Of a DNA stretch of 64,000 bases, positions 1-64,000 are shown in pieces. The notes under the pieces were generated by a model, which searched no databases, was not told the DNA's origin, and was given only the letters and a program-made list of their open reading frames with translations. Location of the stretch: assembly GCA_036703275.1 (NCBI GenBank), contig DATNPK010000076.1, positions 124,001 to 188,000 of the forward strand, read 5' to 3'. Source of the DNA: Coleofasciculaceae cyanobacterium. Its GTDB lineage: Bacteria > Cyanobacteriota > Cyanobacteriia > Cyanobacteriales > Xenococcaceae. The position numbers were made by a program, and so were the translations under genes. Position 1 is the first letter of the stretch. The number at the start of each line of letters is the position of its first letter.

Positions 1-1
1 A

Positions 2-1273
2 GCGATCGCCTCTGGGATTACGACGATGATCGGCGGCGGTACTGGCCCTGCTACGGGTACAAACGCAACCACCTGCACTCCTGGGGCGTGGAATATTTGG
101 CGGATGCTTCAGGCTGCGGATGCTTTTCCGATGAATCTGGGCTTTTTGGGTAAGGGTAATAGTGCTAAACCTGAAGGGCTAGTGGAACAGGTACAGGCAG
201 GTGCAATGGGGCTAAAGCTGCATGAAGATTGGGGAACAACCCCCAAGGCGATCGATACTTGCCTAAGTGTTGCCGATCGCTATGATGTTCAGGTAGCAAT
301 CCATACCGATACTCTTAATGAAGCGGGTTTTGTGGAAAATACGCTCGCTGCGTTTAAAGAGCGCGTAATTCATACCTATCATACTGAAGGCGCAGGTGGT
401 GGACATGCTCCTGATATTATTAAAGTCTGCGGTCAGAGTAATGTTTTACCTTCTTCGACTAATCCCACCCGTCCTTTTACCGTCAATACTTTAGAAGAAC
501 ACCTAGATATGCTGATGGTGTGTCATCACCTTGATAAAAGTATTCCCGAAGATGTAGCCTTTGCTGAATCTCGTATCCGCCAAGAAACCATTGCAGCAGA
601 AGACATTCTGCACGATTTAGGGGCATTTAGCATGATTTCTTCTGATTCTCAAGCAATGGGCAGAGTCGGAGAAACCATAATTCGCACCTGGCAAACCGCC
701 CACAAAATGAAGGTGCAACGGGGTGTCTTAGAATCTTCTAATCAAGAAAAAGCCGATAACTTTCGCGCTAAACGGTATATTGCTAAATACACGATTAACC
801 CTGCCATCACTCACGGTATTGCCAACCAGGTTGGTTCAATTGAGTCAGGGAAACTAGCAGATATCTGTCTCTGGAAACCAGCCATGTTTGGCGTAAAGCC
901 AGAGATTGTCATCAAAGGAGGCGCGATCGCCTATGCTCAAATGGGCGATCCAAATGCGAGTATTCCCACTCCCCAGCCTGTTTATATGCGTCCTATGTTT
1001 GGTAGTTATGGCGGTGCGAGGACGGCTACTTCCCTTTCCTTCGTGTCCCAAGCGGCTATACAGGCAGGCATCCCGGAACAGATTGGCTTACAGAAAAAAG
1101 CGATCGCTGTAAGCAATACTCGTAATTTAAGCAAGGCAGATATGAAGCTCAACGCTGCTTTACCTAATATCGAAGTCAATCCCGAAACCTATGAAGTGCG
1201 AGCCGATGGCGAGTTATTAACCTGCGAACCTGCTAAAGTTTTACCAATGACACAACGATATTTTTTATTTTAG
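2..1273 (+). CDS. ureC: Urease alpha subunit, 5'-truncated by window edge
   Basis: Catalytic subunit of the nickel urease, which hydrolyses urea to ammonia and carbamate in the cytoplasm. The reading frame is open from base 2, so the first roughly 145-150 residues of the usual ~570 lie outside the window. Visible active-site segments are GLKLHEDWG (carbamylated Lys that bridges the two nickels), the HTD segment, [15 protein letters not shown], the catalytic-flap MVCHHLD and SSDSQAMGR (nickel-ligand Asp). The C-terminus ends TQRYFLF, as is typical. No ureA, ureB or accessory genes are in view; they could be upstream of the window. A decayed second tail of a ureC homologue lies about 560 bp downstream. 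Confidence 0.97.
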
Positions 1274-1309
1274 ATATTTCTCGATTATTTACCCAGTTGA
1301 TTGTCAAAC

Positions 1310-1624
1310 TTAAGCTATACAATGAACTGAACTAACCCCCATTGCATCAGACAAATAGCATACCCCTCCATATTTGTTGAGAAGTAATTTTATTTGTTCT
1401 ACTATCACTTTGACTTTCTCTTAAGGACAATAACAAATTATAAACGCGTTACTTAACTTACTGCTGCCTAAATTGACATCATCAGATACAGTGCCGCGAT
1501 CGCTTTTACCAACCACATTATTGATGATGCTATAAACAGGAGCTTCCTCTTTTTCCAAGATTTTAACAACTTTGCTTACTTCTTGAGAGGTAATAATTAT
1601 TTCGATTCTACTAACTTGGTGCAT
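1310..1624 (-). pseudogene. sbtB: SbtB-like PII-family regulator broken by one in-frame stop
   Basis: Starts MHQVSRIEIIITSQEVSKVV and contains the GKSDRG segment that matches the T-loop region of cyanobacterial SbtB, the PII-like protein that binds the bicarbonate transporter SbtA. After residue 67 (…IICYCP) a TAA at 1421-1423 interrupts the frame. The same frame then continues EKVKVIVEQIKLLLNKYGG and VCYLSDAMGV to a second stop at 1310-1312, restoring the normal length of about 104 residues and the expected SbtB C-terminus. The break is therefore one nonsense codon (probably from CAA or GAA), not a frameshift. No sbtA is adjacent. It could be a young pseudogene, a sequencing error or a truncated form still in use; family assignment is by recognition only. 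Confidence 0.72.
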
Positions 1625-1833
1625 TTTTTACACTGCTAAACTCACTATATCTATATATCGTAAGCGGGAATGATCTTTGTATCTCTAAAAAAAGTCATCT
1701 GTCATGTTTTGAATTCAGACTAGTATTATGCTTCGAGAAATATACCCAGAATTTTCTGATTAACTTACTTTATCGGCAGTGCGATCACTCCTGCTTTGTT
1801 TCTCAAAATACGACAAACGCTGATATTCCTTAA

Positions 1834-1944
1834 AAGATTGATTTGCCCAAAAGAGAGATCTCTGTTGGCAATACTCGTAACTTGAGCAAAACCGATATGA
1901 AGCTTAACGATGTCTTGCTCAATGAAGAAACATTAATTATATAG
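1834..1944 (+). pseudogene. Remnant of the 3' part of a second ureC
   Basis: The translation KIDLPKREISVGNTRN followed by LSKTDMKLND aligns with residues near the end of the intact UreC in this window ([26 protein letters not shown]). Nucleotide differences are largely synonymous (AAT/AAC, TTA/TTG, CTC/CTT), so it derives from a diverged homologue rather than a fresh copy. The similarity fades after about 25 codons and a TAG follows at 1942-1944; the final ~30 residues of UreC are not present. Confidence 0.7.
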
Positions 1945-1981
1945 TGAGTTATATTCTATGCTTGCAAGAGAAGATATTGCC

Positions 1982-2207
1982 ATGAACAGTAAGTTTCAAT
2001 TTATGAATGTTCGCTATCAACTAGCTGGGGGAGGAATTACAGGAAAAATTTTAAATTTATATGTGAATGGGCAAAAAGTCACAAATTTTAAAACAATTGA
2101 CGATATTTTATGACGAAATGGGACAACAGGGATGGGAAATTCGTCCTTTAGGTATGGGACAAGGTGTTTACACTTATTTTGTTGTAATGCAGCGAGAGGT
2201 TAGTTGA
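1982..2207 (+). pseudogene. Small DUF4177-like gene with a frameshift
   Basis: An ATG at 1982 (alternative in-frame ATG at 1958) opens a frame that ends at TGA 2111-2113 after a short T run. Shifting frame at that T run gives YDEMGQQGWEIRPLGMGQG and then YTYFVVMQREVS to a stop at 2205-2207. The combined protein of about 74 residues has the G-W-E…Y-Y/F-F pattern of small DUF4177-type proteins of unknown function. The likely lesion is a one-base indel in the T run at 2106-2109. Either a recent pseudogene or a sequencing error. Confidence 0.5.
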
Positions 2208-2354
2208 AATGAACGATAAAAATTTCAAAGCTAAAAATATTGGGAAGACAAGCAAAAGCTCAATTGTGAAGAACTCGTTTGCCTAGTCTCGAATCAGAAA
2301 CTTTACCCTGATAATTAATTTGTTAGGTGTTGACAATGATTTTCAGCCCCCTAA

Positions 2355-2370
2355 CCCCCAAGCTTGGGGG
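2355..2370. repeat. Perfect 16-bp palindrome (CCCCC-AAGCTT-GGGGG)
   Basis: Five C, AAGCTT, five G form a self-complementary hairpin between the broken small gene and the end of the minus-strand Fe-S fusion gene. It resembles short palindromic repeats common between cyanobacterial genes and could stop transcription from the minus strand, although no T run follows. Confidence 0.45.
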
Positions 2371-2417
2371 AATTAGCTCAGGATTTTAGCCTAGACGTGG
2401 TACTATCTGCTGTTCGA

Positions 2418-4946
2418 TTAAAAGCCGACAATTACCTGCCACATACCAAAACCTAAAAAAGCGATCGCACCTAGCTGCGGTAGTAAATATTTAAACTGCT
2501 GACGAGCAATCTTTTGGGTTAATAAGATAGACAACAACACACCAATGATCAAAGAAGTTCCTTGCAAAAAAGCAATTACTGCGGGATGAGCTACGAGTAG
2601 AGGAAGATTTGCGCCGTTTAAACCAAAGGTTGCCATGGTTACGGGAAGTACTCTCCCGCCTTCTGCTAAACCAAGACGGAGATAGTGAGCTAAGTTGCCT
2701 GCCAACACTAAAGGTAAATAACCATAAGCTACTTCAATAAACTTGCGGGGTCTGTATTTACGATTTAGTTTACCTATAAGTTTATTTATGGCTTGAGCTA
2801 TGAGCGGTACGATCGCCGGCATACTTAAAACCAGAATAGATACTAAAGCGTGGTTGCTAAATCGATCTAGGTGCAGATCTAAACCCAGCCGAATTGATAT
2901 TTCTGGCAAACGATGCAAAAAGACAACGTTTAACAATAAAAATAACAACGCCACTTCATAGCTATGGGGAGTATGGGTTGTCCATAGTTCAATTCCAGGG
3001 GGACGTAAATTAAACTCAACTGAGCGATGGGGACAGGCTTTAAGACAGGTCATGCACAAAACACAATCTCGATTGTCGGTTAATTGTGCAGGATGGGAAT
3101 AAAGAGGACAGCCGTTAGTTTCTTGTCCTTCTCCTTTAGCAGGACCGCCTTTATAACATTGGTAGGTGGTACATTCTGCCGAGCAAGTTCCCTGTTGCGC
3201 TCGTAATTCCGTCATGGAAAGTTTGGCAAACAACCCATTCATGCCCCCAATGGGACAAAGATAACGACACCAAAAGCGACGTTCAAAGATAGCTGAAAAG
3301 ATCATTGCCCCTGCGGTAATCAGCAATAGTAAACAAGCCGACAGATAAGCGGTATTTTCCAGATTCCACAGTTCTTCCCAAAGTAAGATGAGAGCAAATA
3401 AACCAAACAAAAACCAGCCACCCCATTTTTCGGCATGATGTCTAGGCCATTTCTTAAGTTGTCTAGGAAACAAGATTAAAGATAGCTTTTGGGTAATTTC
3501 GCCGTAGATCATAAAGGGGCATACCGCGCACCACAGTCTGCCAACGAAAGGAAATCCAATTAAGATTAATGGCCACCACCATGCCCAAAATAAGTTAAGC
3601 GCAAAGTTCTCCTGACGGTTTTGGGGAGCGATGAAAAGCACTAAAACAATGAAGGCAAAAAAGCTCAAGGTAAAGCCATAATTGATCCTGTCAGGAAACC
3701 AATCACTCCGCAGAAAATAGCGCAGCTGAGGATATCTATTGAGCAGATTCAGCCGATACTGTTTCTTTTTACTTTGGGACTGCCAAACAACTTCTTCGGT
3801 AATATCATCACAGCCTTGTAGTTGGGTCAAAGCTCGCTCAATAATGCTTTCTAGTTCCCGCAGGTTATTGGGAAAATCATAAGTCTGGAGATTTCTAATT
3901 GCTTCGGGGGTAATTTGGGTTTTTCTCAGACATTTATCACGCCCAACAAGATTAAGATAATAGTTAATTTGTTCATCTAAATCTGTTTTACGCACTCTTA
4001 ATGGCGGGACTTTTATTAGGCTATCCACCACAGAATCGATCGCCGCGATCGCTTGCTCAGAAATGAGAATTATTCGGGCTTGAGATCTTTGAGGTGTGTC
4101 AGCTTCTCCTCCTGGACGGATAATTGGCGTATATTGATGAGTCTTAATTAGCTCAGCGATCGCGGGAATTAATTCTTTTGCTAAGAGGTGAATGTTATTG
4201 AGAACCAAAGTACCCCCCTGGAGACTGGCAATTAACCCTGGTTTGCCGCCACTGCGACCAAATAATTCGGCACCACTAGTCTGTAGTTTAGAACAGTCAA
4301 TTTTAATAATCGGTTGGCGACGATTAGCAGAGCCAAAGTGAATTAAAGTTGCCAGGTTATCTTTTTCTAATCCTGGTTCTCCAAAAATCAAGACCGACTC
4401 TCTGGTTTGCGCAGCCTGTTTGATTTGCGATCGCAATCTGGTTGCATAGCGACTTTTACCAATAACTCCTCGTCTAGCTTTGCTAACTAAATAAGGTCTT
4501 AAAGTTACCTGACGTTCTTGTTCAAATAATAATTGCTCTGATAATTCTTTGACTTCTGTAGCTAACTGTTGGGAAAAAGTTTGAGTTATTTCCGGATGTT
4601 GCTGAACAATATTGCTAAACTGGGAACTCTCAATAAACCAAACTTGTGTTTCGGTGATAGTTTCAACCTGATATTGCGTCGGTTGATTTAGTAATAAAGC
4701 ATATAAATTTAGTACTGTTCCCGATAGCAAACTACTTTGACTTGATTCTAATTGACTATTACTAGCTAATTTTCCTACTTGAATAATATACAAACCATCG
4801 GGTTCAGTATTTTCATTAACCAGAGTTTGATTAGCACCAATAGTCTGTGCAGTTAGGTTAGCTGCAATTTCGGTTAAAATTTCGGTTGATAGATTGCCCA
4901 GACAAGTTTCTTGTTGAAGGAATGATACTAGATCGGGTAAATTCAT
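2418..4946 (-). CDS. cNMP-like / AAA+ (sigma-54-activator-like) / 4Fe-4S membrane fusion protein
   Basis: 842 residues in three blocks. Residues ~1-150 have a cyclic-nucleotide-binding fold pattern (DGLYIIQVGKL) without a clear phosphate-binding cassette Arg. Residues ~160-385 resemble the AAA+ domain of NtrC-type activators, including the C-terminal PNNLRELESIIERAL segment, but Walker A reads GEPGLEKD (189-196), Walker B reads LVLNNIH (N250 N251 instead of DE), and the GAFTGA loop is missing. Residues ~415-842 form a polytopic NapH/NosR-like module with WCAVCP, FWCRYLCP and the ferredoxin motif CVLCMTCLKACP, plus an extra Cys cluster CSAECTTYQCYKGG. It probably moves electrons through or at a membrane; the N-terminal blocks look like a sensor or scaffold. 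It is the only gene of its unit, with no partner nearby. Related fusions are annotated in other cyanobacteria, but no function is assigned here. Confidence 0.8.
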   Translation of the reverse strand: MNLPDLVSFLQQETCLGNLSTEILTEIAANLTAQTIGANQTLVNENTEPDGLYIIQVGKLASNSQLESSQSSLLSGTVLNLYALLLNQPTQYQVETITETQVWFIESSQFSNIVQQHPEITQTFSQQLATEVKELSEQLLFEQERQVTLRPYLVSKARRGVIGKSRYATRLRSQIKQAAQTRESVLIFGEPGLEKDNLATLIHFGSANRRQPIIKIDCSKLQTSGAELFGRSGGKPGLIASLQGGTLVLNNIHLLAKELIPAIAELIKTHQYTPIIRPGGEADTPQRSQARIILISEQAIAAIDSVVDSLIKVPPLRVRKTDLDEQINYYLNLVGRDKCLRKTQITPEAIRNLQTYDFPNNLRELESIIERALTQLQGCDDITEEVVWQSQSKKKQYRLNLLNRYPQLRYFLRSDWFPDRINYGFTLSFFAFIVLVLFIAPQNRQENFALNLFWAWWWPLILIGFPFVGRLWCAVCPFMIYGEITQKLSLILFPRQLKKWPRHHAEKWGGWFLFGLFALILLWEELWNLENTAYLSACLLLLITAGAMIFSAIFERRFWCRYLCPIGGMNGLFAKLSMTELRAQQGTCSAECTTYQCYKGGPAKGEGQETNGCPLYSHPAQLTDNRDCVLCMTCLKACPHRSVEFNLRPPGIELWTTHTPHSYEVALLFLLLNVVFLHRLPEISIRLGLDLHLDRFSNHALVSILVLSMPAIVPLIAQAINKLIGKLNRKYRPRKFIEVAYGYLPLVLAGNLAHYLRLGLAEGGRVLPVTMATFGLNGANLPLLVAHPAVIAFLQGTSLIIGVLLSILLTQKIARQQFKYLLPQLGAIAFLGFGMWQVIVGF

Positions 4947-5019
4947 ACAGTAATCCTCAACTTAATTACTTACACTTTATCAAGCTTAGGTTATCTGTGA
5001 AGCTAGCACCTTGAGATTG

Positions 5020-5051
5020 AAAAAGCGATCGCCTTGAATATTGCGATCGCT
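5020..5051 (-). terminator. Intrinsic terminator of ychF built from two HIP1 octamers
   Basis: On the minus strand AGCGATCGC, a 10-nt loop, GCGATCGCT and then a T run lie 41 bp after the ychF stop. Both arms are copies of the HIP1 palindrome. Confidence 0.7.
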
Positions 5052-5091
5052 CTAGTTTAAATTAATTATTATTAGAGACGGCAGATCGTAA

Positions 5092-6183
5092 TTAACCACC
5101 AATGCGAAATTCAATTACATCACCTTCTTGGACAACATAATCTTTACCCTCTAGCCTCAGTAAACCTTTTTCTTTGGCTGCATTCTTAGAGCCTGTTTGG
5201 ATTAAATCTTGGTAGCTAATAGTTTCAGCCTTGATAAATTTCTTCTCAAAATCGGTATGAATTACGGCTGCCGCTTGGGGTGCTTTAGTTCCTGCAACAA
5301 TTGTCCAGGCGCGGGTTTCTTGCTCTCCTGTTGTGAGATAGGTACGCAATCCTAATAGCTCATAAGTAGCGCTAATTAAAGATTTTAAACCGCCTTCTTC
5401 TACCCCTAAGGCTTCGAGGAAATCTTTAGTCTCCTCCGGAGAAAGTTCAATTAATTCTGACTCTACTTGCGCCGAGACAACGACTACTTTAGCAGCTTCA
5501 TCATGGGTAAACTGGCGAACTTCTTCTACCCATTTATTGCCACTTGCCAAGTCATCCTCAGAAACATTAGTTGCATAAATAATCGGTTTATTAGTTAATA
5601 ATCCGAGCTGCTTGATCGTTAGTAGCTCGTCTTCGGATAAATCCATACTGCGGACAGATTTACCATCGTTTAGAACCTCACTAATTCTGGTTAATAATTC
5701 TACTTCTGCTTGGGCATTTTGGTCATTTTTTGCCTGTTTCCGTAACCTGGTAATCCGTTTCTCTACCTGAGCCAGATCTGCTAAAATCAACTCCAAATTA
5801 ATTATTTCAATGTCCCTGACTGGATCTACAGAACCAGCAACATGAATAATATCGTCATCTTCAAAACAACGTACCATGTGGACAATGGCATCAACTTCGC
5901 GGATATTAGCGAGAAACTGATTGCCTAACCCTTCCCCTTTACTTGCACCCTTAACTAAACCGGCAATATCGACAAACTCGATTCTGGTAGGGACTAGCTT
6001 TTGAGAACTAGAGAGTTTAGAAAGCACCTCCAGGCGAGCATCTGGAACGGATACTACCCCGACGTTAGGTTCAATAGTACAAAAAGGGAAATTAGCTGCA
6101 TCTGCCTTGGCATTAGCGACCAAGGCATTAAACATGGTAGATTTACCGACGTTGGGTAATCCGACGATTCCTGCTCTTAACAT
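5092..6183 (-). CDS. ychF: YchF/OLA1-type ribosome-associated ATPase
   Basis: 363 residues, the normal family length. The N-terminus has the P-loop GLPNVGKST and the switch region VDIAGLVKGASKGEGLGNQFL. The C-terminal TGS-like domain ends with EGDVIEFRIGG. YchF is an Obg-related P-loop protein that prefers ATP, binds ribosomes and modulates stress and translation. It lies 24 bp downstream of the response regulator gene on the same strand, so the two may be co-transcribed, ending at the hairpin at 5020-5051. Confidence 0.97.
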   Translation of the reverse strand: MLRAGIVGLPNVGKSTMFNALVANAKADAANFPFCTIEPNVGVVSVPDARLEVLSKLSSSQKLVPTRIEFVDIAGLVKGASKGEGLGNQFLANIREVDAIVHMVRCFEDDDIIHVAGSVDPVRDIEIINLELILADLAQVEKRITRLRKQAKNDQNAQAEVELLTRISEVLNDGKSVRSMDLSEDELLTIKQLGLLTNKPIIYATNVSEDDLASGNKWVEEVRQFTHDEAAKVVVVSAQVESELIELSPEETKDFLEALGVEEGGLKSLISATYELLGLRTYLTTGEQETRAWTIVAGTKAPQAAAVIHTDFEKKFIKAETISYQDLIQTGSKNAAKEKGLLRLEGKDYVVQEGDVIEFRIGG

Positions 6184-6207
6184 GACTGCTTGTATTGACT
6201 TCTAGGT

Positions 6208-6960
6208 TCAGTCTGCCAATTTTACTGCATTAGAACTAGATAACTCAAACATATAGCCTCTACCCCAAACAGTTTTAATAAATTCTCCATGGACATCACC
6301 AACTTTTTTACGAATGCGACCAACGTGAATATCTACCTTGCGATCGTCTCCCTCATAGCCATTATTATTCCAAATTGCCGCGATTAGTTCTGCTCGATCC
6401 CAGACTCGATTAGGATTATTAGCTAAAAAATAAAGTAAATCAAATTCTAATGCTGTTAGAGAAATAATACGATTATTTAAAATAACTTCGCGACGATAAA
6501 AATCAATTGTCAGATTGTCTAAAAAGATAGATTTTTTACTGATACTAGAAGGGATATTATTACTTCCTCTTCTAAACAAAGCTTCAATTCTTGCCTTAAG
6601 AATTTGTAAATCAAATGGTTTGGTAATGTAGTCGTCTGCTCCTTTGGAAAAAGCTTCCAAAATGTAGCTATTATCAGACATAGAGCTTAGCATGATGACC
6701 ATTACGTTAGTTTGGCGCATTTCTTGACAAAGATTTAATCCTGTATCGTCTGGTAAATTTACATCTAGAATTACTAAATCTGGCTGAAAGCTTCTAAACT
6801 TTTGTCTAGCTGTGGTGCAATCAGAAGCAACTTCAGTTTGATAGTTATTATAGGAAAGAAACCGATCAATTAAATGATGTAATGTTTGATCGTCATCGAC
6901 AATCATAATTTTTTTTTTGTCACTTTCTATAACGCTGGAGTAATTATTTAATAAATACAC
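6208..6960 (-). CDS. OmpR/PhoB-family response regulator
   Basis: 250 residues. Receiver domain at ~18-130: acidic pocket IVDDD, phospho-acceptor Asp in VILDVNLPDD, conserved Lys in DDYITKPFD. Winged-helix DNA-binding domain at ~150-240 (LTALEFDLLYFLANNPNRVW, RKVDIHVGRIRKKVG, VWGRGYMF). It is a transcription factor whose cognate kinase is not adjacent. The annotated ATG gives an N-terminal extension before the receiver; a start at IMIVDDD is possible. The upstream inverted repeat at 7071-7110 may be part of its own control. Confidence 0.93.
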   Translation of the reverse strand: MYLLNNYSSVIESDKKKIMIVDDDQTLHHLIDRFLSYNNYQTEVASDCTTARQKFRSFQPDLVILDVNLPDDTGLNLCQEMRQTNVMVIMLSSMSDNSYILEAFSKGADDYITKPFDLQILKARIEALFRRGSNNIPSSISKKSIFLDNLTIDFYRREVILNNRIISLTALEFDLLYFLANNPNRVWDRAELIAAIWNNNGYEGDDRKVDIHVGRIRKKVGDVHGEFIKTVWGRGYMFELSSSNAVKLAD

Positions 6961-7070
6961 TATAAGTACTTTTTATATTATTGATTTAGGGCTCTCAAAC
7001 CATATCAGAATAATTACTGAGAAAGCGATAGCAGTATCTTGTTTTTACTTAATCTTTATCTAAAAAATAG

Positions 7071-7110
7071 TTTGTATAAAGTTATTATTAATTTACTAGC
7101 TTTATACAAA
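7071..7110. promoter_or_regulatory. 11-bp inverted repeat upstream of response regulator
   Basis: TTTGTATAAAG (7071-7081) and CTTTATACAAA (7100-7110) are exact reverse complements separated by 18 bp, about 110 bp upstream of the response regulator ATG. The symmetry suits an operator for a dimeric protein, or an RNA hairpin in the leader. No known box was recognised. Confidence 0.4.
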
Positions 7111-7235
7111 AATTAAATAATTAAATAATTTTAAAAACATATGGATTTGAAAAAAGTTGTAAGCGATTGGCTACGCCAGCGCAGAGCGCATCGCTTCTTA
7201 GAGTTACTGAAAAATATCTCAAAAGCGCGTGGGCT

Positions 7236-7256
7236 ATGGTCGGGTTTCCCGACCAT
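7236..7256. repeat. Perfect hairpin ATGGTCGGG-TTT-CCCGACCAT
   Basis: Nine-bp arms with a 3-nt loop. No T run follows on either strand, so it is more likely a small dispersed palindromic repeat than a terminator. Confidence 0.4.
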
Positions 7257-7462
7257 GTAGAACCACGAATATACGCTAATAGCTAATAGCTGAAAGCTAA
7301 AAATCGATTAGACAAACAACGTAGTGTCTTAACTTGTCAGAGTTGATGATGAAATAATAGAGAAACGCGCAGCACAACAGAATTATGCAGCAGCTGCGAT
7401 CGTGCTGGGAACTAGATCTTGATTTTCCAAGATCAATAAAATATTTTAGATACTAAATGTAA

Positions 7463-8923
7463 ATGAGCGATAATTGGACAAAAACGCCTTTATTACAAGC
7501 TTTAAGAAAATCTGCTCAGAAATCTCAGGCGGCATTTTACGCTCCAGGACATAAGCAAGGAAAAGGAGTCAATCAGGTTATTAAAGATTTGATTGGTAAT
7601 GCCGTATTTAAAGCCGATCTGCCAGAATTACCAGAATTAGATAATTTGTTTGCTCCAGAAGGGGTAATAGAAGAAGCACAGCAGTTAGCTGCAATGACTT
7701 TTGGTGCGGAAAAAACTTGGTTTTTGATTAATGGTTCAACTTGTGGCGTAATGGCAGCGATTTTGGCTACTTGTAGCATGGGGGACAAAATAATTTTACC
7801 CAGGAATATTCATCAATCGGCGATCGCTGGTTTAATTTTGTCTGGAGCAATACCGATCTATATCAATCCAGAATACGATGCTCAAGCAGGATTAGCCCAT
7901 AACGTAACTCCAGAGACGGTAGAACAATCGTTACTTCAACATCCCGACACCAAAGCCGTAATGATGCTGCACCCAACCTATCAGGGAGTATGTAGCGATT
8001 TAAAGGCAATCGCCGAAATTACCCACCGATATAATATTCCACTGTTGGTAGACGAAGCTCACGGCGCACACTTTGCTTTTCATGATGATTTACCTCCTTC
8101 GGCAATGAGCTTGGGGGCAGATTTGACGGTACAGTCTACTCATAAAACCTTAAGTGCCATGACTCAGGCATCAATGCTACATATTCAAGGAACAAGAGTT
8201 TGTCGTCAGCGGATTAATAAAGCTTTGCAGTTAGTTCAATCTACAAGCCCTAGTTATCTTCTTCTCGCTTCCCTAGATGCTGCCAGACAGCAAATGGCAA
8301 CTCAAGGCAAAGAATTAATGAGTCAAGCAATCGCTTTCTCCACCGAAGCCAAGGATAAAATTGCTGAGATGACCAATTTATCTGTATTGACATCAAAAAT
8401 ACAGCCAGGCTGCCAACACTTTGACATAACTAGACTAACCCTTAACCTATCCAAATTAGGTATAACAGGCTTTGAGGCTGACAAAATATTACACGAACAG
8501 CTAGGAGTTACCTGCGAACTTCCTTTACCGCAGCACCTCACCTTTATTATCTCCCTGGGTAATATTGCTGAAGATATTAAAAAACTGATTCAAGCCTGTG
8601 AAACTTTATCTCAATCAGTCACTTCTGAAATTATTTCCTTCCCGATTATTCTTCCCGCTCAATCATCTTTAATCTTTCATCCCTTGGAGGTTTCACCCAG
8701 AGAAGCTTATTTTGCTAATACTGAAACTATATCAATTAGTGAAGCCAGCGATCGCCTGTGTGGGGAGTTAATTTGTCCTTATCCTCCAGGTATTCCTCTA
8801 TTAATGCCTGGAGAAATTATTACGAGCGAGGCAATTGACTATTTACAACAAGTTTTGGCAGCGGGGGGAACTATCACAGGGTGTAACGATCCCACTCTCC
8901 AAACCTTACAAATTTTTAAATAG
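7463..8923 (+). CDS. Orn/Lys/Arg decarboxylase-family PLP enzyme
   Basis: 486 residues of the fold-type I aminotransferase superfamily, in the short form of the Orn/Lys/Arg decarboxylase family (no N-terminal wing domain). Starts with FYAPGHKQGKG, typical of the family. The PLP site is visible as LVDEAHGAHF and STHKTLSAMTQASM (Schiff-base Lys in STHK). The C-terminal domain carries CPYPPGIPLLMPGE. It should decarboxylate a basic amino acid (lysine, arginine or ornithine) in polyamine metabolism; the substrate cannot be read from sequence. ATG chosen as the first in-frame start. cbiT follows after 139 bp on the same strand. Confidence 0.9.
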   Translation: MSDNWTKTPLLQALRKSAQKSQAAFYAPGHKQGKGVNQVIKDLIGNAVFKADLPELPELDNLFAPEGVIEEAQQLAAMTFGAEKTWFLINGSTCGVMAAILATCSMGDKIILPRNIHQSAIAGLILSGAIPIYINPEYDAQAGLAHNVTPETVEQSLLQHPDTKAVMMLHPTYQGVCSDLKAIAEITHRYNIPLLVDEAHGAHFAFHDDLPPSAMSLGADLTVQSTHKTLSAMTQASMLHIQGTRVCRQRINKALQLVQSTSPSYLLLASLDAARQQMATQGKELMSQAIAFSTEAKDKIAEMTNLSVLTSKIQPGCQHFDITRLTLNLSKLGITGFEADKILHEQLGVTCELPLPQHLTFIISLGNIAEDIKKLIQACETLSQSVTSEIISFPIILPAQSSLIFHPLEVSPREAYFANTETISISEASDRLCGELICPYPPGIPLLMPGEIITSEAIDYLQQVLAAGGTITGCNDPTLQTLQIFK

Positions 8924-9062
8924 CTGAATCAACTAACCAGTAAAACCTAGCTCATTCAAGGTACAAAATTAAAAGTAATATTGTTCTTAGTCATTAGCTT
9001 CGGTATTTAAGATCTAGATTCGGCAACGCTATAAATAACCAATAATCAATAACAATTTTATT

Positions 9063-9653
9063 ATGCTCTGGCCCTATAAAACCCCTGGAATTCCTGACAA
9101 ACTTTTTGAACGTCTGCCTGGAATTCCTCTAAGTAAAAGGGAGGTAAGAATGTTGATTATTTCCTCCTTGCGCATGAAGCCAGATTCAGTTTTGTGGGAC
9201 ATCGGTGCAGGAACAGGGACGATTCCCGTAGAAATTGGCTTACTTTGCCCCCAAGGACAGATAATTGCCATAGAAAGAGACGACGAAGTGGCAAAATTAA
9301 TTAAACGTAACTGCGATCGCTTTGGAGTAAATAACGTTGACGTGGTTCAAGGAAGCGCACCAGACTGCCTCAAAGATATACAGCATAAGCCAAATTTAGT
9401 TTGTATAGAAGGAGGTAAACCGATTGAAGATATTCTTAAACAAACTTGGAAATATCTCCAGCCAGAAGGACGAATTGTAGCCACAGTTAGTAACTTGGAA
9501 AATTTGTATATTATTTCTCAGGGTTTATCAGAGCTTCAGGCTCGAAATATAGAAGTAGTGCAATCGGCAGTAAATCGTTTAGAAACTAGGGGGATTCATC
9601 AGACTTTTGCCGCAGTAAATCCAATGTTCATACTTAGTGGAGAAAAATTCTAG
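9063..9653 (+). CDS. cbiT: Precorrin/cobalt-precorrin-8 methyltransferase CbiT
   Basis: 196 residues, a class I SAM-dependent methyltransferase. The N-terminus has GIPDKLFERLPGIPLSKREV, a family hallmark. The SAM motif is WDIGAGTGTIPVEI, with the acidic ribose contact at IAIERD. It performs the C15 methylation and decarboxylation step in the corrin ring of cobalamin. It is encoded as the free CbiT form, not fused to CbiE as in CobL. No other cobalamin genes are adjacent. Confidence 0.92.
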   Translation: MLWPYKTPGIPDKLFERLPGIPLSKREVRMLIISSLRMKPDSVLWDIGAGTGTIPVEIGLLCPQGQIIAIERDDEVAKLIKRNCDRFGVNNVDVVQGSAPDCLKDIQHKPNLVCIEGGKPIEDILKQTWKYLQPEGRIVATVSNLENLYIISQGLSELQARNIEVVQSAVNRLETRGIHQTFAAVNPMFILSGEKF

Positions 9654-9784
9654 CTTACTACGATACTTTATTTTTTGCTCGAGAATTACTAGGACATAAA
9701 CCAGTAATTTGTTAATCTTTCATAAGGTTGACTTAAACTTAATCTTTTAACTTCTTAATTTAGCGTTTGTAGCAGCAACGCATT

Positions 9785-10660
9785 ATGCCCTTGTCTCGTA
9801 TAATTAGCTCTGTAGTAGCGATCGCCCTTGCCTTGGGAATGATTATTCTCGGAGGGTGGTATTTTACTCTCGGTATTGGTATTTTAATTGTCTTGGCGCA
9901 ACTAGAATATTTTAGGTTAGTTCGCGCCAAGGGAGTGGAACCCGCTGGCAAAACCACTTTAATTGTCTCTCTAGTGCTTTTGCTTAGTGCCACTATTGCT
10001 CCCAACATTACTGATGCGATGTTCTGCTTGGGTGGAACAATCATTTGCTTCTATTTGTTATTTCAGCCCAAAATAGCTACCATCGCTGATATTTCCAGTT
10101 CCATCTTAGGATTATTTTATACAGGCTATTTACCGACTTTCTGGGTTCGTCTGAGAGTGAATCTTCCTAATAGTAGTAATGCGAGTAACTTACCTCTAAA
10201 TGGCTATTGGCCAGATTCTTGGCTCAATCCCAGTCAGTTTCCTACTGCTTTAACCTTAACTTTTTTGGTAATGGCTTGTATTTGGGCGGCAGATATTGGT
10301 GCATACACGATGGGCAAAAACTTTGGTCGGACTAGATTATCAGATATTAGTCCTAAAAAAACCGTTGAGGGAGCAGTTTTTGGCGTACTAGGCAGTTTAA
10401 TAGTTGCTGAATTAGGAGCTTGGTATTTTCATTTTCCTGCTTGGCAGATAAGCGGCGTGATGTTAGGAATACTAATTGGCATTACTAGCCTGCTAGGAGA
10501 CTTAACCGAATCGATGATGAAGCGCGATGCAGGAGTCAAAGATTCTGGCCAGTTAATTCCAGGTCACGGAGGCATTTTGGATCGCACCGATAGCTACGTT
10601 TTTACTGCTCCTCTAGTCTATTATTTTTTCACCTTATTATTGCCTTTGCTGAGAGCTTAA
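9785..10660 (+). CDS. cdsA: Phosphatidate cytidylyltransferase
   Basis: 291 residues, a polytopic membrane enzyme that makes CDP-diacylglycerol from phosphatidate and CTP, the precursor of phosphatidylglycerol. Several hydrophobic segments are visible, followed by the C-terminal CdsA signature containing LLGDLTESMMKRDAGVKDSG and PGHGGILDRTDS. The ATG at 9785 gives a normal length. It stands alone; the neighbouring genes are unrelated. Confidence 0.96.
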   Translation: MPLSRIISSVVAIALALGMIILGGWYFTLGIGILIVLAQLEYFRLVRAKGVEPAGKTTLIVSLVLLLSATIAPNITDAMFCLGGTIICFYLLFQPKIATIADISSSILGLFYTGYLPTFWVRLRVNLPNSSNASNLPLNGYWPDSWLNPSQFPTALTLTFLVMACIWAADIGAYTMGKNFGRTRLSDISPKKTVEGAVFGVLGSLIVAELGAWYFHFPAWQISGVMLGILIGITSLLGDLTESMMKRDAGVKDSGQLIPGHGGILDRTDSYVFTAPLVYYFFTLLLPLLRA

Positions 10661-10738
10661 TCCAGATGTTGCTTAGTTAGACTCACTGGCTCTGGCTTGG
10701 GCTGTATTTGTTGTCAGGTAGTTTATCACTCACGACAG

Positions 10739-10858
10739 CTAGGATACTCCCAAAGAAGTCATTACAGGCAAGACTGTAGCGAAGACGATAAAAGTAATAA
10801 CTCCTAAAGCTAAGTTCCGATAAATCCGCTTTTCGGGTCTACATCTTTTATATTTCAT
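10739..10858 (-). CDS. Possible 39-residue single-span membrane peptide
   Basis: An ATG frame on the minus strand encodes a basic N-terminus (MKYKRCRPEKRIYRN) followed by a hydrophobic stretch (LALGVITFIVFATVLP) and a short tail. It lies downstream of psaFJ on the same strand, in the same shape class as small photosystem subunits, but matches none I recognise. There is no good Shine-Dalgarno next to the ATG, and the psaJ hairpin separates it from psaFJ. It could be chance. Confidence 0.3.
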   Translation of the reverse strand: MKYKRCRPEKRIYRNLALGVITFIVFATVLPVMTSLGVS

Positions 10859-11029
10859 TTTGATTAATATTTTTTAAGATAATTTCCTCTTTTATAACAA
10901 ATTAGGTTTAGGTTTTTCTGTAATTTGAATTCATATTTTCCAGTAATTATAGTTAAAAAATTCGGGAGCTTACAGCTAATAGCTACAAAAAAACTGCGAC
11001 TAACAACCAAATTAATCGCAGAAAATGAA

Positions 11030-11065
11030 ATGTCTATTTTTAGCGAAGATGCTAAAAATAGACAT
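11030..11065 (-). terminator. 15-bp hairpin after psaFJ
   Basis: ATGTCTATTTTTAGC and its exact complement flank a 6-nt loop, 46 bp past the psaJ stop. Minus-strand RNA would have an A/U-rich flank after the stem rather than a pure U tract. It probably ends or stabilises the psaF-psaJ transcript. A 61-codon plus-strand open frame across it is explained by the palindrome and is not called. Confidence 0.6.
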
Positions 11066-11110
11066 ACTATTAAGTTAAGAAAACCTCAGTTGAAGTTAGT
11101 TATATTCTAA

Positions 11111-11239
11111 CTAAGTAAGTGGATGGAATAATAAATCGGGGAAAAAACGGTTAAATTCGATTAAAAGACCGGCTGTAACCGTTAGCAGTGCCATAATTAA
11201 AACTGGGGCGGTGGAAAGAAATCTTTGTAAGGCTTCCAT
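11111..11239 (-). CDS. psaJ: Photosystem I subunit IX
   Basis: 42-residue one-helix thylakoid membrane protein that begins [13 protein letters not shown] and ends [12 protein letters not shown], a clear match to PsaJ. The GGAGG of the upstream GGAGGACAAAC is an ideal ribosome site. It lies 36 bp after psaF on the same strand, the usual psaF-psaJ operon. PsaJ stabilises PsaF and peripheral chlorophylls at the edge of photosystem I. Confidence 0.95.
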
Positions 11240-11275
11240 GTTTGTCCTCCATGTAAACAATAAATAAAGTACGTC

Positions 11276-11776
11276 CTAGCGAGGTGAAACAGTAATTTCT
11301 GATTCATCCGCTACAAGCTTGCCACTAGTAAATTCACCAAAAGCAAGTAAAGGCCAAGTAGAGGCAGCTAACATTTTGCTAATAGCCAAAGGAACATCGA
11401 TCACAATTTCGTGCATTTCTGTGTTCTTCTGTCCTCTCACCGCAATTACGTAAGAGCGACCAGCCCAACCAATCCAGCCAGCAATATATAAGAATAAAAC
11501 ACTAGGGATAAAAAAGTCTCCCATGTGCGACCAGCGACCATCTACGATTAAATGGGGTAAACCCTCTGGGCCACAAAGAGCTTCGGCATAACGCTCGGCT
11601 CGAATTTGACCAGAATTGGGATCGCTTGTAGTGTTGCGGAAATTTTTAGCTTTTTGGATGTAGGCAGGATTTTCTCCGCAGGGAGTTAAATTAGCTACAT
11701 CTTCTTTAGCATTCGCCGTAGGTGCAAAACCAAACCAAAGCGTAAATACTAGTATTAAAGCAAACAACCTTCTCAT
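11276..11776 (-). CDS. psaF: Photosystem I subunit III
   Basis: 166 residues from the ATG at 11776 ([11 protein letters not shown]), which gives a proper signal peptide cleaved near TANAKED; a start 72 bp upstream would add an unlikely N-terminal extension. The mature part has the expected [21 protein letters not shown] and a C-terminal membrane helix ([17 protein letters not shown]). It is on the lumenal side of photosystem I. psaJ follows; tsaD is divergent, an arrangement seen in other cyanobacteria. The promoter region contains two TTTACAA segments that might be half-sites for the RpaB regulator, but a full HLR1 tandem is not evident. Confidence 0.96.
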
Positions 11777-11976
11777 GAATATGTTTCCTTTTGTGACAGA
11801 TAATAATTGTGTTTGTGTATAGGCGTAAAGATATTTCTTATACGCCAACTAATCTTACTTCCAGTAATAGACTGTAATTTATTAAAGCCTTGCTAATGCT
11901 TTTGTAAACTCTTTCTACTTAAGAAAGTTGGGGATTAGGCGAACATATTTGTTCTTGTAAATCAACTTATCAAAGG

Positions 11977-13014
11977 ATGGCAACAATTTTAGCGATCGAA
12001 ACAAGTTGTGACGAAACTGCGGTAGCAATTGTAAAGAACCGTCAAGTTTTAAGTAGCATTGTTTCTTCTCAAATCGAACTGCACAAAATTTACGGGGGTG
12101 TTGTACCAGAATTAGCTTCCCGGCAACATCTAGAAATTATTAACCCCTGTATTAGTCAGGCGATGTCGGAAGCAGATCTAGAGTGGAAAAATATAGATGC
12201 GATCGCAGCCACCTGTACTCCTGGCTTAGTAGGAGCTTTGCTAGTAGGAATGGCAGCAGCAAAAACCTTGGCGATGCTTTACAACAAGCCTTTTCTGGGA
12301 GTGCATCACCTGGAAGGGCATATCTATGCTTCTTATTTGGCTCAACTAAACTTAGAGCCTCCATTTCTGTGCTTACTGGTTTCTGGGGGACATACCAGTA
12401 GTATTCAGGTTAAAGATTATGGAGAATATAAACTTCTTGGCTCAACTAGAGATGATGCAGCAGGAGAAGCGTTTGATAAAGTGGCAAGGTTATTAGATTT
12501 AGGCTATCCAGGTGGTCCAATAATCGATCGCCTGGCGCAACAAGGCAACCCCAAAGCTTTTAAATTACCCGAAGGTAAAATCTCATTATCAGAAGGAGGC
12601 TATCATCCCTATGACTATAGCTTTAGCGGAATGAAAACAGCGGTTTTAAGATTAGTAGAAAAATTAGCAGTTGCTGGAGAAATTCCCGTGGCTGATGTTG
12701 CAGCTAGCTTTCAGGATACTGTAGCCAAGGTATTAACTAAACGTAGCGTCAAATGCGCTCTCGATTATGATTTAGATACTATTACGATTGGCGGTGGTGT
12801 AGCAGCAAATAGCGGTTTGAGAACACATTTACAAGATGCGGCGGACAAGCACAATTTAAAAGTATATTTTCCGCCTTTAAAGTTTTGTACTGATAATGCA
12901 GCCATGATTGGTTGTGCAGCAGCCCAACATTTTAATCTCGGACATACTTCTAATTTGAATCTTAATGTTCAATCTCGGATGGCGATTGATAAGGTAATGC
13001 AGCTATATCAATAG
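11977..13014 (+). CDS. tsaD: tRNA N6-threonylcarbamoyladenosine synthase subunit TsaD
   Basis: 345 residues of the Kae1/TsaD (Gcp) family. It transfers threonylcarbamoyl to A37 of ANN-decoding tRNAs. Visible are IETSCDETA at the N-terminus, the metal-binding His pair in [10 protein letters not shown], the nucleotide-binding LLVSGGHTS and the C-terminal [14 protein letters not shown]. The start ATG follows an AAAGG sequence. Divergent from psaF. Confidence 0.97.
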
Positions 13015-13077
13015 AATTGTTATCATAAGGCTTCAGTACATTTTCGTTATTTAACAGTCAGAGGTAATAAGGTAATT

Positions 13078-13716
13078 TTGTACGGCGCAAATCCAGAAGA
13101 AAAACACCCGATGCCTGGATTTCCGCAGATTTGTTTTATCAAAAACACTGTCACTCATCCCAAAATTATCGTTGGCGACTACACATACTATGACGATCCA
13201 GAAGATTCAGAAGACTTTGAACGCAATGTTCTTTATCATTATTCGTTTAGTAAAGACAAATTAATTATCGGTAAGTTTTGCGCTTTAGCTAGAAACCTAA
13301 AATTTATTATGAATGGCGCAAATCATCAGATATCGGGTTTTTCTACCTATCCTTTTTACATTTTTGGTAACGGCTGGGAAAAAGTAACGCCAGAGGATAA
13401 CCAATTGCCTTTTAAAGGTGACACCTTAGTTGGTAATGATGTCTGGATTGGTTGCGAATCGATTATGATGCCAGGAGTAACCATAGGGGATGGGGCAATT
13501 ATTGCTGCTAAATCAGTTGTGGTTAATGATGTTCCTCCTTACAGCATTGTCGGCGGAAATCCTGCAAAAATTATCAAACAAAGATTTACGGCGGAAACGA
13601 TTAAAACATTGCTGGAAATTGCCTGGTGGAATTGGGACATTAACAAGATATCAGCCAATCTAGAATACATTACCTCTGCTGATATCGATACTCTTTTGAC
13701 CATAGCTCGGAATTAG
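13078..13716 (+). CDS. Vat/CatB-type hexapeptide O-acetyltransferase
   Basis: 212 residues of left-handed beta-helix acetyltransferase (xenobiotic acetyltransferase group). MYGANPEEKHPMPG, IMNGANHQ, FGNGWEK, LPFKGDTLVGNDVWIG and PPYSIVGGNPAKIIKQRF follow the streptogramin A acetyltransferase (Vat) pattern; the His in NGANHQ is the likely catalytic base. I use the TTG start at 13078 because homologues align from there and GAGG lies upstream; an ATG at 13111 would remove conserved residues. Chromosomal members in cyanobacteria have unknown substrates, so resistance should not be assumed. Confidence 0.88.
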   Translation: MYGANPEEKHPMPGFPQICFIKNTVTHPKIIVGDYTYYDDPEDSEDFERNVLYHYSFSKDKLIIGKFCALARNLKFIMNGANHQISGFSTYPFYIFGNGWEKVTPEDNQLPFKGDTLVGNDVWIGCESIMMPGVTIGDGAIIAAKSVVVNDVPPYSIVGGNPAKIIKQRFTAETIKTLLEIAWWNWDINKISANLEYITSADIDTLLTIARN

Positions 13717-13763
13717 CTTTCTATTTCTTGGGGATTGATTAGCGATCGCTACTACAGCATAAT

Positions 13764-14060
13764 TCACGAGCAATAAGGCGTAATATCTTCACCACATCGA
13801 TCGGCAAGAAAGCAAAGGGCGCGAAATCTTAATGCTATTAGCTGCTCGTATAGAGGATTAAATTTGCACAAAGCAGGAATCCGAAAAACTACTTTACCAA
13901 ATACTTTTATATCTCTAGCAAATGGGCATTGAGCAGGAATTAATTTGACAATATGTCTTGCGGTTTGCTCGTGTCTAATCTCTAAATTATTGAGCCATTG
14001 CTGGAGAAAAAGTACAAACTTGAAAGTTTTCTGCTGCCGTTTCTCAATTAAAGCTGTCAT
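13764..14060 (-). CDS. Mo-dependent nitrogenase C-terminal-domain protein
   Basis: 98 residues with the pattern LEIRHEQTARHIVKLIPAQC, PFARDIKVFG and RALCFLADRCGED typical of the small cyanobacterial family named after the C-terminus of a Mo-dependent nitrogenase-associated protein. Function is unknown; such stand-alone proteins also occur in organisms without nitrogenase, so no nitrogen fixation is implied. It is isolated between plus-strand genes. Confidence 0.8.
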   Translation of the reverse strand: MTALIEKRQQKTFKFVLFLQQWLNNLEIRHEQTARHIVKLIPAQCPFARDIKVFGKVVFRIPALCKFNPLYEQLIALRFRALCFLADRCGEDITPYCS

Positions 14061-14352
14061 CGTGTTTAATTTATTGTGCTTAACTGTTATTGCTACAGTA
14101 ATAAGTTATCACAATGTTTTTATTATTAATATATAATTATTTTTTATAAGTAATTAGCAGAATTTATCTTTTCAGGGTGACCTAAAATTTCAGCATAGCG
14201 ATCGCTTTTTTTAGGCAGCTTGATCGAGAGAATTGTTAGTATAAGTTTTCAAGTGCTGGAAGCTAAAACAGAGAAACAAGTTCATCTCAGATTTAGAATG
14301 CTTGGCTCATAAATTTAATTATCAATTTGAAGATTTTGAAGTCCCTCGAAGC

Positions 14353-15546
14353 ATGAGTTTGTCAAGATTTTCGATTAACCCAAGTATCATTTGTAAGTAT
14401 GGTGCTGTTCTCAGTCTGTTGATTTTGATTAACGCTTGTAATGCCGATTCTCAGGCTAAATCTCAAGATGTCGATCCTCAAACCCAAGCCCAGGTAAACC
14501 GACTCAAACAAGTAGTAGCGTTGGGCAAACTAATACCCAAAGGAGAGGTAATTAAACTCTCGGTAGCAAATGCCGAGGATAGTCGAGTTAACCAAATTTT
14601 AGTTAATGAAGGCGATCGCGTCGAGAAAAATCAGGTAATTGCGATTCTTCAGGGGTTAGAAAATCGTCAAAGAGATTTAGAAGAAGCGACAAAACAAGTA
14701 GAGTTAGCTCAGGCAAGATTAGAACAAGTCCGCGCTGGAGATACCAAAAAGGCAGATTTAGCAGCACAGAAAGCGAATATTTCTCGTTTGCAATCACAGT
14801 TGCGCAACGAAACCGTTGAAAGACAGGCAGCGATCGCCTCGGCCGAAGCCCAATTAAGACAGGCAGAGTTGACCTATGACCGCAATCAAACTCTACTACA
14901 GCAGGGAGCAGTTACCCAACAAGCATCTGATGAGGCTAAAGAAGCCTTAGACATGGCTCAGGCTGCTTTGAATGAGAGAAAAGCGCAGCGAAACAATACT
15001 CGTCAAACTTTACAGCAAGAAATAAACCAGGAACAAGAAAACTTGGCTAGATTAGAAGAAATCAGACCAGTAGACGTAAAAGTTAGTCAGGTTGAGCTAG
15101 AACGTGCCATTATCGCCGTGGAACAGGTTAAGGCAGATTTAGAAGATACCAAGGTTAAAGTACCGATCGCGGGTCAAATTTTGCGGATTAATACCCGTGT
15201 TGGCGAACAGGTAAACACCGAGGAGGGAATTGTGGAATTAGGTCGCACTAATGAAATGTATGCGATCGCCGAAGTTTATGAGACCGACATCGGTAAAGTA
15301 AAAATTGGACAACCAGTCGCCATTAGCAGCGAGTATGGCGGGTTTGCAGGCAAGCTCAAAGGCACAGTAGACCATTTAGGCTTACAGGTAGGCGCAAAAG
15401 AATTATTAGAATCATCAGAAGATCCCACTCAAGATGAAAACTCTCGAATTGTCGAAGTGAAAATCCGCATCGATCCAAAAGATAGCCAAAAAGTTGCAGG
15501 AGTGACTAATATGCAGGTCAGAGTAGAAATCGGTAAAAACAACTAA
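14353..15546 (+). CDS. devB: HlyD/DevB-type membrane fusion protein, likely lipoprotein
   Basis: About 397 residues. The N-terminal hydrophobic segment ends at ILINAC, a plausible lipobox. Next come a lipoyl/biotinyl half (LSVANAEDSRVNQILVNEGD), a long Gln/Glu/Ala-rich coiled coil (~90-250) and the second half with the beta-barrel (VPIAGQILRINTRVGEQV). It belongs to the DevB family of ABC exporter adaptors. The ATG at 14353 is preferred; a TTG at 14302 would extend it by 17 residues. devC follows after 31 bp; no devA ATPase is present. Confidence 0.9.
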   Translation: MSLSRFSINPSIICKYGAVLSLLILINACNADSQAKSQDVDPQTQAQVNRLKQVVALGKLIPKGEVIKLSVANAEDSRVNQILVNEGDRVEKNQVIAILQGLENRQRDLEEATKQVELAQARLEQVRAGDTKKADLAAQKANISRLQSQLRNETVERQAAIASAEAQLRQAELTYDRNQTLLQQGAVTQQASDEAKEALDMAQAALNERKAQRNNTRQTLQQEINQEQENLARLEEIRPVDVKVSQVELERAIIAVEQVKADLEDTKVKVPIAGQILRINTRVGEQVNTEEGIVELGRTNEMYAIAEVYETDIGKVKIGQPVAISSEYGGFAGKLKGTVDHLGLQVGAKELLESSEDPTQDENSRIVEVKIRIDPKDSQKVAGVTNMQVRVEIGKNN

Positions 15547-15577
15547 CAACTAACAACTAACAGATGACTGAAAACTA

Positions 15578-16807
15578 GTGAAACCAATTTACCTATTTTG
15601 TAAGAAAATAAATTCTTATTTACGTCGAACTCCCGTAGCATGGCTACAGTTATCTCATCAGAAAATTCGTCTGCTAGTAGCAATCTTGGGAGTAGCATTT
15701 TCGATCATCCTAATTTTCACTCAGTTGGGTCTAAGGGCGATGCTATTTGATGGGGTAACTATTTTGCCCAAAAGTCTCAATGGCGAACTTTATTTGTTGT
15801 CCTCTTATGCAAAAAGTCTTGAACATAGTTCTTTGCCTAGTGTATATCTCTATCAAGCAGATGCAATTGAGGGAGTTGCTGATGCTCGACCTCTTTATGT
15901 CAATAGTGGAAACTGGGTAAATCCTCACCTGCTGGAATCTCCCCAGGAAGATGAAGATGATGCTGCTTTACCACAATCTTCTCGCATCCAAATTTTTGCC
16001 TTTAATCCCACCAAACCAGTATTCAAGCTACCCGAAATCAATCAGCAATTAAATTTATTATCCGTTCCAGGCGGAATTTTGTACGATCGCCTGGCCAAAT
16101 CTGAGCTAGGAAACATCCCACAACTAGTTAAGAGTCAAGGTTTTGTTTCCAGTATTTTAGACAATCATCGCGTCACAGTACTGGGTTTATTTAGCCTGAG
16201 CAGTACTTTTGACTACAAGGGGGTGGCGGTGATGAGCGACTGGAATTATGGGCAAATGGAGGGGACAGATAGTTTGGCAGACATTACTGTAGGTGTTTTG
16301 TCTTTAGAACCTGGAGTAAATCCTCAATCGGTAATTAAGCAGATTCAAAATAATCTTAGTCAAGATATTAAGGTATTAACCCCAGATGAATTAGCCCAAG
16401 GAGAACGAGACTTTGTCGCTACCTGGTCTGAAGGTAAAATTTTAAACTTTGGCGCAGCGATCGGGTTTGTTGTCGGTATTATTATTGTCTATCAGGTAAT
16501 TTATACCGATGTCAGCGAACATCTACCAGAATATGCCACTCTCAAAGCAATGGGTTATAAAGACCGCGATCTATCATTAGTGGTGCTGCAAGAGTCATTA
16601 ATTCTGGCAATTATGGGTTTTATTCCTGGCTATTTAGCTTCTTATGGAATTTACTATTTAATGGCAAAATTGATTGAGCTGCCTATTAGTATGGATTTGA
16701 GCATTGCGCTGAAAGTTTTTATCTTAAATTTACTCATGTGCGCTGTCTCTGGCGCGATCGCAATTAGAAAACTCCGTACCGCGGATCCTGCCGATATTTT
16801 TTATTAA
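15578..16807 (+). CDS. devC: DevC-type ABC exporter permease
   Basis: 409 residues with a GTG start 31 bp after devB. One N-terminal membrane helix (LVAILGVAFSIILIFTQLG), a large periplasmic domain and three C-terminal helices give the MacB/FtsX-like topology of DevC. The family exports glycolipids or other envelope material together with DevB, DevA (ATPase) and TolC. The next gene is on the opposite strand, so the ATPase must come from elsewhere or is lost. Confidence 0.92.
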   Translation: MKPIYLFCKKINSYLRRTPVAWLQLSHQKIRLLVAILGVAFSIILIFTQLGLRAMLFDGVTILPKSLNGELYLLSSYAKSLEHSSLPSVYLYQADAIEGVADARPLYVNSGNWVNPHLLESPQEDEDDAALPQSSRIQIFAFNPTKPVFKLPEINQQLNLLSVPGGILYDRLAKSELGNIPQLVKSQGFVSSILDNHRVTVLGLFSLSSTFDYKGVAVMSDWNYGQMEGTDSLADITVGVLSLEPGVNPQSVIKQIQNNLSQDIKVLTPDELAQGERDFVATWSEGKILNFGAAIGFVVGIIIVYQVIYTDVSEHLPEYATLKAMGYKDRDLSLVVLQESLILAIMGFIPGYLASYGIYYLMAKLIELPISMDLSIALKVFILNLLMCAVSGAIAIRKLRTADPADIFY

Positions 16808-16871
16808 AAACCATTAGCTAATAGCATTCAAACGCAGCAATGCAATATTAGTCTGAACAAGTCACTGGCGT

Positions 16872-17132
16872 TTAACTATAGCTATTAATATCTTCTTGTA
16901 ACCAATCTTCTACAGGTTTACCATCCTTACGACGCAATTTAATCTCTCGCATCACAATCAAACCCGATCCTGGTGGTGCAGGTTTTTCTTCAAAGGAAAT
17001 TTCATAATCATCTGGGTTTTCATTACGCTCCCTCAACCAGTCCTGCACCTTAATTGCACAGAAGAAAGACTGTCCCTGCTCGAACATACGGCTAATTTGC
17101 ATCGACAGACTATGAATATTTAAACGAGCCAT
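16872..17132 (-). CDS. Conserved small cyanobacterial protein, unknown function
   Basis: 86 residues, soluble and charged, with the segments AIKVQDWLRERNENPDDYEI and REIKLRRKDGKPVEDW. There are no membrane segments or signal peptide. I do not recognise a named family, but the codon use and composition look genuine and the frame has a clean ATG. Its neighbours give no clue. Confidence 0.65.
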   Translation of the reverse strand: MARLNIHSLSMQISRMFEQGQSFFCAIKVQDWLRERNENPDDYEISFEEKPAPPGSGLIVMREIKLRRKDGKPVEDWLQEDINSYS

Positions 17133-17273
17133 AATTTCAGTTTTTATTTTTCAGTTTTCAGTTACCAATATGATAGTTAATTGCTTGCAGACTATGGAAA
17201 AAACTGTTTTGCTTCTTGGTTCATATTCAGTAAATTCATACTTACCACTTAACACGTAGCAATACATCAGTAC

Positions 17274-18311
17274 CTAATATCTAATTCTCGGATCGATATA
17301 AGCATTAATAATGTCGATCGCAATACTGGCAATCACGACAATAATACCGAAAAACACCATTACTCCCTGGACAGTAGGATAGTCTCGCAGAGATATTGCC
17401 TCATACAGCCTGTTACCTAATCCTGGCCAGGAAAAAGTTACCTCGGTCAATACTGCACCACCAAGCAAAGCAGCAAAGGTCAAGCCTAAAACTGTAATCA
17501 CTGGAATCAAGGCATTTTTTAGGGCGTGGTTCATCACAATTGTTCTTTCAGCAATTCCTCTGGCTCTAGCTGCTTCTACATAATCAGCCTGTAGAGTTTG
17601 CTTGAGATTCACCCGCACAATACGTTCAAAAATACCGCTTAAGAGTAAACCCAAAGTTAGGCTAGGTAATGCCAAGTAATGCAGTGTATTCAGCAACATT
17701 CCTAGATCTCCAGCAATTAAACTATCAATTATGTATAGTCCTGTGATATTAGGCGGAGTGGCTGCACTAACAGGAAACCGAGTACCTAAAGGAAACCAGC
17801 CTAAATTAACTGCAAAGATTAACTGCAATACCATGCCCACCCAAAATAAAGGTAGAGAGTAGGTAATAATGCCAAATAATCGCCCTCCAGCATCAAGGAA
17901 ATTATTGGCAGAAGAAGCAGAAACTATGCCAACGAAAACACCTACTACTACTGCCACAATCATGCTGCAGAAAGAAAGCTCCACGGTGGCGGGAAAATAT
18001 TCTTTAATTACCTCCCAAACCGACAAACCACGACTGGTTAGGGAGCTACCTAAATTGAAATTAAGCAGGTCTTTAAGATAGTCTAAGTATTGTTGCCATA
18101 AAGGATTAGTTAATCCTAGTTGCGATCGCAATGCTGCTTTAGCTGCTTCTGGAGCGCGAGTACCTAAAATTGCATCAGCTGGGTCGCCAGGGGTCGCCCT
18201 CAAAAGCAAGAATACTATGGTAGCAATCGTTAGCAACATCAAAGGGGCAAGAAGCAAGCGAATCAAAATATAAGATTGCAGAGCTTTAGAGCGAGACATC
18301 CGTTCAGCCAT
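17274..18311 (-). CDS. DppB/OppB-type ABC transporter permease
   Basis: 345 residues, six predicted helices. The N-terminal signature LLRATPGDPADAIL and the EAA loop EAARARGIAERTIVMNHALKNAL are characteristic of peptide/nickel-type permeases; LPSLTLGLLLSG and WPGLGNRLYEAI follow the family pattern. It would import oligopeptides or related solutes with a DppC partner, ATPases and a binding protein, none of which are adjacent, as is common for dispersed ABC genes in cyanobacteria. Confidence 0.93.
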   Translation of the reverse strand: MAERMSRSKALQSYILIRLLLAPLMLLTIATIVFLLLRATPGDPADAILGTRAPEAAKAALRSQLGLTNPLWQQYLDYLKDLLNFNLGSSLTSRGLSVWEVIKEYFPATVELSFCSMIVAVVVGVFVGIVSASSANNFLDAGGRLFGIITYSLPLFWVGMVLQLIFAVNLGWFPLGTRFPVSAATPPNITGLYIIDSLIAGDLGMLLNTLHYLALPSLTLGLLLSGIFERIVRVNLKQTLQADYVEAARARGIAERTIVMNHALKNALIPVITVLGLTFAALLGGAVLTEVTFSWPGLGNRLYEAISLRDYPTVQGVMVFFGIIVVIASIAIDIINAYIDPRIRY

Positions 18312-18389
18312 AATAAATTGTCTTATTAGTTATAGCAGTCGTCGCTCTCATTTGAAAAATTGGCTGCCCTAGCTTGGTTTTTCTAATGG

Positions 18390-18635
18390 CTATTGGCTAT
18401 TACGTCCAATTCCCAGCTCTTTCTTACTTTTTTTCAGTTCTTTCCATAAGAATTTAATTTGCTTGTATGCTTCATCTGGAGGCAACTTGCCGCCAGTTTC
18501 TAAGTTACAAATATAGCTAATTTTTTGAGAAAACTCCTGCAAATTAGAGTTAAAAACTAAGTTCTCAGGCTTGACATTCCCATGATAGGAATGACGTGGA
18601 TGAAGAAAATTATACTTTTGTGGGTTATTTTCCAT
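18390..18635 (-). CDS. DUF7219-like small cyanobacterial protein
   Basis: 81 residues with FLHPRHSYHGNVKPENLVFN, SYICNLETGGKLPPDEAY and KELKKSKKELGIG, a pattern I recall from a small conserved cyanobacterial family (DUF7219). No function is known. It is upstream of the dppB-like gene on the same strand, 78 bp away. Confidence 0.7.
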   Translation of the reverse strand: MENNPQKYNFLHPRHSYHGNVKPENLVFNSNLQEFSQKISYICNLETGGKLPPDEAYKQIKFLWKELKKSKKELGIGRNSQ

Positions 18636-18882
18636 AGTTGTGGGATCTTTTTTAGACTGATTTGCAACAATCCTGTATTTAAGCTGGCACTAGCTTAACA
18701 ATTTTTTAAACTACTTTTTGGCAAGAGATAAATACAAAAGTTACGTGATAACGCTACTATAAACTGGGTTTTATTTTAAATAATAACAATTCATTTAACC
18801 CTTGTTAACCTGTTCTTAATCTAAATTGTCAATTCAGCTTTTTGCTATCCATCAATCGTCAGATTTTTAAGCGACTACAATA

Positions 18883-19614
18883 ATGTTACAGTCAAAAAAA
18901 CTTTACGAAGGCAAGGCAAAAATTCTTTATACTACAGCAGACTCAGAGATCTTGCTTACCGTATATAAAGATGATGCTACTGCTTTTAACGCTCAGAAGC
19001 GGGGAAAAATCCAGGGTAAAGGAGCAATCAATTGCCAGATTACTGCTGCTCTGTTTGAATGGTTGGAATCGAAGAATATTCCCACTCACTGTCTAGATTG
19101 TCCTGAACCTAACCAAATGCGAGTTAAAGCGGTTACTATAGTCCCTGTAGAAGTAGTAGTCAGAAATATTGCCGCAGGAAGTCTTTGCCGTCAAACAGGA
19201 CTGCCAGAAGGTCAAGTATTATCTTCACCTTTAGTGGAGTATTACTATAAAAGCGATGAATTAGGCGATCCCTTACTCACTCGCGATCGCATCTTTTTAT
19301 TGAATTTAGTTGCCCCGCAAAGACTGACAGAAATTGATAATATGGCACGTAAAATAAATCAAAATCTCCAAACTTTTTTTGATAAATGTAATATTACTCT
19401 GGTAGACTTCAAATTAGAATTTGGCATTGATGCTCAAGAAAATTTACTTCTAGCAGATGAAATTAGTCCTGATACCTGTCGCCTTTGGGATAAAAGCGAA
19501 AGCGATCCCCAATCTAGAATAATGGATAAAGATCGTTTTCGTAAAGATTTAGGTCAAGTAGAAGCAGCATATCAAAAAGTTCAACAGCGAATTTTGGCAC
19601 AGTTAAAAAAGTAA
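18883..19614 (+). CDS. purC: SAICAR synthetase
   Basis: 243 residues. Joins aspartate to CAIR with ATP in purine synthesis. Conserved segments: KLYEGKAKILY, DDATAFNAQKRGKIQGKG, VEVVVRNIAAGSLCRQTG, LVDFKLEFG and LADEISPDTCRLWD. In many cyanobacteria purC sits directly upstream of the bamA-lpx cluster, as here. Confidence 0.97.
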   Translation: MLQSKKLYEGKAKILYTTADSEILLTVYKDDATAFNAQKRGKIQGKGAINCQITAALFEWLESKNIPTHCLDCPEPNQMRVKAVTIVPVEVVVRNIAAGSLCRQTGLPEGQVLSSPLVEYYYKSDELGDPLLTRDRIFLLNLVAPQRLTEIDNMARKINQNLQTFFDKCNITLVDFKLEFGIDAQENLLLADEISPDTCRLWDKSESDPQSRIMDKDRFRKDLGQVEAAYQKVQQRILAQLKK

Positions 19615-20094
19615 TAATAAGGCAGTAGCAATAATATTTAATTTAATATTAATTGTTTTTATCAAGTATTTAACTTTAATGCTTCAATCTAAGTAAAAAT
19701 AATTAATTAATAAAAATAGGGAACATCAAGTAAGATAAATAGTCATATTTTTTCAATAGTTGGCTAGCAAACCATAATTTTGTTTTAGCCAAACCAGTGC
19801 CAATGGGGCAGTTGTGAGTTAAGTTAGCCACAGATTATCACATTACGAAGTGCAGCCTCCTTGGCAAGCAGTAGTGTCCTCGCGACGCTGTAGGGCTTTG
19901 CCCTCTGCCCCAAGAGTACTTCGCCTAATGACTAGGGAATTTGCTTCGTTTGAGAAAGCAAGCTCGGCGAATCTTATTCAAAAACAGACTGACCCTGCCT
20001 CATGTCTCTTTGTCCGCTGCGACCGTTGGTTAATTCGAGACAGAATAATCATCAAAATTATCAACTTGCTAAATTCTCTATCTGGTGTGTCGAA
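19615..20094 (+). other. Long intergenic region between purC and bamA
   Basis: The first half is very AT-rich. The second half is more GC-rich and holds a small hairpin around AGGGC-TTT-GCCCT near 19893. A frame open from 20002 runs into bamA but lacks a signal-peptide-like start. No gene or known RNA was recognised. Confidence 0.5.
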
Positions 20095-22269
20095 GTGTTA
20101 ATCAAACCGAAAAAAGTGCGTCTAGCTCCTGCCCTGATTACCATCTTGGCAACATCTCTAACCTTGGCAATATCTCTACCGAGCCGAGCCGAGCAGAACA
20201 GTTTTGATAACCAATCAAAAGATGCTGTAATAATTACTAAAGGTGCAGCTTTACTGCAAAACATTAAGCCAACTAAAATAGCTCAAAATCAGAATACTGA
20301 CCCAGAATTACCCTCGCCTTCCGACTCTGATATACAGGTCGATCCTAATCTAAAGCTGCCTGAAATTACGCCACCAGAATTAGAGCCACCTCAAGGTGAA
20401 AATGGAGTCCAGCCGCCTGAAGATTCCGAAAATGCACCTCAATCATCCAACGAACCTCGTGTATTAGTAGCAGAAGTCGTAGTGGAAGGAGCAAACGAAG
20501 AATTAGAAGATATAGTTTATGCAACTATTGGCACTGAAGCAGGACGAACCACTACTAGAACCCAATTGCAGGAAGATGTAAACGCCGTATATGCCACTGG
20601 TTTTTTCCAAAACGTCGAGGTAACTCCAGGAGATACACCTCTAGGGGTAAGAATTACTTTTGCGGTAGAACCTAACCCAATCTTGAGTGACGTGGATGTA
20701 CAAACCGTTGCTCAGGGAAATGAGAGTGGAGTTTTACCACCAGAGAAAGTTGACGAATTTTTTGGTAAAAACTATGGTCAGATTCTTAATTTGCGAGAAT
20801 TGCAGGCAGGTATTATCAGAGTAAATGAATGGTACAGCAAAAACGGTTATGAACTGGCGCAGGTTGTCGGCGCACCTCAGGTAAGTCCAGAAGGAGAAGT
20901 TACCTTAGTTGTTGCTGAAGGAGTCATTGAAGATATTCAAGTTAGATATTTTGATGAAGATGATGAACCAATAGAAGGAAAAACCCGCGAATTCATTGTG
21001 ACGCGGGAAGTAGAGTTGGCTCCAGGAGAGGTGTTCAAGCGCGATACGGCTCAAAGAGATTTACAGCGGGTTTTTGGGCTAGGAATTTTTGAAGATGCAC
21101 GTTTTTCTTTTAGCCCAGGAACAGATCCTAGTAAGGTCATAGTTAATATTGATGTAGTTGAAGGCAGCAGCGGCTCAATTGCTGCGGGAGCTGGCTATAG
21201 TTCAGACAGTGGTTTATTTGGTACAGCGAGTTACAAGCAGCAAAACTTTGGTGGTAATAATCAAACTCTAGGAACAGATGTACAGATTGGTTCAGACAAT
21301 TTTCTGTTCGACGTTAACTTTACCGACCCCTGGATTGCAGGAAGCGAAAGCCGTACTTCTTATACCGTTAATGCTTTTCGTCGTCGTTCGATCTCTCTCG
21401 TGTTTAATGGAGAGAACGATATTGATACTTTTGATGGCAGTGATTCGCCCCGCGTAGTTCGTACTGGAGGCGGAATCAACTTTTCTCGTCCTTTGCCCAG
21501 CGATCCTTTTGCCAGAAGAGATTGGACTCTTTCTACAGGTTTTCAATACCAACGCATAGAAGTTAAAAACAGTGATGGAGACGTGTCTCCTTTATCGCAA
21601 CCTCGAACTTTTACCGATCTTGATACAGGTCAAGAAGTTACGTCAGAGCCATTTAATCTTGCCTTTAGCGATGATGGTACAGACGATTTATTTTCTTTAC
21701 GTTTTGGCGCAACTCGCGATCGCCGTAACAATCCTCTGCAACCTACCAGTGGTTCAATACTCAGGCTAGGAACAGAGCAAACCATACCAATTGGTTCGGG
21801 TAGTATTCTCTTTAATCGACTCAGAGCCAACTATAGCCAATATTTTCCGATTAATATTGTTCCTTTTGGTGGTAATACTGAAGCATTGGCTTTCAACATT
21901 CAAGCAGGAACGATTATTGGCGATGTACCTCCTTATGAAGCATTTATCTTAGGGGGAAGCAATTCTGTTCGCGGTTTTAATGATGGTGAAGTAGGTAACG
22001 GGAAAAGTTATTTTCAAGCTACGGCAGAATATCGGTTTCCCATATTTAGAATTGTTGGTGGCGCGCTCTTCTTTGATTACGGTACATTTTTGGGTTCTGA
22101 CGATAATGTTCCTGGAAATCCATCTGTTGTTAGAGAACTTCCTGGTAGCGGATATGGATATGGTTTAGGGGTTAGGGTACAATCTCCGCTAGGACCAATT
22201 CGGGTAGACTATGCCATTAATGACGACGGTGACAGTCAGATTCAATTTGGGATTGGCGAAAAATTTTAA
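20095..22269 (+). CDS. bamA: Omp85/BamA outer membrane assembly factor
   Basis: About 724 residues from the GTG at 20095 (basic KPKKVR then a hydrophobic signal ending PSRAEQ); an ATG at 20002 would add 31 residues ahead of the signal peptide. A Pro-rich linker is followed by POTRA domains (~150-420; VLVAEVVVEGANEELEDIVY, FFQNVEV, EDIQVRYFDED) and the 16-stranded barrel. The signature VRGFNDGEVG and the terminal IQFGIGEKF are visible. It inserts beta-barrel proteins into the outer membrane. It heads the bamA-lpxC-fabZ-lpxA run. Confidence 0.94.
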   Translation: MLIKPKKVRLAPALITILATSLTLAISLPSRAEQNSFDNQSKDAVIITKGAALLQNIKPTKIAQNQNTDPELPSPSDSDIQVDPNLKLPEITPPELEPPQGENGVQPPEDSENAPQSSNEPRVLVAEVVVEGANEELEDIVYATIGTEAGRTTTRTQLQEDVNAVYATGFFQNVEVTPGDTPLGVRITFAVEPNPILSDVDVQTVAQGNESGVLPPEKVDEFFGKNYGQILNLRELQAGIIRVNEWYSKNGYELAQVVGAPQVSPEGEVTLVVAEGVIEDIQVRYFDEDDEPIEGKTREFIVTREVELAPGEVFKRDTAQRDLQRVFGLGIFEDARFSFSPGTDPSKVIVNIDVVEGSSGSIAAGAGYSSDSGLFGTASYKQQNFGGNNQTLGTDVQIGSDNFLFDVNFTDPWIAGSESRTSYTVNAFRRRSISLVFNGENDIDTFDGSDSPRVVRTGGGINFSRPLPSDPFARRDWTLSTGFQYQRIEVKNSDGDVSPLSQPRTFTDLDTGQEVTSEPFNLAFSDDGTDDLFSLRFGATRDRRNNPLQPTSGSILRLGTEQTIPIGSGSILFNRLRANYSQYFPINIVPFGGNTEALAFNIQAGTIIGDVPPYEAFILGGSNSVRGFNDGEVGNGKSYFQATAEYRFPIFRIVGGALFFDYGTFLGSDDNVPGNPSVVRELPGSGYGYGLGVRVQSPLGPIRVDYAINDDGDSQIQFGIGEKF

Positions 22270-22302
22270 TCTGTGGGGGTAAACAACTGTTTGCCCAAAA
22301 TT

Positions 22303-23133
22303 ATGGTCAGTACAGTAGCTAGAGAGTTTAGATTGTCGGGAGTGGGATTGCATTTAGGAGAAAATGCCACTGTTAGAGTAATGCCTGCAAAGGCTGGAGA
22401 TGGTCGCTATTTTGTGCGGGTGGATTTGCCTGATGCGCCGAAAATTCCAGCTCAAATTGATGTGCTAGGTCAAACTACCCTATCTACCGAATTATTGGTC
22501 GGAAAAGCTAAGGTTAGGACAGTAGAACATTTGCTAGCTTCTTTAGTCGCCTGTGGTGTAGATGATGCCCGTATCGAAATTGATGGCGAAGAAATACCTT
22601 TACTGGATGGTTCGGCTAAAAACTGGTGTGAAGCGATCGCTCAAGCTGGAATCACTCACCATAAAATAACTCCAGCTACTCAACGTTCTATTACGCCAAC
22701 AGAACCAATCTGGATTAGAGAAAATGACTCTTTTGTTGCTGCTTTACCTGCACTCCAAACTCGCTTGACCTATGGCATAGATTTTACCTACGAGGCAATT
22801 GGTAATCAGTGGCATAGCTGGAGTCCTGCCGAAGCAAATTTTGCTACTGAAATTGCGCCTGCTCGTACTTTTGGTTTTGCCGAACAAATAGAACAGCTAC
22901 AGCGATCGGGTTTAATTAAAGGGGGAAACCTGGAAAATGCCCTAGTTTGTAGTCATCAGGGATGGGTTAATCCTCCTCTAAGATTTACGAATGAACCAGC
23001 CCGTCATAAACTATTAGATTTAGTAGGAGATCTTAGTTTATTAGGTCTATTACCAACGGCTCACCTAATTGCTTATAAAGCCAGTCATAAACTCCATACT
23101 CAACTAGCAATTAAATTGGCTGAAATTAGATAA
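22303..23133 (+). CDS. lpxC: UDP-3-O-acyl-GlcNAc deacetylase
   Basis: 276 residues from the ATG at 22303 (MVSTVAREF); an upstream GTG at 22273 is possible but adds a poorly conserved lead. Commits UDP-acyl-GlcNAc to lipid [16 protein letters not shown] at the start, zinc ligand His in [19 protein letters not shown], and [14 protein letters not shown] with the second His and Asp. Length is shorter than the ~305 residues of enterobacterial LpxC but normal for cyanobacteria. It begins 34 bp after bamA. Confidence 0.95.
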
Positions 23134-23212
23134 AAACTAGATAACCTAAGCTCGATTCAAGATGCGCTTGCACAAAATCAAGAAAATATAACAAATAACA
23201 ATTAAATCCCTA

Positions 23213-23698
23213 ATGGTAACTGTCAACGATTCTGTTTTGTCAACTCCCGATCCTGAGTTTAAAACAACGTTCAATATTCAAGAAATTCATCAGCTATTGC
23301 CCCACCGCTATCCATTTGCCTTGGTAGATCGCATTATCGACTACGTACCAGGAGAAAAGGCTGTAGGTATTAAAAACGTTACCTATAACGAACCCTTCTT
23401 CCCAGGACACATTCCCGATTTTCCCTTAATGCCAGGAGTATTAATGGTAGAGGCTATGGCACAAGTGGGGGGAGTTATTTTGGTGCAGTTACCAGGGATG
23501 ACTGGTAAGTTTTTTGCTTTTGCCGGAATAGATAAGGTTCGTTTTCGCCGTCCTGTAACCCCTGGCGATCGCTTGACCATGACTGTCGAATTACTATCAC
23601 TGAAGCAAAATCGCATTGCCAAAATGCAGGGAAGAGGCGAAGTAGATGGAGAATTGGCAGTTAAAGGAGAAATGATGTTTTCTTTAATTGAAAAATAA
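23213..23698 (+). CDS. fabZ: 3-hydroxyacyl-ACP dehydratase
   Basis: 161 residues, single hot-dog fold. [14 protein letters not shown], the catalytic His in [12 protein letters not shown] and the catalytic Glu in VEAMAQVGG are present. Removes water from 3-hydroxyacyl-ACP in fatty acid elongation and competes with LpxA for hydroxyacyl-ACP, which explains its place in this cluster. Confidence 0.96.
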
Positions 23699-23972
23699 TT
23701 GAAAAATTAACTCAGTATTCAGTTGCAGTTCGATTACAGTTTAATCGATATATTTAAGCAATGTTAATCACTAACTAAAAATTATTTTGATTAGGACTGC
23801 TCATCTAAATTAGATAAGTTATCATCGTGCATAATTTGGGATTAGCTAGAAGCTCAGCATGGAAATCATCATCGATCATCTGTCTTTAAACTATCAATTT
23901 AGTCTTTATCGAACTCGCCTAATGGCTAATCCTTTCACATCTAACCAGCTATAGCCTTTAGGAGAATTGATC

Positions 23973-24764
23973 TTGACCGCCTTAATTCATCCGACTGCTG
24001 TCATTAATAATCAGGCCCAAATACATCCCACTGTGCGAGTTGAACCATACGCAGTAATCGGTGGTCAGGTCAGTATCGGCGCTAATACTGTAGTGGGTAG
24101 CCATGCCATTATTGATGGACTAACTATAGTTGGCAAAGATAATCAAATTTTTCCTGGTGCAGCAATTGGTTTAGAACCTCAAGATTTAAAATATCAAGGA
24201 GCAAATAGTAAAGTAATCATTGGCGATCGCAATCGCATCCGCGAATATGCCACCATCAATCGCGCTACCAATGAAGGTGAAGCTACCATAATTGGCAATG
24301 ATAATCTGTTGATGGCATATAGTCATATCGGTCACAACTGCACGATCAAGAATGAAGTCGTCATTGCTAATAGCGTCGCGATCGCTGGTCATGTTCAGAT
24401 AGAGTCAATGGCAATTATTAGCGGTGTCTTGGGGATTCATCAGTTTGTCCATATTGGTCGTATGGCAATGGTCGGGGGGATGAGCCGTATTAGCCGTGAT
24501 GTACCTCCCTATATGATGGTAGAGGGAAATCCTGCTAGAGTGCGATCGTTAAACTTGGTTGGTTTAAAAAGACGTGGTGTTAAAAGAGAAGAAATTCAAC
24601 AACTAAAAAAAGCTTTTCGTCTACTCTATCTTCAGCATCTTCCACTCCAAGATGCGATCGCTCAGCTCGATCTGCTGTCTGACAATTCACACATTCAGCA
24701 TTTACAGCAATTTATCCAGTATTCTCTTGCCGATCATCGAAGAGGTTTGATCGGCGGTAAGTAG
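23973..24764 (+). CDS. lpxA: Acyl-ACP--UDP-GlcNAc O-acyltransferase
   Basis: 263 residues from the TTG at 23973, chosen because AGGAG lies 7 bp upstream and the protein then starts MTALIHPTAV like its homologues; a TTG at 23967 is the longer option. Hexapeptide-repeat left-handed beta helix (~5-190) with the catalytic His in SHIGHNCTI, then a helical C-terminus (REEIQQLKKAFRLLY). First step of lipid A synthesis. lpxB, which commonly follows in cyanobacteria, is not here. Confidence 0.95.
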   Translation: MTALIHPTAVINNQAQIHPTVRVEPYAVIGGQVSIGANTVVGSHAIIDGLTIVGKDNQIFPGAAIGLEPQDLKYQGANSKVIIGDRNRIREYATINRATNEGEATIIGNDNLLMAYSHIGHNCTIKNEVVIANSVAIAGHVQIESMAIISGVLGIHQFVHIGRMAMVGGMSRISRDVPPYMMVEGNPARVRSLNLVGLKRRGVKREEIQQLKKAFRLLYLQHLPLQDAIAQLDLLSDNSHIQHLQQFIQYSLADHRRGLIGGK

Positions 24765-25013
24765 AAATGCGCGATTCGCCCTTACCGAGTAGATCGCATT
24801 ACACTCTTTGATTATTTAGCAGCCAAATTCAGATCCTGCACCAAGCCTTAATTTACTAAGCAACAAGACCTCAAGAGTGAATATTTGGGCATACCAGTAA
24901 TTTGATCTGTTAAATTATGGCAATAACTATTTTTTTTTAGTTAGGCTGGAGTTATTCTTGAATTTTATATACATACTTCAGTAGATAGATAGCTATAAAT
25001 ATTACAAACAACT

Positions 25014-26963
25014 ATGGAAAATTGTCAGATTAAGAAGATAGCAGAATTAGAAACTACTCCTGTTAGCAAGCTGAACAACCGTAAGCAGAAAAACAAAATG
25101 GCTACTTCTATCGGTCGGTTGGCTGCGGGTTGGATGATTTTGCAAAGCTTGTTCCTGGCAACTCCTACCTTAGCTCAGCAAAAGTCCAAAAATGCTTTAA
25201 GCTACAGTCAGTTTATCGAGAAATTAGAAGAAAACCAGGTTACCCAAGTAGAGATCGATGAAACTACCCAAAAAGCCAGTGTAGTCTTAAAAGGGCAATC
25301 TCAAGACGATCCTCCGCTCGAAGTATTACTGTTTGAGCGAAATCAAGATCTAATTCCGCAAATTAGAGCCAAAAACGTAGACTTTAGTATTAAATCCTCG
25401 GTGGATCGCTCTACAACCATTGGAGTCTTACTTAATCTACTAATTATTTTGGTTCTGTTATCAGGATTAATTATGATTTTACGACGCTCTGCCAATGCTT
25501 CTGGTCAAGCGTTGAGCTTTGGTAAATCCAAAGCTAAGTTTCAGATGGAGGCAAAAACAGGAATTCAGTTTGATGATGTAGCGGGTATCGAAGAAGCCAA
25601 AGAAGAGCTACAGGAAGTTGTTACCTTTCTTAAAGAGCCTGAAAAATTTACCGCAATCGGCGCAAAGATTCCTCGTGGTGTTTTGTTAGTTGGACCGCCT
25701 GGGACTGGTAAAACTCTTTTAGCCAAAGCGATCGCTGGTGAAGCTGGAGTACCTTTCTTTAGTATTTCTGGTTCTGAGTTTGTCGAAATGTTTGTCGGTG
25801 TCGGCGCATCCCGTGTCCGCGATTTATTTAAAAAAGCCAAGGAAAACGCTCCCTGTATCGTCTTCATCGATGAGATTGATGCAGTAGGTCGTCAAAGAGG
25901 TGCAGGTATCGGTGGTGGCAATGATGAGCGAGAGCAGACTTTAAACCAACTACTGACTGAAATGGATGGCTTTGAAGGAAATAGTGGCATCATCGTGATT
26001 GCTGCAACTAACCGTCCCGACGTTTTAGATAAAGCTCTACTGCGTCCTGGTCGTTTCGACCGTCAGGTAATTGTCGACTATCCCGATATGCAGGGAAGAT
26101 TGGGTATTTTAGAAGTTCATGCCCGCGGTAAAAAAATTGCTCCTGAAGTATCTTTAGATGCGATCGCTCGTCGTACTCCTGGCTTTAGTGGGGCTGACTT
26201 GGCTAACCTGTTAAATGAAGCCGCAATTTTAACCGCCAGAAGACATAAAGAAGCGGTAACTATGCTTGAGGTAAACGATGCAGTAGACCGTATTGTGGCA
26301 GGAATGGAAGGAGTTCCCTTAGTAGATAGCAAATCTAAAAGGCTAATTGCTTATCACGAAGTTGGACACGCGATCGTCGCTACGATGGTTCCCAGTCACG
26401 ATCCTGTGGAAAAAGTCACCCTCATTCCCAGAGGTGGTGCAGGCGGTTTAACCTGGTTCACTCCAGAGGAAGAAATGGGACTAGAAACCAAAGCTAAAAT
26501 CTTGGCTACCATTACCTCTACGTTGGGGGGCAGGGCAGCCGAAGAGATAGTATTTGGTAGGGATGAGGTAACTCAAGGAGCTGGTCAAGATATTCAGGTG
26601 CTAACGAATCTAGCGCGAAAAATGGTAACTAAGTTTGGAATGTCCGATTTAGGAGTGCTTGCCTTAGAAGGTCAGGATCAACCCGTATTTTTGGGTGGCG
26701 ATTCAAGCTCGAGAAATGAGTATTCAGAAGAAGTTGCTTCTCAAATAGATATCAGGATTAGAAACATTGCTTTTGATTGTTTTGCCAGAGCTAAAAGTAT
26801 TATCAGTGAAAATCGCTTAGCGGTTGACCGCATTGTAGACGTTTTAATTGAGAAAGAAACGATTGATGGCAAAGAATTTCGGGAACTTCTAGCCAAGTTT
26901 TCTCCTGTCTATGGTTCTAGTCAGAAAACTGACAAGATGCGTACTCTTCTAAGTAAAAGCTAG
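25014..26963 (+). CDS. ftsH: FtsH membrane AAA+ zinc protease
   Basis: 649 residues. An N-terminal hydrophobic segment ([16 protein letters not shown]), a lumenal/periplasmic domain and a second helix ([18 protein letters not shown]). The AAA+ module has Walker A GPPGTGKT, Walker [17 protein letters not shown] and the second region of homology [20 protein letters not shown]. The protease site is HEVGH with a downstream Asp. In cyanobacteria such proteases degrade photodamaged D1 and other membrane proteins. A strong terminator follows at 26983-27028. Confidence 0.97.
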
Positions 26964-26982
26964 TATCACTGTTCATTGCTCA

Positions 26983-27028
26983 AGCAATCGCCCTCCTGAG
27001 ATTAAGGTTATGGGCGATTGCTTTTTTT
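26983..27028 (+). terminator. Intrinsic terminator of ftsH
   Basis: AGCAATCGCCC and GGGCGATTGCT form an 11-bp stem with an 18-nt loop, followed by a T run, 19 bp after the ftsH stop. Confidence 0.85.
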
Positions 27029-27079
27029 GCTTCAATTACTCAAAACTAGTACAGTTAGCATTAAAAAGAAACAATAAAG

Positions 27080-28387
27080 CTAAGTAATTGGCTCGATTGC
27101 AGTTCGACGAGCGATCGCTCTAGTATTTAAACCATGATATTTTTCTGCCTGAGACATTTTGAACTGTAATAACTCGCTCTGAACTAAATTAAACTGCTGC
27201 TGTGGTTTAATTGGCACAACATATAAAGCTTGAAGAATCACTTGCGCGATCGCCTGTGCCAATAGAGGAGGAACAGAATTACCAATTTGCCGAAAGCCAT
27301 GCCATTTGGTAGCGTGGAACATGAACCAATCGGGATAGGAATGCAATCGTGCAGCCTCTCTAACGGTAATACAGCGAGGGGTAATCGGATGAATAGGACG
27401 AGGAGAAGTAAATGCACCTCGATTACTAGCCGTACCCGCTCTAAGGGTAATGCACAGACCATTCAACTCCAAACGATAAAAATGAGAAACGCGATCATTC
27501 TTGCCTGGAATTGTAGTCGCAAATCTAGCGATGGTTTGTGCAGTATGTTTGGTGCGGCGGCTACAGGTCAAAAGTGCTGGATTATATATTCTGCCATAGG
27601 CGTAATTATCAGCAACTAAACCAGGATCGCGTAATTTGCTAGCATACTGACTTGGTTGACCATAGTTGGCCACGACCCAATCTCGAAGCTCTAATTCTGG
27701 ATAATAATCGACTTCAGGAATATCGCCAATGGCTTCTGCCACCGTCGGAGTAGGCGGTAAATTGTGGTTAATTGATTGAATAGCTGCCTGACGAGGCTTT
27801 GTGAGGGGAGGGTTAGTCTTTGGTTGGGGATAGTTGGGCAAGTCTAAACTTTGACGACAGCCAAGCAAAAATAGCCTGTGGCGATTTTGAGGTACTCCAT
27901 AATTAGCTGCATTTAATACTTGGGGAGTCTCTGCTACCTGATAGCCCGAAGCTTTAAACTCACTAATAATTGTCTGTAAAATCTTTTTTTGCTTGCCAAT
28001 GGTAATTCCCCGCACATTTTCCATCACAAAAAACTTGGGCTGTAAGTCCAGGACAAGGCGTAAAAAATTAAATACGAGAGAATTGCGATCGTCACCAAAA
28101 TCTCTTTTTCCCATTAGCGAGAAACCCTGACAGGGTGGTCCGCCAAAAACTACATCAATATCGCGATCGCCAATTGCTGATAATTCCCTAATTTCCCTGG
28201 CACTAGTTTCAGTAACGCTTTTACAAATAGTTGTCCAAAAAGGAAAGTTATATTCATGGACGCTAGCGTGAATCGGATCTAGTTCTACTGCTGCCAAAAC
28301 ATCAAACCCTGCTTGTTCAAAACCTAAGGTCATTCCTCCTGCACCCGCAAATAAATCTACGGCAATTGGTCTTTGATGTTCAGTCAC
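27080..28387 (-). CDS. DNA (cytosine-5)-methyltransferase, no cognate nuclease nearby
   Basis: 435 residues with the C5-methyltransferase motifs in order: I DLFAGAGGMTLGFEQAGF, IV GGPPCQGFS with the catalytic Cys, VI ENVRGI, VIII AANYGVPQNRHRLFLLG, and X near the end (GNSVPPLLAQAIA). The target-recognition region lies at about 200-330. No restriction endonuclease or Vsr gene is adjacent, so it appears to be an orphan. In Synechocystis a C5 methylase modifies CGATCG, the core of HIP1; whether this is that enzyme cannot be told from sequence alone. It may read itself and ftsH convergently. Confidence 0.93.
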   Translation of the reverse strand: MTEHQRPIAVDLFAGAGGMTLGFEQAGFDVLAAVELDPIHASVHEYNFPFWTTICKSVTETSAREIRELSAIGDRDIDVVFGGPPCQGFSLMGKRDFGDDRNSLVFNFLRLVLDLQPKFFVMENVRGITIGKQKKILQTIISEFKASGYQVAETPQVLNAANYGVPQNRHRLFLLGCRQSLDLPNYPQPKTNPPLTKPRQAAIQSINHNLPPTPTVAEAIGDIPEVDYYPELELRDWVVANYGQPSQYASKLRDPGLVADNYAYGRIYNPALLTCSRRTKHTAQTIARFATTIPGKNDRVSHFYRLELNGLCITLRAGTASNRGAFTSPRPIHPITPRCITVREAARLHSYPDWFMFHATKWHGFRQIGNSVPPLLAQAIAQVILQALYVVPIKPQQQFNLVQSELLQFKMSQAEKYHGLNTRAIARRTAIEPIT

Positions 28388-28570
28388 GTTAGTTTACGTC
28401 TGGAGACAAATTAAGGTTCATTCCACTCAATGTAAGATTTTAGTCTGATTAGTTCACAATTGCCCACCCAAAAAATCTTGGGCAGAATTGCCTTGAGTTC
28501 TTATGCTCGTTCTTAATCTATGAGATGATGAAAAGTTAATAATAGATTGTCTCAACATAGGAGTTGGAGT

Positions 28571-28906
28571 GTGGCAGAAATTCAATTTGCTAGAGGTGTA
28601 AATGAAGAAGTAATTCCTGATATTAAAGTTACTCGTTCTAAAACAGGTAATAGCGGTACGGCTACTTTTTATTTTGCAGATCCCAATATCTTGAGTAAAG
28701 AGAGCAGTGACGAAATTACTGGAATGTATCTAGTTGACGATGAAGGCGAAATTGTCAGCCGAGAAGTCAAAGGTAAATTTGTTAACGGTGAAGCCAGAGC
28801 TATTGAAGCTGTATTGATTATGAAATCGGTCGAGGAATTTGAACGTTTTGTTCGTTTTATGAATAAATATTCTGAAGAACACGGCTTAGGGTTAGACAAA
28901 TCTTAA
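28571..28906 (+). CDS. psb28: Photosystem II assembly protein Psb28
   Basis: 111 residues from the GTG at 28571, chosen because AGGAG lies 8 bp upstream and the protein then begins VAEIQFARGV as in homologues; a TTG at 28547 would add 8 residues. Conserved segments: VTRSKTGNSGTATFYF, EITGMYLVDDEGEI and EHGLGLDKS. It binds the RC47 assembly intermediate near CP47 and cytochrome b559 on the cytoplasmic side of the thylakoid. Confidence 0.95.
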   Translation: MAEIQFARGVNEEVIPDIKVTRSKTGNSGTATFYFADPNILSKESSDEITGMYLVDDEGEIVSREVKGKFVNGEARAIEAVLIMKSVEEFERFVRFMNKYSEEHGLGLDKS

Positions 28907-28950
28907 TTTACTCAAAATATTAGCCAAAAAGTCCAGATAAATGAGCGAAT

Positions 28951-28987
28951 CAGGGGAATTTTATCATATATGATGAGATTTCCCCCT
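28951..28987 (+). terminator. Hairpin after psb28
   Basis: CAGGGGAA and TTCCCCCTG arms enclose an AT-rich inner stem (ATCATATATGAT), 45 bp after psb28. One bulged base; no strong T run follows, so termination is probable rather than certain. Confidence 0.5.
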
Positions 28988-29024
28988 GTAATTATTAGTA
29001 TTTGTCCAGATCCAGCAGCCACAA

Positions 29025-29528
29025 ATGATTCCGCATCCAGATCTTCAAAATATTATGGTCAACTGTGCCATAATTACCGTCAGCGATACTCGTACCCCAG
29101 AAACAGACAAGAGTGGTCAAATAATTCAGCAGTTGTTGCGAGATGCAGGGCATCAAATAGTAACTTATGCCATTGTCAAGGATGAACCTAAAGACATCCA
29201 AAATTTGTTAATTCAATTAGATCTTCAACCCGAGCTATCGGCAATCATTTTTAGCGGTGGCACAGGAATTGCACCAAGAGACACAACCTACGACGTTATT
29301 AGCAACTGGCTAACTAAAACTATTCCTGGTTTTGGCGAAATATTCCGCTATCTTAGCTATCAAGAAATCGGTTCAAGAGCGATCGCTTCTCGCGCCGTGG
29401 CAGGAGTGAAAAACCAAAAAATATATTTTTCTCTTCCAGGGTCTTCTAATGCTGTAAAGCTGGCTCTAACTCAACTTATCTTGCCAGAAATAAATCATTT
29501 AATTAGGCAAATTCAGGGCAAAAAATAA
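29025..29528 (+). CDS. moaB: MogA/MoaB-family molybdopterin adenylyltransferase
   Basis: 167 residues. SDTRTPETDKSGQ, IFSGGTGIAPRDTTYDVI, PGFGEIFRYLSYQEIGSRAI and LPGSSNAVKLAL are the hallmarks of the MoaB/MogA family, which adenylylates molybdopterin before molybdate insertion. No other Mo-cofactor genes are adjacent. Confidence 0.93.
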   Translation: MIPHPDLQNIMVNCAIITVSDTRTPETDKSGQIIQQLLRDAGHQIVTYAIVKDEPKDIQNLLIQLDLQPELSAIIFSGGTGIAPRDTTYDVISNWLTKTIPGFGEIFRYLSYQEIGSRAIASRAVAGVKNQKIYFSLPGSSNAVKLALTQLILPEINHLIRQIQGKK

Positions 29529-29723
29529 TTTATATTAGGTAATCGAATAGCCTGATTATCTCCTCAAGCTCGATAATTTACTAGTTAAAATCACTGAGCA
29601 ATAATCATGGTTATTAAGCTGTTAATCTTAGACATTCAATAATATTGTGTTTTAATATGTGTAGTGAATTTTTATCTCGAAACAGAGATTAATTTTCGGC
29701 TGTAGTTGCTAACAAAGTTAATT

Positions 29724-30026
29724 ATGGTTCAAAAACTATTTGCTTCTTTAACTAGCTCGGTCGCGATCGGCTTTTTATTAACTAATCAGATACAAGTAAA
29801 TTCTCAAGAATATGTTTTTTCAGCACCTCCAGAAGTAGATCGCCAGTTAGTAGAAATTCCCGCCCAAGAAGAATATCCACTAGATGAATGCTCTGCTGAA
29901 TCGGCAATTGAACCCAGTACTCCATTAGACTCTCATGACTGTAACTGTGTAGACTGTGAAGACTTGGTTCAAGATTCTGAAACTAGCGGACAATTATCTT
30001 TGGATAGTCAACCAAACAGCCAATAG
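29724..30026 (+). CDS. Small exported acidic protein, unknown function
   Basis: 100 residues from the ATG at 29724 (a TTG at 29706 is upstream). The N-terminus MVQKLFASLTSSVAIGFLLT looks like a signal peptide; the remainder is acidic (Glu/Asp/Ser-rich) with a short Cys cluster CNCVDCEDL. No family is recognised. Its stop codon is immediately followed by the ATG of the DUF1361 gene, so the two are translated from one message. Confidence 0.6.
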   Translation: MVQKLFASLTSSVAIGFLLTNQIQVNSQEYVFSAPPEVDRQLVEIPAQEEYPLDECSAESAIEPSTPLDSHDCNCVDCEDLVQDSETSGQLSLDSQPNSQ

Positions 30027-30644
30027 ATGAAAGGTGAATTAATTGACTGGCTTCAAATATGTTTAAACTTATTAAATCAAAGTACGGCTCGGATTATTTG
30101 GAACTTATTTTTAGCCTTTATACCTCTTACACTTAGTTTTTATTTATTTCGTCCATCAGCTATACGTAATCTATTCTGGTGGACTATTTTACTTATTTTT
30201 ATTGTTTTCTTACCCAATGCACCATATATTTTAACTGACTCAATTCATATTATTGAACTAAGCCGAGAAAACTATCCTTATTGGGCAATTATACTGATTT
30301 TAATTCCTCAATATATCTTATTTATTACCACTGGATTTGAAGCCTATGTAATTACTTTAATTCGCCTCGACAATTATCTAACTAATTCAGCAGCTCAAAA
30401 ATATTTGCTATTAGTTAATGCGATCGCTCATGGTTTGTGCGTCGTTGGTATTTATCTTGGTAGATTTGAACGATTTAATAGCTGGGATTTGGTTACCAAA
30501 CCAGGCAAACTAATGCTGATTACTGCACAAGACTTACTTAATAGTTGGAAACTGCTGAGTATGGCGATCGCTTTTTGCTTAATTTGGCTACTTTCAGAGT
30601 TTATTAAGTTAGTTAATTATCGGATTAAATTAAATAAACAGTAA
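30027..30644 (+). CDS. DUF1361 membrane protein
   Basis: 205 residues, about six hydrophobic helices, with the DUF1361 motifs VFLPNAPYILTDSIHI, YIGRFERFNSWD-like YLGRFERFNSWD and the C-terminal LLSEFIKL. Function unknown. Translationally abutted to the small exported acidic protein upstream, which suggests a shared role in the envelope. Confidence 0.88.
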   Translation: MKGELIDWLQICLNLLNQSTARIIWNLFLAFIPLTLSFYLFRPSAIRNLFWWTILLIFIVFLPNAPYILTDSIHIIELSRENYPYWAIILILIPQYILFITTGFEAYVITLIRLDNYLTNSAAQKYLLLVNAIAHGLCVVGIYLGRFERFNSWDLVTKPGKLMLITAQDLLNSWKLLSMAIAFCLIWLLSEFIKLVNYRIKLNKQ

Positions 30645-30728
30645 TGTTCAGTACCTATAGCGGTTCTCATTCACGTAAGGTACAGTCTGACACCCTGGTT
30701 TTTGCTAATAGCCAATGGGACGCGATAT

Positions 30729-30765
30729 GCCCGTGCATGATTAGCTCCGCTAATCATGCACGGGC
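30729..30765. terminator. 16-bp perfect hairpin between convergent genes
   Basis: GCCCGTGCATGATTAG and its exact complement surround a CTCCG loop. It lies between the DUF1361 gene (plus) and gluconokinase (minus), where it could end either transcript, though neither side has a T run. It may instead be a mobile palindromic repeat. Confidence 0.5.
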
Positions 30766-30827
30766 TAATGGTTCATGCCTAATTGAGGTATACCTTATAA
30801 ATATGAGAATTGCTATATAATAGTTAA

Positions 30828-31316
30828 CTAATAATTAATCCGCTCCAAGATCTGTTCTACAATCATTTCAGGTGAACAAGAAACATCAATAGTTACTACA
30901 GCATTCTGGGGTTCTTCTAAGGTATCAAATTGGCTTTGAAGTAAGTCGGGATTCATAAAATGGCCTGTGCGCTTGTACATTCTGGTTTGAATGCAGTCAT
31001 AATCACCACGCAGATAAATAAAGACAACCTCAGAATGATTGTGGCTGAGAATCTGACGATACTTAGATTTAAGTGCTGAACAAGCCAAGATAGCATGATG
31101 CTTGCTGTTTAAAGTATTTATAATTAATTGCTTAAGTTCTGCTAGCCAAGGCAGGCGATCGCTGTCGGTTAGAGGGATACCACGGTTCATTTTGTCGATA
31201 TTTGCCTGGGGATGAAAATCATCTGCATCATAAAAAGCCCAACCAGTGCGATCGCTCAACAGCTTCCCTATGGTAGATTTTCCAGTCCCTGAGACTCCCA
31301 TGATGATATAAAACAT
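30828..31316 (-). CDS. gntK: Gluconokinase
   Basis: 162 residues, a P-loop kinase that phosphorylates gluconate to 6-phosphogluconate. MGVSGTGKSTIG (Walker A), FYDADDFHPQANIDKMNRG and LTDSDRLPWL are typical; GHFMNPDLLQSQFDTLE is the C-terminal signature. Stands alone, divergent from crtH. Confidence 0.95.
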   Translation of the reverse strand: MFYIIMGVSGTGKSTIGKLLSDRTGWAFYDADDFHPQANIDKMNRGIPLTDSDRLPWLAELKQLIINTLNSKHHAILACSALKSKYRQILSHNHSEVVFIYLRGDYDCIQTRMYKRTGHFMNPDLLQSQFDTLEEPQNAVVTIDVSCSPEMIVEQILERINY

Positions 31317-31400
31317 ACAATTTTAAGTCTAGGATTGACGCTAGACTATATATCTAAACATTGATTTAATTCTTTTTCAGATTATTTTTTTAATTCATTT

Positions 31401-32942
31401 ATGAATGCGATGACAACAACTCCTTCTACGGCAACTTATGATGTAATAGTTATTGGTTCTGGTATTGGCGGATTAGTAACAGCTACTCAACTAGCAGCTA
31501 AGGGAGCAAAAGTATTAGTTTTAGAACGTTATCTAATTCCAGGTGGTAGTGGTGGATATTTTGAGCGATCAGGATATCGTTTTGATGTTGGTGCATCAAT
31601 GATTTTTGGCTTGGGCGACAAAGGTACAACTAATTTACTGACTCGCGCCTTAGATGCAGTAGATATGAAGATTGAAACCTTTGCCGATCCGGTGCAGATC
31701 CACTACCATTTGCCAGACGGCTTAGAATTAAAAGTTCATCGCGATTACGAAGCATTTTTACAGGAATTAATCGCCATTTTTCCCCACGAAGAACCAGGAA
31801 TTCGCAAATTTTACGGCAAATGTTGGGAAGTATTCAATTATCTTAACTCGATGGAGCTTCTTTCTTTAGAAGAACCTCGTTATTTAACGCGAGTATTTTT
31901 CCAGAAGCCTTTATCTTGTTTGGGCTTGGCTAAATATTTGCCCCTCAATGTCGGAGATATTGCCCGTAAATATATTAACGATCCTAAGCTGCTTCAGTTT
32001 ATTGATATGGAGTGTTATTTATGGTCAGTTGTTCCTGCTGATAAAACACCAATGATTAATGCGGGAATGGTATTTAGCGATCGCCATTATGGAGGCATCA
32101 ACTACCCTAAAGGTGGTGTAGGACAAATTGCTCAGAAGTTAGCCGACGGCTTGATTAAGGCTGGCGGAGAGATTAAATATAAATCTAGAGTAACCAAGGT
32201 AGCGATCGAGAACGGTAAAGCTGTTGGTGTCAAACTTGCAGATAATACTGAATATCGTGCTAAAAAAATAGTTTCTAACTCTACTCGTTGGGATACCTTT
32301 GGTAAACTGATCGAGCCTCAATACACACCCCAAAAAGAAAAAAAATGGCAGCAGCGATATCAAAAGTCGCCTAGCTTTCTCAGTCTGCATTTGGGAGTTG
32401 ATGCTAGCGTGTTGCCCGCAGGTACAGATTGCCATCATATTTTGCTGGAAAACTGGGACAAAATGCAAGAAACCGAAGGAACAATTTTTGTCTCTATTCC
32501 TACTTTGCTAGATCCTAGTCTTGCTCCTTCAGGACACCACATCATTCACACCTTTACCCCTAGCTGGATGGAAGATTGGCAAGGACTATCGAACCAGGAA
32601 TATGAAAATAAAAAAGAAACCGCAGCAGCAAAGTTAATTAATCGTTTAGAGGCAATTTTCCCTGGACTATCGGCAGGCTTGGACTATCAAGAAGTAGGAA
32701 CTCCGCGTACTCATCGCCGTTTTTTAGGCAGAGAAGACGGTACTTATGGCCCAGTTCCTCGTCGTAAATTAGCTGGTTTATTAGGAATGCCCTTTAACCG
32801 AACCAGTATTCCTGGACTATATTGCGTTGGTGACAGTACTTTTCCTGGTCAGGGTCTAAATGCCGTTGCTTTCTCTGGCATGAGCTGTGGACACCGCGTG
32901 GCAGTAGATTTGGGACTGAATAAAAGACGGGGAGACGCTTGA
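31401..32942 (+). CDS. crtH: Carotenoid (prolycopene) isomerase
   Basis: 513 residues. N-terminal FAD-binding [20 protein letters not shown] and [39 protein letters not shown] and the C-terminal [20 protein letters not shown] match CrtISO/CrtH, which isomerises poly-cis-lycopene to the all-trans form in carotenoid synthesis. ATG at 31401; an ATG three codons downstream is equally possible. Confidence 0.95.
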
Positions 32943-32990
32943 GAGTGGAATAATTTTTTATTTGATACTGCTAGAAAAAACTAGAGTCTA

Positions 32991-33025
32991 AAGCTAAAAG
33001 CTTATTAGCTAATAGCTATTAGCTA
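32991..33025. repeat. AGCTAATAGCT-type interspersed repeat
   Basis: Overlapping copies of AGCTAAAAGCT, TTAGCTAATAGC and TATTAGCTA. Similar short strings lie between genes near 7272, 10973, 16814, 38441, 52439 and 62517. The rest of the 290-bp gap (32943-33233) shows only a GAGGAGG upstream of the kinase. Confidence 0.5.
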
Positions 33026-33233
33026 CAAACATTTTCACTACCAACTTTCAACCTAGAACTAACATCGGTCAAAACTATCGGCGATTGCGACTTCTCTAGT
33101 TCGGTTTTACATCTTGGTCAAGGGATAGAAAACAGATAGTATCAATACAAATCAAGGGTATTACTTTTATTGTTTTCATTTGGGTACTACTTAAGAATAA
33201 GCAGGGAGAAGTAAGAGGAGGTCGAATATTAAA

Positions 33234-34781
33234 GTGCAAAACTGGTTGCTGCAAAATTTGAGCGATATACTCAATCGAGAATCAAAACCCCAAAGTATCG
33301 ATGAAGCAAAAAATGCTGCTGATTATGCTGTTCAGCAGGTAGGAGAGAAAAAAATAGGTCAAAAATACTATAGCCAAAAGCAGCGTTTGGCACAGTTAAA
33401 TGCTCAAAGAGAATGGCGTAGTGCGATCGCTTCTGTAGAAGAACTTCTTTTATCGGAAATAGAACATAATCAGACAACAGGTGCGTCAGCCAAACTGGGT
33501 CTAGTTTTTTCTGCTCCTGTACCTTTGTTGAGTAACTCAGATTTAGTTGCTAGTTTTCAGTCGGCAGCTTTTACAACGGATGCCTTTAAGCTTAATGCTT
33601 TAATGCCTTGTCAGTCCGTAGCAGTAGAGCCAGTAGTCGAACAACATATACCACCAGTAATTGAGCTACCTTTAATTCCCCATGATCCGATTGGTCAAGA
33701 ACAGTTTTGTTTGGTTTTGACTGCTAAGTTCGGTTTAGTCATGGTTTTAGGCGAAGACTCGCAAGGAAATGCCAAATTTCATTTTTCCTTCGATCCTTTA
33801 ACTTTGAGTGAAGTTTGGGCAACGCTGCGATCGCGCTTAGTCATCGCTAATTATCGCCGTTTAGAGCAGTTAGATAGCCAAGTAGAACAGTTTGCTCCAC
33901 CAAACCCCCATTACCGTTTAGTAACTAAATTTAGTCGTCAGTTGCTAGAGCATATGTCTGATTTTGATGCTTGGGGATTTAATTCTCGTCAGGTAGAAAA
34001 TATTCCTGCAACTTCCGCATCAGACAAGCTTCAATCAGCTTTGACCTCAACAAGAGCCACTAGCCACATTGAAATGGAACTGTTACAGGCTCTTACCCAC
34101 GAAGTAAGAACACCTTTAACTACAATTCGTACTTTAACTAAACTACTGCTCAAGCGTCAGCAAGACTTTAAACCTAAAGTGGTTCAACGGTTACAAACCA
34201 TTGATCGCGAGTGTACCGAACAAATAGAGCGAATGGAATTAATTTTCCGCGCTGCTGAATTTGAATCTACACCCACTGCCAAAGCCGTAGAATTAGTTCC
34301 GTTTTCACTAGAGCAGGTATTTCATCAAAGTATTCCTCGTTGGCAAGAAAAAGCTAAACGACGCAATGTAGACCTAAAATTTACTCTGCCTCAAAGTCTA
34401 CCAAAAGTTATCAGCGATCCTGGGATGTTGGATACCGTTTTGACTGGTTTAATGGAAAGCTGCACTCGTAGTCTGCCCACTGGTGGACATATAGATGTCA
34501 AAGTTTCTACAGCGGGTAATCAGCTTAAGCTACAGGTGCTTTCTCAAGCTAGTAATGTTGATAATCCTTTAAAGTCTTTAGGACAATTGCTAACCTTCCA
34601 GCCGGCAACAGGCTGTTTGAGTCTTAATTTAGACGTAACTAAGAATATCTTTCAAGCTTTGGGAGGCAAACTTACCGTCAGACAAAGACAAGAACAAGGT
34701 AAAGAACTAACTATTTTCCTTCCCTTAGGTAACTCTCGTAAAAGCTCTAATCCAGAACCAAGTTCTTGTGTAGGTGCTTAA
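33234..34781 (+). CDS. Histidine-kinase-like protein with His box but degenerate ATPase domain
   Basis: 515 residues, GTG start with GAGGAGG about 12 bp upstream. No membrane segments. Residues ~1-270 are an unassigned sensory region. The dimerisation/phospho-acceptor helix is normal: ALTHEVRTPLTTIRT with H289. The C-terminal catalytic domain is only recognisable by outline: the N box reads TGLMESCTR instead of NLxxNAxK, the D-x-G-x-G box is replaced by LSQASN, and the glycine-rich G2 box by CLSLNLDV. It is unlikely to bind ATP productively and so may be a phosphotransfer acceptor or docking platform. Its neighbour, 20 bp away and convergent, has the opposite defect. Confidence 0.85.
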   Translation: MQNWLLQNLSDILNRESKPQSIDEAKNAADYAVQQVGEKKIGQKYYSQKQRLAQLNAQREWRSAIASVEELLLSEIEHNQTTGASAKLGLVFSAPVPLLSNSDLVASFQSAAFTTDAFKLNALMPCQSVAVEPVVEQHIPPVIELPLIPHDPIGQEQFCLVLTAKFGLVMVLGEDSQGNAKFHFSFDPLTLSEVWATLRSRLVIANYRRLEQLDSQVEQFAPPNPHYRLVTKFSRQLLEHMSDFDAWGFNSRQVENIPATSASDKLQSALTSTRATSHIEMELLQALTHEVRTPLTTIRTLTKLLLKRQQDFKPKVVQRLQTIDRECTEQIERMELIFRAAEFESTPTAKAVELVPFSLEQVFHQSIPRWQEKAKRRNVDLKFTLPQSLPKVISDPGMLDTVLTGLMESCTRSLPTGGHIDVKVSTAGNQLKLQVLSQASNVDNPLKSLGQLLTFQPATGCLSLNLDVTKNIFQALGGKLTVRQRQEQGKELTIFLPLGNSRKSSNPEPSSCVGA

Positions 34782-34801
34782 CTCAGTGGGTTTGTTTCAG
34801 G

Positions 34802-36193
34802 TTAACTAAGTTCTGCTGGTATTGCGGGCAGCAAAATTTTAAAGGTAGTTCCTTTACCTACTTTGCTGCTTACGGCAATAGAACCGCCGCAGCGTTGAAT
34901 TAGCTGTTTGACTAGAGTAAGCCCTAATCCTGCACCCGTTGCCTTATCTTCGGTAGTTGGCTTAGTACGATAAAATCCATCAAAAATTTTGTTGATTTCT
35001 TTAGTAGCAATACCAACTCCTGTATCCATAATCAAAATTTCGATCTGCTCATTGTCATTTTTGAGTGCTGCTTGAACAAAAACCTTTCCCTTTGGTGGAG
35101 TGAATTGCAGACTATTGTTGAGTAGGTTAATGATAATTTGTCTGAACCAAGGGCGAGGACAGGAAATAGGAAGAAGATTTGCGGGAATTGTGTATCCTAG
35201 CTGAATGTCTTTTTCTTCGGCTAGTGGTTGGTAAGTGCTAACTATTCCTGGAACAATATCATCTAAGCGCAGATATTCTGCTTTAGTAGGAGTATCTAGC
35301 TGCAATAACCCAAGTAAACCACCGATCAGGGAATTTTGGCGATCGCACTGCTCACTTAGCATCTGGAGGTAACGCTGACGTTGCTCACCTTTAATCTGCT
35401 TCGATTCTAATAAGCTTAACGCCGTTTTCATGTGAGTAATAGGCGATCGCAATTCTTGAACCAAATTACTGAGAAAATCTGACTGTAATCCTAATACAGT
35501 TAAACTTTTTTCGCGAAGATGACTCGTCCTAGATAACGATGAATTAAATGCAGTCTGTACTCTTTCATTCTGACTTACCTGTTGGAGAACTAGTTTGCCG
35601 ATCAAGTCAGTCCTAACTATCACCTGGGGGTTAATGCTGAAATCTTGGTCTTTGAGGCTAGCGCTAAATACAGTGTTGTGTTTAATCCCCAAAAGGATCG
35701 GAGCAATTGCCTGGGGGGCGAAGCTAGAAACCATTTCTAGGTATGGTTGCTGTAATCTTTTACCTGAAGCATCGATCTCAATCTTGCTTTTTTGCCATTG
35801 AGCTAATGTTAAACTGCAAAAATCAGTTGCTAAAACGATTAAAAAAGATTCTCTTTGTAGCGTGGAGTTTTGGTTTAATTTAATCGAGACAACTGGTGTT
35901 TTGGCAGAAGTATCTTTTAGCAAAGATAAGGCGGAATGATTTCGTTGATTACTACAGACTACAATACTTTTGGTATTGCCCTCTTGACATAGCCTTTGAA
36001 TCTGATTAAGCCAGCTTTTAGTTTGAGGCAGTTTAACCCAAACTGTTGCTTGAAGTTGCTCTTTAATCAATAGTTCAATCACACTGCTAACATAAGATTG
36101 AAGAGTTTCTGCTCCAACAGATAAGGGAACAAGAGGCTCATCTAAGTCCTGAGTTAACTGGTACAAAGATGGTTCAGAGGTAGCAATATTCAT
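34802..36193 (-). CDS. DICT-domain histidine kinase with Gln in place of the phospho-acceptor His
   Basis: 463 residues. Residues ~10-200 match the DICT sensory domain found in cyanobacterial kinases and diguanylate cyclases. The H box reads LVQELRSPITHMKTA, with Q246 (CAA, 35456-35458) at the position of the phosphorylated His. The ATPase domain is complete: N box NLLNNSLQFTP, DTGVGI and GLGLTLVKQLIQRCGG. It should bind and hydrolyse ATP but cannot autophosphorylate at the usual site. It might act on another protein in trans, possibly the adjacent kinase-like protein, or work as a non-phosphorylating regulator. Confidence 0.88.
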   Translation of the reverse strand: MNIATSEPSLYQLTQDLDEPLVPLSVGAETLQSYVSSVIELLIKEQLQATVWVKLPQTKSWLNQIQRLCQEGNTKSIVVCSNQRNHSALSLLKDTSAKTPVVSIKLNQNSTLQRESFLIVLATDFCSLTLAQWQKSKIEIDASGKRLQQPYLEMVSSFAPQAIAPILLGIKHNTVFSASLKDQDFSINPQVIVRTDLIGKLVLQQVSQNERVQTAFNSSLSRTSHLREKSLTVLGLQSDFLSNLVQELRSPITHMKTALSLLESKQIKGEQRQRYLQMLSEQCDRQNSLIGGLLGLLQLDTPTKAEYLRLDDIVPGIVSTYQPLAEEKDIQLGYTIPANLLPISCPRPWFRQIIINLLNNSLQFTPPKGKVFVQAALKNDNEQIEILIMDTGVGIATKEINKIFDGFYRTKPTTEDKATGAGLGLTLVKQLIQRCGGSIAVSSKVGKGTTFKILLPAIPAELS

Positions 36194-36302
36194 ACTTATT
36201 AATAACTGAACTTTTTTTATCTAGCTCAATTGCAGGAAATAATAATTTACGCTTAGGTTTACGAGAATTTCACTAAAATTATTGATAAATAATTAACAAC
36301 TA

Positions 36303-37217
36303 TTACAGACAAACCCTTAAAGTGGCAACCACAGATTGAGCTAAAGCTTCTAAATGATAACCGCCTTCTAAACCAAATAGAGGAAATTCGGTAATTTCTA
36401 AGACATACTTTGTCAATAAATGGTAATCTTTGGGGTTTAAAGCCATACTGGCTAAAGGATCGTCATCATTAGCATCATAGCCAGCACTAACAATTAAAAC
36501 GTCAGGTTGCCAATCGTCAAAAAAAGGCATTACTTCTCGTTCAAAAGCTAACTGATATTCGGCAATTGTACTTCCAGCTTGCAGCGGCAGATTTAAAACA
36601 TTTTGATATTTACCGCTTTTACCCCGATCGCTACCTGTGCCTGGATAACCAGGATACTGATGTAGAGAACAATAAGCAACATTGGGATTGTCTTGAACAA
36701 TTGCCTCTGTTCCATTACCATGATGAACATCCCAATCTAGAATACCTACCCGCTTCACATTTGGTTTAGTTAAAGCATATTCGGCGGCGATCGCCGCATT
36801 AGAAAACAAACAGAATCCCATCGCCGTATTCCTCGTAGCATGATGTCCTGGAGGACGCGCCAGCACAAAAGCAGGCTGATGTTCTAAAACTCGATCAACC
36901 CCGTCAAGCCAAGCACTTACTGCTAGTAAAGCAACTGCATAACTGCGGGCAGAAATTGGGGTATCACCGTCTAAATAGCCTCCGCCCTTGCCAGCAACTC
37001 GTTGAATGCGTTCTATATGTTCACTAGTATGAACCTGTTGAATATAAGATAATACGTTTCTTGACTCAGCAGGAGTAGGTAGCTGCCACTTGATTCGCGA
37101 TCGCCATTCCCTAGTCTGTAAAGCATCAACGATCGCCGTTAGTCTTTTGGCTTTTTCAGGATGACCATATCCCGTATTGTGTTCTAAAAATTCTGGAGAA
37201 TAGATAACCGAAATCAT
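36303..37217 (-). CDS. HDAC/AcuC-family deacetylase
   Basis: 304 residues of the arginase-fold deacetylase superfamily. ARPPGHHATRNTAMGFCLF (tandem catalytic His), ILDWDVHHGNGTEAI (zinc-binding Asp and His), SAGYDANDDDPLASM and LEGGYHLEAL are all intact, so it should be an active zinc amidohydrolase on acetyl-lysine, acetylpolyamine or similar. Substrate unknown. Stands alone on the minus strand ahead of the second kinase. Confidence 0.92.
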   Translation of the reverse strand: MISVIYSPEFLEHNTGYGHPEKAKRLTAIVDALQTREWRSRIKWQLPTPAESRNVLSYIQQVHTSEHIERIQRVAGKGGGYLDGDTPISARSYAVALLAVSAWLDGVDRVLEHQPAFVLARPPGHHATRNTAMGFCLFSNAAIAAEYALTKPNVKRVGILDWDVHHGNGTEAIVQDNPNVAYCSLHQYPGYPGTGSDRGKSGKYQNVLNLPLQAGSTIAEYQLAFEREVMPFFDDWQPDVLIVSAGYDANDDDPLASMALNPKDYHLLTKYVLEITEFPLFGLEGGYHLEALAQSVVATLRVCL

Positions 37218-37315
37218 ACTTCCCTAGATCTAATATTTAGCGGTTTTCTTTTTAACCTTAGATAACTTTGAGAATAGGCGATCGCGATCATCAAGATTTA
37301 TTTACATAGATTTAT

Positions 37316-38395
37316 TTACAAATATTGCTCCAAGACTTGCTTAGTTTCTCTACCTGTTTTTGCCCAGCTAAACTTTTGTGCTTGTTGCAGGCTAAGTTTG
37401 CTTAGTTGCGATCGCATTTGGCAATCCTCAGCTATAGCTACCATTGCCGAGGTAATTGCTGCGCTATCATAAGGATCGATTAAAATTGCTGCATCTCCCG
37501 TTATTTCAGGTAAAGAAGCCAAATTAGAAGTAATTACAGGAGTCCCACAGGCCATTGCTTCTAATACGGGAAGTCCAAAACCTTCCCAAAAAGTCGGAAA
37601 CACTAAGGCAACTGCATTACTGATAACTACGGGTAATTCTTGGTAAGTAAGGTAATTTAACCATTTAATTCTAGATTCAACTCCTAATTCTTGAGCCTGC
37701 TGCTGAAGTTTGGGGGTAAAACGGGGGTCAGTTGAACCTGCGATCGCCAAATGATAATCTTGATTGGTCATAGCTGCAAAAGCGGCGATCGCGCCTGATA
37801 AGTTTTTATAGGGATCTTGGCGACCAAGATATAAAAAATAAGGCTGTTTAAAATTAGCAGATTGCTCTCGAGGATAAAAATTAGCTGCGTCGTATCCTAG
37901 TAGAATTGGCGTAATTCGCTCGGCAATAATCCCATAATAATTAACTAAATCTTGAGCAGTAGCCTGAGAATTACAGGTAATATGTTCTGCCTGTTGCAAT
38001 ACCTGCGGGACAACATAGCGAAAATAATTAGTCAAAGGTGAAGTGTGACGCGGAAAACGTAGAGGAATGATATCGTGGCACATAACTATATAGCGAGACG
38101 TACTATACAGCGGTGCTTCGGGAATTGGCGAGTAGATTAAGTCCGCCTTTAACTCCCGATAAATCTTAGGTAGCTGAAGCTGTGTCCAGAGCAAACGCCT
38201 TAGATGTCCTTTGCTACCTTGTGCGGGAGTCATGTTACCCGCGATCGCATATCGCTTAAAGCCCTCAAAACTCTGAGCTGATAATAGCGTTGGGTTCAAA
38301 CTATCTAGACAATTAATTACATTCTGAGCATAGGTAGCAATACCTGTTGGTTTATCGAACAGGATGGCTAAATTAACTAACAGTGGATTAGACAA
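37316..38395 (-). CDS. GT4-family glycosyltransferase
   Basis: 359 residues, GT-B fold. The C-terminal half shows [20 protein letters not shown], the nucleotide-sugar site [20 protein letters not shown] and [13 protein letters not shown]. It probably adds mannose or a similar sugar to an envelope polysaccharide. 98 bp upstream of the HDAC-like gene on the same strand. Confidence 0.92.
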
Positions 38396-38608
38396 AGTTT
38401 AATAATTACGCAAAAAAGGCTGAAGTAAATTTTTAACAAAGCTAAGAGCTAAGAGCTTACCGCAAAGCGATTTAATTTGGGAACTATATTTATCGTCTTG
38501 CAGATTCAGTATAAAACAACACTTAATTAATTATTTCAGCAGAAAACTATATAAAAATTGTGTAATTGGGAACTATATTGGTTGAGTTGCCACAAAGGAG
38601 GGTATGAG

Positions 38609-40633
38609 GTGTCATCAGGTTGGATAAAATCGCTAGTTTCAATATCTTTGGGTCTGTTTATCTGGGATGCAGGATTATCAGCCCAAGCAGTACAGCCTGC
38701 TATAGATCGTACTGAAGAATGTGAATTACTAGTAATCGGCGGCGGATTATCAGGAGTAGCCGCCAGTTATGAAGCTTTGTTGGCAGGAAAAACAGTTTGT
38801 CTGACCGAAATTACCGACTGGGTGGGAGGACAAATTTCTGCCCAGGGAACTTCCGCACTAGACGAAAGAACTACTCAGCGATCGCGCCTATTTTTTCCCA
38901 GTGGTTATTTAGAATTTAGAGAGGGGATTAAAGAGTATTATGAAGAGCTAAATCCTGGTGATTGTTGGGTAAGCGAGTCTTGTTTTTTACCGAAAGATGC
39001 CAACAAAGTGATGTGGTCACAGCTAAAAGATGCTGAAGCTAAAGGAAAAGGTACGTTGAAATGGTTTCCTAGCACAGTAGTCAAAGATTTAACAATTGAG
39101 ACAGTGGCAGAGGAAGGAACAGGGAAACAAATAACTAGCGCGGTAGCTATTCAGCATAGTTCTAAAAATGAGTATTTACCCCTTAACACTTTGCCTCTAT
39201 CTAGCACTATTGAAGATGCCTACAGCTACGAAGAGTCAAATAAATTTAGTAAAGAAGTCATTCGCTTTGTACCCGCAACCACCTCAGAGCAGGCTGCCGA
39301 CTGGTACGTAATTGAAGCGACAGAGACTGGAGAAATTGTTGCCCTAACTGATATTCCCTATCGTTTGGGAATCGATCCGCTTTCTGCTTATGAACCTTCT
39401 TCTTCGAGCGTAGCAGGCAATCCTTACTGTACCCAAGGGTTTACCTATACCTTTGCCATGGAGGCGACAAAAGACCCTCAAGAAAATGAAAAGCCCCTTT
39501 TCTATGACCAACATAAAGGCTATTACAGTTATGAACTCGAAAGATTAGCTGATTTTGACTTAGTATTTACCTATCGCCGTATCTGGAGTCCTGAGGAAGG
39601 GGATACAGAGAAATTCAGCGGGATTGAGTTTAGCGCCCCGACACCTGGGGATATTTCGATGCAAAATTGGACTTGGGGTAACGATTATCGCCCAGGAACA
39701 TCTGAAGATAACCTCGTCTATACTCGCGAACAGCTAGAAGAATTGGGTCAACTTGAACCAGATGGTTGGATGGGAGGATTGCGTACCAGAACTTTAAGCC
39801 GAGGCGAAGATCATGCCTTAGGTTACTTTTATTGGCTGGTAGAAGGAACAACGGATTCCCAGTTAGGAGATGGTGTTAAAAAACCTCAGCCTAATCATCG
39901 TTTGGTTAAAGGATTAGATTCGCCTATGGGTACGGCTCATGGCTTATCCAAATATCCCTATATTCGAGAAGGTAGACGGATTATTGGCAGAGTCTATCCT
40001 GGCTATTCTCAGGGTTTTGGTGTAACCGAAATTGATATTTCACGGGCAGACTATCGAGACGAACACTATAGCAAAAACCTCAGCGAGCGTACTTATCGCC
40101 AGCTTTGGCAAAGAATAGACGGCATTGAAGCTGTCAGTAACAAAAACATAGATATTGACAAGATTGAAAAACGTACTCGCTCTACGATCTATCCCGATTC
40201 TGTAGGAGTTGGTCACTATGCGATCGATTTTCATCCCTGTATGAACGAAAGCCCCCCAGAGAAGGCAGGCAATACCGAACGTGAAGGAGAAAGAAAAGGA
40301 GGTGGACAGGCTTATCCTTTTCAAATTCCTTTGAGGGCAATGATTCCTCAAGAAATTGATAATTTGATTGTCACAGGTAAAAGTATTGCCACTAGTCATG
40401 TTGCGGCTGCTGCTTATCGGGTACATTCTTTTGAATGGTCTTCAGGTGCTGCTGCTGGAATAACCGCAGTATTTGGTTTAGAAACAGAAATTATGCCCTA
40501 TCAATTAGTAGATGAAGCATTTATCAAAGAAGACGAGCTAAAAATCTTAAAAGATAAGCTTGAAAAAAGTGGCAACCCTACTGCGTTTCCTGACACCTCA
40601 ATCTTTAATCAGGATTGGTCAGATTGGCAGTAA
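38609..40633 (+). CDS. Exported FAD-dependent oxidoreductase
   Basis: About 674 residues from the GTG at 38609, chosen because a perfect AAGGAGG (38595-38601) lies 7 bp upstream; a TTG at 38558 lacks this. The N-terminus WIKSLVSISLGLFIWDAGLS is a signal peptide, then the FAD dinucleotide site LLVIGGGLSGVAASYEALLA and DWVGGQISAQG. The C-terminus IDNLIVTGKSIATSHVAAAA matches FAD_oxidored-type proteins (PF12831 group). It probably acts in the periplasm; substrate unknown. No partner gene nearby. Confidence 0.88.
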   Translation: MSSGWIKSLVSISLGLFIWDAGLSAQAVQPAIDRTEECELLVIGGGLSGVAASYEALLAGKTVCLTEITDWVGGQISAQGTSALDERTTQRSRLFFPSGYLEFREGIKEYYEELNPGDCWVSESCFLPKDANKVMWSQLKDAEAKGKGTLKWFPSTVVKDLTIETVAEEGTGKQITSAVAIQHSSKNEYLPLNTLPLSSTIEDAYSYEESNKFSKEVIRFVPATTSEQAADWYVIEATETGEIVALTDIPYRLGIDPLSAYEPSSSSVAGNPYCTQGFTYTFAMEATKDPQENEKPLFYDQHKGYYSYELERLADFDLVFTYRRIWSPEEGDTEKFSGIEFSAPTPGDISMQNWTWGNDYRPGTSEDNLVYTREQLEELGQLEPDGWMGGLRTRTLSRGEDHALGYFYWLVEGTTDSQLGDGVKKPQPNHRLVKGLDSPMGTAHGLSKYPYIREGRRIIGRVYPGYSQGFGVTEIDISRADYRDEHYSKNLSERTYRQLWQRIDGIEAVSNKNIDIDKIEKRTRSTIYPDSVGVGHYAIDFHPCMNESPPEKAGNTEREGERKGGGQAYPFQIPLRAMIPQEIDNLIVTGKSIATSHVAAAAYRVHSFEWSSGAAAGITAVFGLETEIMPYQLVDEAFIKEDELKILKDKLEKSGNPTAFPDTSIFNQDWSDWQ

Positions 40634-40688
40634 TTTTTGAGGACTGAGGAATGAGGAAGTTTATCGATCATTATGGCAATTTCTTTAT

Positions 40689-42074
40689 TTAGTCAATCCT
40701 ACTTTTGACCTTCATTTTAAAAGAGGCTGGAGGGGCAATAGTCAAACCGCGACGCACTGGCAACATGGGGCGATGCCTTTGGCTAGCTCCGCGATCGCTC
40801 ATTAATTCTAATTGAAAGCGCGATAAAATTGTCATGGTTACTAATTTCATTTCTAGTAATGCCAAAGCAGAACCAATGCAACGGCGATTTCCGCCACCAA
40901 AAGGAATATATTCGTAACTGGAATAAGCTTTGTGTAAAAATCTTTGCGGGTCAAATTGTTTAGAATTGGGATATAAATCTTCTCGATGGTGAAGCGAATA
41001 GATAGAAATCATTAACCAAGTATTAGCTTCAAGATCGTATCCCATGACGGACATTGGTTTAGTAAGTACGCGAGCAAAAGTTCCGGCTGCAATGGGATAA
41101 ATTCGCAGTGTTTCCAAAACTACTGCATTTAAATAAGCTAAATTATTTATTTCTCGGTAATCTAAACTGTTTCCCCAAGAATTTAATTCAAAGCGCAATT
41201 TTTCTGGTACTTCTGGAATATAATGAACCCAATAAAAAAGCCAAGCCAAAGCTGAAGCAGTTGTTTCGTGTCCAGCAAACAACAAAGTTATTAATTCATC
41301 GTGTAATTCTTCATCTGTCATTCCTGCCCCATTTTCATCTTTTGCTAATAGCAACAAGCTAAAAATATCTTTAGTTTCTAATTTTCCTGAAGCTAATAAT
41401 TCTCGTTTTTCTTTTATTTCTGCATAGATTAAAGTTCTAATTTCTTGTTGTAACAGTAGAAATTTACCCCAAGGACTAAATTTACCCCAGTCTTTTTGTA
41501 AGAAAGGAAAAAAGATCAAGCTTGAATTTAAAGGATTATTAAATGTCTCTAAAAGTGTAGTTAACAACTCTCGTAGTCGGTCATATCGCTCTCCAGAATC
41601 AATACCAAATACCACACTCAAAATTACTCTCATCGTAATTTCTTGCATTAGCGAACGAACTTTAAAAGGCTTTTTAATATCCAGACGATCGCAAACTTTG
41701 TTAGTTATATTAACTATCTGCTCGCTACATTTTTGCAGAGATTCGCCATGAAAAGGAGGCATCAATAAACGTCGACGATTTCTATGTTCTTTACCATCTA
41801 ATAATAATAAAGAATTATCTCCCACCAGAAAGCTCAACATTTTATTGCCCCTACCAACTTCAAACTTATCGGGAGAAGCAGTAAAAATATCCTCGATCGC
41901 CTTTGGATTACTAGTCACAATCGTTGGCGGAGAATTTTTAAACGTTACCTGATAAAAGTCTCCATACTTCTGATTACGTTTTTCCAAAAATTCCAAAGGA
42001 CGTAAAATGGAATCTATCTGGCGAATGGTTCTCAGCCAACCAGATGTACTTTTAACTGTTGTTATTTGCTTCAT
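40689..42074 (-). CDS. Cytochrome P450, CYP110-like
   Basis: About 461 residues from the ATG at 42074; a TTG 60 bp upstream would add a non-homologous lead. I-helix AGHETTASAL, ExxR in ETLRIYP, and the heme loop FGGGNRRCIGSALALLEMKL with the Cys thiolate ligand are present. Resembles CYP110 enzymes, cyanobacterial hydroxylases of fatty acids and terpenes. No ferredoxin or terpene cyclase is adjacent. Confidence 0.93.
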   Translation of the reverse strand: MKQITTVKSTSGWLRTIRQIDSILRPLEFLEKRNQKYGDFYQVTFKNSPPTIVTSNPKAIEDIFTASPDKFEVGRGNKMLSFLVGDNSLLLLDGKEHRNRRRLLMPPFHGESLQKCSEQIVNITNKVCDRLDIKKPFKVRSLMQEITMRVILSVVFGIDSGERYDRLRELLTTLLETFNNPLNSSLIFFPFLQKDWGKFSPWGKFLLLQQEIRTLIYAEIKEKRELLASGKLETKDIFSLLLLAKDENGAGMTDEELHDELITLLFAGHETTASALAWLFYWVHYIPEVPEKLRFELNSWGNSLDYREINNLAYLNAVVLETLRIYPIAAGTFARVLTKPMSVMGYDLEANTWLMISIYSLHHREDLYPNSKQFDPQRFLHKAYSSYEYIPFGGGNRRCIGSALALLEMKLVTMTILSRFQLELMSDRGASQRHRPMLPVRRGLTIAPPASFKMKVKSRID

Positions 42075-42146
42075 TAATAGTGCGATCGCCCTTATCGTTT
42101 TGATTGCTATTAAATTGATTCTAACGAAAACCAAAAAAGCTATTAG

Positions 42147-42230
42147 TTACAAGTTTGGATGTTGAAGATTGCTAGCTACTGGGTTAATGATATTGGCGAT
42201 CGCCAATAACCCCATCTATCTTGTCTCTCG
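42147..42230 (-). pseudogene. Remnant of an amidase 3' end (copy 1)
   Basis: Translates to GLLAIANIINPVASNLQHPN and ends L-stop. This aligns with the end of the amidase fragment at 43132 (ELLAIAKKLDEIAGDFLHPN, then L-stop), with the same orientation and clear DNA identity over about 80 bp (shared ACAAGTTTGGATGT, GGCGATCGCCA). The two tails are 985 bp apart and bracket the TPR gene. Upstream codons are scrambled. Confidence 0.65.
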
Positions 42231-42395
42231 ATCGTCGGTTGTCGCCGTAAAACAAGTTTCCCATATTTTTTCATCTTGCAATTCAAAGAAGATGGAAATT
42301 AACAAAAGCTTTCTAGCTCAGTGATCTATTTCAAATACATTTATAATTCATAAATAATTATCAATAATAATTTACTGAGGCTGAGAATTATTCTG

Positions 42396-43067
42396 ATGAA
42401 ATTTTCTTTTTGGCTAAGCACTAGCTTAGTACTAACTACCACGATCGCTAAACCAACATGGAGTCAAATAAGTTCTGAAGACAAAGTTATTTTATTAGGC
42501 AGCACCATCGCCAATAAAAGTTATCTAGCAATTATTACGCCAAGCAAGTCAGAACAACATGAAGAAAGATACTTGGCACTTGAGCCTAATGATGCTTACG
42601 CTTATTTTAATCGGGGTAATATTTACTTTGACCAAGGAAAACTTGAGTTAGCTATTGCTGACTATAACCAAGCGATCGCAATTAATCCTAACCATGCTGA
42701 AGTTTATAGTAATCGCGGTGCTGCCTATTCCAGGCAAGGAAAACTCGAATTAGCTGTGGCTGACTTTAATCAAGCAATTAAGCTTAATTCTAACTATACT
42801 AATCGGGGTACTCTTTACAAACAAAAAGGAAAACTGGAATTAGCTGTGGCTGACTTTAATCAAGCAATATTACTCGATTCTAACTTAGCTGAAGCTTACG
42901 GCAATCGGGGTCTAATATATATGCAAATGGGAAATAGCAAAGCAGCGCGCTCAAATTTACAAAGGGCTAAAGAATTGTTTGTTTCTCAAGGTAATATCCC
43001 TGGTGCGAATAAAACTAATAAGCTATTAAACAATTACCTTAATTATTTGGCAGTACCAACTCCTTAA
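42396..43067 (+). CDS. Exported TPR-repeat protein
   Basis: 223 residues with a signal peptide (FSFWLSTSLVLTTTIAKPTWS). About four tetratricopeptide repeats at ~65-195, with repeated strings GKLELAIADYNQAI, GKLELAVADFNQAI and YGNRGLIYMQMGN. Repeat three is shortened (SNYTNRGTLY lacks a helix segment). A scaffold for protein contacts in the periplasm or thylakoid lumen; partner unknown. Lies between two amidase tails. Confidence 0.85.
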   Translation: MKFSFWLSTSLVLTTTIAKPTWSQISSEDKVILLGSTIANKSYLAIITPSKSEQHEERYLALEPNDAYAYFNRGNIYFDQGKLELAIADYNQAIAINPNHAEVYSNRGAAYSRQGKLELAVADFNQAIKLNSNYTNRGTLYKQKGKLELAVADFNQAILLDSNLAEAYGNRGLIYMQMGNSKAARSNLQRAKELFVSQGNIPGANKTNKLLNNYLNYLAVPTP

Positions 43068-43131
43068 AACTAAATTGATAATTTGAAATCAAGAAAATTA
43101 ATTTAATTAATGGTGATCTAATTACTTTTAT

Positions 43132-43476
43132 TTACAAGTTTGGATGTAGAAAATCGCCAGCTATTTCATCGAGCTTTTTGGCGATCGCCAGTAGTTCCAT
43201 GTCTCGCCATCTTTTCCCTACTATTTGTACTCCGATAGGCAATCCTGACTTACTTTGTCCGATGGGAATAATTACTACAGGACTACCTGTTAAATTTAAA
43301 GGCATAGTGTAACCACCACAAGCTAAAAGATAACGATGCTTAATGCCATCTACTTCAATTGAACTGGCAAAATCACAATGGGCAAATGCAGGAGTTATGG
43401 ATATAAAACAAATCCACGCATCCCAATCATTCATAAAGCGATCCATTTGGGTCATAATGCGATCGCGATGAGTCAA
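43132..43476 (-). pseudogene. Amidase C-terminal fragment (copy 2)
   Basis: The last 114 residues of an amidase-signature enzyme (usual length ~470): LTHRDRIMTQMDRFMNDWDA, the substrate-side MPLNLTGSPVVIIPIG, GLPIGVQIVGKRW and ELLAIAKKLDEIA. The catalytic Ser-cisSer-Lys region is absent. The frame opens with TTG and extends only a few recognisable codons upstream (AKYNTVLTHRDR), so it is a truncated gene, not an alternative start. Confidence 0.82.
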
Positions 43477-43592
43477 GACAGTATTGTATTTTGCCAGGCT
43501 TCGTAAGAGTCAGATTGAAAATGTATCTAAAGGGGACATTTTAGTCCAAAGAGATTTTATTCATTCTCTGTTTGGAATTGCCGTTTAAAAAA

Positions 43593-44150
43593 TCAGTGAG
43601 CCAAAAAGTTTTTCTGTTCGTTTGAATTTTTTGCAACATGAACCTCTTTTTCTGTATCAACACCAAAATTTATCATTTCTCTTCTCTTATAAAAGTTTTT
43701 TGCTTTGGGTAGTGCGTGCAAACTGACTCTTCCTTCATATCCTAGTTGCCTACTTCTTTTCTGGGCAAAAAATAATCAAGTTGGTCCAACTCCCTTGAAG
43801 TCTGGAGGATTTTTGAGAGAAATCCGATTCCAAGGGGCTGTTGATAAAAAATCAACATAGAGTATTTTTTGTTGAGGATTATCTCTAGAGTAGTAGTTAC
43901 TTACCTCTAGCATCATTAATCCTTAAGTAATTTGCTCGCATTCAATTACATATTTTTCATAATCTGAAGAAAATAAGGTAAATTGATTTTTTTTAATCCA
44001 ATTCCAATCTCCATCTTCTTCTTCAGAAGCTTGCAATCTTGTTTTCCAGAATGTTTCAAAGTCATCTAGATGTTTAGCTGTTAATGTCAGCAATTTTGCA
44101 TCAACAGCTAAGTCATCTTTAACTCTCAACAGCTTTACACTTATTTCCAT
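43593..44150 (-). pseudogene. GNAT-family acetyltransferase with two in-frame stops
   Basis: The first open part is 75 residues (MEISVKLLRV … KYVIECEQIT). A TAA at 43923-43925 follows, but the same frame continues GLMMLEV, then LYVDFLSTAPWNRISLKN, GVGPT, a second stop (TGA, 43776-43778), and again in frame LGYEGRVSLHALPKAKNFYK to a stop at 43593-43595. The whole is 186 codons, the length of cyanobacterial GNAT proteins with this LSTAPWNR and GYEGRVxLHxLP pattern. Two nonsense codons without frameshift suggest recent inactivation. Confidence 0.78.
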
Positions 44151-44230
44151 TCAGACATCAGATTGGGTTAGACCTCCAAATTTAATACTGTACCAGTAGT
44201 ACAATTGTAGGGAAAAAATGTAAATACTAT

Positions 44231-47200
44231 TTAAACCGTAACTCCTTCCAATTCATCCTCTGTAGATTCATATAACTCTCTCAACTTTTCTAACTTCTCT
44301 TCATCCGCATTCCATAAACCTCTTCCATGAGCTTCGATCGCCCGTGCGACAATATTACGGAAGGCTTCAGGATTGGCATCTCGTAACTTTTTAGCCATCT
44401 CGGCATCTAACATATAAGTATCGGCAGCTTGGTCATATACCCAATCGTCTTTAAAGTTAGCTGTACCACCCCAACCAATTAAGGCTGTCATGCGTTGGGA
44501 GATTTCGTAAGCACCACCAGAACCTTGATCCGCCATAGCTTCCGCCCATTTAGGGTTAAGTAGCTTAGTACGGTATTCCATGCGGAGTAAATCTTTTAAC
44601 TTGCGAGGGTTAGTATCCTTAGAAAAACTTTCTACAAACGAGGCTTCCACTTCCTTGCCACTTTGCTTTTCCGCAGCCAGTTTTAAACCGCCAGTGTTGC
44701 CATAATATTCTTGGATGTCGGTTAAACCATATTCCACTGAGTCAATTTCTTGAATAATTTGACTACTGGTTTTTAATAGCTGCGATAATACTTCTGGTCT
44801 AGCTTGCCCTTTATCCTTGCGTCCATAACTAAAGACGTTGCGGTTTTTCCAAGTGTCGGCAAGTTCATCCCCAGATTCCCAGTTGCTATCTACTACTTGA
44901 TCGTTTACTAAAGAACCAAAATCACCAGCAGGGTTAGAAAACATTCTAGCTGAGGCATTTTCCACGCCTTGATCTTTTAAAGCTAAATAATGCTTGCGAA
45001 TATAATTACCATCTGCCGATTCCTCTGCTTCTGCTGCCCGTTGAAATAAATCGTCTAACAACTCAATAATATTCACAAAAGTATCGCGGAAGATCCCAGA
45101 CAAGTTTGCCAATACATCAATGCGAGGATGTCCGACTTCAGCGACGGGTTTCAACTCATAACGAACAATTCTACCAGTACCTTCTTTAATAGGTTCAGCA
45201 CCAACTAATTCCAATAATATGCCTAAAGATTCCCCTTTAGTTTTAATCGCATCCAAACCCCACAACATCACTGCCACAGTTTCAGGATAAGTTCCTTTTT
45301 CCTTTAAATTCTGTTGAATAATTTTCTTGGCAATCTCTTTTCCTCTTTCATAAGCAGCAGGGGAAGGCATTCGATAAGGATCTAAAGCGTGTATATTCCT
45401 CCCAGTCGGCAACACACCACTACCATCTCGTAACAAATCCCCACCAGGGGCAGGGGGTATATATTCGCCATTCAAACCTCTTAACAGATTAGTCATCTCA
45501 TCCGTATTCTGCGACAATAAATCCCTAATTTTTGCTGCTTCTTCTAATTTGGGCGAAAGGCTTTCGCCCCTACCATTTGTATTTAAATTGCTTGGTGAAA
45601 TAATGTTATCAATCGCCTCTTTTGATAGCCCCCCATCAAAATACGCCTCCAAATACGACTTCAAACCTTCTTCACTAGGCTTGTCCCCCAAAACGTGTAA
45701 TCCAGAAGAAAACAAACGCTGTTCCAATACTTGCAAATATTCATACACCTGCACAAAATATTGGTTAATCACATTCTTACTAAACAGCTTGCCATTTTCA
45801 ACCGTAAAACTAATCCCCTGTTTCAATCCCTGTGTAAACTTACAGTCTTTTTCCAAACCAGTATCGACAATTTTTTGGCAAATAATATCCCTAAGTGTAG
45901 AATTTTTCTCTGTATCTTCTCGATATTCTCCAATTAATTCCCGTAGCGCAATTAATTCCTTATACAAACCAGCCCGACCATAAGGAGGAACATTGTGAGA
46001 CACTAAAACCCCATAACCCCGACGTTTCGCCAAAATCGATTCTGAAGGATTGTTGGCTGCATAGATATACAGGTTAGGAATATCACCCAATAAAATATCC
46101 GACCAAGAATAACCAGTATTACCCAAAGGTGAACCTGGAAGCCATTCTACAGTACCGTGCATTCCAAAGTGAACCACTGCATCGGCTTGATATTCGTTTT
46201 GCAACCATTTATAAAAAGCGGTGTATTGGGGATGGGGAGTTAAGTCTTTTTCAAACATCAACCGCATGGGATCTCCTGCAATTCCTAAAGGTGGTTGTAC
46301 TCCTATCCAAACGTTTCCCAATTGAATTCCACCGATTTGAAATTCATCGCCGTAGGTTTTAATTCCTGTACCTGTAAGGGATTTCCATTGTTTCTCAACT
46401 TTGGTTGTTTGCAAATAACCAAGCCATTTTTCGAGGGTGCGAACATTAACTTGACTTCCAGCATGAGATTCTATCTTTGTTAATCCGTGTTTATCTGTGG
46501 ACTCATCCGCTTCTTTAACTTGCTTGATGATTTCTTCACCATCTTCTGGTAACTCTCCTACGTCATAACCTTGTGCTTTTAAAACCTGAAGAAAGTTTAA
46601 TAAACTTTTAGGGACGTTTAACAAGGCTGCTGTACCTGTCGCGCCATAACCAGGAGGAAAGCCATAGAGAATAACTGCAATTTTTCTCTCTGCTGTGGGT
46701 TTGTGGCGTAAATTGATCCAAGTTTTAACTCTACCTGTGAGGCGATGGAGTCTTTCAGGTACTAAATAAATATCTTCTCCTACTAAACCACCTAATGGAA
46801 CAGTATCGATCGCGCCATCTAATTCGGGAAGGGAATATAACACCACACTCTGTAAACCGCCAATACCCTGACGAGTCCAAGAATGAATATCTTGAATCAA
46901 TAGAGGTGCAGCAACTATATAAGGTACATTCTTAGCAGTGAGAATTCTTTTTGCTACTTCTACTTGTCTTCCTGCTTCCATTGAACCTGCTGGGCCTCCA
47001 ACCAAGGGAAAACCAATAGTAGAAACAATCGCATCGACTTTAACTGCATCCTCAGATAAAGAAAGGATTTCTTTGTTACCCTGTTCTCGTTGTGATTGTT
47101 CGTAGTCGGTCGTCAGCCAGTCTCTTACCACTACATGACCTTCTACACCGTTGATAAAGACAGGGAGGGGAATCAATCCTTGTGATTCAAAATGTTTAAT

Positions 47201-47998
47201 TAACTGAGGAATGTATGGTTGTTTGGTAATTACGTGTTTGCGATACAGCAATATTCCAATTACAGGTTTGAATTCTTTTTTGTTTTTGCCATTGCTAGAA
47301 AAATCGTTTTCTAACTTCTGACTTCTTTGCCAGTACCATTCCAGATAATCTCGTGGCGATGTAAAATAACCATGATATTCGGGATGTAATAATCCCATGT
47401 TGGGTGTTTCAATTGGTTGGGGAATTTCACCTACTTCCAACCCTAAATATTTTTCGGCTAACGTCCAACACATAGAGGAGACATTTTCTGTTCCTCCTGC
47501 ATTCCAGTAACCATAAATAATTAACCAGTTACGTAAATCCTGTACTTTTTTGGCAGGAATATATTTAAGTAATTTAGGCCCAGTTTTTAAAAAGCTGAGA
47601 TAACCAGCGAGTTTATCTTCTTCTCGGCTGTTACTAAATTTACTGAGAATAAATTTAACAGGTTTGGGCATTCCTTTGGGCTGATCACCAATGACAAACT
47701 TACCCAACTGCGTCAAACTCATTAACTCTAAAGCTGACTCAAATACAAGCCTGATGGGAATAGCTTGCACTCTTTCTCGCAGCCACATCACCTGATCGTA
47801 ATCAAAAAGCAAGCTACCAAAAAATACATCGGCAGACTGTAGTGCCGTTTCTACCTTAGCAGGATCTGTCGTGATGTCGTGATCGCTAAATACTATAACT
47901 TCCAACTCCCCACACTTGGCTGTAGCCATCTGTGCAGCTTGACGATATAGGTTGGCATTAAAAGATTCAAACCCCGCGATCAAGACAATCCGTTTCAT
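44231..47998 (-). CDS. bchH: Large subunit of a BchH/ChlH-type metal chelatase
   Basis: 1255 residues. N-terminus MKRIVLIAGFESFNANLYRQ and the porphyrin-binding head (VFFGSLLFDYDQVMWLRERV); the CobN/Mg-chelatase core includes VHFGMHGTVEWLPGSPLG and RGYGVLVSHNVPPYGRAGLY; the C-terminus has IGWGGTANFKDDW and AIEAHGRGLWNADEEKL. The main cyanobacterial ChlH is about 1330 residues with a different start, so this is probably the second, shorter homologue, which some annotations call BchH and others CobN. It may insert Mg or Co; partners ChlI and ChlD are not adjacent. Confidence 0.88.
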   Translation of the reverse strand: MKRIVLIAGFESFNANLYRQAAQMATAKCGELEVIVFSDHDITTDPAKVETALQSADVFFGSLLFDYDQVMWLRERVQAIPIRLVFESALELMSLTQLGKFVIGDQPKGMPKPVKFILSKFSNSREEDKLAGYLSFLKTGPKLLKYIPAKKVQDLRNWLIIYGYWNAGGTENVSSMCWTLAEKYLGLEVGEIPQPIETPNMGLLHPEYHGYFTSPRDYLEWYWQRSQKLENDFSSNGKNKKEFKPVIGILLYRKHVITKQPYIPQLIKHFESQGLIPLPVFINGVEGHVVVRDWLTTDYEQSQREQGNKEILSLSEDAVKVDAIVSTIGFPLVGGPAGSMEAGRQVEVAKRILTAKNVPYIVAAPLLIQDIHSWTRQGIGGLQSVVLYSLPELDGAIDTVPLGGLVGEDIYLVPERLHRLTGRVKTWINLRHKPTAERKIAVILYGFPPGYGATGTAALLNVPKSLLNFLQVLKAQGYDVGELPEDGEEIIKQVKEADESTDKHGLTKIESHAGSQVNVRTLEKWLGYLQTTKVEKQWKSLTGTGIKTYGDEFQIGGIQLGNVWIGVQPPLGIAGDPMRLMFEKDLTPHPQYTAFYKWLQNEYQADAVVHFGMHGTVEWLPGSPLGNTGYSWSDILLGDIPNLYIYAANNPSESILAKRRGYGVLVSHNVPPYGRAGLYKELIALRELIGEYREDTEKNSTLRDIICQKIVDTGLEKDCKFTQGLKQGISFTVENGKLFSKNVINQYFVQVYEYLQVLEQRLFSSGLHVLGDKPSEEGLKSYLEAYFDGGLSKEAIDNIISPSNLNTNGRGESLSPKLEEAAKIRDLLSQNTDEMTNLLRGLNGEYIPPAPGGDLLRDGSGVLPTGRNIHALDPYRMPSPAAYERGKEIAKKIIQQNLKEKGTYPETVAVMLWGLDAIKTKGESLGILLELVGAEPIKEGTGRIVRYELKPVAEVGHPRIDVLANLSGIFRDTFVNIIELLDDLFQRAAEAEESADGNYIRKHYLALKDQGVENASARMFSNPAGDFGSLVNDQVVDSNWESGDELADTWKNRNVFSYGRKDKGQARPEVLSQLLKTSSQIIQEIDSVEYGLTDIQEYYGNTGGLKLAAEKQSGKEVEASFVESFSKDTNPRKLKDLLRMEYRTKLLNPKWAEAMADQGSGGAYEISQRMTALIGWGGTANFKDDWVYDQAADTYMLDAEMAKKLRDANPEAFRNIVARAIEAHGRGLWNADEEKLEKLRELYESTEDELEGVTV

Positions 47999-48055
47999 AT
48001 CTTCAGCTTCTTTAAGTTTCTTTATATATCCTTACCTTGATTGTAAATAAATTCT

Positions 48056-48571
48056 CTAATTGTTATCTATCTGGCGATTAATAATTACAATTTTCCACTG
48101 TCCTAACTGACTGGCTTGAAAAGCTACTTGACTGCCATCACCATTAATTGTAGGTTGTTTATTAGAGCCTTTAAGATTAACTGTTAAAAGTTCAGACTTT
48201 TGTTGTTGGCGATCATAAACGAAGATGTCCGTCTTTCCTCTTTCGGTTGAAACATAGGCAACATAACGCCCATCTGCGCTCAATGATGGCTGATCTTGAG
48301 CTGAATCTCTTCGATTAAGATTGGGTAGAGGCACTAGCTGTTTAGATTCTAAGTCGTAGAGAAAGAGGTCTCTTTGCCCACGACGATCTGAAGCAAAGGC
48401 AAGATAACGACCATTTTGACTGTAAGCTGGATATTCTTCTGTCGAGTTGCTGTTGATCCCTCCAGGGAGAATTTCTGGTTGAGTTAATAAGTTGCCTGTG
48501 CAACCATAAGTAAAAGCTAAAGCTGTTAACAGCAGACTGAAAACTGTAGTAGACGATATACTATAAAGCAT
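48056..48571 (-). CDS. TolB-like beta-propeller lipoprotein
   Basis: 171 residues. Signal sequence VFSLLLTALAFTYGC with a possible lipobox, then WD40-like/TolB blades with the repeated SxDGRYVAYVS and YSQNGRYLAFASDRRGQRDL pattern. Too short for a full six-blade propeller (about three blades). It is 57 bp upstream of the bchH-like gene on the same strand and may share its transcript. Confidence 0.82.
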   Translation of the reverse strand: MLYSISSTTVFSLLLTALAFTYGCTGNLLTQPEILPGGINSNSTEEYPAYSQNGRYLAFASDRRGQRDLFLYDLESKQLVPLPNLNRRDSAQDQPSLSADGRYVAYVSTERGKTDIFVYDRQQQKSELLTVNLKGSNKQPTINGDGSQVAFQASQLGQWKIVIINRQIDNN

Positions 48572-49384
48572 ATTGGGTCAAAAAACAATATAAGTATGCA
48601 GATGCAAGTTAAATATAAGATAAGAGAATTGAGCAATGAGTACAAAATGCCTGCGTCGTGAAAGTAAAATTGACTCATTAGCACGTTTTCTATTTAATTC
48701 CGCCTAACTACTTCTTACCTATAGTTTTGTTGTAATATTTTTTAAACAATGCGTTAATTTGGTGGAAATTGAGAGTAACGCCAGAGAAAAAGATAGGTAA
48801 TTTATTTGATCTTACCCAAAGAGCGATCGCTTTAGTTAAACGCACTTTAATTAAAACTAGATAAAATAATTCGGCACTCAAATGCTTAAAAGAATTTTCT
48901 AGTTGACCACTACTTAAACAAGTTTAAATGTAGTTTAATTTGCTTAATCGCCACTAGTTTACGATCAAAGCTGGCAGTTTTATGGTCAATATCGGTCTTC
49001 TTTTAGCAATACTTATATGTCCTAAGTTTTAAAATAATATTTGATTATAAATCATCGAACAACCTAAGAATATTAAATTTAAATTTGAATCATTTTTTTA
49101 ATAGTCGTCAGTCTTAAGACTGATATTAGATATTTATTATTTATTTTAGAGGATCTAAAATAATTTTTAGGTTATTTTTTGATGCAGTGCATATTGTAAT
49201 TTTAAAGTTTTTCCTAGCTATCTTTAATGGTTATTTGGCAACAAAATTTTAATTTTATTATTAGTAGTAAAATTACGGTTTACAAAAGTAAAAATAGCAA
49301 GATTTGATCGGTAAATCTACGGTTTATCCTGTAATATTAATTTTAATTATAAAATCCCGTGAACCTAAATAATCCTCTAACCAA
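48572..49384 (+). promoter_or_regulatory. 810-bp AT-rich region upstream of the EPS sugar transferase
   Basis: Contains both promoters of divergent genes. A 16-bp perfect palindrome (TCAGTCTTAAGACTGA, 49108-49123) is followed by a 10-bp-stem hairpin (49141-49163: TTATTTTAGA, GGA, TCTAAAATAA) and a T-rich stretch, a layout like a transcription attenuator in the leader of the EPS gene. A short frame around 48770-48871 (about 33 codons) is not convincing. No tRNA was found. Confidence 0.45.
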
Positions 49385-50827
49385 ATGTTTTACAGTAAGC
49401 GACCGTCGAAATACTTGTCGACTCTGCTAATGTATAGTCGCACTTCTCGGATGATTATTGTCTGGCTGCTAATCATTGGCGACATTGTTGGATTGGTATT
49501 GTGCTTCAATTTAGCTTTAAAGCTACGTCTATCTCAATCCTTAGATTTTCAAACCCCGGTTTTATATGCTCTAATCGCGATGTATCTGTTTGGCTTATAT
49601 TTAACCGATACATATAAACTCAACAGGGAAGTTTCTGGTGTTCGCCTCTCAGAAAGAGCCATATTAGGTATTTTAGCAACAGTTACGGCAGTTACCTGCG
49701 GTGTTTATCTTACTGGACTGTGGGGTAGCGAACCGATAGTAGGTAGAGGAGTATTAGCGATCAGCGTCAGCTTGTTTTCAATTTGGGCTGTCACTAGCAG
49801 AATGATTGCAGATCGATGGCTTAAAATAAATCAGCAAAGCAGTCGATTTTTAGTTTTAGGTGACTACCAAAAAGTTGTAAAGTTTGGCAAGGAACACCGT
49901 AAATTAAATTCTCGGACTGAATTTGTTTCTTTTTCGGATTGTTTTGCAGGTGGCAAGTCAAATAATAGAGGCGAAATAACTAGTGGTAAGCCAATGATCT
50001 TAGACACCATAGATCAGCACAACTCAACCTGGAATCAGCAATATTGGTCGGGAATTTTAATTGATGGTGCGGAGCGTAACTTATCTCAGCAAATGATCCG
50101 AGAGCTAATGGACATGAGGCTTAAAGGGATTTATGTGTACAGCATAGCCGACTTTTGCGAACAGTTTTGGCAACAGATCCCGCCAGCTTATATTCAAGAT
50201 GACTGGTTTGCCTTTACTTCTGGATTTAATATCTTACACAATCGGATTAAAGCCAAGCTGAAACAGGCAGTTGATATTTTGGCAGCAACGGTATTGCTAA
50301 TTTTATCTTTGCCGATCACAGTTCCCATAGCGCTCGCCATCAAGTTGAGCAGTAAAGGGCCAATCTTCTATTCTCAAGTAAGAACGGGTCTAAATGGTAA
50401 GAAATTTCGCGTACATAAGTTTCGCTCTATGTACCAAAACGCCGAAGCAAAAGGCATTCAGTGGGCAAAGAAAAAAGATCCTCGAGTTACTCCAATTGGT
50501 TCTTTTATTCGGCTAACTAGAATTGACGAACTGCCTCAACTATGGAATATTTTCAAAGGAGAAATGAGTTTAGTTGGCCCTCGCCCAGAACGCCCTGAGT
50601 TCGATCTTCAGCTAAGAGAAGAGATTCCCTATTATGATGTGCGCTATTTGGTTAAACCAGGGATTACTGGATGGGCGCAGGTTTGTTATCCTTACGGTGC
50701 TTCTGTAGAAGATGCCTATCAAAAAGTAGCTTATGACCTTTACTACATCAAAAATTATTCCCTCTTTCTAGATTTGTCGATCGCTTTTAAAACCCTAGGA
50801 GTAGTAGTTTTAGGTAAAGGCAGATAA
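49385..50827 (+). CDS. Polyprenyl-phosphate sugar-1-phosphate transferase (EPS initiation)
   Basis: 480 residues. Four to five N-terminal helices (CpsE/WbaP-type), a central soluble part, then another helix (ILAATVLLILSLPITVPIAL) and the conserved bacterial sugar transferase domain: SSKGPIFYSQVRTGLNGKKF, VHKFRSMYQNAE, TRIDELPQLWNIFKGEMSLV, GPRPERPEF and VKPGITGWAQV. It loads the first sugar-phosphate on undecaprenyl-P to start exopolysaccharide or capsule synthesis. No other EPS genes are adjacent; long regulated-looking leader upstream. Confidence 0.93.
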   Translation: MFYSKRPSKYLSTLLMYSRTSRMIIVWLLIIGDIVGLVLCFNLALKLRLSQSLDFQTPVLYALIAMYLFGLYLTDTYKLNREVSGVRLSERAILGILATVTAVTCGVYLTGLWGSEPIVGRGVLAISVSLFSIWAVTSRMIADRWLKINQQSSRFLVLGDYQKVVKFGKEHRKLNSRTEFVSFSDCFAGGKSNNRGEITSGKPMILDTIDQHNSTWNQQYWSGILIDGAERNLSQQMIRELMDMRLKGIYVYSIADFCEQFWQQIPPAYIQDDWFAFTSGFNILHNRIKAKLKQAVDILAATVLLILSLPITVPIALAIKLSSKGPIFYSQVRTGLNGKKFRVHKFRSMYQNAEAKGIQWAKKKDPRVTPIGSFIRLTRIDELPQLWNIFKGEMSLVGPRPERPEFDLQLREEIPYYDVRYLVKPGITGWAQVCYPYGASVEDAYQKVAYDLYYIKNYSLFLDLSIAFKTLGVVVLGKGR

Positions 50828-50896
50828 GAGTACTGATACTAAATCCTGTTTGAATAGAGCACTTTAAGGTTAGGTAAGTCACATGATTACTCCGCC

Positions 50897-50933
50897 GTCC
50901 TAAAGGATACCGCTTCGCGTCGTCCTTTAGGAC
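50897..50933. terminator. 11-bp hairpin between convergent EPS gene and mnmE
   Basis: GTCCTAAAGGA and TCCTTTAGGAC with a 15-nt loop. No T run. It may stop both converging transcripts or be a copy of a dispersed repeat: CCTTTAGGA also occurs near 52471. Confidence 0.45.
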
Positions 50934-51013
50934 AAGGGGATAACATCAGAAGAGTTATAGCTACTTTAAGTCAAGAGTACTTTATCAATCGGATTTAGTA
51001 TGATAACTACCGA

Positions 51014-52390
51014 TTATTTTCCCAGACAAAAGCGGCTAAAAATTCTGTCTAAAACTGATTCAGTAACTTCTTCTCCCGTAATCTCTCCCAATGCCTGAAT
51101 TGCTCCTCTAAGATCAATTGTCCAAAAATCTAACGGCAGTTGGTTGGCGACAGTTTCTTGGACTTGTTCTAAAGCAACTCTCGCCCTAGTTAAAGCTGAT
51201 GCCTGTCTTTGATTGACTGCTACCTCAGAATTGGCAGCAACTACCGCTCCTTGGCTAGCTAGAGTTAAAATTGCCGTTTCTAACTTTTCAATTCCTTGAT
51301 GATTAGCTGCACTAGTATCAACTGTTTGTTCGATCTCTTCTGGATATTTTACAGACTGGGGCGAAGCTAGATCGGCTTTATTGATTACGAGAATTAGCGG
51401 TCGATTTTTTACCTGTTGATATATTTCTGAGTCTGCTGTCGTCCAACCGAGGGAAGCATCAATAGTTAATAAGATCAAATCCGCAACAGCAGCAGCGTTA
51501 CGCGATCGCTCTACACCTAGCTTTTCTACGGTATCAGCAGTATCTCTAATTCCTGCCGTATCTAAAACCTTTACAGGAATTCCGCCCACTACCAAAGTAG
51601 ACTCGATTACATCGCGAGTTGTCCCAGGAAGCTCGGTTACTATAGCGCGATCGCTTTTACTCCAAGAATTAAGTAAGCTCGACTTGCCCACATTGGGACA
51701 GCCCACAATCGCAATCTTTAAACCATTTCTAAGTAACTCTCCTTGTTCTGCCGTAGCTAAGATATTTTTAACCTGAATTAACACAGTCTTTAGCTGCTGT
51801 TCAATTTCTGCTTCATTTAGAGGTGGCAGATCGTCGGCAAAATCAATTCTCGCTTCGACTTCGGCGAGGATATCCAAGCAAGCTATTCTGAGATCGCGAA
51901 TGGGAGTACCTAGTTTACCCTGTAAACCCGCCAGAGCTACTTCTGCGGCTGCTTTTGATTGAGCCGAAACCAGTTCGGCGATGCTTTCAGCTTGAGTCAG
52001 ATCGATCCTGCCGTTGAGAAAAGCACGTAAGGTAAACTCTCCTGGTTGAGCTAATCTTGCCCCTTGAGCAACGCACAGCTGCAAAACTGATTGAACGGCA
52101 ATAATTCCGCCATGACAGTGAAATTCTACTACGTCTTCGCGGGTAAAGGAACGAGGTTGCAGCATTACTAGTAACAATGCCTCGTCTACCAACTGTTTAG
52201 TTACGGGATGGCGAATATAACCGTAAAGAATGCGATGAGTCGACCATTCTTGCTTGCCTGGGGAGTGAAATAAGGTTTTAGCGATCGCCAGAGATTTTGC
52301 TCCTGATAGGCGAACAATACCTACGCTACCCTGTTGTGGTATAACGGCAGTGGCGATCGCTACTATGGTTTCTCCCTGGACTAAAGACAT
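51014..52390 (-). CDS. mnmE: tRNA-uridine-34 modification GTPase
   Basis: 458 residues. N-terminal folate-binding domain ([17 protein letters not shown]), helical domain, inserted G domain ([27 protein letters not shown]) and the C-terminal FCLGK with the catalytic Cys. With MnmG it makes 5-carboxymethylaminomethyl-uridine at the wobble position. Confidence 0.97.
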
Positions 52391-52511
52391 TCAATAAAAT
52401 AAATATGTGTAAATTACCTTAAGCTAAGTATAATTCTAAAGCTTTTAGCTATGACGCGAAGCTAATCCTTTAGGATAGCTTTTAGCTATTAAATCTGAAT
52501 GATCTAAAATT

Positions 52512-53189
52512 ATGAACAAAGCAATAGTCTTGCTTTCTGGAGGTTTAGATTCCGCCACCACCGCAGCCATTGCCATTGCTGAAGGATATGAAGTTATGGC
52601 TCTTTCTTTTCAGTATGGTCAACGACATCAAAAAGAATTGGTAGCTGCGCAGAAAATTGCCAAAACACTAGGAATTAAAGAACATTTTGTGACTGAGATT
52701 AATTTATCCGCATGGGGTGGATCTTCGCTCACAGATGAATCAATGACTATTCCGATTGATGGTATTCAGTCTGATGTGATTCCTTCTACTTACGTACCTG
52801 GACGCAACACAGTTTTTATTGCGATCGCTCTTTCTTTAGCTGAAGCCAAAAATGCTCAGGCGATTTATCTCGGCATCAACGCCGTAGATTATTCTGGCTA
52901 TCCCGACTGTCGCCCCGAATATCTCGCAGCCTATCAGCAGTTAGCCAATCTTGCTTCTAAAGTAGGAGTTGAAGGAAATGCACCCCAGTTAATCGCACCA
53001 TTGGTTCAAGATTCTAAAGCAGATATTGTCCGTCGCGCCTTAAAATTAAACGTCCCCATTGCCGATACTTGGTCTTGCTATCAAGGTGATGAAATTCCCT
53101 GTGGTATGTGTGATTCCTGTCGGATACGCGATCGCGCTTTAACTGAAGCTGGACGGGAAGATTTGACAAGTAAAGCGATACAGCAGTAA
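52512..53189 (+). CDS. queC: 7-cyano-7-deazaguanine synthase
   Basis: 225 residues. PP-loop [11 protein letters not shown] for [20 protein letters not shown], and the zinc Cys set [18 protein letters not shown]. Makes preQ0 for queuosine. A degraded copy of its 3' half lies at about 59.97-60.19 kb. Confidence 0.97.
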
Positions 53190-53338
53190 GAAGTTAGCAA
53201 ATTTACACTGATTTGACTTTTTTACTTCAACTAAGTCTCTTATTACTTTTGAGAAACGGTATAAGATTGGCTTTCTATCTGACTTGGCATTAATCTTATA
53301 TCATTCCATAAAGATGCAACGCCGAATTTGTTTTTCAA

Positions 53339-54934
53339 TTAAATTACTGGATTTAACAAATTTGGTTGCTCAAGAATAATTTCTAGCAAAATGCGATCGT
53401 GTTCCTCTTCTTCTAGCTGTAGCTTGTCGCGAAGTTGTCCTAAAGCTTCCCTACTGATATTTGGCTCAAAAAGTTTTTCTGACAAAGCTTCTTGTAGTAT
53501 TTCTTTGTAAACTCGATAGTGGTCTTGTCGCGTAGCATTAGGTATTGCTGAAGCTAAAACGTATAGCTCATCGGCATTTAACTCATCTAAGGAACGTCCT
53601 GATAACAACCCAGAAAAGTCAAAAGACAGTTTTTTTAGTTGACGGCGTAATTTATGTGCGAAACCTTCCTTATTATACTTTTGGAAACTACGCCCCCAGG
53701 TTCGATAAAGCCAAACAGTACTAACCAGAATAATCAAAGCATTAAAGACTTGTTGTACCACTAAAGGTAAACGCAAAATTTCTGGACGACCACCATAGAT
53801 AAAAAAAGTATTAAAGGCGATAAAAGTGCAAACAGAAAAGCTTCGGTGTACAGCCTGTTGCCGATCGCTCTTGGGATGGCGTCGTCTCAAATAGGAAAAT
53901 AAAGCTCTTTCACTTCTGATGCAGACTAGCCAGCATACCCAGATAAACAAAACCAAGGTGAGAGGAACTGCTACTAGTTTGGGAATGGGAACAGACCGAT
54001 TGAATAAGTAGAAGCCTGGTTTCAAGATGGTTGCTAACAGGTTTTCTTCGTGAGTCCAAGCACCAGAAAAATAATAGTTAAAATTTCCAGCATATAGGTA
54101 GTAATAACCGAAATATCCACTGACTAAGCCCAAATAACCATATTGAACAAGCTTACGACCAGGTTGGGTTAAATACTTCCAGTAAGACCTCTCAGCATCA
54201 ATATCAAGACAGGCAGACTTACAGTTAGTACAGGCAATTTTTTCTCGTCCAGTACGATCGATGGTTCGGCACATCGACTGAGTTATGCTTCTTGGTGGTG
54301 CTTTATGTGCCTCGCTATCAAACAATCCTCTAGGTCCTGTAAATACTATTTGCACGATACCAAAGGGACAAACATAATGACACCAGCTACGACCACCGTA
54401 GAGAAAGACTACTGTTATGGCTGAGAATATAGTCAAGAGTAAAAAGCAACCAAAAACCATCCGGGCTGAATTAATCAGAAGAATCCGAAAATTTAGACCG
54501 ATAAACAGTAAGGCAAACTGCACGTATAAATGGTTACGAACCAGCCAAAGATTGTTGTTAATCCTCAATCTCGGTTTTAATCCCAATGCTCGGGGAATTT
54601 GAGACAGAAAGTAAAGAGGACAAATGCGTCGCCAAGTTTCGTGACCCAAGACAAAGACAATCGCGATCGCACTAGGAACAATCATACCCCAAAATAACCT
54701 AGTTCCCATAGGATAAGGGGTTTCAACTAAACACTCTCCCTGAACTCTAACGCATCGAGCTGGTATACTGGCAAGAGCGATCGTGCGATCGCCAAAAGGA
54801 CTAGACAAATTATGGGGATCGCTTAGATGGTGAGAGATCGGGTCATAAAACAGTGAGACAATTAGGATGAACCAAGCAATTACCAGCACCCATCTTATTA
54901 AGCGCATTTTTGCTTCAGAAATTCGCTCGATCAT
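53339..54934 (-). CDS. Polytopic 4Fe-4S membrane protein
   Basis: 531 residues, many hydrophobic helices. Cys clusters suit a NapH/NosR-like electron carrier: RRICPLYF, SWCHYVCPFG and CTNCKSACLDID, but the last is a reduced ferredoxin motif. The C-terminal ~120 residues form a soluble, Leu/Glu-rich part (RSLDELNADELYVLASAIP … LQLEEEEHDRILLEI), possibly a regulatory or EF-hand-like domain. It is the second large Fe-S membrane protein in the window, in a different subfamily from the AAA+ fusion. Substrate and partner are unknown; it stands alone. Confidence 0.78.
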   Translation of the reverse strand: MIERISEAKMRLIRWVLVIAWFILIVSLFYDPISHHLSDPHNLSSPFGDRTIALASIPARCVRVQGECLVETPYPMGTRLFWGMIVPSAIAIVFVLGHETWRRICPLYFLSQIPRALGLKPRLRINNNLWLVRNHLYVQFALLFIGLNFRILLINSARMVFGCFLLLTIFSAITVVFLYGGRSWCHYVCPFGIVQIVFTGPRGLFDSEAHKAPPRSITQSMCRTIDRTGREKIACTNCKSACLDIDAERSYWKYLTQPGRKLVQYGYLGLVSGYFGYYYLYAGNFNYYFSGAWTHEENLLATILKPGFYLFNRSVPIPKLVAVPLTLVLFIWVCWLVCIRSERALFSYLRRRHPKSDRQQAVHRSFSVCTFIAFNTFFIYGGRPEILRLPLVVQQVFNALIILVSTVWLYRTWGRSFQKYNKEGFAHKLRRQLKKLSFDFSGLLSGRSLDELNADELYVLASAIPNATRQDHYRVYKEILQEALSEKLFEPNISREALGQLRDKLQLEEEEHDRILLEIILEQPNLLNPVI

Positions 54935-55357
54935 GATAAATACCTTGATTGTTTAATAAAAGTAGCTAAAAAAATCTTTTGTTCTTTAGTAAACTTAGGC
55001 ATAAGTCAAAACACCATTTAGATAACCTGAAACACCGACAAGATCTCACTTGCTACCTCGTCCGTTCCTGATGTCATGTCTTATAAGGTTTCAAAAGCTT
55101 GTATTAAACGTTAGCTAGCGAAACGTTAGCAGATCGCTCGTCTACTCAAGCGAAGCGATACTATCTTCCTCGTCACCCTAACCATCAAATGTAGAAGCCT
55201 TCATCAGCTCTCACGGAGTTCTTATCTGCCAGCATATTCAACCATTCAACCGAACACGATCTAATGCAGGAAATCGGCGATCGCCCATAGCAATCGAACC
55301 GATATCCTAGTAACACAATCTGAAGATAGGACTCTGACTAACCGCAATAGCGATTTT
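54935..55357. other. 420-bp intergenic region
   Basis: Lies between the tail of the haloperoxidase remnant and the Fe-S membrane protein, whose promoter does not face it from the other side. A direct repeat AACGTTAGC occurs twice near 55107-55130. No gene recognised; parts may be further decayed remnants. Confidence 0.4.
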
Positions 55358-55506
55358 CTATCCAAAAATATCCGATTCATTTAAGAAGTCACCTACTTCT
55401 AAACCTGTAGCAACGCCACTAAGTTAGATATTTCTACGTGAACCCCCCCGAGTTCTCGGCTATTGGCTTTTTCCCTAGCAGCTAGTTCAAAGCTACTGGT
55501 ACTGCC
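55358..55506 (-). pseudogene. Remnant of a second vanadium haloperoxidase 3' end
   Basis: Just after the intact haloperoxidase, the minus strand encodes SSFELAAREKANSRELGG and VHVEISN, then after a frameshift SGVATGLEVGDFL and NESDIFG-stop. This mirrors the end of the intact gene (SFSQAAAENGDSRVFGG, IHINSSSIEGLESGENIG) including the Ser-Arg…Gly-x-His active-site loop. It differs at most positions, so it came from a paralogue rather than a recent copy. Confidence 0.68.
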
Positions 55507-55516
55507 CATTAATCTA

Positions 55517-57313
55517 TCAGATTAGATCTGTTGGAGTTAAAGCATTATCAACCACGAATTGACCGATATTTTCTCCTGATTCTAAGCCTTCAATGGAAGA
55601 CGAGTTTATATGAATTCCGCCAAAGACGCGACTATCGCCATTCTCTGCTGCTGCTTGGGAGAAGCTATCAAAAGAGCGAGCCAGACCTGGTATGTCTTGC
55701 GACGTAATCTCAAAGCCAAAGTCGTCACCAAAGAAAGATTCGAGGACTTTAGATGCTGCTCCACCGAATGTAGCGTGTCCTGAAGTGTAATCGGGAAATG
55801 CTGGAGTACCAATTAATGGATCCCAATCGGGGTCTTGCTTCGAGATTGGGTTGCCATCTATGTTTTCATAACCAAAACCAGGTTGAGGAATTATTTGATT
55901 TCTGGGGTCGGCATTGATAGTTTGTTCTGGGCGTGGTTGATCGAAGTCAAACTTAGAATCCCAAGAAACTACACCAGCATCAGTCAGAGCAATATTTAGC
56001 TGTGCAAACAAACGAGCCGTATCTATGAGCGACAACTCTTCACCATTTTTTTGATTTTGGAGAATTGCTTCTTGAGCAATTAGATTCCAGTGTCCAGGAG
56101 GTCTGAAGGTATCTGTGCGATCGAGAGACCAAAATTGAGCGATTTCAGTCTCTTCGCCGGTGCGAGTAATATTAGTAACATCAGTGTCCTTTAATCCACC
56201 TTTCATGCGAACGTCTTCCGTTTCCCTAGCAAATTTAGGGCTACCAAATTGTGGAGGACCATCGGGGCGAAACTGCTGGGTACTGGGGATAAAAAAGGGA
56301 GGAACGCTCTCAAACTGGGGTCCTAGTGGAGTTTGTTCCACAACCTCACCATTGACAGTAATAATCGGTCTCCACGCGCCTGGTTTATTAGTCGGCTCAA
56401 ACACTTCGCCTGGCGGTGTAGTAAAGTCGGTATCTCTTAACTCTATGAGTTCTTTAGCGACTTCAACTCCAAATTCAAAACCTTTGGTCTTTTCTGCATT
56501 GGAAGCGCCTATTTCGGCAAGAGAACGCTTTTTTTGGGCGATAAAGTCAGGCGTTTGTTCTGAATATACTTCTTTTGAAGAAAGGATCGTAAATGCTGCT
56601 CCTACTACTGCTGCTTCTACAGATGCTCCACCTGGTGCCAGCTTATCTACCGCGAAAGGTTCAAATCCTCCCTCGAAAGCAACGGCGGTGTCAAAAATCG
56701 CTGTGTGTAGAAGTGCGCCGTTACGTGGGACTACTGGGGGAATTGTTCCATCTCCACCACTAGCATCAGGGCTAGTAAATCCGTAGGAGTCTGCTCCAGA
56801 AGCTTGTACAGCATTCAAAAATACTGAGTTCCAATCCTGTACGACGTTGCTGCCGTCGGTGGAAATAAACTGTTTGGCTTTGTTGTTTCCATCCTTGCTC
56901 TCTGGAATGGTGTTATTTGGGTCGACCTCAGATATTAAATAGTAGGCTCCAGGAGCTACAACACTGGGTGTACGTAAATCTGAAGAGGAAAAGTCTAGAT
57001 TTACCGTTGCCGATTCTCCAGGGGCTAGGTTAAGATCGTCGACGGTTATCGTGCCGATGGTATCGTTACTACTTTGACCCGTCAGAACTTCATCTTGTCC
57101 GTCAAGTTTGTCGAGAGAACCCTTTTCATTGATATTAAGATCTTTCTTTTCCAGCTTTGAATTGGTTGAAGCATAAAGAGCCAGATCTGCCGAACCAGTA
57201 AAGGTACTGTCACCCTGATTGGTAATAATTACCTCTACTTCGCCCTCTTGTGTAGGAAAGATGCTGGGTGTTTCGAGAATCTCTCCAAAAGATGTCTTTA
57301 AATCTACTGTCAT
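55517..57313 (-). CDS. Vanadium-dependent haloperoxidase-like protein with CARDB-like N-terminus
   Basis: 598 residues. Residues ~1-130 resemble a CARDB/adhesion-like beta domain (EGEVEVIITNQGDSTFTGSA, LAPGESATVNLDFSS). The helical C-terminal domain belongs to the PAP2/haloperoxidase superfamily: FDFDQPRPEQT (Lys-less variant of KxxxxxxRP), DYTSGHATFGG with H513, and SRVFGGIH with H568. No signal peptide; with the RTX neighbour upstream, type I export is plausible. Would oxidise halide with H2O2 or act as phosphatase. It lies 47 bp after the RTX gene on the same strand. Confidence 0.85.
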   Translation of the reverse strand: MTVDLKTSFGEILETPSIFPTQEGEVEVIITNQGDSTFTGSADLALYASTNSKLEKKDLNINEKGSLDKLDGQDEVLTGQSSNDTIGTITVDDLNLAPGESATVNLDFSSSDLRTPSVVAPGAYYLISEVDPNNTIPESKDGNNKAKQFISTDGSNVVQDWNSVFLNAVQASGADSYGFTSPDASGGDGTIPPVVPRNGALLHTAIFDTAVAFEGGFEPFAVDKLAPGGASVEAAVVGAAFTILSSKEVYSEQTPDFIAQKKRSLAEIGASNAEKTKGFEFGVEVAKELIELRDTDFTTPPGEVFEPTNKPGAWRPIITVNGEVVEQTPLGPQFESVPPFFIPSTQQFRPDGPPQFGSPKFARETEDVRMKGGLKDTDVTNITRTGEETEIAQFWSLDRTDTFRPPGHWNLIAQEAILQNQKNGEELSLIDTARLFAQLNIALTDAGVVSWDSKFDFDQPRPEQTINADPRNQIIPQPGFGYENIDGNPISKQDPDWDPLIGTPAFPDYTSGHATFGGAASKVLESFFGDDFGFEITSQDIPGLARSFDSFSQAAAENGDSRVFGGIHINSSSIEGLESGENIGQFVVDNALTPTDLI

Positions 57314-57360
57314 ATTTCTACTCCTGATTATTTTTGCAAGTATCTCGTTTGGGTACTAGA

Positions 57361-58659
57361 TTAAGATTGAAATTCAAATCCACTTTGAATGAGGTTTAAA
57401 TCATTTACAGATAAGTCGAAGGTATCTACAGACGGTAAGCCTTGGGAATTGACTGTACTGCTAGAAGCCGAGCCAAACAACGAAGATTGTACAATGGCGA
57501 TAAGTTCATCGACTTTCCCTTGCTCAGAATAGATTCCTATGCCAGAAGGTTCACCTGCGGGAGAAGCACCAAAAGTATAGTCACTCGATGAGCCAACGGC
57601 ATCAAACGTATCGCCAAAAGCAAAGTCGGTTATTAAAGCGTAATCATCAGTGCCTTGTTGCTGTGGGTTGCCGTCATCATAGAAAACAACTTCCTCACCA
57701 TTCTCGTTAGTGCCTCCAAGTACGAAGGTGTCGCGACCTGAACCACCTGTCAAAGTGTCGATGGTGTCAGCACCAAAATCAAACTGGATCTGAAAATCTT
57801 CTACTCCAATCAGGCGATCGCTACCCGAACCACCATTAAGAGAGTCGCTGTCAGCACCACCAATCAGGCGATCGCTACCCGAACCACCATTGATAGTGTC
57901 ACTCCCAATTGCATTACTTGATGAGTCCCTGCGATCGCCGTAGAGGAGGTCGTCACCATTACCACCGAAAACTCTATCGTCCCCGTCTTCACCATAGACG
58001 AAATCATTGCCAACTTCACCATCGAGAGTATCATTGCCCTCGCCGCCAGCGATCTTATCTTTATCTGCGCCACCACCAATTGAGTCGTTGTCGTCGCCTC
58101 CACTAAGGACATCCTTTCCAGAATTGCCGCGGAGGGTGTCGTTTCCTAAACCGCTAAAGATAATGTCTCTGTCGCCTCCGCCAGAAATACTGTCATTGCC
58201 AAAAAAGCTTTCGGATGGGTCATCACTCAAGCGACTATCCCCAAAAATGACATCGCTTCCGCGTCCGCCAATAATTACATCATTTCCACCCTGTCCAGCA
58301 AGATCGTCATCTCCTGAGCCACCGTCGATCGTATCATTGCCCAGACGAGCCGAAACGAGATCGTCTCCTCCACGAGCAGAAATGTTATCTGCAAAATCAG
58401 TACCGACAATATCATCGTCATTAGAAGTGCCACTGATTTCATTAACTGTATCCCCTGGACTTTGTGCGGGCGAAAACACACCAGTAGGCTTACCGAGTAC
58501 GTCAACTCCTTGCTCAGTAGTTTGTGTAACTGAAAACCTATTAGCAGAATTAGCTGTTTTGGAAGATTCTATATCTACAAGAGAGTTCTCAAGTTCATCA
58601 ACTCTATTAATCTCGCTAGGACTCAATCCTAAATTCTGTAGTTCATTAATATCAACCAT
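57361..58659 (-). CDS. RTX calcium-binding repeat protein
   Basis: 432 residues with about 15 GGxGxDxxx nonapeptides at ~75-310 (GGSGDDDLAGQGGNDVIIGG, GGNGDDLLYGDRRD, GGSGSDRLIGG), which form calcium-binding beta rolls of type I-secreted proteins. No N-terminal signal peptide; C-terminus has the usual uncleaved aliphatic/aspartate-rich tail (DTFDLSVNDLNLIQSGFEF). The ATG follows an ideal AAGGAG at 7 bp. Upstream of the haloperoxidase on the same strand, so co-expression is likely; the pair may be surface or matrix proteins. Confidence 0.9.
   Translation of the reverse strand: MVDINELQNLGLSPSEINRVDELENSLVDIESSKTANSANRFSVTQTTEQGVDVLGKPTGVFSPAQSPGDTVNEISGTSNDDDIVGTDFADNISARGGDDLVSARLGNDTIDGGSGDDDLAGQGGNDVIIGGRGSDVIFGDSRLSDDPSESFFGNDSISGGGDRDIIFSGLGNDTLRGNSGKDVLSGGDDNDSIGGGADKDKIAGGEGNDTLDGEVGNDFVYGEDGDDRVFGGNGDDLLYGDRRDSSSNAIGSDTINGGSGSDRLIGGADSDSLNGGSGSDRLIGVEDFQIQFDFGADTIDTLTGGSGRDTFVLGGTNENGEEVVFYDDGNPQQQGTDDYALITDFAFGDTFDAVGSSSDYTFGASPAGEPSGIGIYSEQGKVDELIAIVQSSLFGSASSSTVNSQGLPSVDTFDLSVNDLNLIQSGFEFQS
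57806..57891. repeat. Identical 32-bp repeats inside the RTX gene
   Basis: The same 32-bp string (starting CCAATCAGGCGATCGC) occurs at 57806-57837 and 57860-57891, 54 bp apart, equal to two RTX nonapeptides. It encodes GGSGSDRLIG. Exact DNA identity shows recent unit duplication or gene conversion. Confidence 0.8.
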
Positions 58660-58870
58660 CGTTTACTCCTTGATTAATTTTTATGATGTTTTTGTTGTAA
58701 TTAGATCGCATTATGAGTCTTTGTCTTTACCCTTTAATCTCGATCGGATTAGTAGAGTAATTATTGTTTACTGTCTATTCGTACTAGGTTTGAATTTTAT
58801 AATTCCAGCCTCGATGGACTCAATGTTTTTATGTATGGCATACAGTTTTTAATTTTCAGATTCTATCCAA

Positions 58871-59368
58871 TTATCTTGTTTCTAATTCCTGCAACATCTT
58901 CAATAAGGAAGCTTCATCTAATTCTTCCAGGCTCATAGTTATGACTCTTATTGCATCCACATAGCTTAAATAAATTTCATATTTTTGTTTTTTATCGACA
59001 GGAATTTTGTCAAATACAACACCTTTTCCCCAACGCTGAATCGTATTGGGCTTAATTTTTAAAATTTTGGCAATTAAGCGAATACATTTCTCTCGATAAC
59101 CATGTTCTGACTCCATGGCTAAAATCTGTCCTTCCGTAAAACGAGGTCTGCCGTTTGCATTTATGGCAGATAAACCAAACCAACGACGGCAAAATAGTCT
59201 AGGATGTATACCTTCGGTATAATTAAAACTGTTATTTAAAATTTGGGCGGTTAAATTATCCAACCGATTATTTTTGTCTTTAGTATGAGAACCAAATTTG
59301 TTTTTAGCTGAAGCAATACTGTTATCGCGATCAAATCTAGTTACTGGGATACCTTTTTTGTAGAACAT
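58871..59368 (-). CDS. Unknown protein with possible HTH
   Basis: 165 residues, basic first half and acidic end. ENGQxLAMESEHGYREKC-like segment EGQILAMESEHGYREKC and LKIKPNTIQRWGKG suggest a helix-turn-helix: the latter reads like a homeodomain-type recognition helix followed by Trp. No membrane segment. Lies upstream of the RTX gene on the same strand (211 bp gap), so it might regulate the RTX/haloperoxidase pair; this is inference. Family not recognised. Confidence 0.65.
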   Translation of the reverse strand: MFYKKGIPVTRFDRDNSIASAKNKFGSHTKDKNNRLDNLTAQILNNSFNYTEGIHPRLFCRRWFGLSAINANGRPRFTEGQILAMESEHGYREKCIRLIAKILKIKPNTIQRWGKGVVFDKIPVDKKQKYEIYLSYVDAIRVITMSLEELDEASLLKMLQELETR

Positions 59369-59862
59369 TTTCTAAAATCTTCAGATAGTAAATGCAGCAA
59401 ATATCTAGAAACAGCAATTCGACAGAATGACACTGCTAAACACTTTTTCGGATCTGTTTTTTTTAAACTGGACGTATAAGTTCAAAAGTGACTACAATCA
59501 TCAAAAAAATCAGTTTGTAATAAAAACTATTATTTTTGACTCTTTTGTCGATCGCTTAAAACTTTTAAATGTAAAAATTCTGGCAAGATGGCTATTCAAA
59601 GGTTTTAAACATTGCCAATTATCGACTCATACGTGCAATACGTTGTGTTGTGTCCATTTACTGTGAAATTGTCAATTTGTCTAAAAGCAGTGAATGAACT
59701 TAAGTCAATCACCACCTGCCACCAAATAACTAATTAAATACAACTATGTATAAACCGCTTATTTTATGCGATTAAATTGAGCGATCATTATTTTTGCGGT
59801 CAGGTCGCTCGATAATTGAGGCGAATTTGCTTCTAAACTTAACGTTGAGGAAAAAATAACGA
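59369..59862. other. 490-bp AT-rich intergenic region
   Basis: Several homopolymer runs and a palindromic-looking stretch around GAGCGATCATTATTTTTG. A 79-codon frame in it has biased low-complexity content and no family signature. Nothing supported. Confidence 0.5.
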
Positions 59863-59985
59863 ATGAAGCAATTCAATAGTCGAAAAATTTTAATTGCAGG
59901 TAGTAGCGAAAGAGTCGGATTTACCATGGCAAAGGCATTTGCGCGGAGCGGTGTATATGTATGGCTTATCTATGGCAGGAATTGA
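59863..59985 (+). pseudogene. 5' fragment of a short-chain dehydrogenase
   Basis: An ATG with GAGG about 11 bp upstream encodes 40 residues: SRKILIAGSSERVGFTMAKA and FARSGVYVW, the beta-alpha-beta NAD(P)-binding start of an SDR (usual length ~250). The frame runs into the queC remnant and stops. The junction near 59960 marks a recombination point. Confidence 0.6.
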
Positions 59986-60190
59986 AGATCGTACACCTCA
60001 GTTAATTGCGCCTTTAGTCAAAGATTCTAAAGCAGATATTATATTGTTCCTTGTGCCTTGGAATTAAACGTCCCTATTGTCGATGCTCGATCTGGCAATT
60101 TGGGGCAAAATCTTCCTTTTGCTGGGTGATTTCGCTCGGATACGCGATCGCGTCTTAATGGTAGACGAGAAGATTTGACAAGCAATGCGA
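59965..60190 (+). pseudogene. Degraded 3' half of a second queC
   Basis: Nucleotides from 59965 align with 52957-53178 of the intact queC. Translated pieces are [23 protein letters not shown]; then after a frameshift ALELNVPIVDA; then DTRSRLNGRREDLTSNA, against [26 protein letters not shown] and [11 protein letters not shown]. The DNA strings GGATACGCGATCGCG and AAGATTTGACAAG are shared. The Cys motif region is scrambled and carries a stop. Joined directly to the SDR fragment. Confidence 0.78.
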
Positions 60191-60295
60191 TTTTTTCTTT
60201 TAATACTAGAAATTTTTAAAACCAAATACTTTTTTAAAGTAGAATCATCATTCACTTCTACAATGATGTAGAAACTGATATCCCGTTGCTTGGTT

Positions 60296-62419
60296 ATGTC
60301 AACTTTTGCCTCTTTAGAGTCAGCTTTAAAACATTTCTTTGGCTACGACACTTTTCGTCCTGGACAAAAGAAAATTATTGAAGCAGCATTACAGAATAAA
60401 GATTTACTGACGATCATGCCTACTGGAGGCGGGAAATCTCTTTGTTTTCAATTACCAGCTTTACTCAGAAAAGGGATAACTATTGTTGTCTCGCCGTTAA
60501 TTGCCCTGATGCAGGATCAGGTTGATGCTTTGCAGGACAATGGTATTGATGCAACCTATCTCAACAGTACTCTGGAATACGACGAAAGGCGATCGCGCCA
60601 GATAGCTATTCTAAAGAATCAAATTAAGCTACTCTATGTTGCCCCTGAAAGACTTTTAAATCAAAGATTTGCTTTATTTCTGGAGCGAATACAAAACGAT
60701 GTCGGCATAAGCGCGATCGCCATTGATGAGGCGCACTGTGTCTCGGAATGGGGGCATGACTTTCGACCTGAGTATAGTAAATTAAAATTAATTCGCCAAC
60801 GTTATCCGCAGATTCCCCTCCAGGCACTTACCGCCACTGCTACTAAAAGAGTACGACAAGATATAATCCAACAGCTAGACTTGCGATCGCCCGATGTTCA
60901 CGTTGCTAGCTTTGATCGCAGTAATATTCATTACGAAATACAGCCTAAAGACCGTAATATATACCGTAAAATGCTTCGAGCGCTCCGTAACGAATCGGGT
61001 GCAGGGATAGTTTATTGTCTGAGTCGTAACCGTGTTGAAGAAGTTGCCACCAGATTAAAGCATGATGGTATTGATGCGCTACCGTATCATGCAGGATTAT
61101 CAGATCGAGAGCGTAGTAGCAATCAAACTAGTTTTCTCCGAGATGATATTCAGGTAATTGTTGCCACCGTTGCCTTTGGAATGGGAATAAATAAACCCGA
61201 TGTGCGCTTTGTCTTTCATTACGATTTGCCCCGTAGTTTAGAAAGTTTCTATCAAGAATCAGGTAGGGCGGGTAGAGATGGTGAACCTTCGAAGTCAATT
61301 TTATTTTTTAGTCTGAGCGATCGCCAAAAAATTGAATTTCTAATCGATAAAAAGCCAGATCGTACCGAACAAAAGATTGCCATGCAACAGTTAAAGCAGG
61401 TAATTGACTATGCCGAAGGGCATGATTGTCGTCGCCAAATTATCCTGCGCTATTTCGGCGAGAAATACCAAGGCAACTGCGGCAAATGTGATAACTGTCT
61501 CAATCCCAAACCAATTGAAGACTGGACGGAAGAAGCGCAAAAGTTTCTTTCCTGTGTTGCTCGTTGTCAAGAAAAATTTGGCACTAATCATATTGTCGAT
61601 GTTCTCATTGGTTCTCGCAAACAAAAGATTCATCAATACGGACATCATCTTTTGTCTACTTACGGTATTGGCAAAGGAAGAACTGCTGAGGAGTGGCGGA
61701 TGCTAGGGCGAAGTTTGGTGCATCAAGGCTTGGTAGGACAAACAACTGATGGCTATCCTATACTTAAACTTAATAAACGCAGTTGGGAAATTTTCCGCGG
61801 TCATCTAGCGGTGAAGATTGCGGTAGATAAGTATCAGAGCCAAACCACAGTAGCATATAATCCGCGTCAGGCAGAAGCAGAATTACTCTTTGAAAAACTA
61901 CGTCAGCTGCGTAAGCAAATTGCCGATCGCAACTCTCTTGCCCCCTACATGATTTTCGCTGATTCTAGCCTGAAGTTGATGGCACAGGTACGCCCCAAGA
62001 ATATTAATGATTTTGCCGATCTATCGGGAGTCAATGAATATAAAGCACAACAGTACGGCGATCGCTTTATTTCGGCAATTTTGGAATTCAACGAACAGCA
62101 CAAGTTACCCCTTAGTGTTCCCTCTAAAAGTCAGATGGCTACCCTACAGCTTCATCAACAGGGCTTAAGCGTCGTCGAAATAGCCCAAAACCGAGGTTTT
62201 GCTGTCGGCACAATCAATAGCCATTTAAGTGAACTAATTGAAATGAATCAGCCAGTTGCGCTTAATCAACTGGTTACAGCCGATAAACAGCAGGCAATTA
62301 TCGAGGTAATTAAACAGGTAGGAGATATGACTCTCAAAACGATTAAAGATAGTTTGGGAGAAGAATATAGCTATGAAGAAATTAGGTTAGTTCGTGGCTG
62401 GTGGCGCAGTAATAACTGA
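60296..62419 (+). CDS. recQ: RecQ DNA helicase
   Basis: 707 residues from the ATG at 60296. Superfamily 2 motifs: FRPGQKKII (motif 0), TGGGKSLCFQLPAL (I), IDEAHCVSEWGHDF (II, DEAH), SATATxxV-like TATATKRV (III), FGMGINKPDVRFV (V) and QESGRAGRDGEPS (VI). A RecQ zinc-binding Cys4 domain follows (CGKCDNCLNP), then winged helix and HRDC-like C-terminus. ATP-dependent 3'-5' unwinding in recombination and repair. Confidence 0.96.
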   Translation: MSTFASLESALKHFFGYDTFRPGQKKIIEAALQNKDLLTIMPTGGGKSLCFQLPALLRKGITIVVSPLIALMQDQVDALQDNGIDATYLNSTLEYDERRSRQIAILKNQIKLLYVAPERLLNQRFALFLERIQNDVGISAIAIDEAHCVSEWGHDFRPEYSKLKLIRQRYPQIPLQALTATATKRVRQDIIQQLDLRSPDVHVASFDRSNIHYEIQPKDRNIYRKMLRALRNESGAGIVYCLSRNRVEEVATRLKHDGIDALPYHAGLSDRERSSNQTSFLRDDIQVIVATVAFGMGINKPDVRFVFHYDLPRSLESFYQESGRAGRDGEPSKSILFFSLSDRQKIEFLIDKKPDRTEQKIAMQQLKQVIDYAEGHDCRRQIILRYFGEKYQGNCGKCDNCLNPKPIEDWTEEAQKFLSCVARCQEKFGTNHIVDVLIGSRKQKIHQYGHHLLSTYGIGKGRTAEEWRMLGRSLVHQGLVGQTTDGYPILKLNKRSWEIFRGHLAVKIAVDKYQSQTTVAYNPRQAEAELLFEKLRQLRKQIADRNSLAPYMIFADSSLKLMAQVRPKNINDFADLSGVNEYKAQQYGDRFISAILEFNEQHKLPLSVPSKSQMATLQLHQQGLSVVEIAQNRGFAVGTINSHLSELIEMNQPVALNQLVTADKQQAIIEVIKQVGDMTLKTIKDSLGEEYSYEEIRLVRGWWRSNN

Positions 62420-62458
62420 GACTAATGAAAATTGGGATTAGTATAAGAGCCACCTCAT

Positions 62459-62488
62459 AAAAAAACGCTCAGATTTCCTCTGAACGTT
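62459..62488 (-). terminator. Minus-strand intrinsic terminator downstream of the atpG fragment
   Basis: On the minus strand AACGTTCAGA, GGAAA, TCTGAGCGTT and a run of T form a 10-bp stem with one mismatch and a U tract. It lies 89 bp after the atpG stop and appears to be the gene's original terminator, carried along. On the plus strand it may also end recQ. Confidence 0.65.
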
Positions 62489-62576
62489 GCCTAAAATATA
62501 TGATGTATAATTTCGCTTAGAGCTTAGAGCTAAAAACTAGCTAATTTGAACGAAGCTAATTCACATCAAAGGGATA

Positions 62577-62738
<162 letters not shown>

Positions 62739-62811
62739 TTAAGATAGATTAAGTTGGCAATTTCAATTGTTAAAATTATCTGTAAATAACATCCCACTGG
62801 AGCAAGTGACC

Positions 62812-63531
62812 ATGATTGGTGAAAATAGACAACCAAATATTCAGTACGATCAAAATTATCAAACCGTCAATCCCGAAACATCTTATACTCGTTCGGCAGG
62901 TACAACTAACGCTTCGAGAACAACTCCTACAGAACAAAAATACGCGACGAATAGTACTCCTATGTCTGTAAATGGAAATAAAACTACAGACAAAAATCTT
63001 AATCCCCTTTTAGCAGGGGCGTTAATGGGAGGATTAATCGGTGTTAGCTTGGGTGCATTAAATGGTCTTTTAAATGGCAAAAAAACCTCTGAAGCTTTCA
63101 AGCAAACTTCTAAAGGTGTCAGTTCTGGTTTTAAAAATGTAGGGGAAGGTTTAAATTCTACTGCTAAAGGTTTGGGAGAGGTAGTTACCAGTATAGGTAA
63201 AGGTGTCAGTCATACAGTTGTGGGTGGCGCACAAGAAGCGATCAAAGGGGTTGGTGAAGTAACTCAACAAGCAGCAAATTCTGTTCAAGATACTGCCGAA
63301 AATATTAATCAAGCTGTAGCCGATACCGCCAATAACGTTAAAAATACAACTGAATCAGCCACATCATCTTTGGCGACTGAAATAGATTCTACTAGCGATA
63401 TCGTACAGTACGATCGACCAGCTACCAATTCAAGTGTTGAGGAATTAAACGATTATAATGCTGCTAGCACAGATCTACTTAATAAAGAAAAGTCTTTAGC
63501 AGAAGACGACATTATGGGTTCCAATTATTAA
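62812..63531 (+). CDS. Glycine-zipper protein with LEA-like amphipathic repeats
   Basis: 239 residues from the ATG at 62812 (a TTG at 62767 is upstream). A polar disordered start, a glycine-zipper hydrophobic segment (LLAGALMGGLIGVSLGALNG), then Lys/Thr/Val amphipathic 11-mer-like repeats (GVSSGFKNVGEGLNS, AANSVQDTAENIN) reminiscent of LEA or apolipoprotein-like proteins. It may bind membranes or be a desiccation protectant. A shorter relative follows on the same strand and runs off the window. Confidence 0.7.
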   Translation: MIGENRQPNIQYDQNYQTVNPETSYTRSAGTTNASRTTPTEQKYATNSTPMSVNGNKTTDKNLNPLLAGALMGGLIGVSLGALNGLLNGKKTSEAFKQTSKGVSSGFKNVGEGLNSTAKGLGEVVTSIGKGVSHTVVGGAQEAIKGVGEVTQQAANSVQDTAENINQAVADTANNVKNTTESATSSLATEIDSTSDIVQYDRPATNSSVEELNDYNAASTDLLNKEKSLAEDDIMGSNY

Positions 63532-63631
63532 AAGCAAAAAGTTTGTCAGCAAATTAGGTTTCTCAATGGAATTTTCGACCATACAAAATAAAAACCGTAA
63601 CGTTGCATAGGCAAGCTCGACAATAAGCATA

Positions 63632-63686
63632 AAAAGGTAGCCATAAAATTACAAGTAAAAACTCGTTAAAGTTATTGGCTACTTTT
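63632..63686 (+). terminator. Hairpin between the two glycine-zipper genes
   Basis: GTAGCCA (63637-63643) and TGGCTAC (63676-63682) pair, with A-rich and T-rich flanks adding weaker pairs and CGTTT following. Loop is long (32 nt), so it is weak. Confidence 0.35.
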
Positions 63687-63717
63687 CGTTTCAATAAATC
63701 AACAATTGAGAAAAAAA

Positions 63718-64000
63718 ATGACTAATAGCAATCAAATTTCAATTGATCGAATCGAAAATAGTAGCTTTACAGAAGAGTCTGATCGCGTGCCATCAAATAC
63801 CGATACAACAACGAAAACTCCCAAGAGCGAAATAGTAAGACTGTTAACTGGAATGCTAATCGGTGCTACTTTAGGTGGAGTTGCAAGCATTTTATCTAGC
63901 AAAAGTGCAATTTCTCGAATCAATCAAAACATTCAAAAAGCAGGAAGCGTAGTAGACAAGACAGCTACAAACATCAACAATACTGTCAAAGACGTAGGGG
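63718..64000 (+). CDS. Second glycine-zipper protein, 3'-truncated by window edge
   Basis: An ATG frame of 94 codons open to the window end. After a polar start it has EIVRLLTGMLIGATLGGVAS (glycine zipper) and KAGSVVDKTATNINNTVKD, the same architecture as the upstream gene. Tandem paralogues of unknown function; the end is not visible. Confidence 0.65.
   Translation, partial: MTNSNQISIDRIENSSFTEESDRVPSNTDTTTKTPKSEIVRLLTGMLIGATLGGVASILSSKSAISRINQNIQKAGSVVDKTATNINNTVKDVG

Follow-up and report, generated by a model that had tools for sequence, protein, structure and literature searches.

Two convergent cyanobacterial genes with complementary, conserved defects: a candidate split HisKA-type histidine kinase

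The locus and its two kinase-like genes

The window, meaning the whole stretch of 64,000 nucleotides from a Coleofasciculaceae cyanobacterium that was analysed, contains two convergent genes, here designated P1 and P2, whose features are listed in Table 1. The gene upstream of P1 (31401–32942) encodes a carotenoid isomerase, and the gene located past P2 (36303–37217) encodes a histone-deacetylase-family protein. Pfam searches placed the HisKA domain of P1 above the cut-off (32.9 bits) and its HATPase_c match under it (21.9 bits, cut-off 26.4), while all three domains of P2 scored above their cut-offs (HATPase_c 88.6, DICT 78.4 and HisKA 38.8 bits). DICT also occurs together with HD-GYP domains (PMC7063779).

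Table 1. Features of the P1/P2 locus, in window coordinates
Feature	Position	Strand	Description
P1	33234..34781	+	GTG at 33234, stop ends 34781; 515 aa
P1 parts		+	diverged DICT-like N-terminus, HisKA (DHp) with His289, degenerate HATPase-like domain
P1 His289 codon CAC	34098..34100	+	predicted acceptor of the pair, in LTHEVRTP
P1 degenerate CA domain	34416..34730	+	residues 395-499; Ser409 at N-box, no DxGxG, TGCLSLN at G2
Inter-stop gap	34782..34801	.	20 bp separating the P1 and P2 stop codons (convergent genes)
P2	34802..36193	-	ATG at 36193, stop at 34802; 463 aa
P2 parts		-	DICT, HisKA without acceptor His, intact HATPase
P2 intact CA domain	34823..35149	-	residues 349-457; N, G1, F and G2 boxes
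P2 Gln246 codon CAA	35456..35458	-	acceptor position
P2 DICT domain	35798..36172	-	residues 8-132

The original prediction, made from the sequence alone, described two kinase-like neighbours with complementary losses and proposed that they form a split kinase. Its coordinates, frames and residues were borne out for both genes, including the CAC codon of His289, the CAA codon (Gln) at residue 246 of P2 and the 20 bp between the 3' ends. Likewise, the ATPase boxes of P2 proved intact (N360; D390/G392/G394; G420/G422/G424), with Gln246 in place of the His. An orthodox HisKA kinase combines the His and the N, G1 and G2 boxes in one protein; P1 lacks G1 and G2 and P2 lacks the His, and the single exceptions among the homologues are the P1 protein of genome G191, with a possible G1, and the P2 protein of genome G167, with a His. 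Automatic annotation would label both proteins histidine kinases.

The other kinases of the same genome served as a baseline; a search with PF00512 gave 58 places, and the alignment of the kinase ORFs to the P2 kinase-core profile had 57 rows, four of them without the acceptor stretch, the remaining 53 counting two genes twice. The defects of the window pair exceed chance, since 51 of these 53 HisKA rows have the His and since a published survey reports a missing acceptor His in 722 of 76,471 HisKA domains, about 0.9% (PMC12632262). The two rows with Gln are P2 itself and P0003; the latter is a GAF protein with a HisKA match in Pfam and no match to an ATPase domain.

Several further kinase-like genes were observed in the course of the analysis. 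The window's genome encodes another DICT kinase, which has the architecture DICT-CHASE6_C-GAF and an ordinary His (L214), a protein with GAF and HisKA-like parts (L223:1385-3007, plus strand, contig C18) in which QELRTP replaces the His motif and which matches neither DxGxG nor GxGLGL, and a protein (L201:526-2901, minus strand, contig C12) that keeps the His and has degenerate ATPase boxes (ENANLQVTA, GSSLNLPISR), a candidate acceptor half. L239:754-2241 (plus strand) and L264:729-2384 (minus strand) resemble L223, and the three form a kinase-like family whose members each combine the two defects. L260:700-2151 and L261:700-2154 (both plus strand) and L262:855-2318 (minus strand) make up a second Gln-type HisKA family, belonging to one genus without P2; Pfam recognises GAF, HisKA and HATPase_c in L262, and both the DxGxG and the GxGLGL match are absent from it.

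P1 and P2 look homologous over most of their length, because the N-terminus of P1 resembles DICT: profile comparison aligned residues 138–241 of P1 with residues 91–203 of P2 (E 3.4e-8, probability 95), matching the P1 N-terminus to the DICT domain of P2. Scans with single P1 proteins matched DICT in 12 of the 98 (E up to 0.1, best 0.013), and only HisKA and HATPase_c were matched more often, so that P1 is not claimed as a member of the DICT family; TPR_Edg1 matched four P1 members only, with a better best E (0.0014). In comparison, DICT membership (PF10069) is clear for P2, with the window protein above the cut-off and 36 of 36 P2 members matching at E up to 0.1. The profiles of the two kinase cores align end to end, yet by profile score P2 does not stand out from the other kinases in the window's genome as a relative of the P1 core, which makes a shared DICT-kinase ancestor plausible, though not proven.

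Residues kept and lost in the two families

A query with the N-terminal part of P1 found the protein in 98 of 292 genomes of the phylum, and all 98 matches were extracted. Each of them has the acceptor His and the Thr of the HExxT motif, and 95 have the Glu following the His. The N-box Asn is present in 49, and none has all the G2 glycines together. A full G1 occurs in at most one of the 98, depending on the alignment: the MAFFT column taken for the G1 Asp contains no Asp at all, and the profile alignment gives Asp in nine and Asp with both glycines in one, the DTGKG of G191, a genome that also has P2. That stretch lies at G1 by profile and about six residues downstream in the MAFFT view, and it belongs to a variable insertion among the relatives of G191. 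The 22 additional P1 proteins from the window's own family keep the His and show no visible DxGxG. As G1 and G2 are nearly never complete and the Asn is found in half of the homologues, the absence of G1 and G2 characterises the P1 family, and that of the Asn varies among its members; of the three boxes that P1 was originally said to have lost, G1 and G2 thus stand family-wide, and the N-box loss describes the window protein with its Ser409. The degenerate domain itself is well conserved (QPETGxLSLN...GGKL), which suggests a retained function that is not ATP binding.

For P2, a DICT query reached 31 genomes and a profile 36 of 292, every one of them among the 98 genomes with P1; residues were counted in 60 distinct genomes from the phylum sample and the own family together. 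The acceptor position is occupied by Q in 38, R in 16, E in two, A in two, T in one and H in one, whereas the Glu next to it (Glu247 in the window) is present in 60/60. The N-box Asn, the G1 Asp and both G1 glycines are also found in 60/60, as are two of the G2 glycines, with the first Gly of G2 in 59/60. The Thr of HExxT has drifted and is T in 21/60. On the P2 tree the six states of the acceptor position require nine changes, and the sole His-bearing P2, that of G167, is nested inside a Gln clade. Drift at the acceptor position, next to a Glu that never varies, is consistent with a protein that would use its catalytic domain and leave its own acceptor idle. Relatives with intact functions, which would speak against the original prediction, are rare or absent in both families: a normal His in one of 60 genomes with the DICT protein, a complete G2 in 0/98 P1 homologues and a full G1 in one at most, so the reading is not refuted on either count.

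Taken together, acceptor and catalytic functions lie on separate conserved proteins (His in 98/98 P1; no His in 59/60 and intact N and G1 in 60/60 P2), and a reciprocal conserved loss in neighbouring, probably homologous genes is shown. The pair probably functions as a single mixed enzyme, given that both defects turn up again across many related species.

Distribution and neighbourhood of P1 and P2

In the phylum sample, P1 and P2 are convergent and within 3.3 kb of each other in 13 of 36 P2 genomes, which represent eight family codes; the gap between the last sense codons ranges from 7 to 3261 bases in 12 of these, the thirteenth being the window. In the own family, P1 lies within 1.5 kb of P2 in 7/26 genomes, two of them already in the phylum count; in G302 the two genes share one contig by coordinates, and the own family adds six convergent pairs overall. 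Thus P1 and P2 are neighbours in 19/60 P2 genomes, convergent in all 19, and the recurrence elsewhere that the original prediction called for was found. Two unrelated pseudokinases decaying side by side by chance would be a very improbable source of this pattern: doubly defective kinase-like proteins do exist in these genomes (P0003, L262), but the boxes of P2 and the His of P1 are retained across many cyanobacterial families, and a simple random-placement model, which ignores kinship, expects such convergent neighbours at about 0.1% per genome against the 13/36 seen. Convergent genes are not co-transcribed, which counts against a pairing of their products.

P1 accompanies P2 in 36/36 P2 genomes of the phylum sample and in 25/26 of the own family, where P2 was found in 26/27 genomes and P1 in 25/27, and each in 22/22 of those of good quality. 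P2 but no P1 match was found in G296 (81% complete), and the P1 of G314 is partial and lies at a contig end. Co-occurrence was nevertheless rejected as a proof of pairing: P1 is present in all 81 genomes of the same order among those listed (174 of the 292 genomes, without a match, stand outside this list), so P2 could hardly occur there without P1, and the asymmetry by which P2 is nearly always found with P1, and not the reverse, is weakened as evidence.

P1 is not dependent on P2 everywhere, because 62 of the 98 P1 genomes have no P2 within the reach of the profile; their P1 proteins bear identical defects and look equally ATP-dead. The original proposal of a split kinase is partly supported: the complementary and long-kept defects have strong support, and binding of the two proteins and phosphorylation of His289 by P2 are predicted. 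The gene murE is found behind P2 in eight genomes. In 12 P2-less genomes it faces P1 across 46 bp to about 4.2 kb, and the fetched stretch contains no P2. At five P2-less loci (L090, L107, L110, L129 and L142) the distance is 46 to 258 bp, as if P2 had been lost between the two. The arrangement suggests an ancestral order P1> <P2 <murE, with P2 later lost and P1 retained; a quickly built P1 tree, rich in long branches, requires 11 changes in the presence of P2. The commonest clusters among P1 neighbours, the merged P1/P2 cluster aside, are murE (20 genomes), an upstream gene for a protein of 161 aa (13) and one for a protein of 281 aa (11), and no conserved response regulator adjoining P1 was found among the neighbour clusters of the P1 genomes.

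The frequent solitary P1 bears on two other explanations. P1 could be devoted to dephosphorylating a response regulator or to phosphotransfer, with P2 as an ATP-binding allosteric partner which, like DivL or RetS, transfers no phosphate. The 62/98 genomes with P1 alone and the invariant Thr of HExxT agree with such roles, and the solved structures that the P1 profile matches include chains of RetS and DivL as well as active kinases such as ZraS. This explanation seems unlikely, as the His of P1 is invariant in 98 proteins and the ATPase residues of P2 are kept in 60/60 save for one G2 glycine, a conservation that it does not obviously require, though nucleotide binding might need it. Alternatively, P1 could receive most of its phosphate from the cell's ordinary histidine kinases, with P2 acting on another acceptor (a kinase or an HPt protein) and the adjacency of the genes being a relic. 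P2-less genomes do require a different donor if P1 is ever phosphorylated there, and a kinase-like gene lies at most 1.5 kb from P1 in seven of the 62 (G116, G127, G072, G099, G149, G231 and G177), but these seven genes differ in size and orientation, and this scenario is considered quite unlikely. In G177, a gene for a 327-aa kinase with a His (L176:4291-5271, minus strand) is on the P1 strand and overlaps the 3' terminus of the P1 frame, making this kinase a possible alternative partner of P1.

A Gln-type replacement for P2 was sought in the 62 P2-less genomes with the DNA pattern QE[ILMF][RS]TP, which gave 71 matches versus 27 for the reversed control; 30 of the 71 were fetched. The fetched matches yielded 23 frames with the motif, namely 11 resembling histidyl-tRNA synthetase, five Gln-type kinase-like proteins, one hybrid kinase (L249), where the match lies outside the acceptor site, and six others. 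None of the five Gln-type proteins from these 30 matches (L239, L260, L261, L262 and L264) has a DxGxG match; they were rejected as replacement kinases, and they count against a different donor for P1.

Possible interplay of the two proteins and known systems

The reading that is somewhat favoured makes P1 and P2 complementary halves of a natural split kinase of the HisKA type, in which the ATPase of P2 phosphorylates the His of P1. The proteins would pair via their DHp helices; P2, acting as a sensor through its DICT domain and having no acceptor itself, would bind ATP and phosphorylate His289 of P1 across the dimer, the direction of transfer being the one that the residues suggest. Phosphorylated P1 would then serve a response regulator encoded elsewhere than beside P1. 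HE/DxxN/T is a phosphatase motif (PMC3591291), and through HExxT a P1 without P2 might dephosphorylate that regulator; P2 would in that case shift P1 out of phosphatase and into kinase mode. An action of P2 through P1, with a second role kept by P1, fits the occurrence of P1 often alone and of P2 nearly always with P1. A more specific version, a vertically inherited heterodimer of homologous, reciprocally inactivated subunits that was kept across cyanobacterial families, with the P1 half able to survive alone in another role, is about as likely as not; after divergence, one copy would have lost ATP binding and the other the acceptor.

Covariation was computed for 58 P1–P2 pairs (Neff about 40), G314 and G296 being omitted as having no full P1. 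The top 200 couplings contained 14 between the DHp domains (3.2 expected), 15 of the DHp-CA type (6.8 expected) and 22 of the CA-DHp type (8.8 expected), an excess inseparable from phylogeny. The leading coupling, of P1 288 with P2 362 and 263, amounts to one independent pair resting on a change in one clade, and covariation was discounted as evidence of pairing. The structure model of P1, made from 11 sequences, has a pLDDT of 60.1 and a pTM of 0.42; its best PDB matches are ZraS, RetS, CpxA and DivL, with low TM-scores (0.20–0.26 by query). The P2 model (pLDDT 36.2) was unusable.

If the pairing is true, the pair would be a two-input kinase with kinase and phosphatase activities on different genes, a layout predicted to permit switch-like responses (PMC3591291). 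Roles would also follow for two conserved cyanobacterial proteins of which no description was found in the literature, and the pair, being natural and conserved, would illustrate the passage from a homodimeric enzyme to a mixed dimer. The literature search found no description of the P1/P2 pair, nor of a DICT-HisKA kinase as a split kinase.

Mixed dimers of crippled HisKA proteins are a classic in vitro experiment, and the reference for the mixture of EnvZ mutants is reportedly Yang and Inouye 1991. The G2* and H243A mutants of EnvZ, when mixed, phosphorylate in trans (PMC4734776); they carry the same two lesions as P1 and P2 and complement each other in a mixed dimer, but they are engineered mutants of one protein, whereas P1 and P2 are two natural genes. 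CheA3 and CheA4 of Rhodobacter sphaeroides similarly have an acceptor His without kinase on one protein and a kinase without acceptor on the other; neither autophosphorylates alone, and the acceptor protein in its free form provides the main phosphatase activity (PMC3591291). Unlike P1 and P2, which belong to the HisKA class and show decay of residues and boxes with both folds kept, they are of the CheA class and have lost whole domains. Hik36/Hik43 (PilL-N/PilL-C) of Synechocystis is a cyanobacterial split histidine kinase as well, but a split CheA homologue of the pilus/chemotaxis type, with an HPt acceptor and a CheW-interaction domain (PMC7656254). RetS/GacS and DivL/CckA resemble P1/P2 in that kinase-like proteins regulate another kinase via direct contact; the partner there is a complete kinase, while P1 and P2 are both incomplete and complementary (PMC12189002). 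Pseudokinase regulators of the DivL/RetS kind combine the loss of a catalytic step with retained partner binding; such a loss is seen in P1 and P2, and partner binding would be expected of them if they pair. Within the HisKA class, Rv0600c and Rv0601c of Mycobacterium tuberculosis are reported to be a split kinase. Both of these kinases cooperate with TcrA (PMC9274095).
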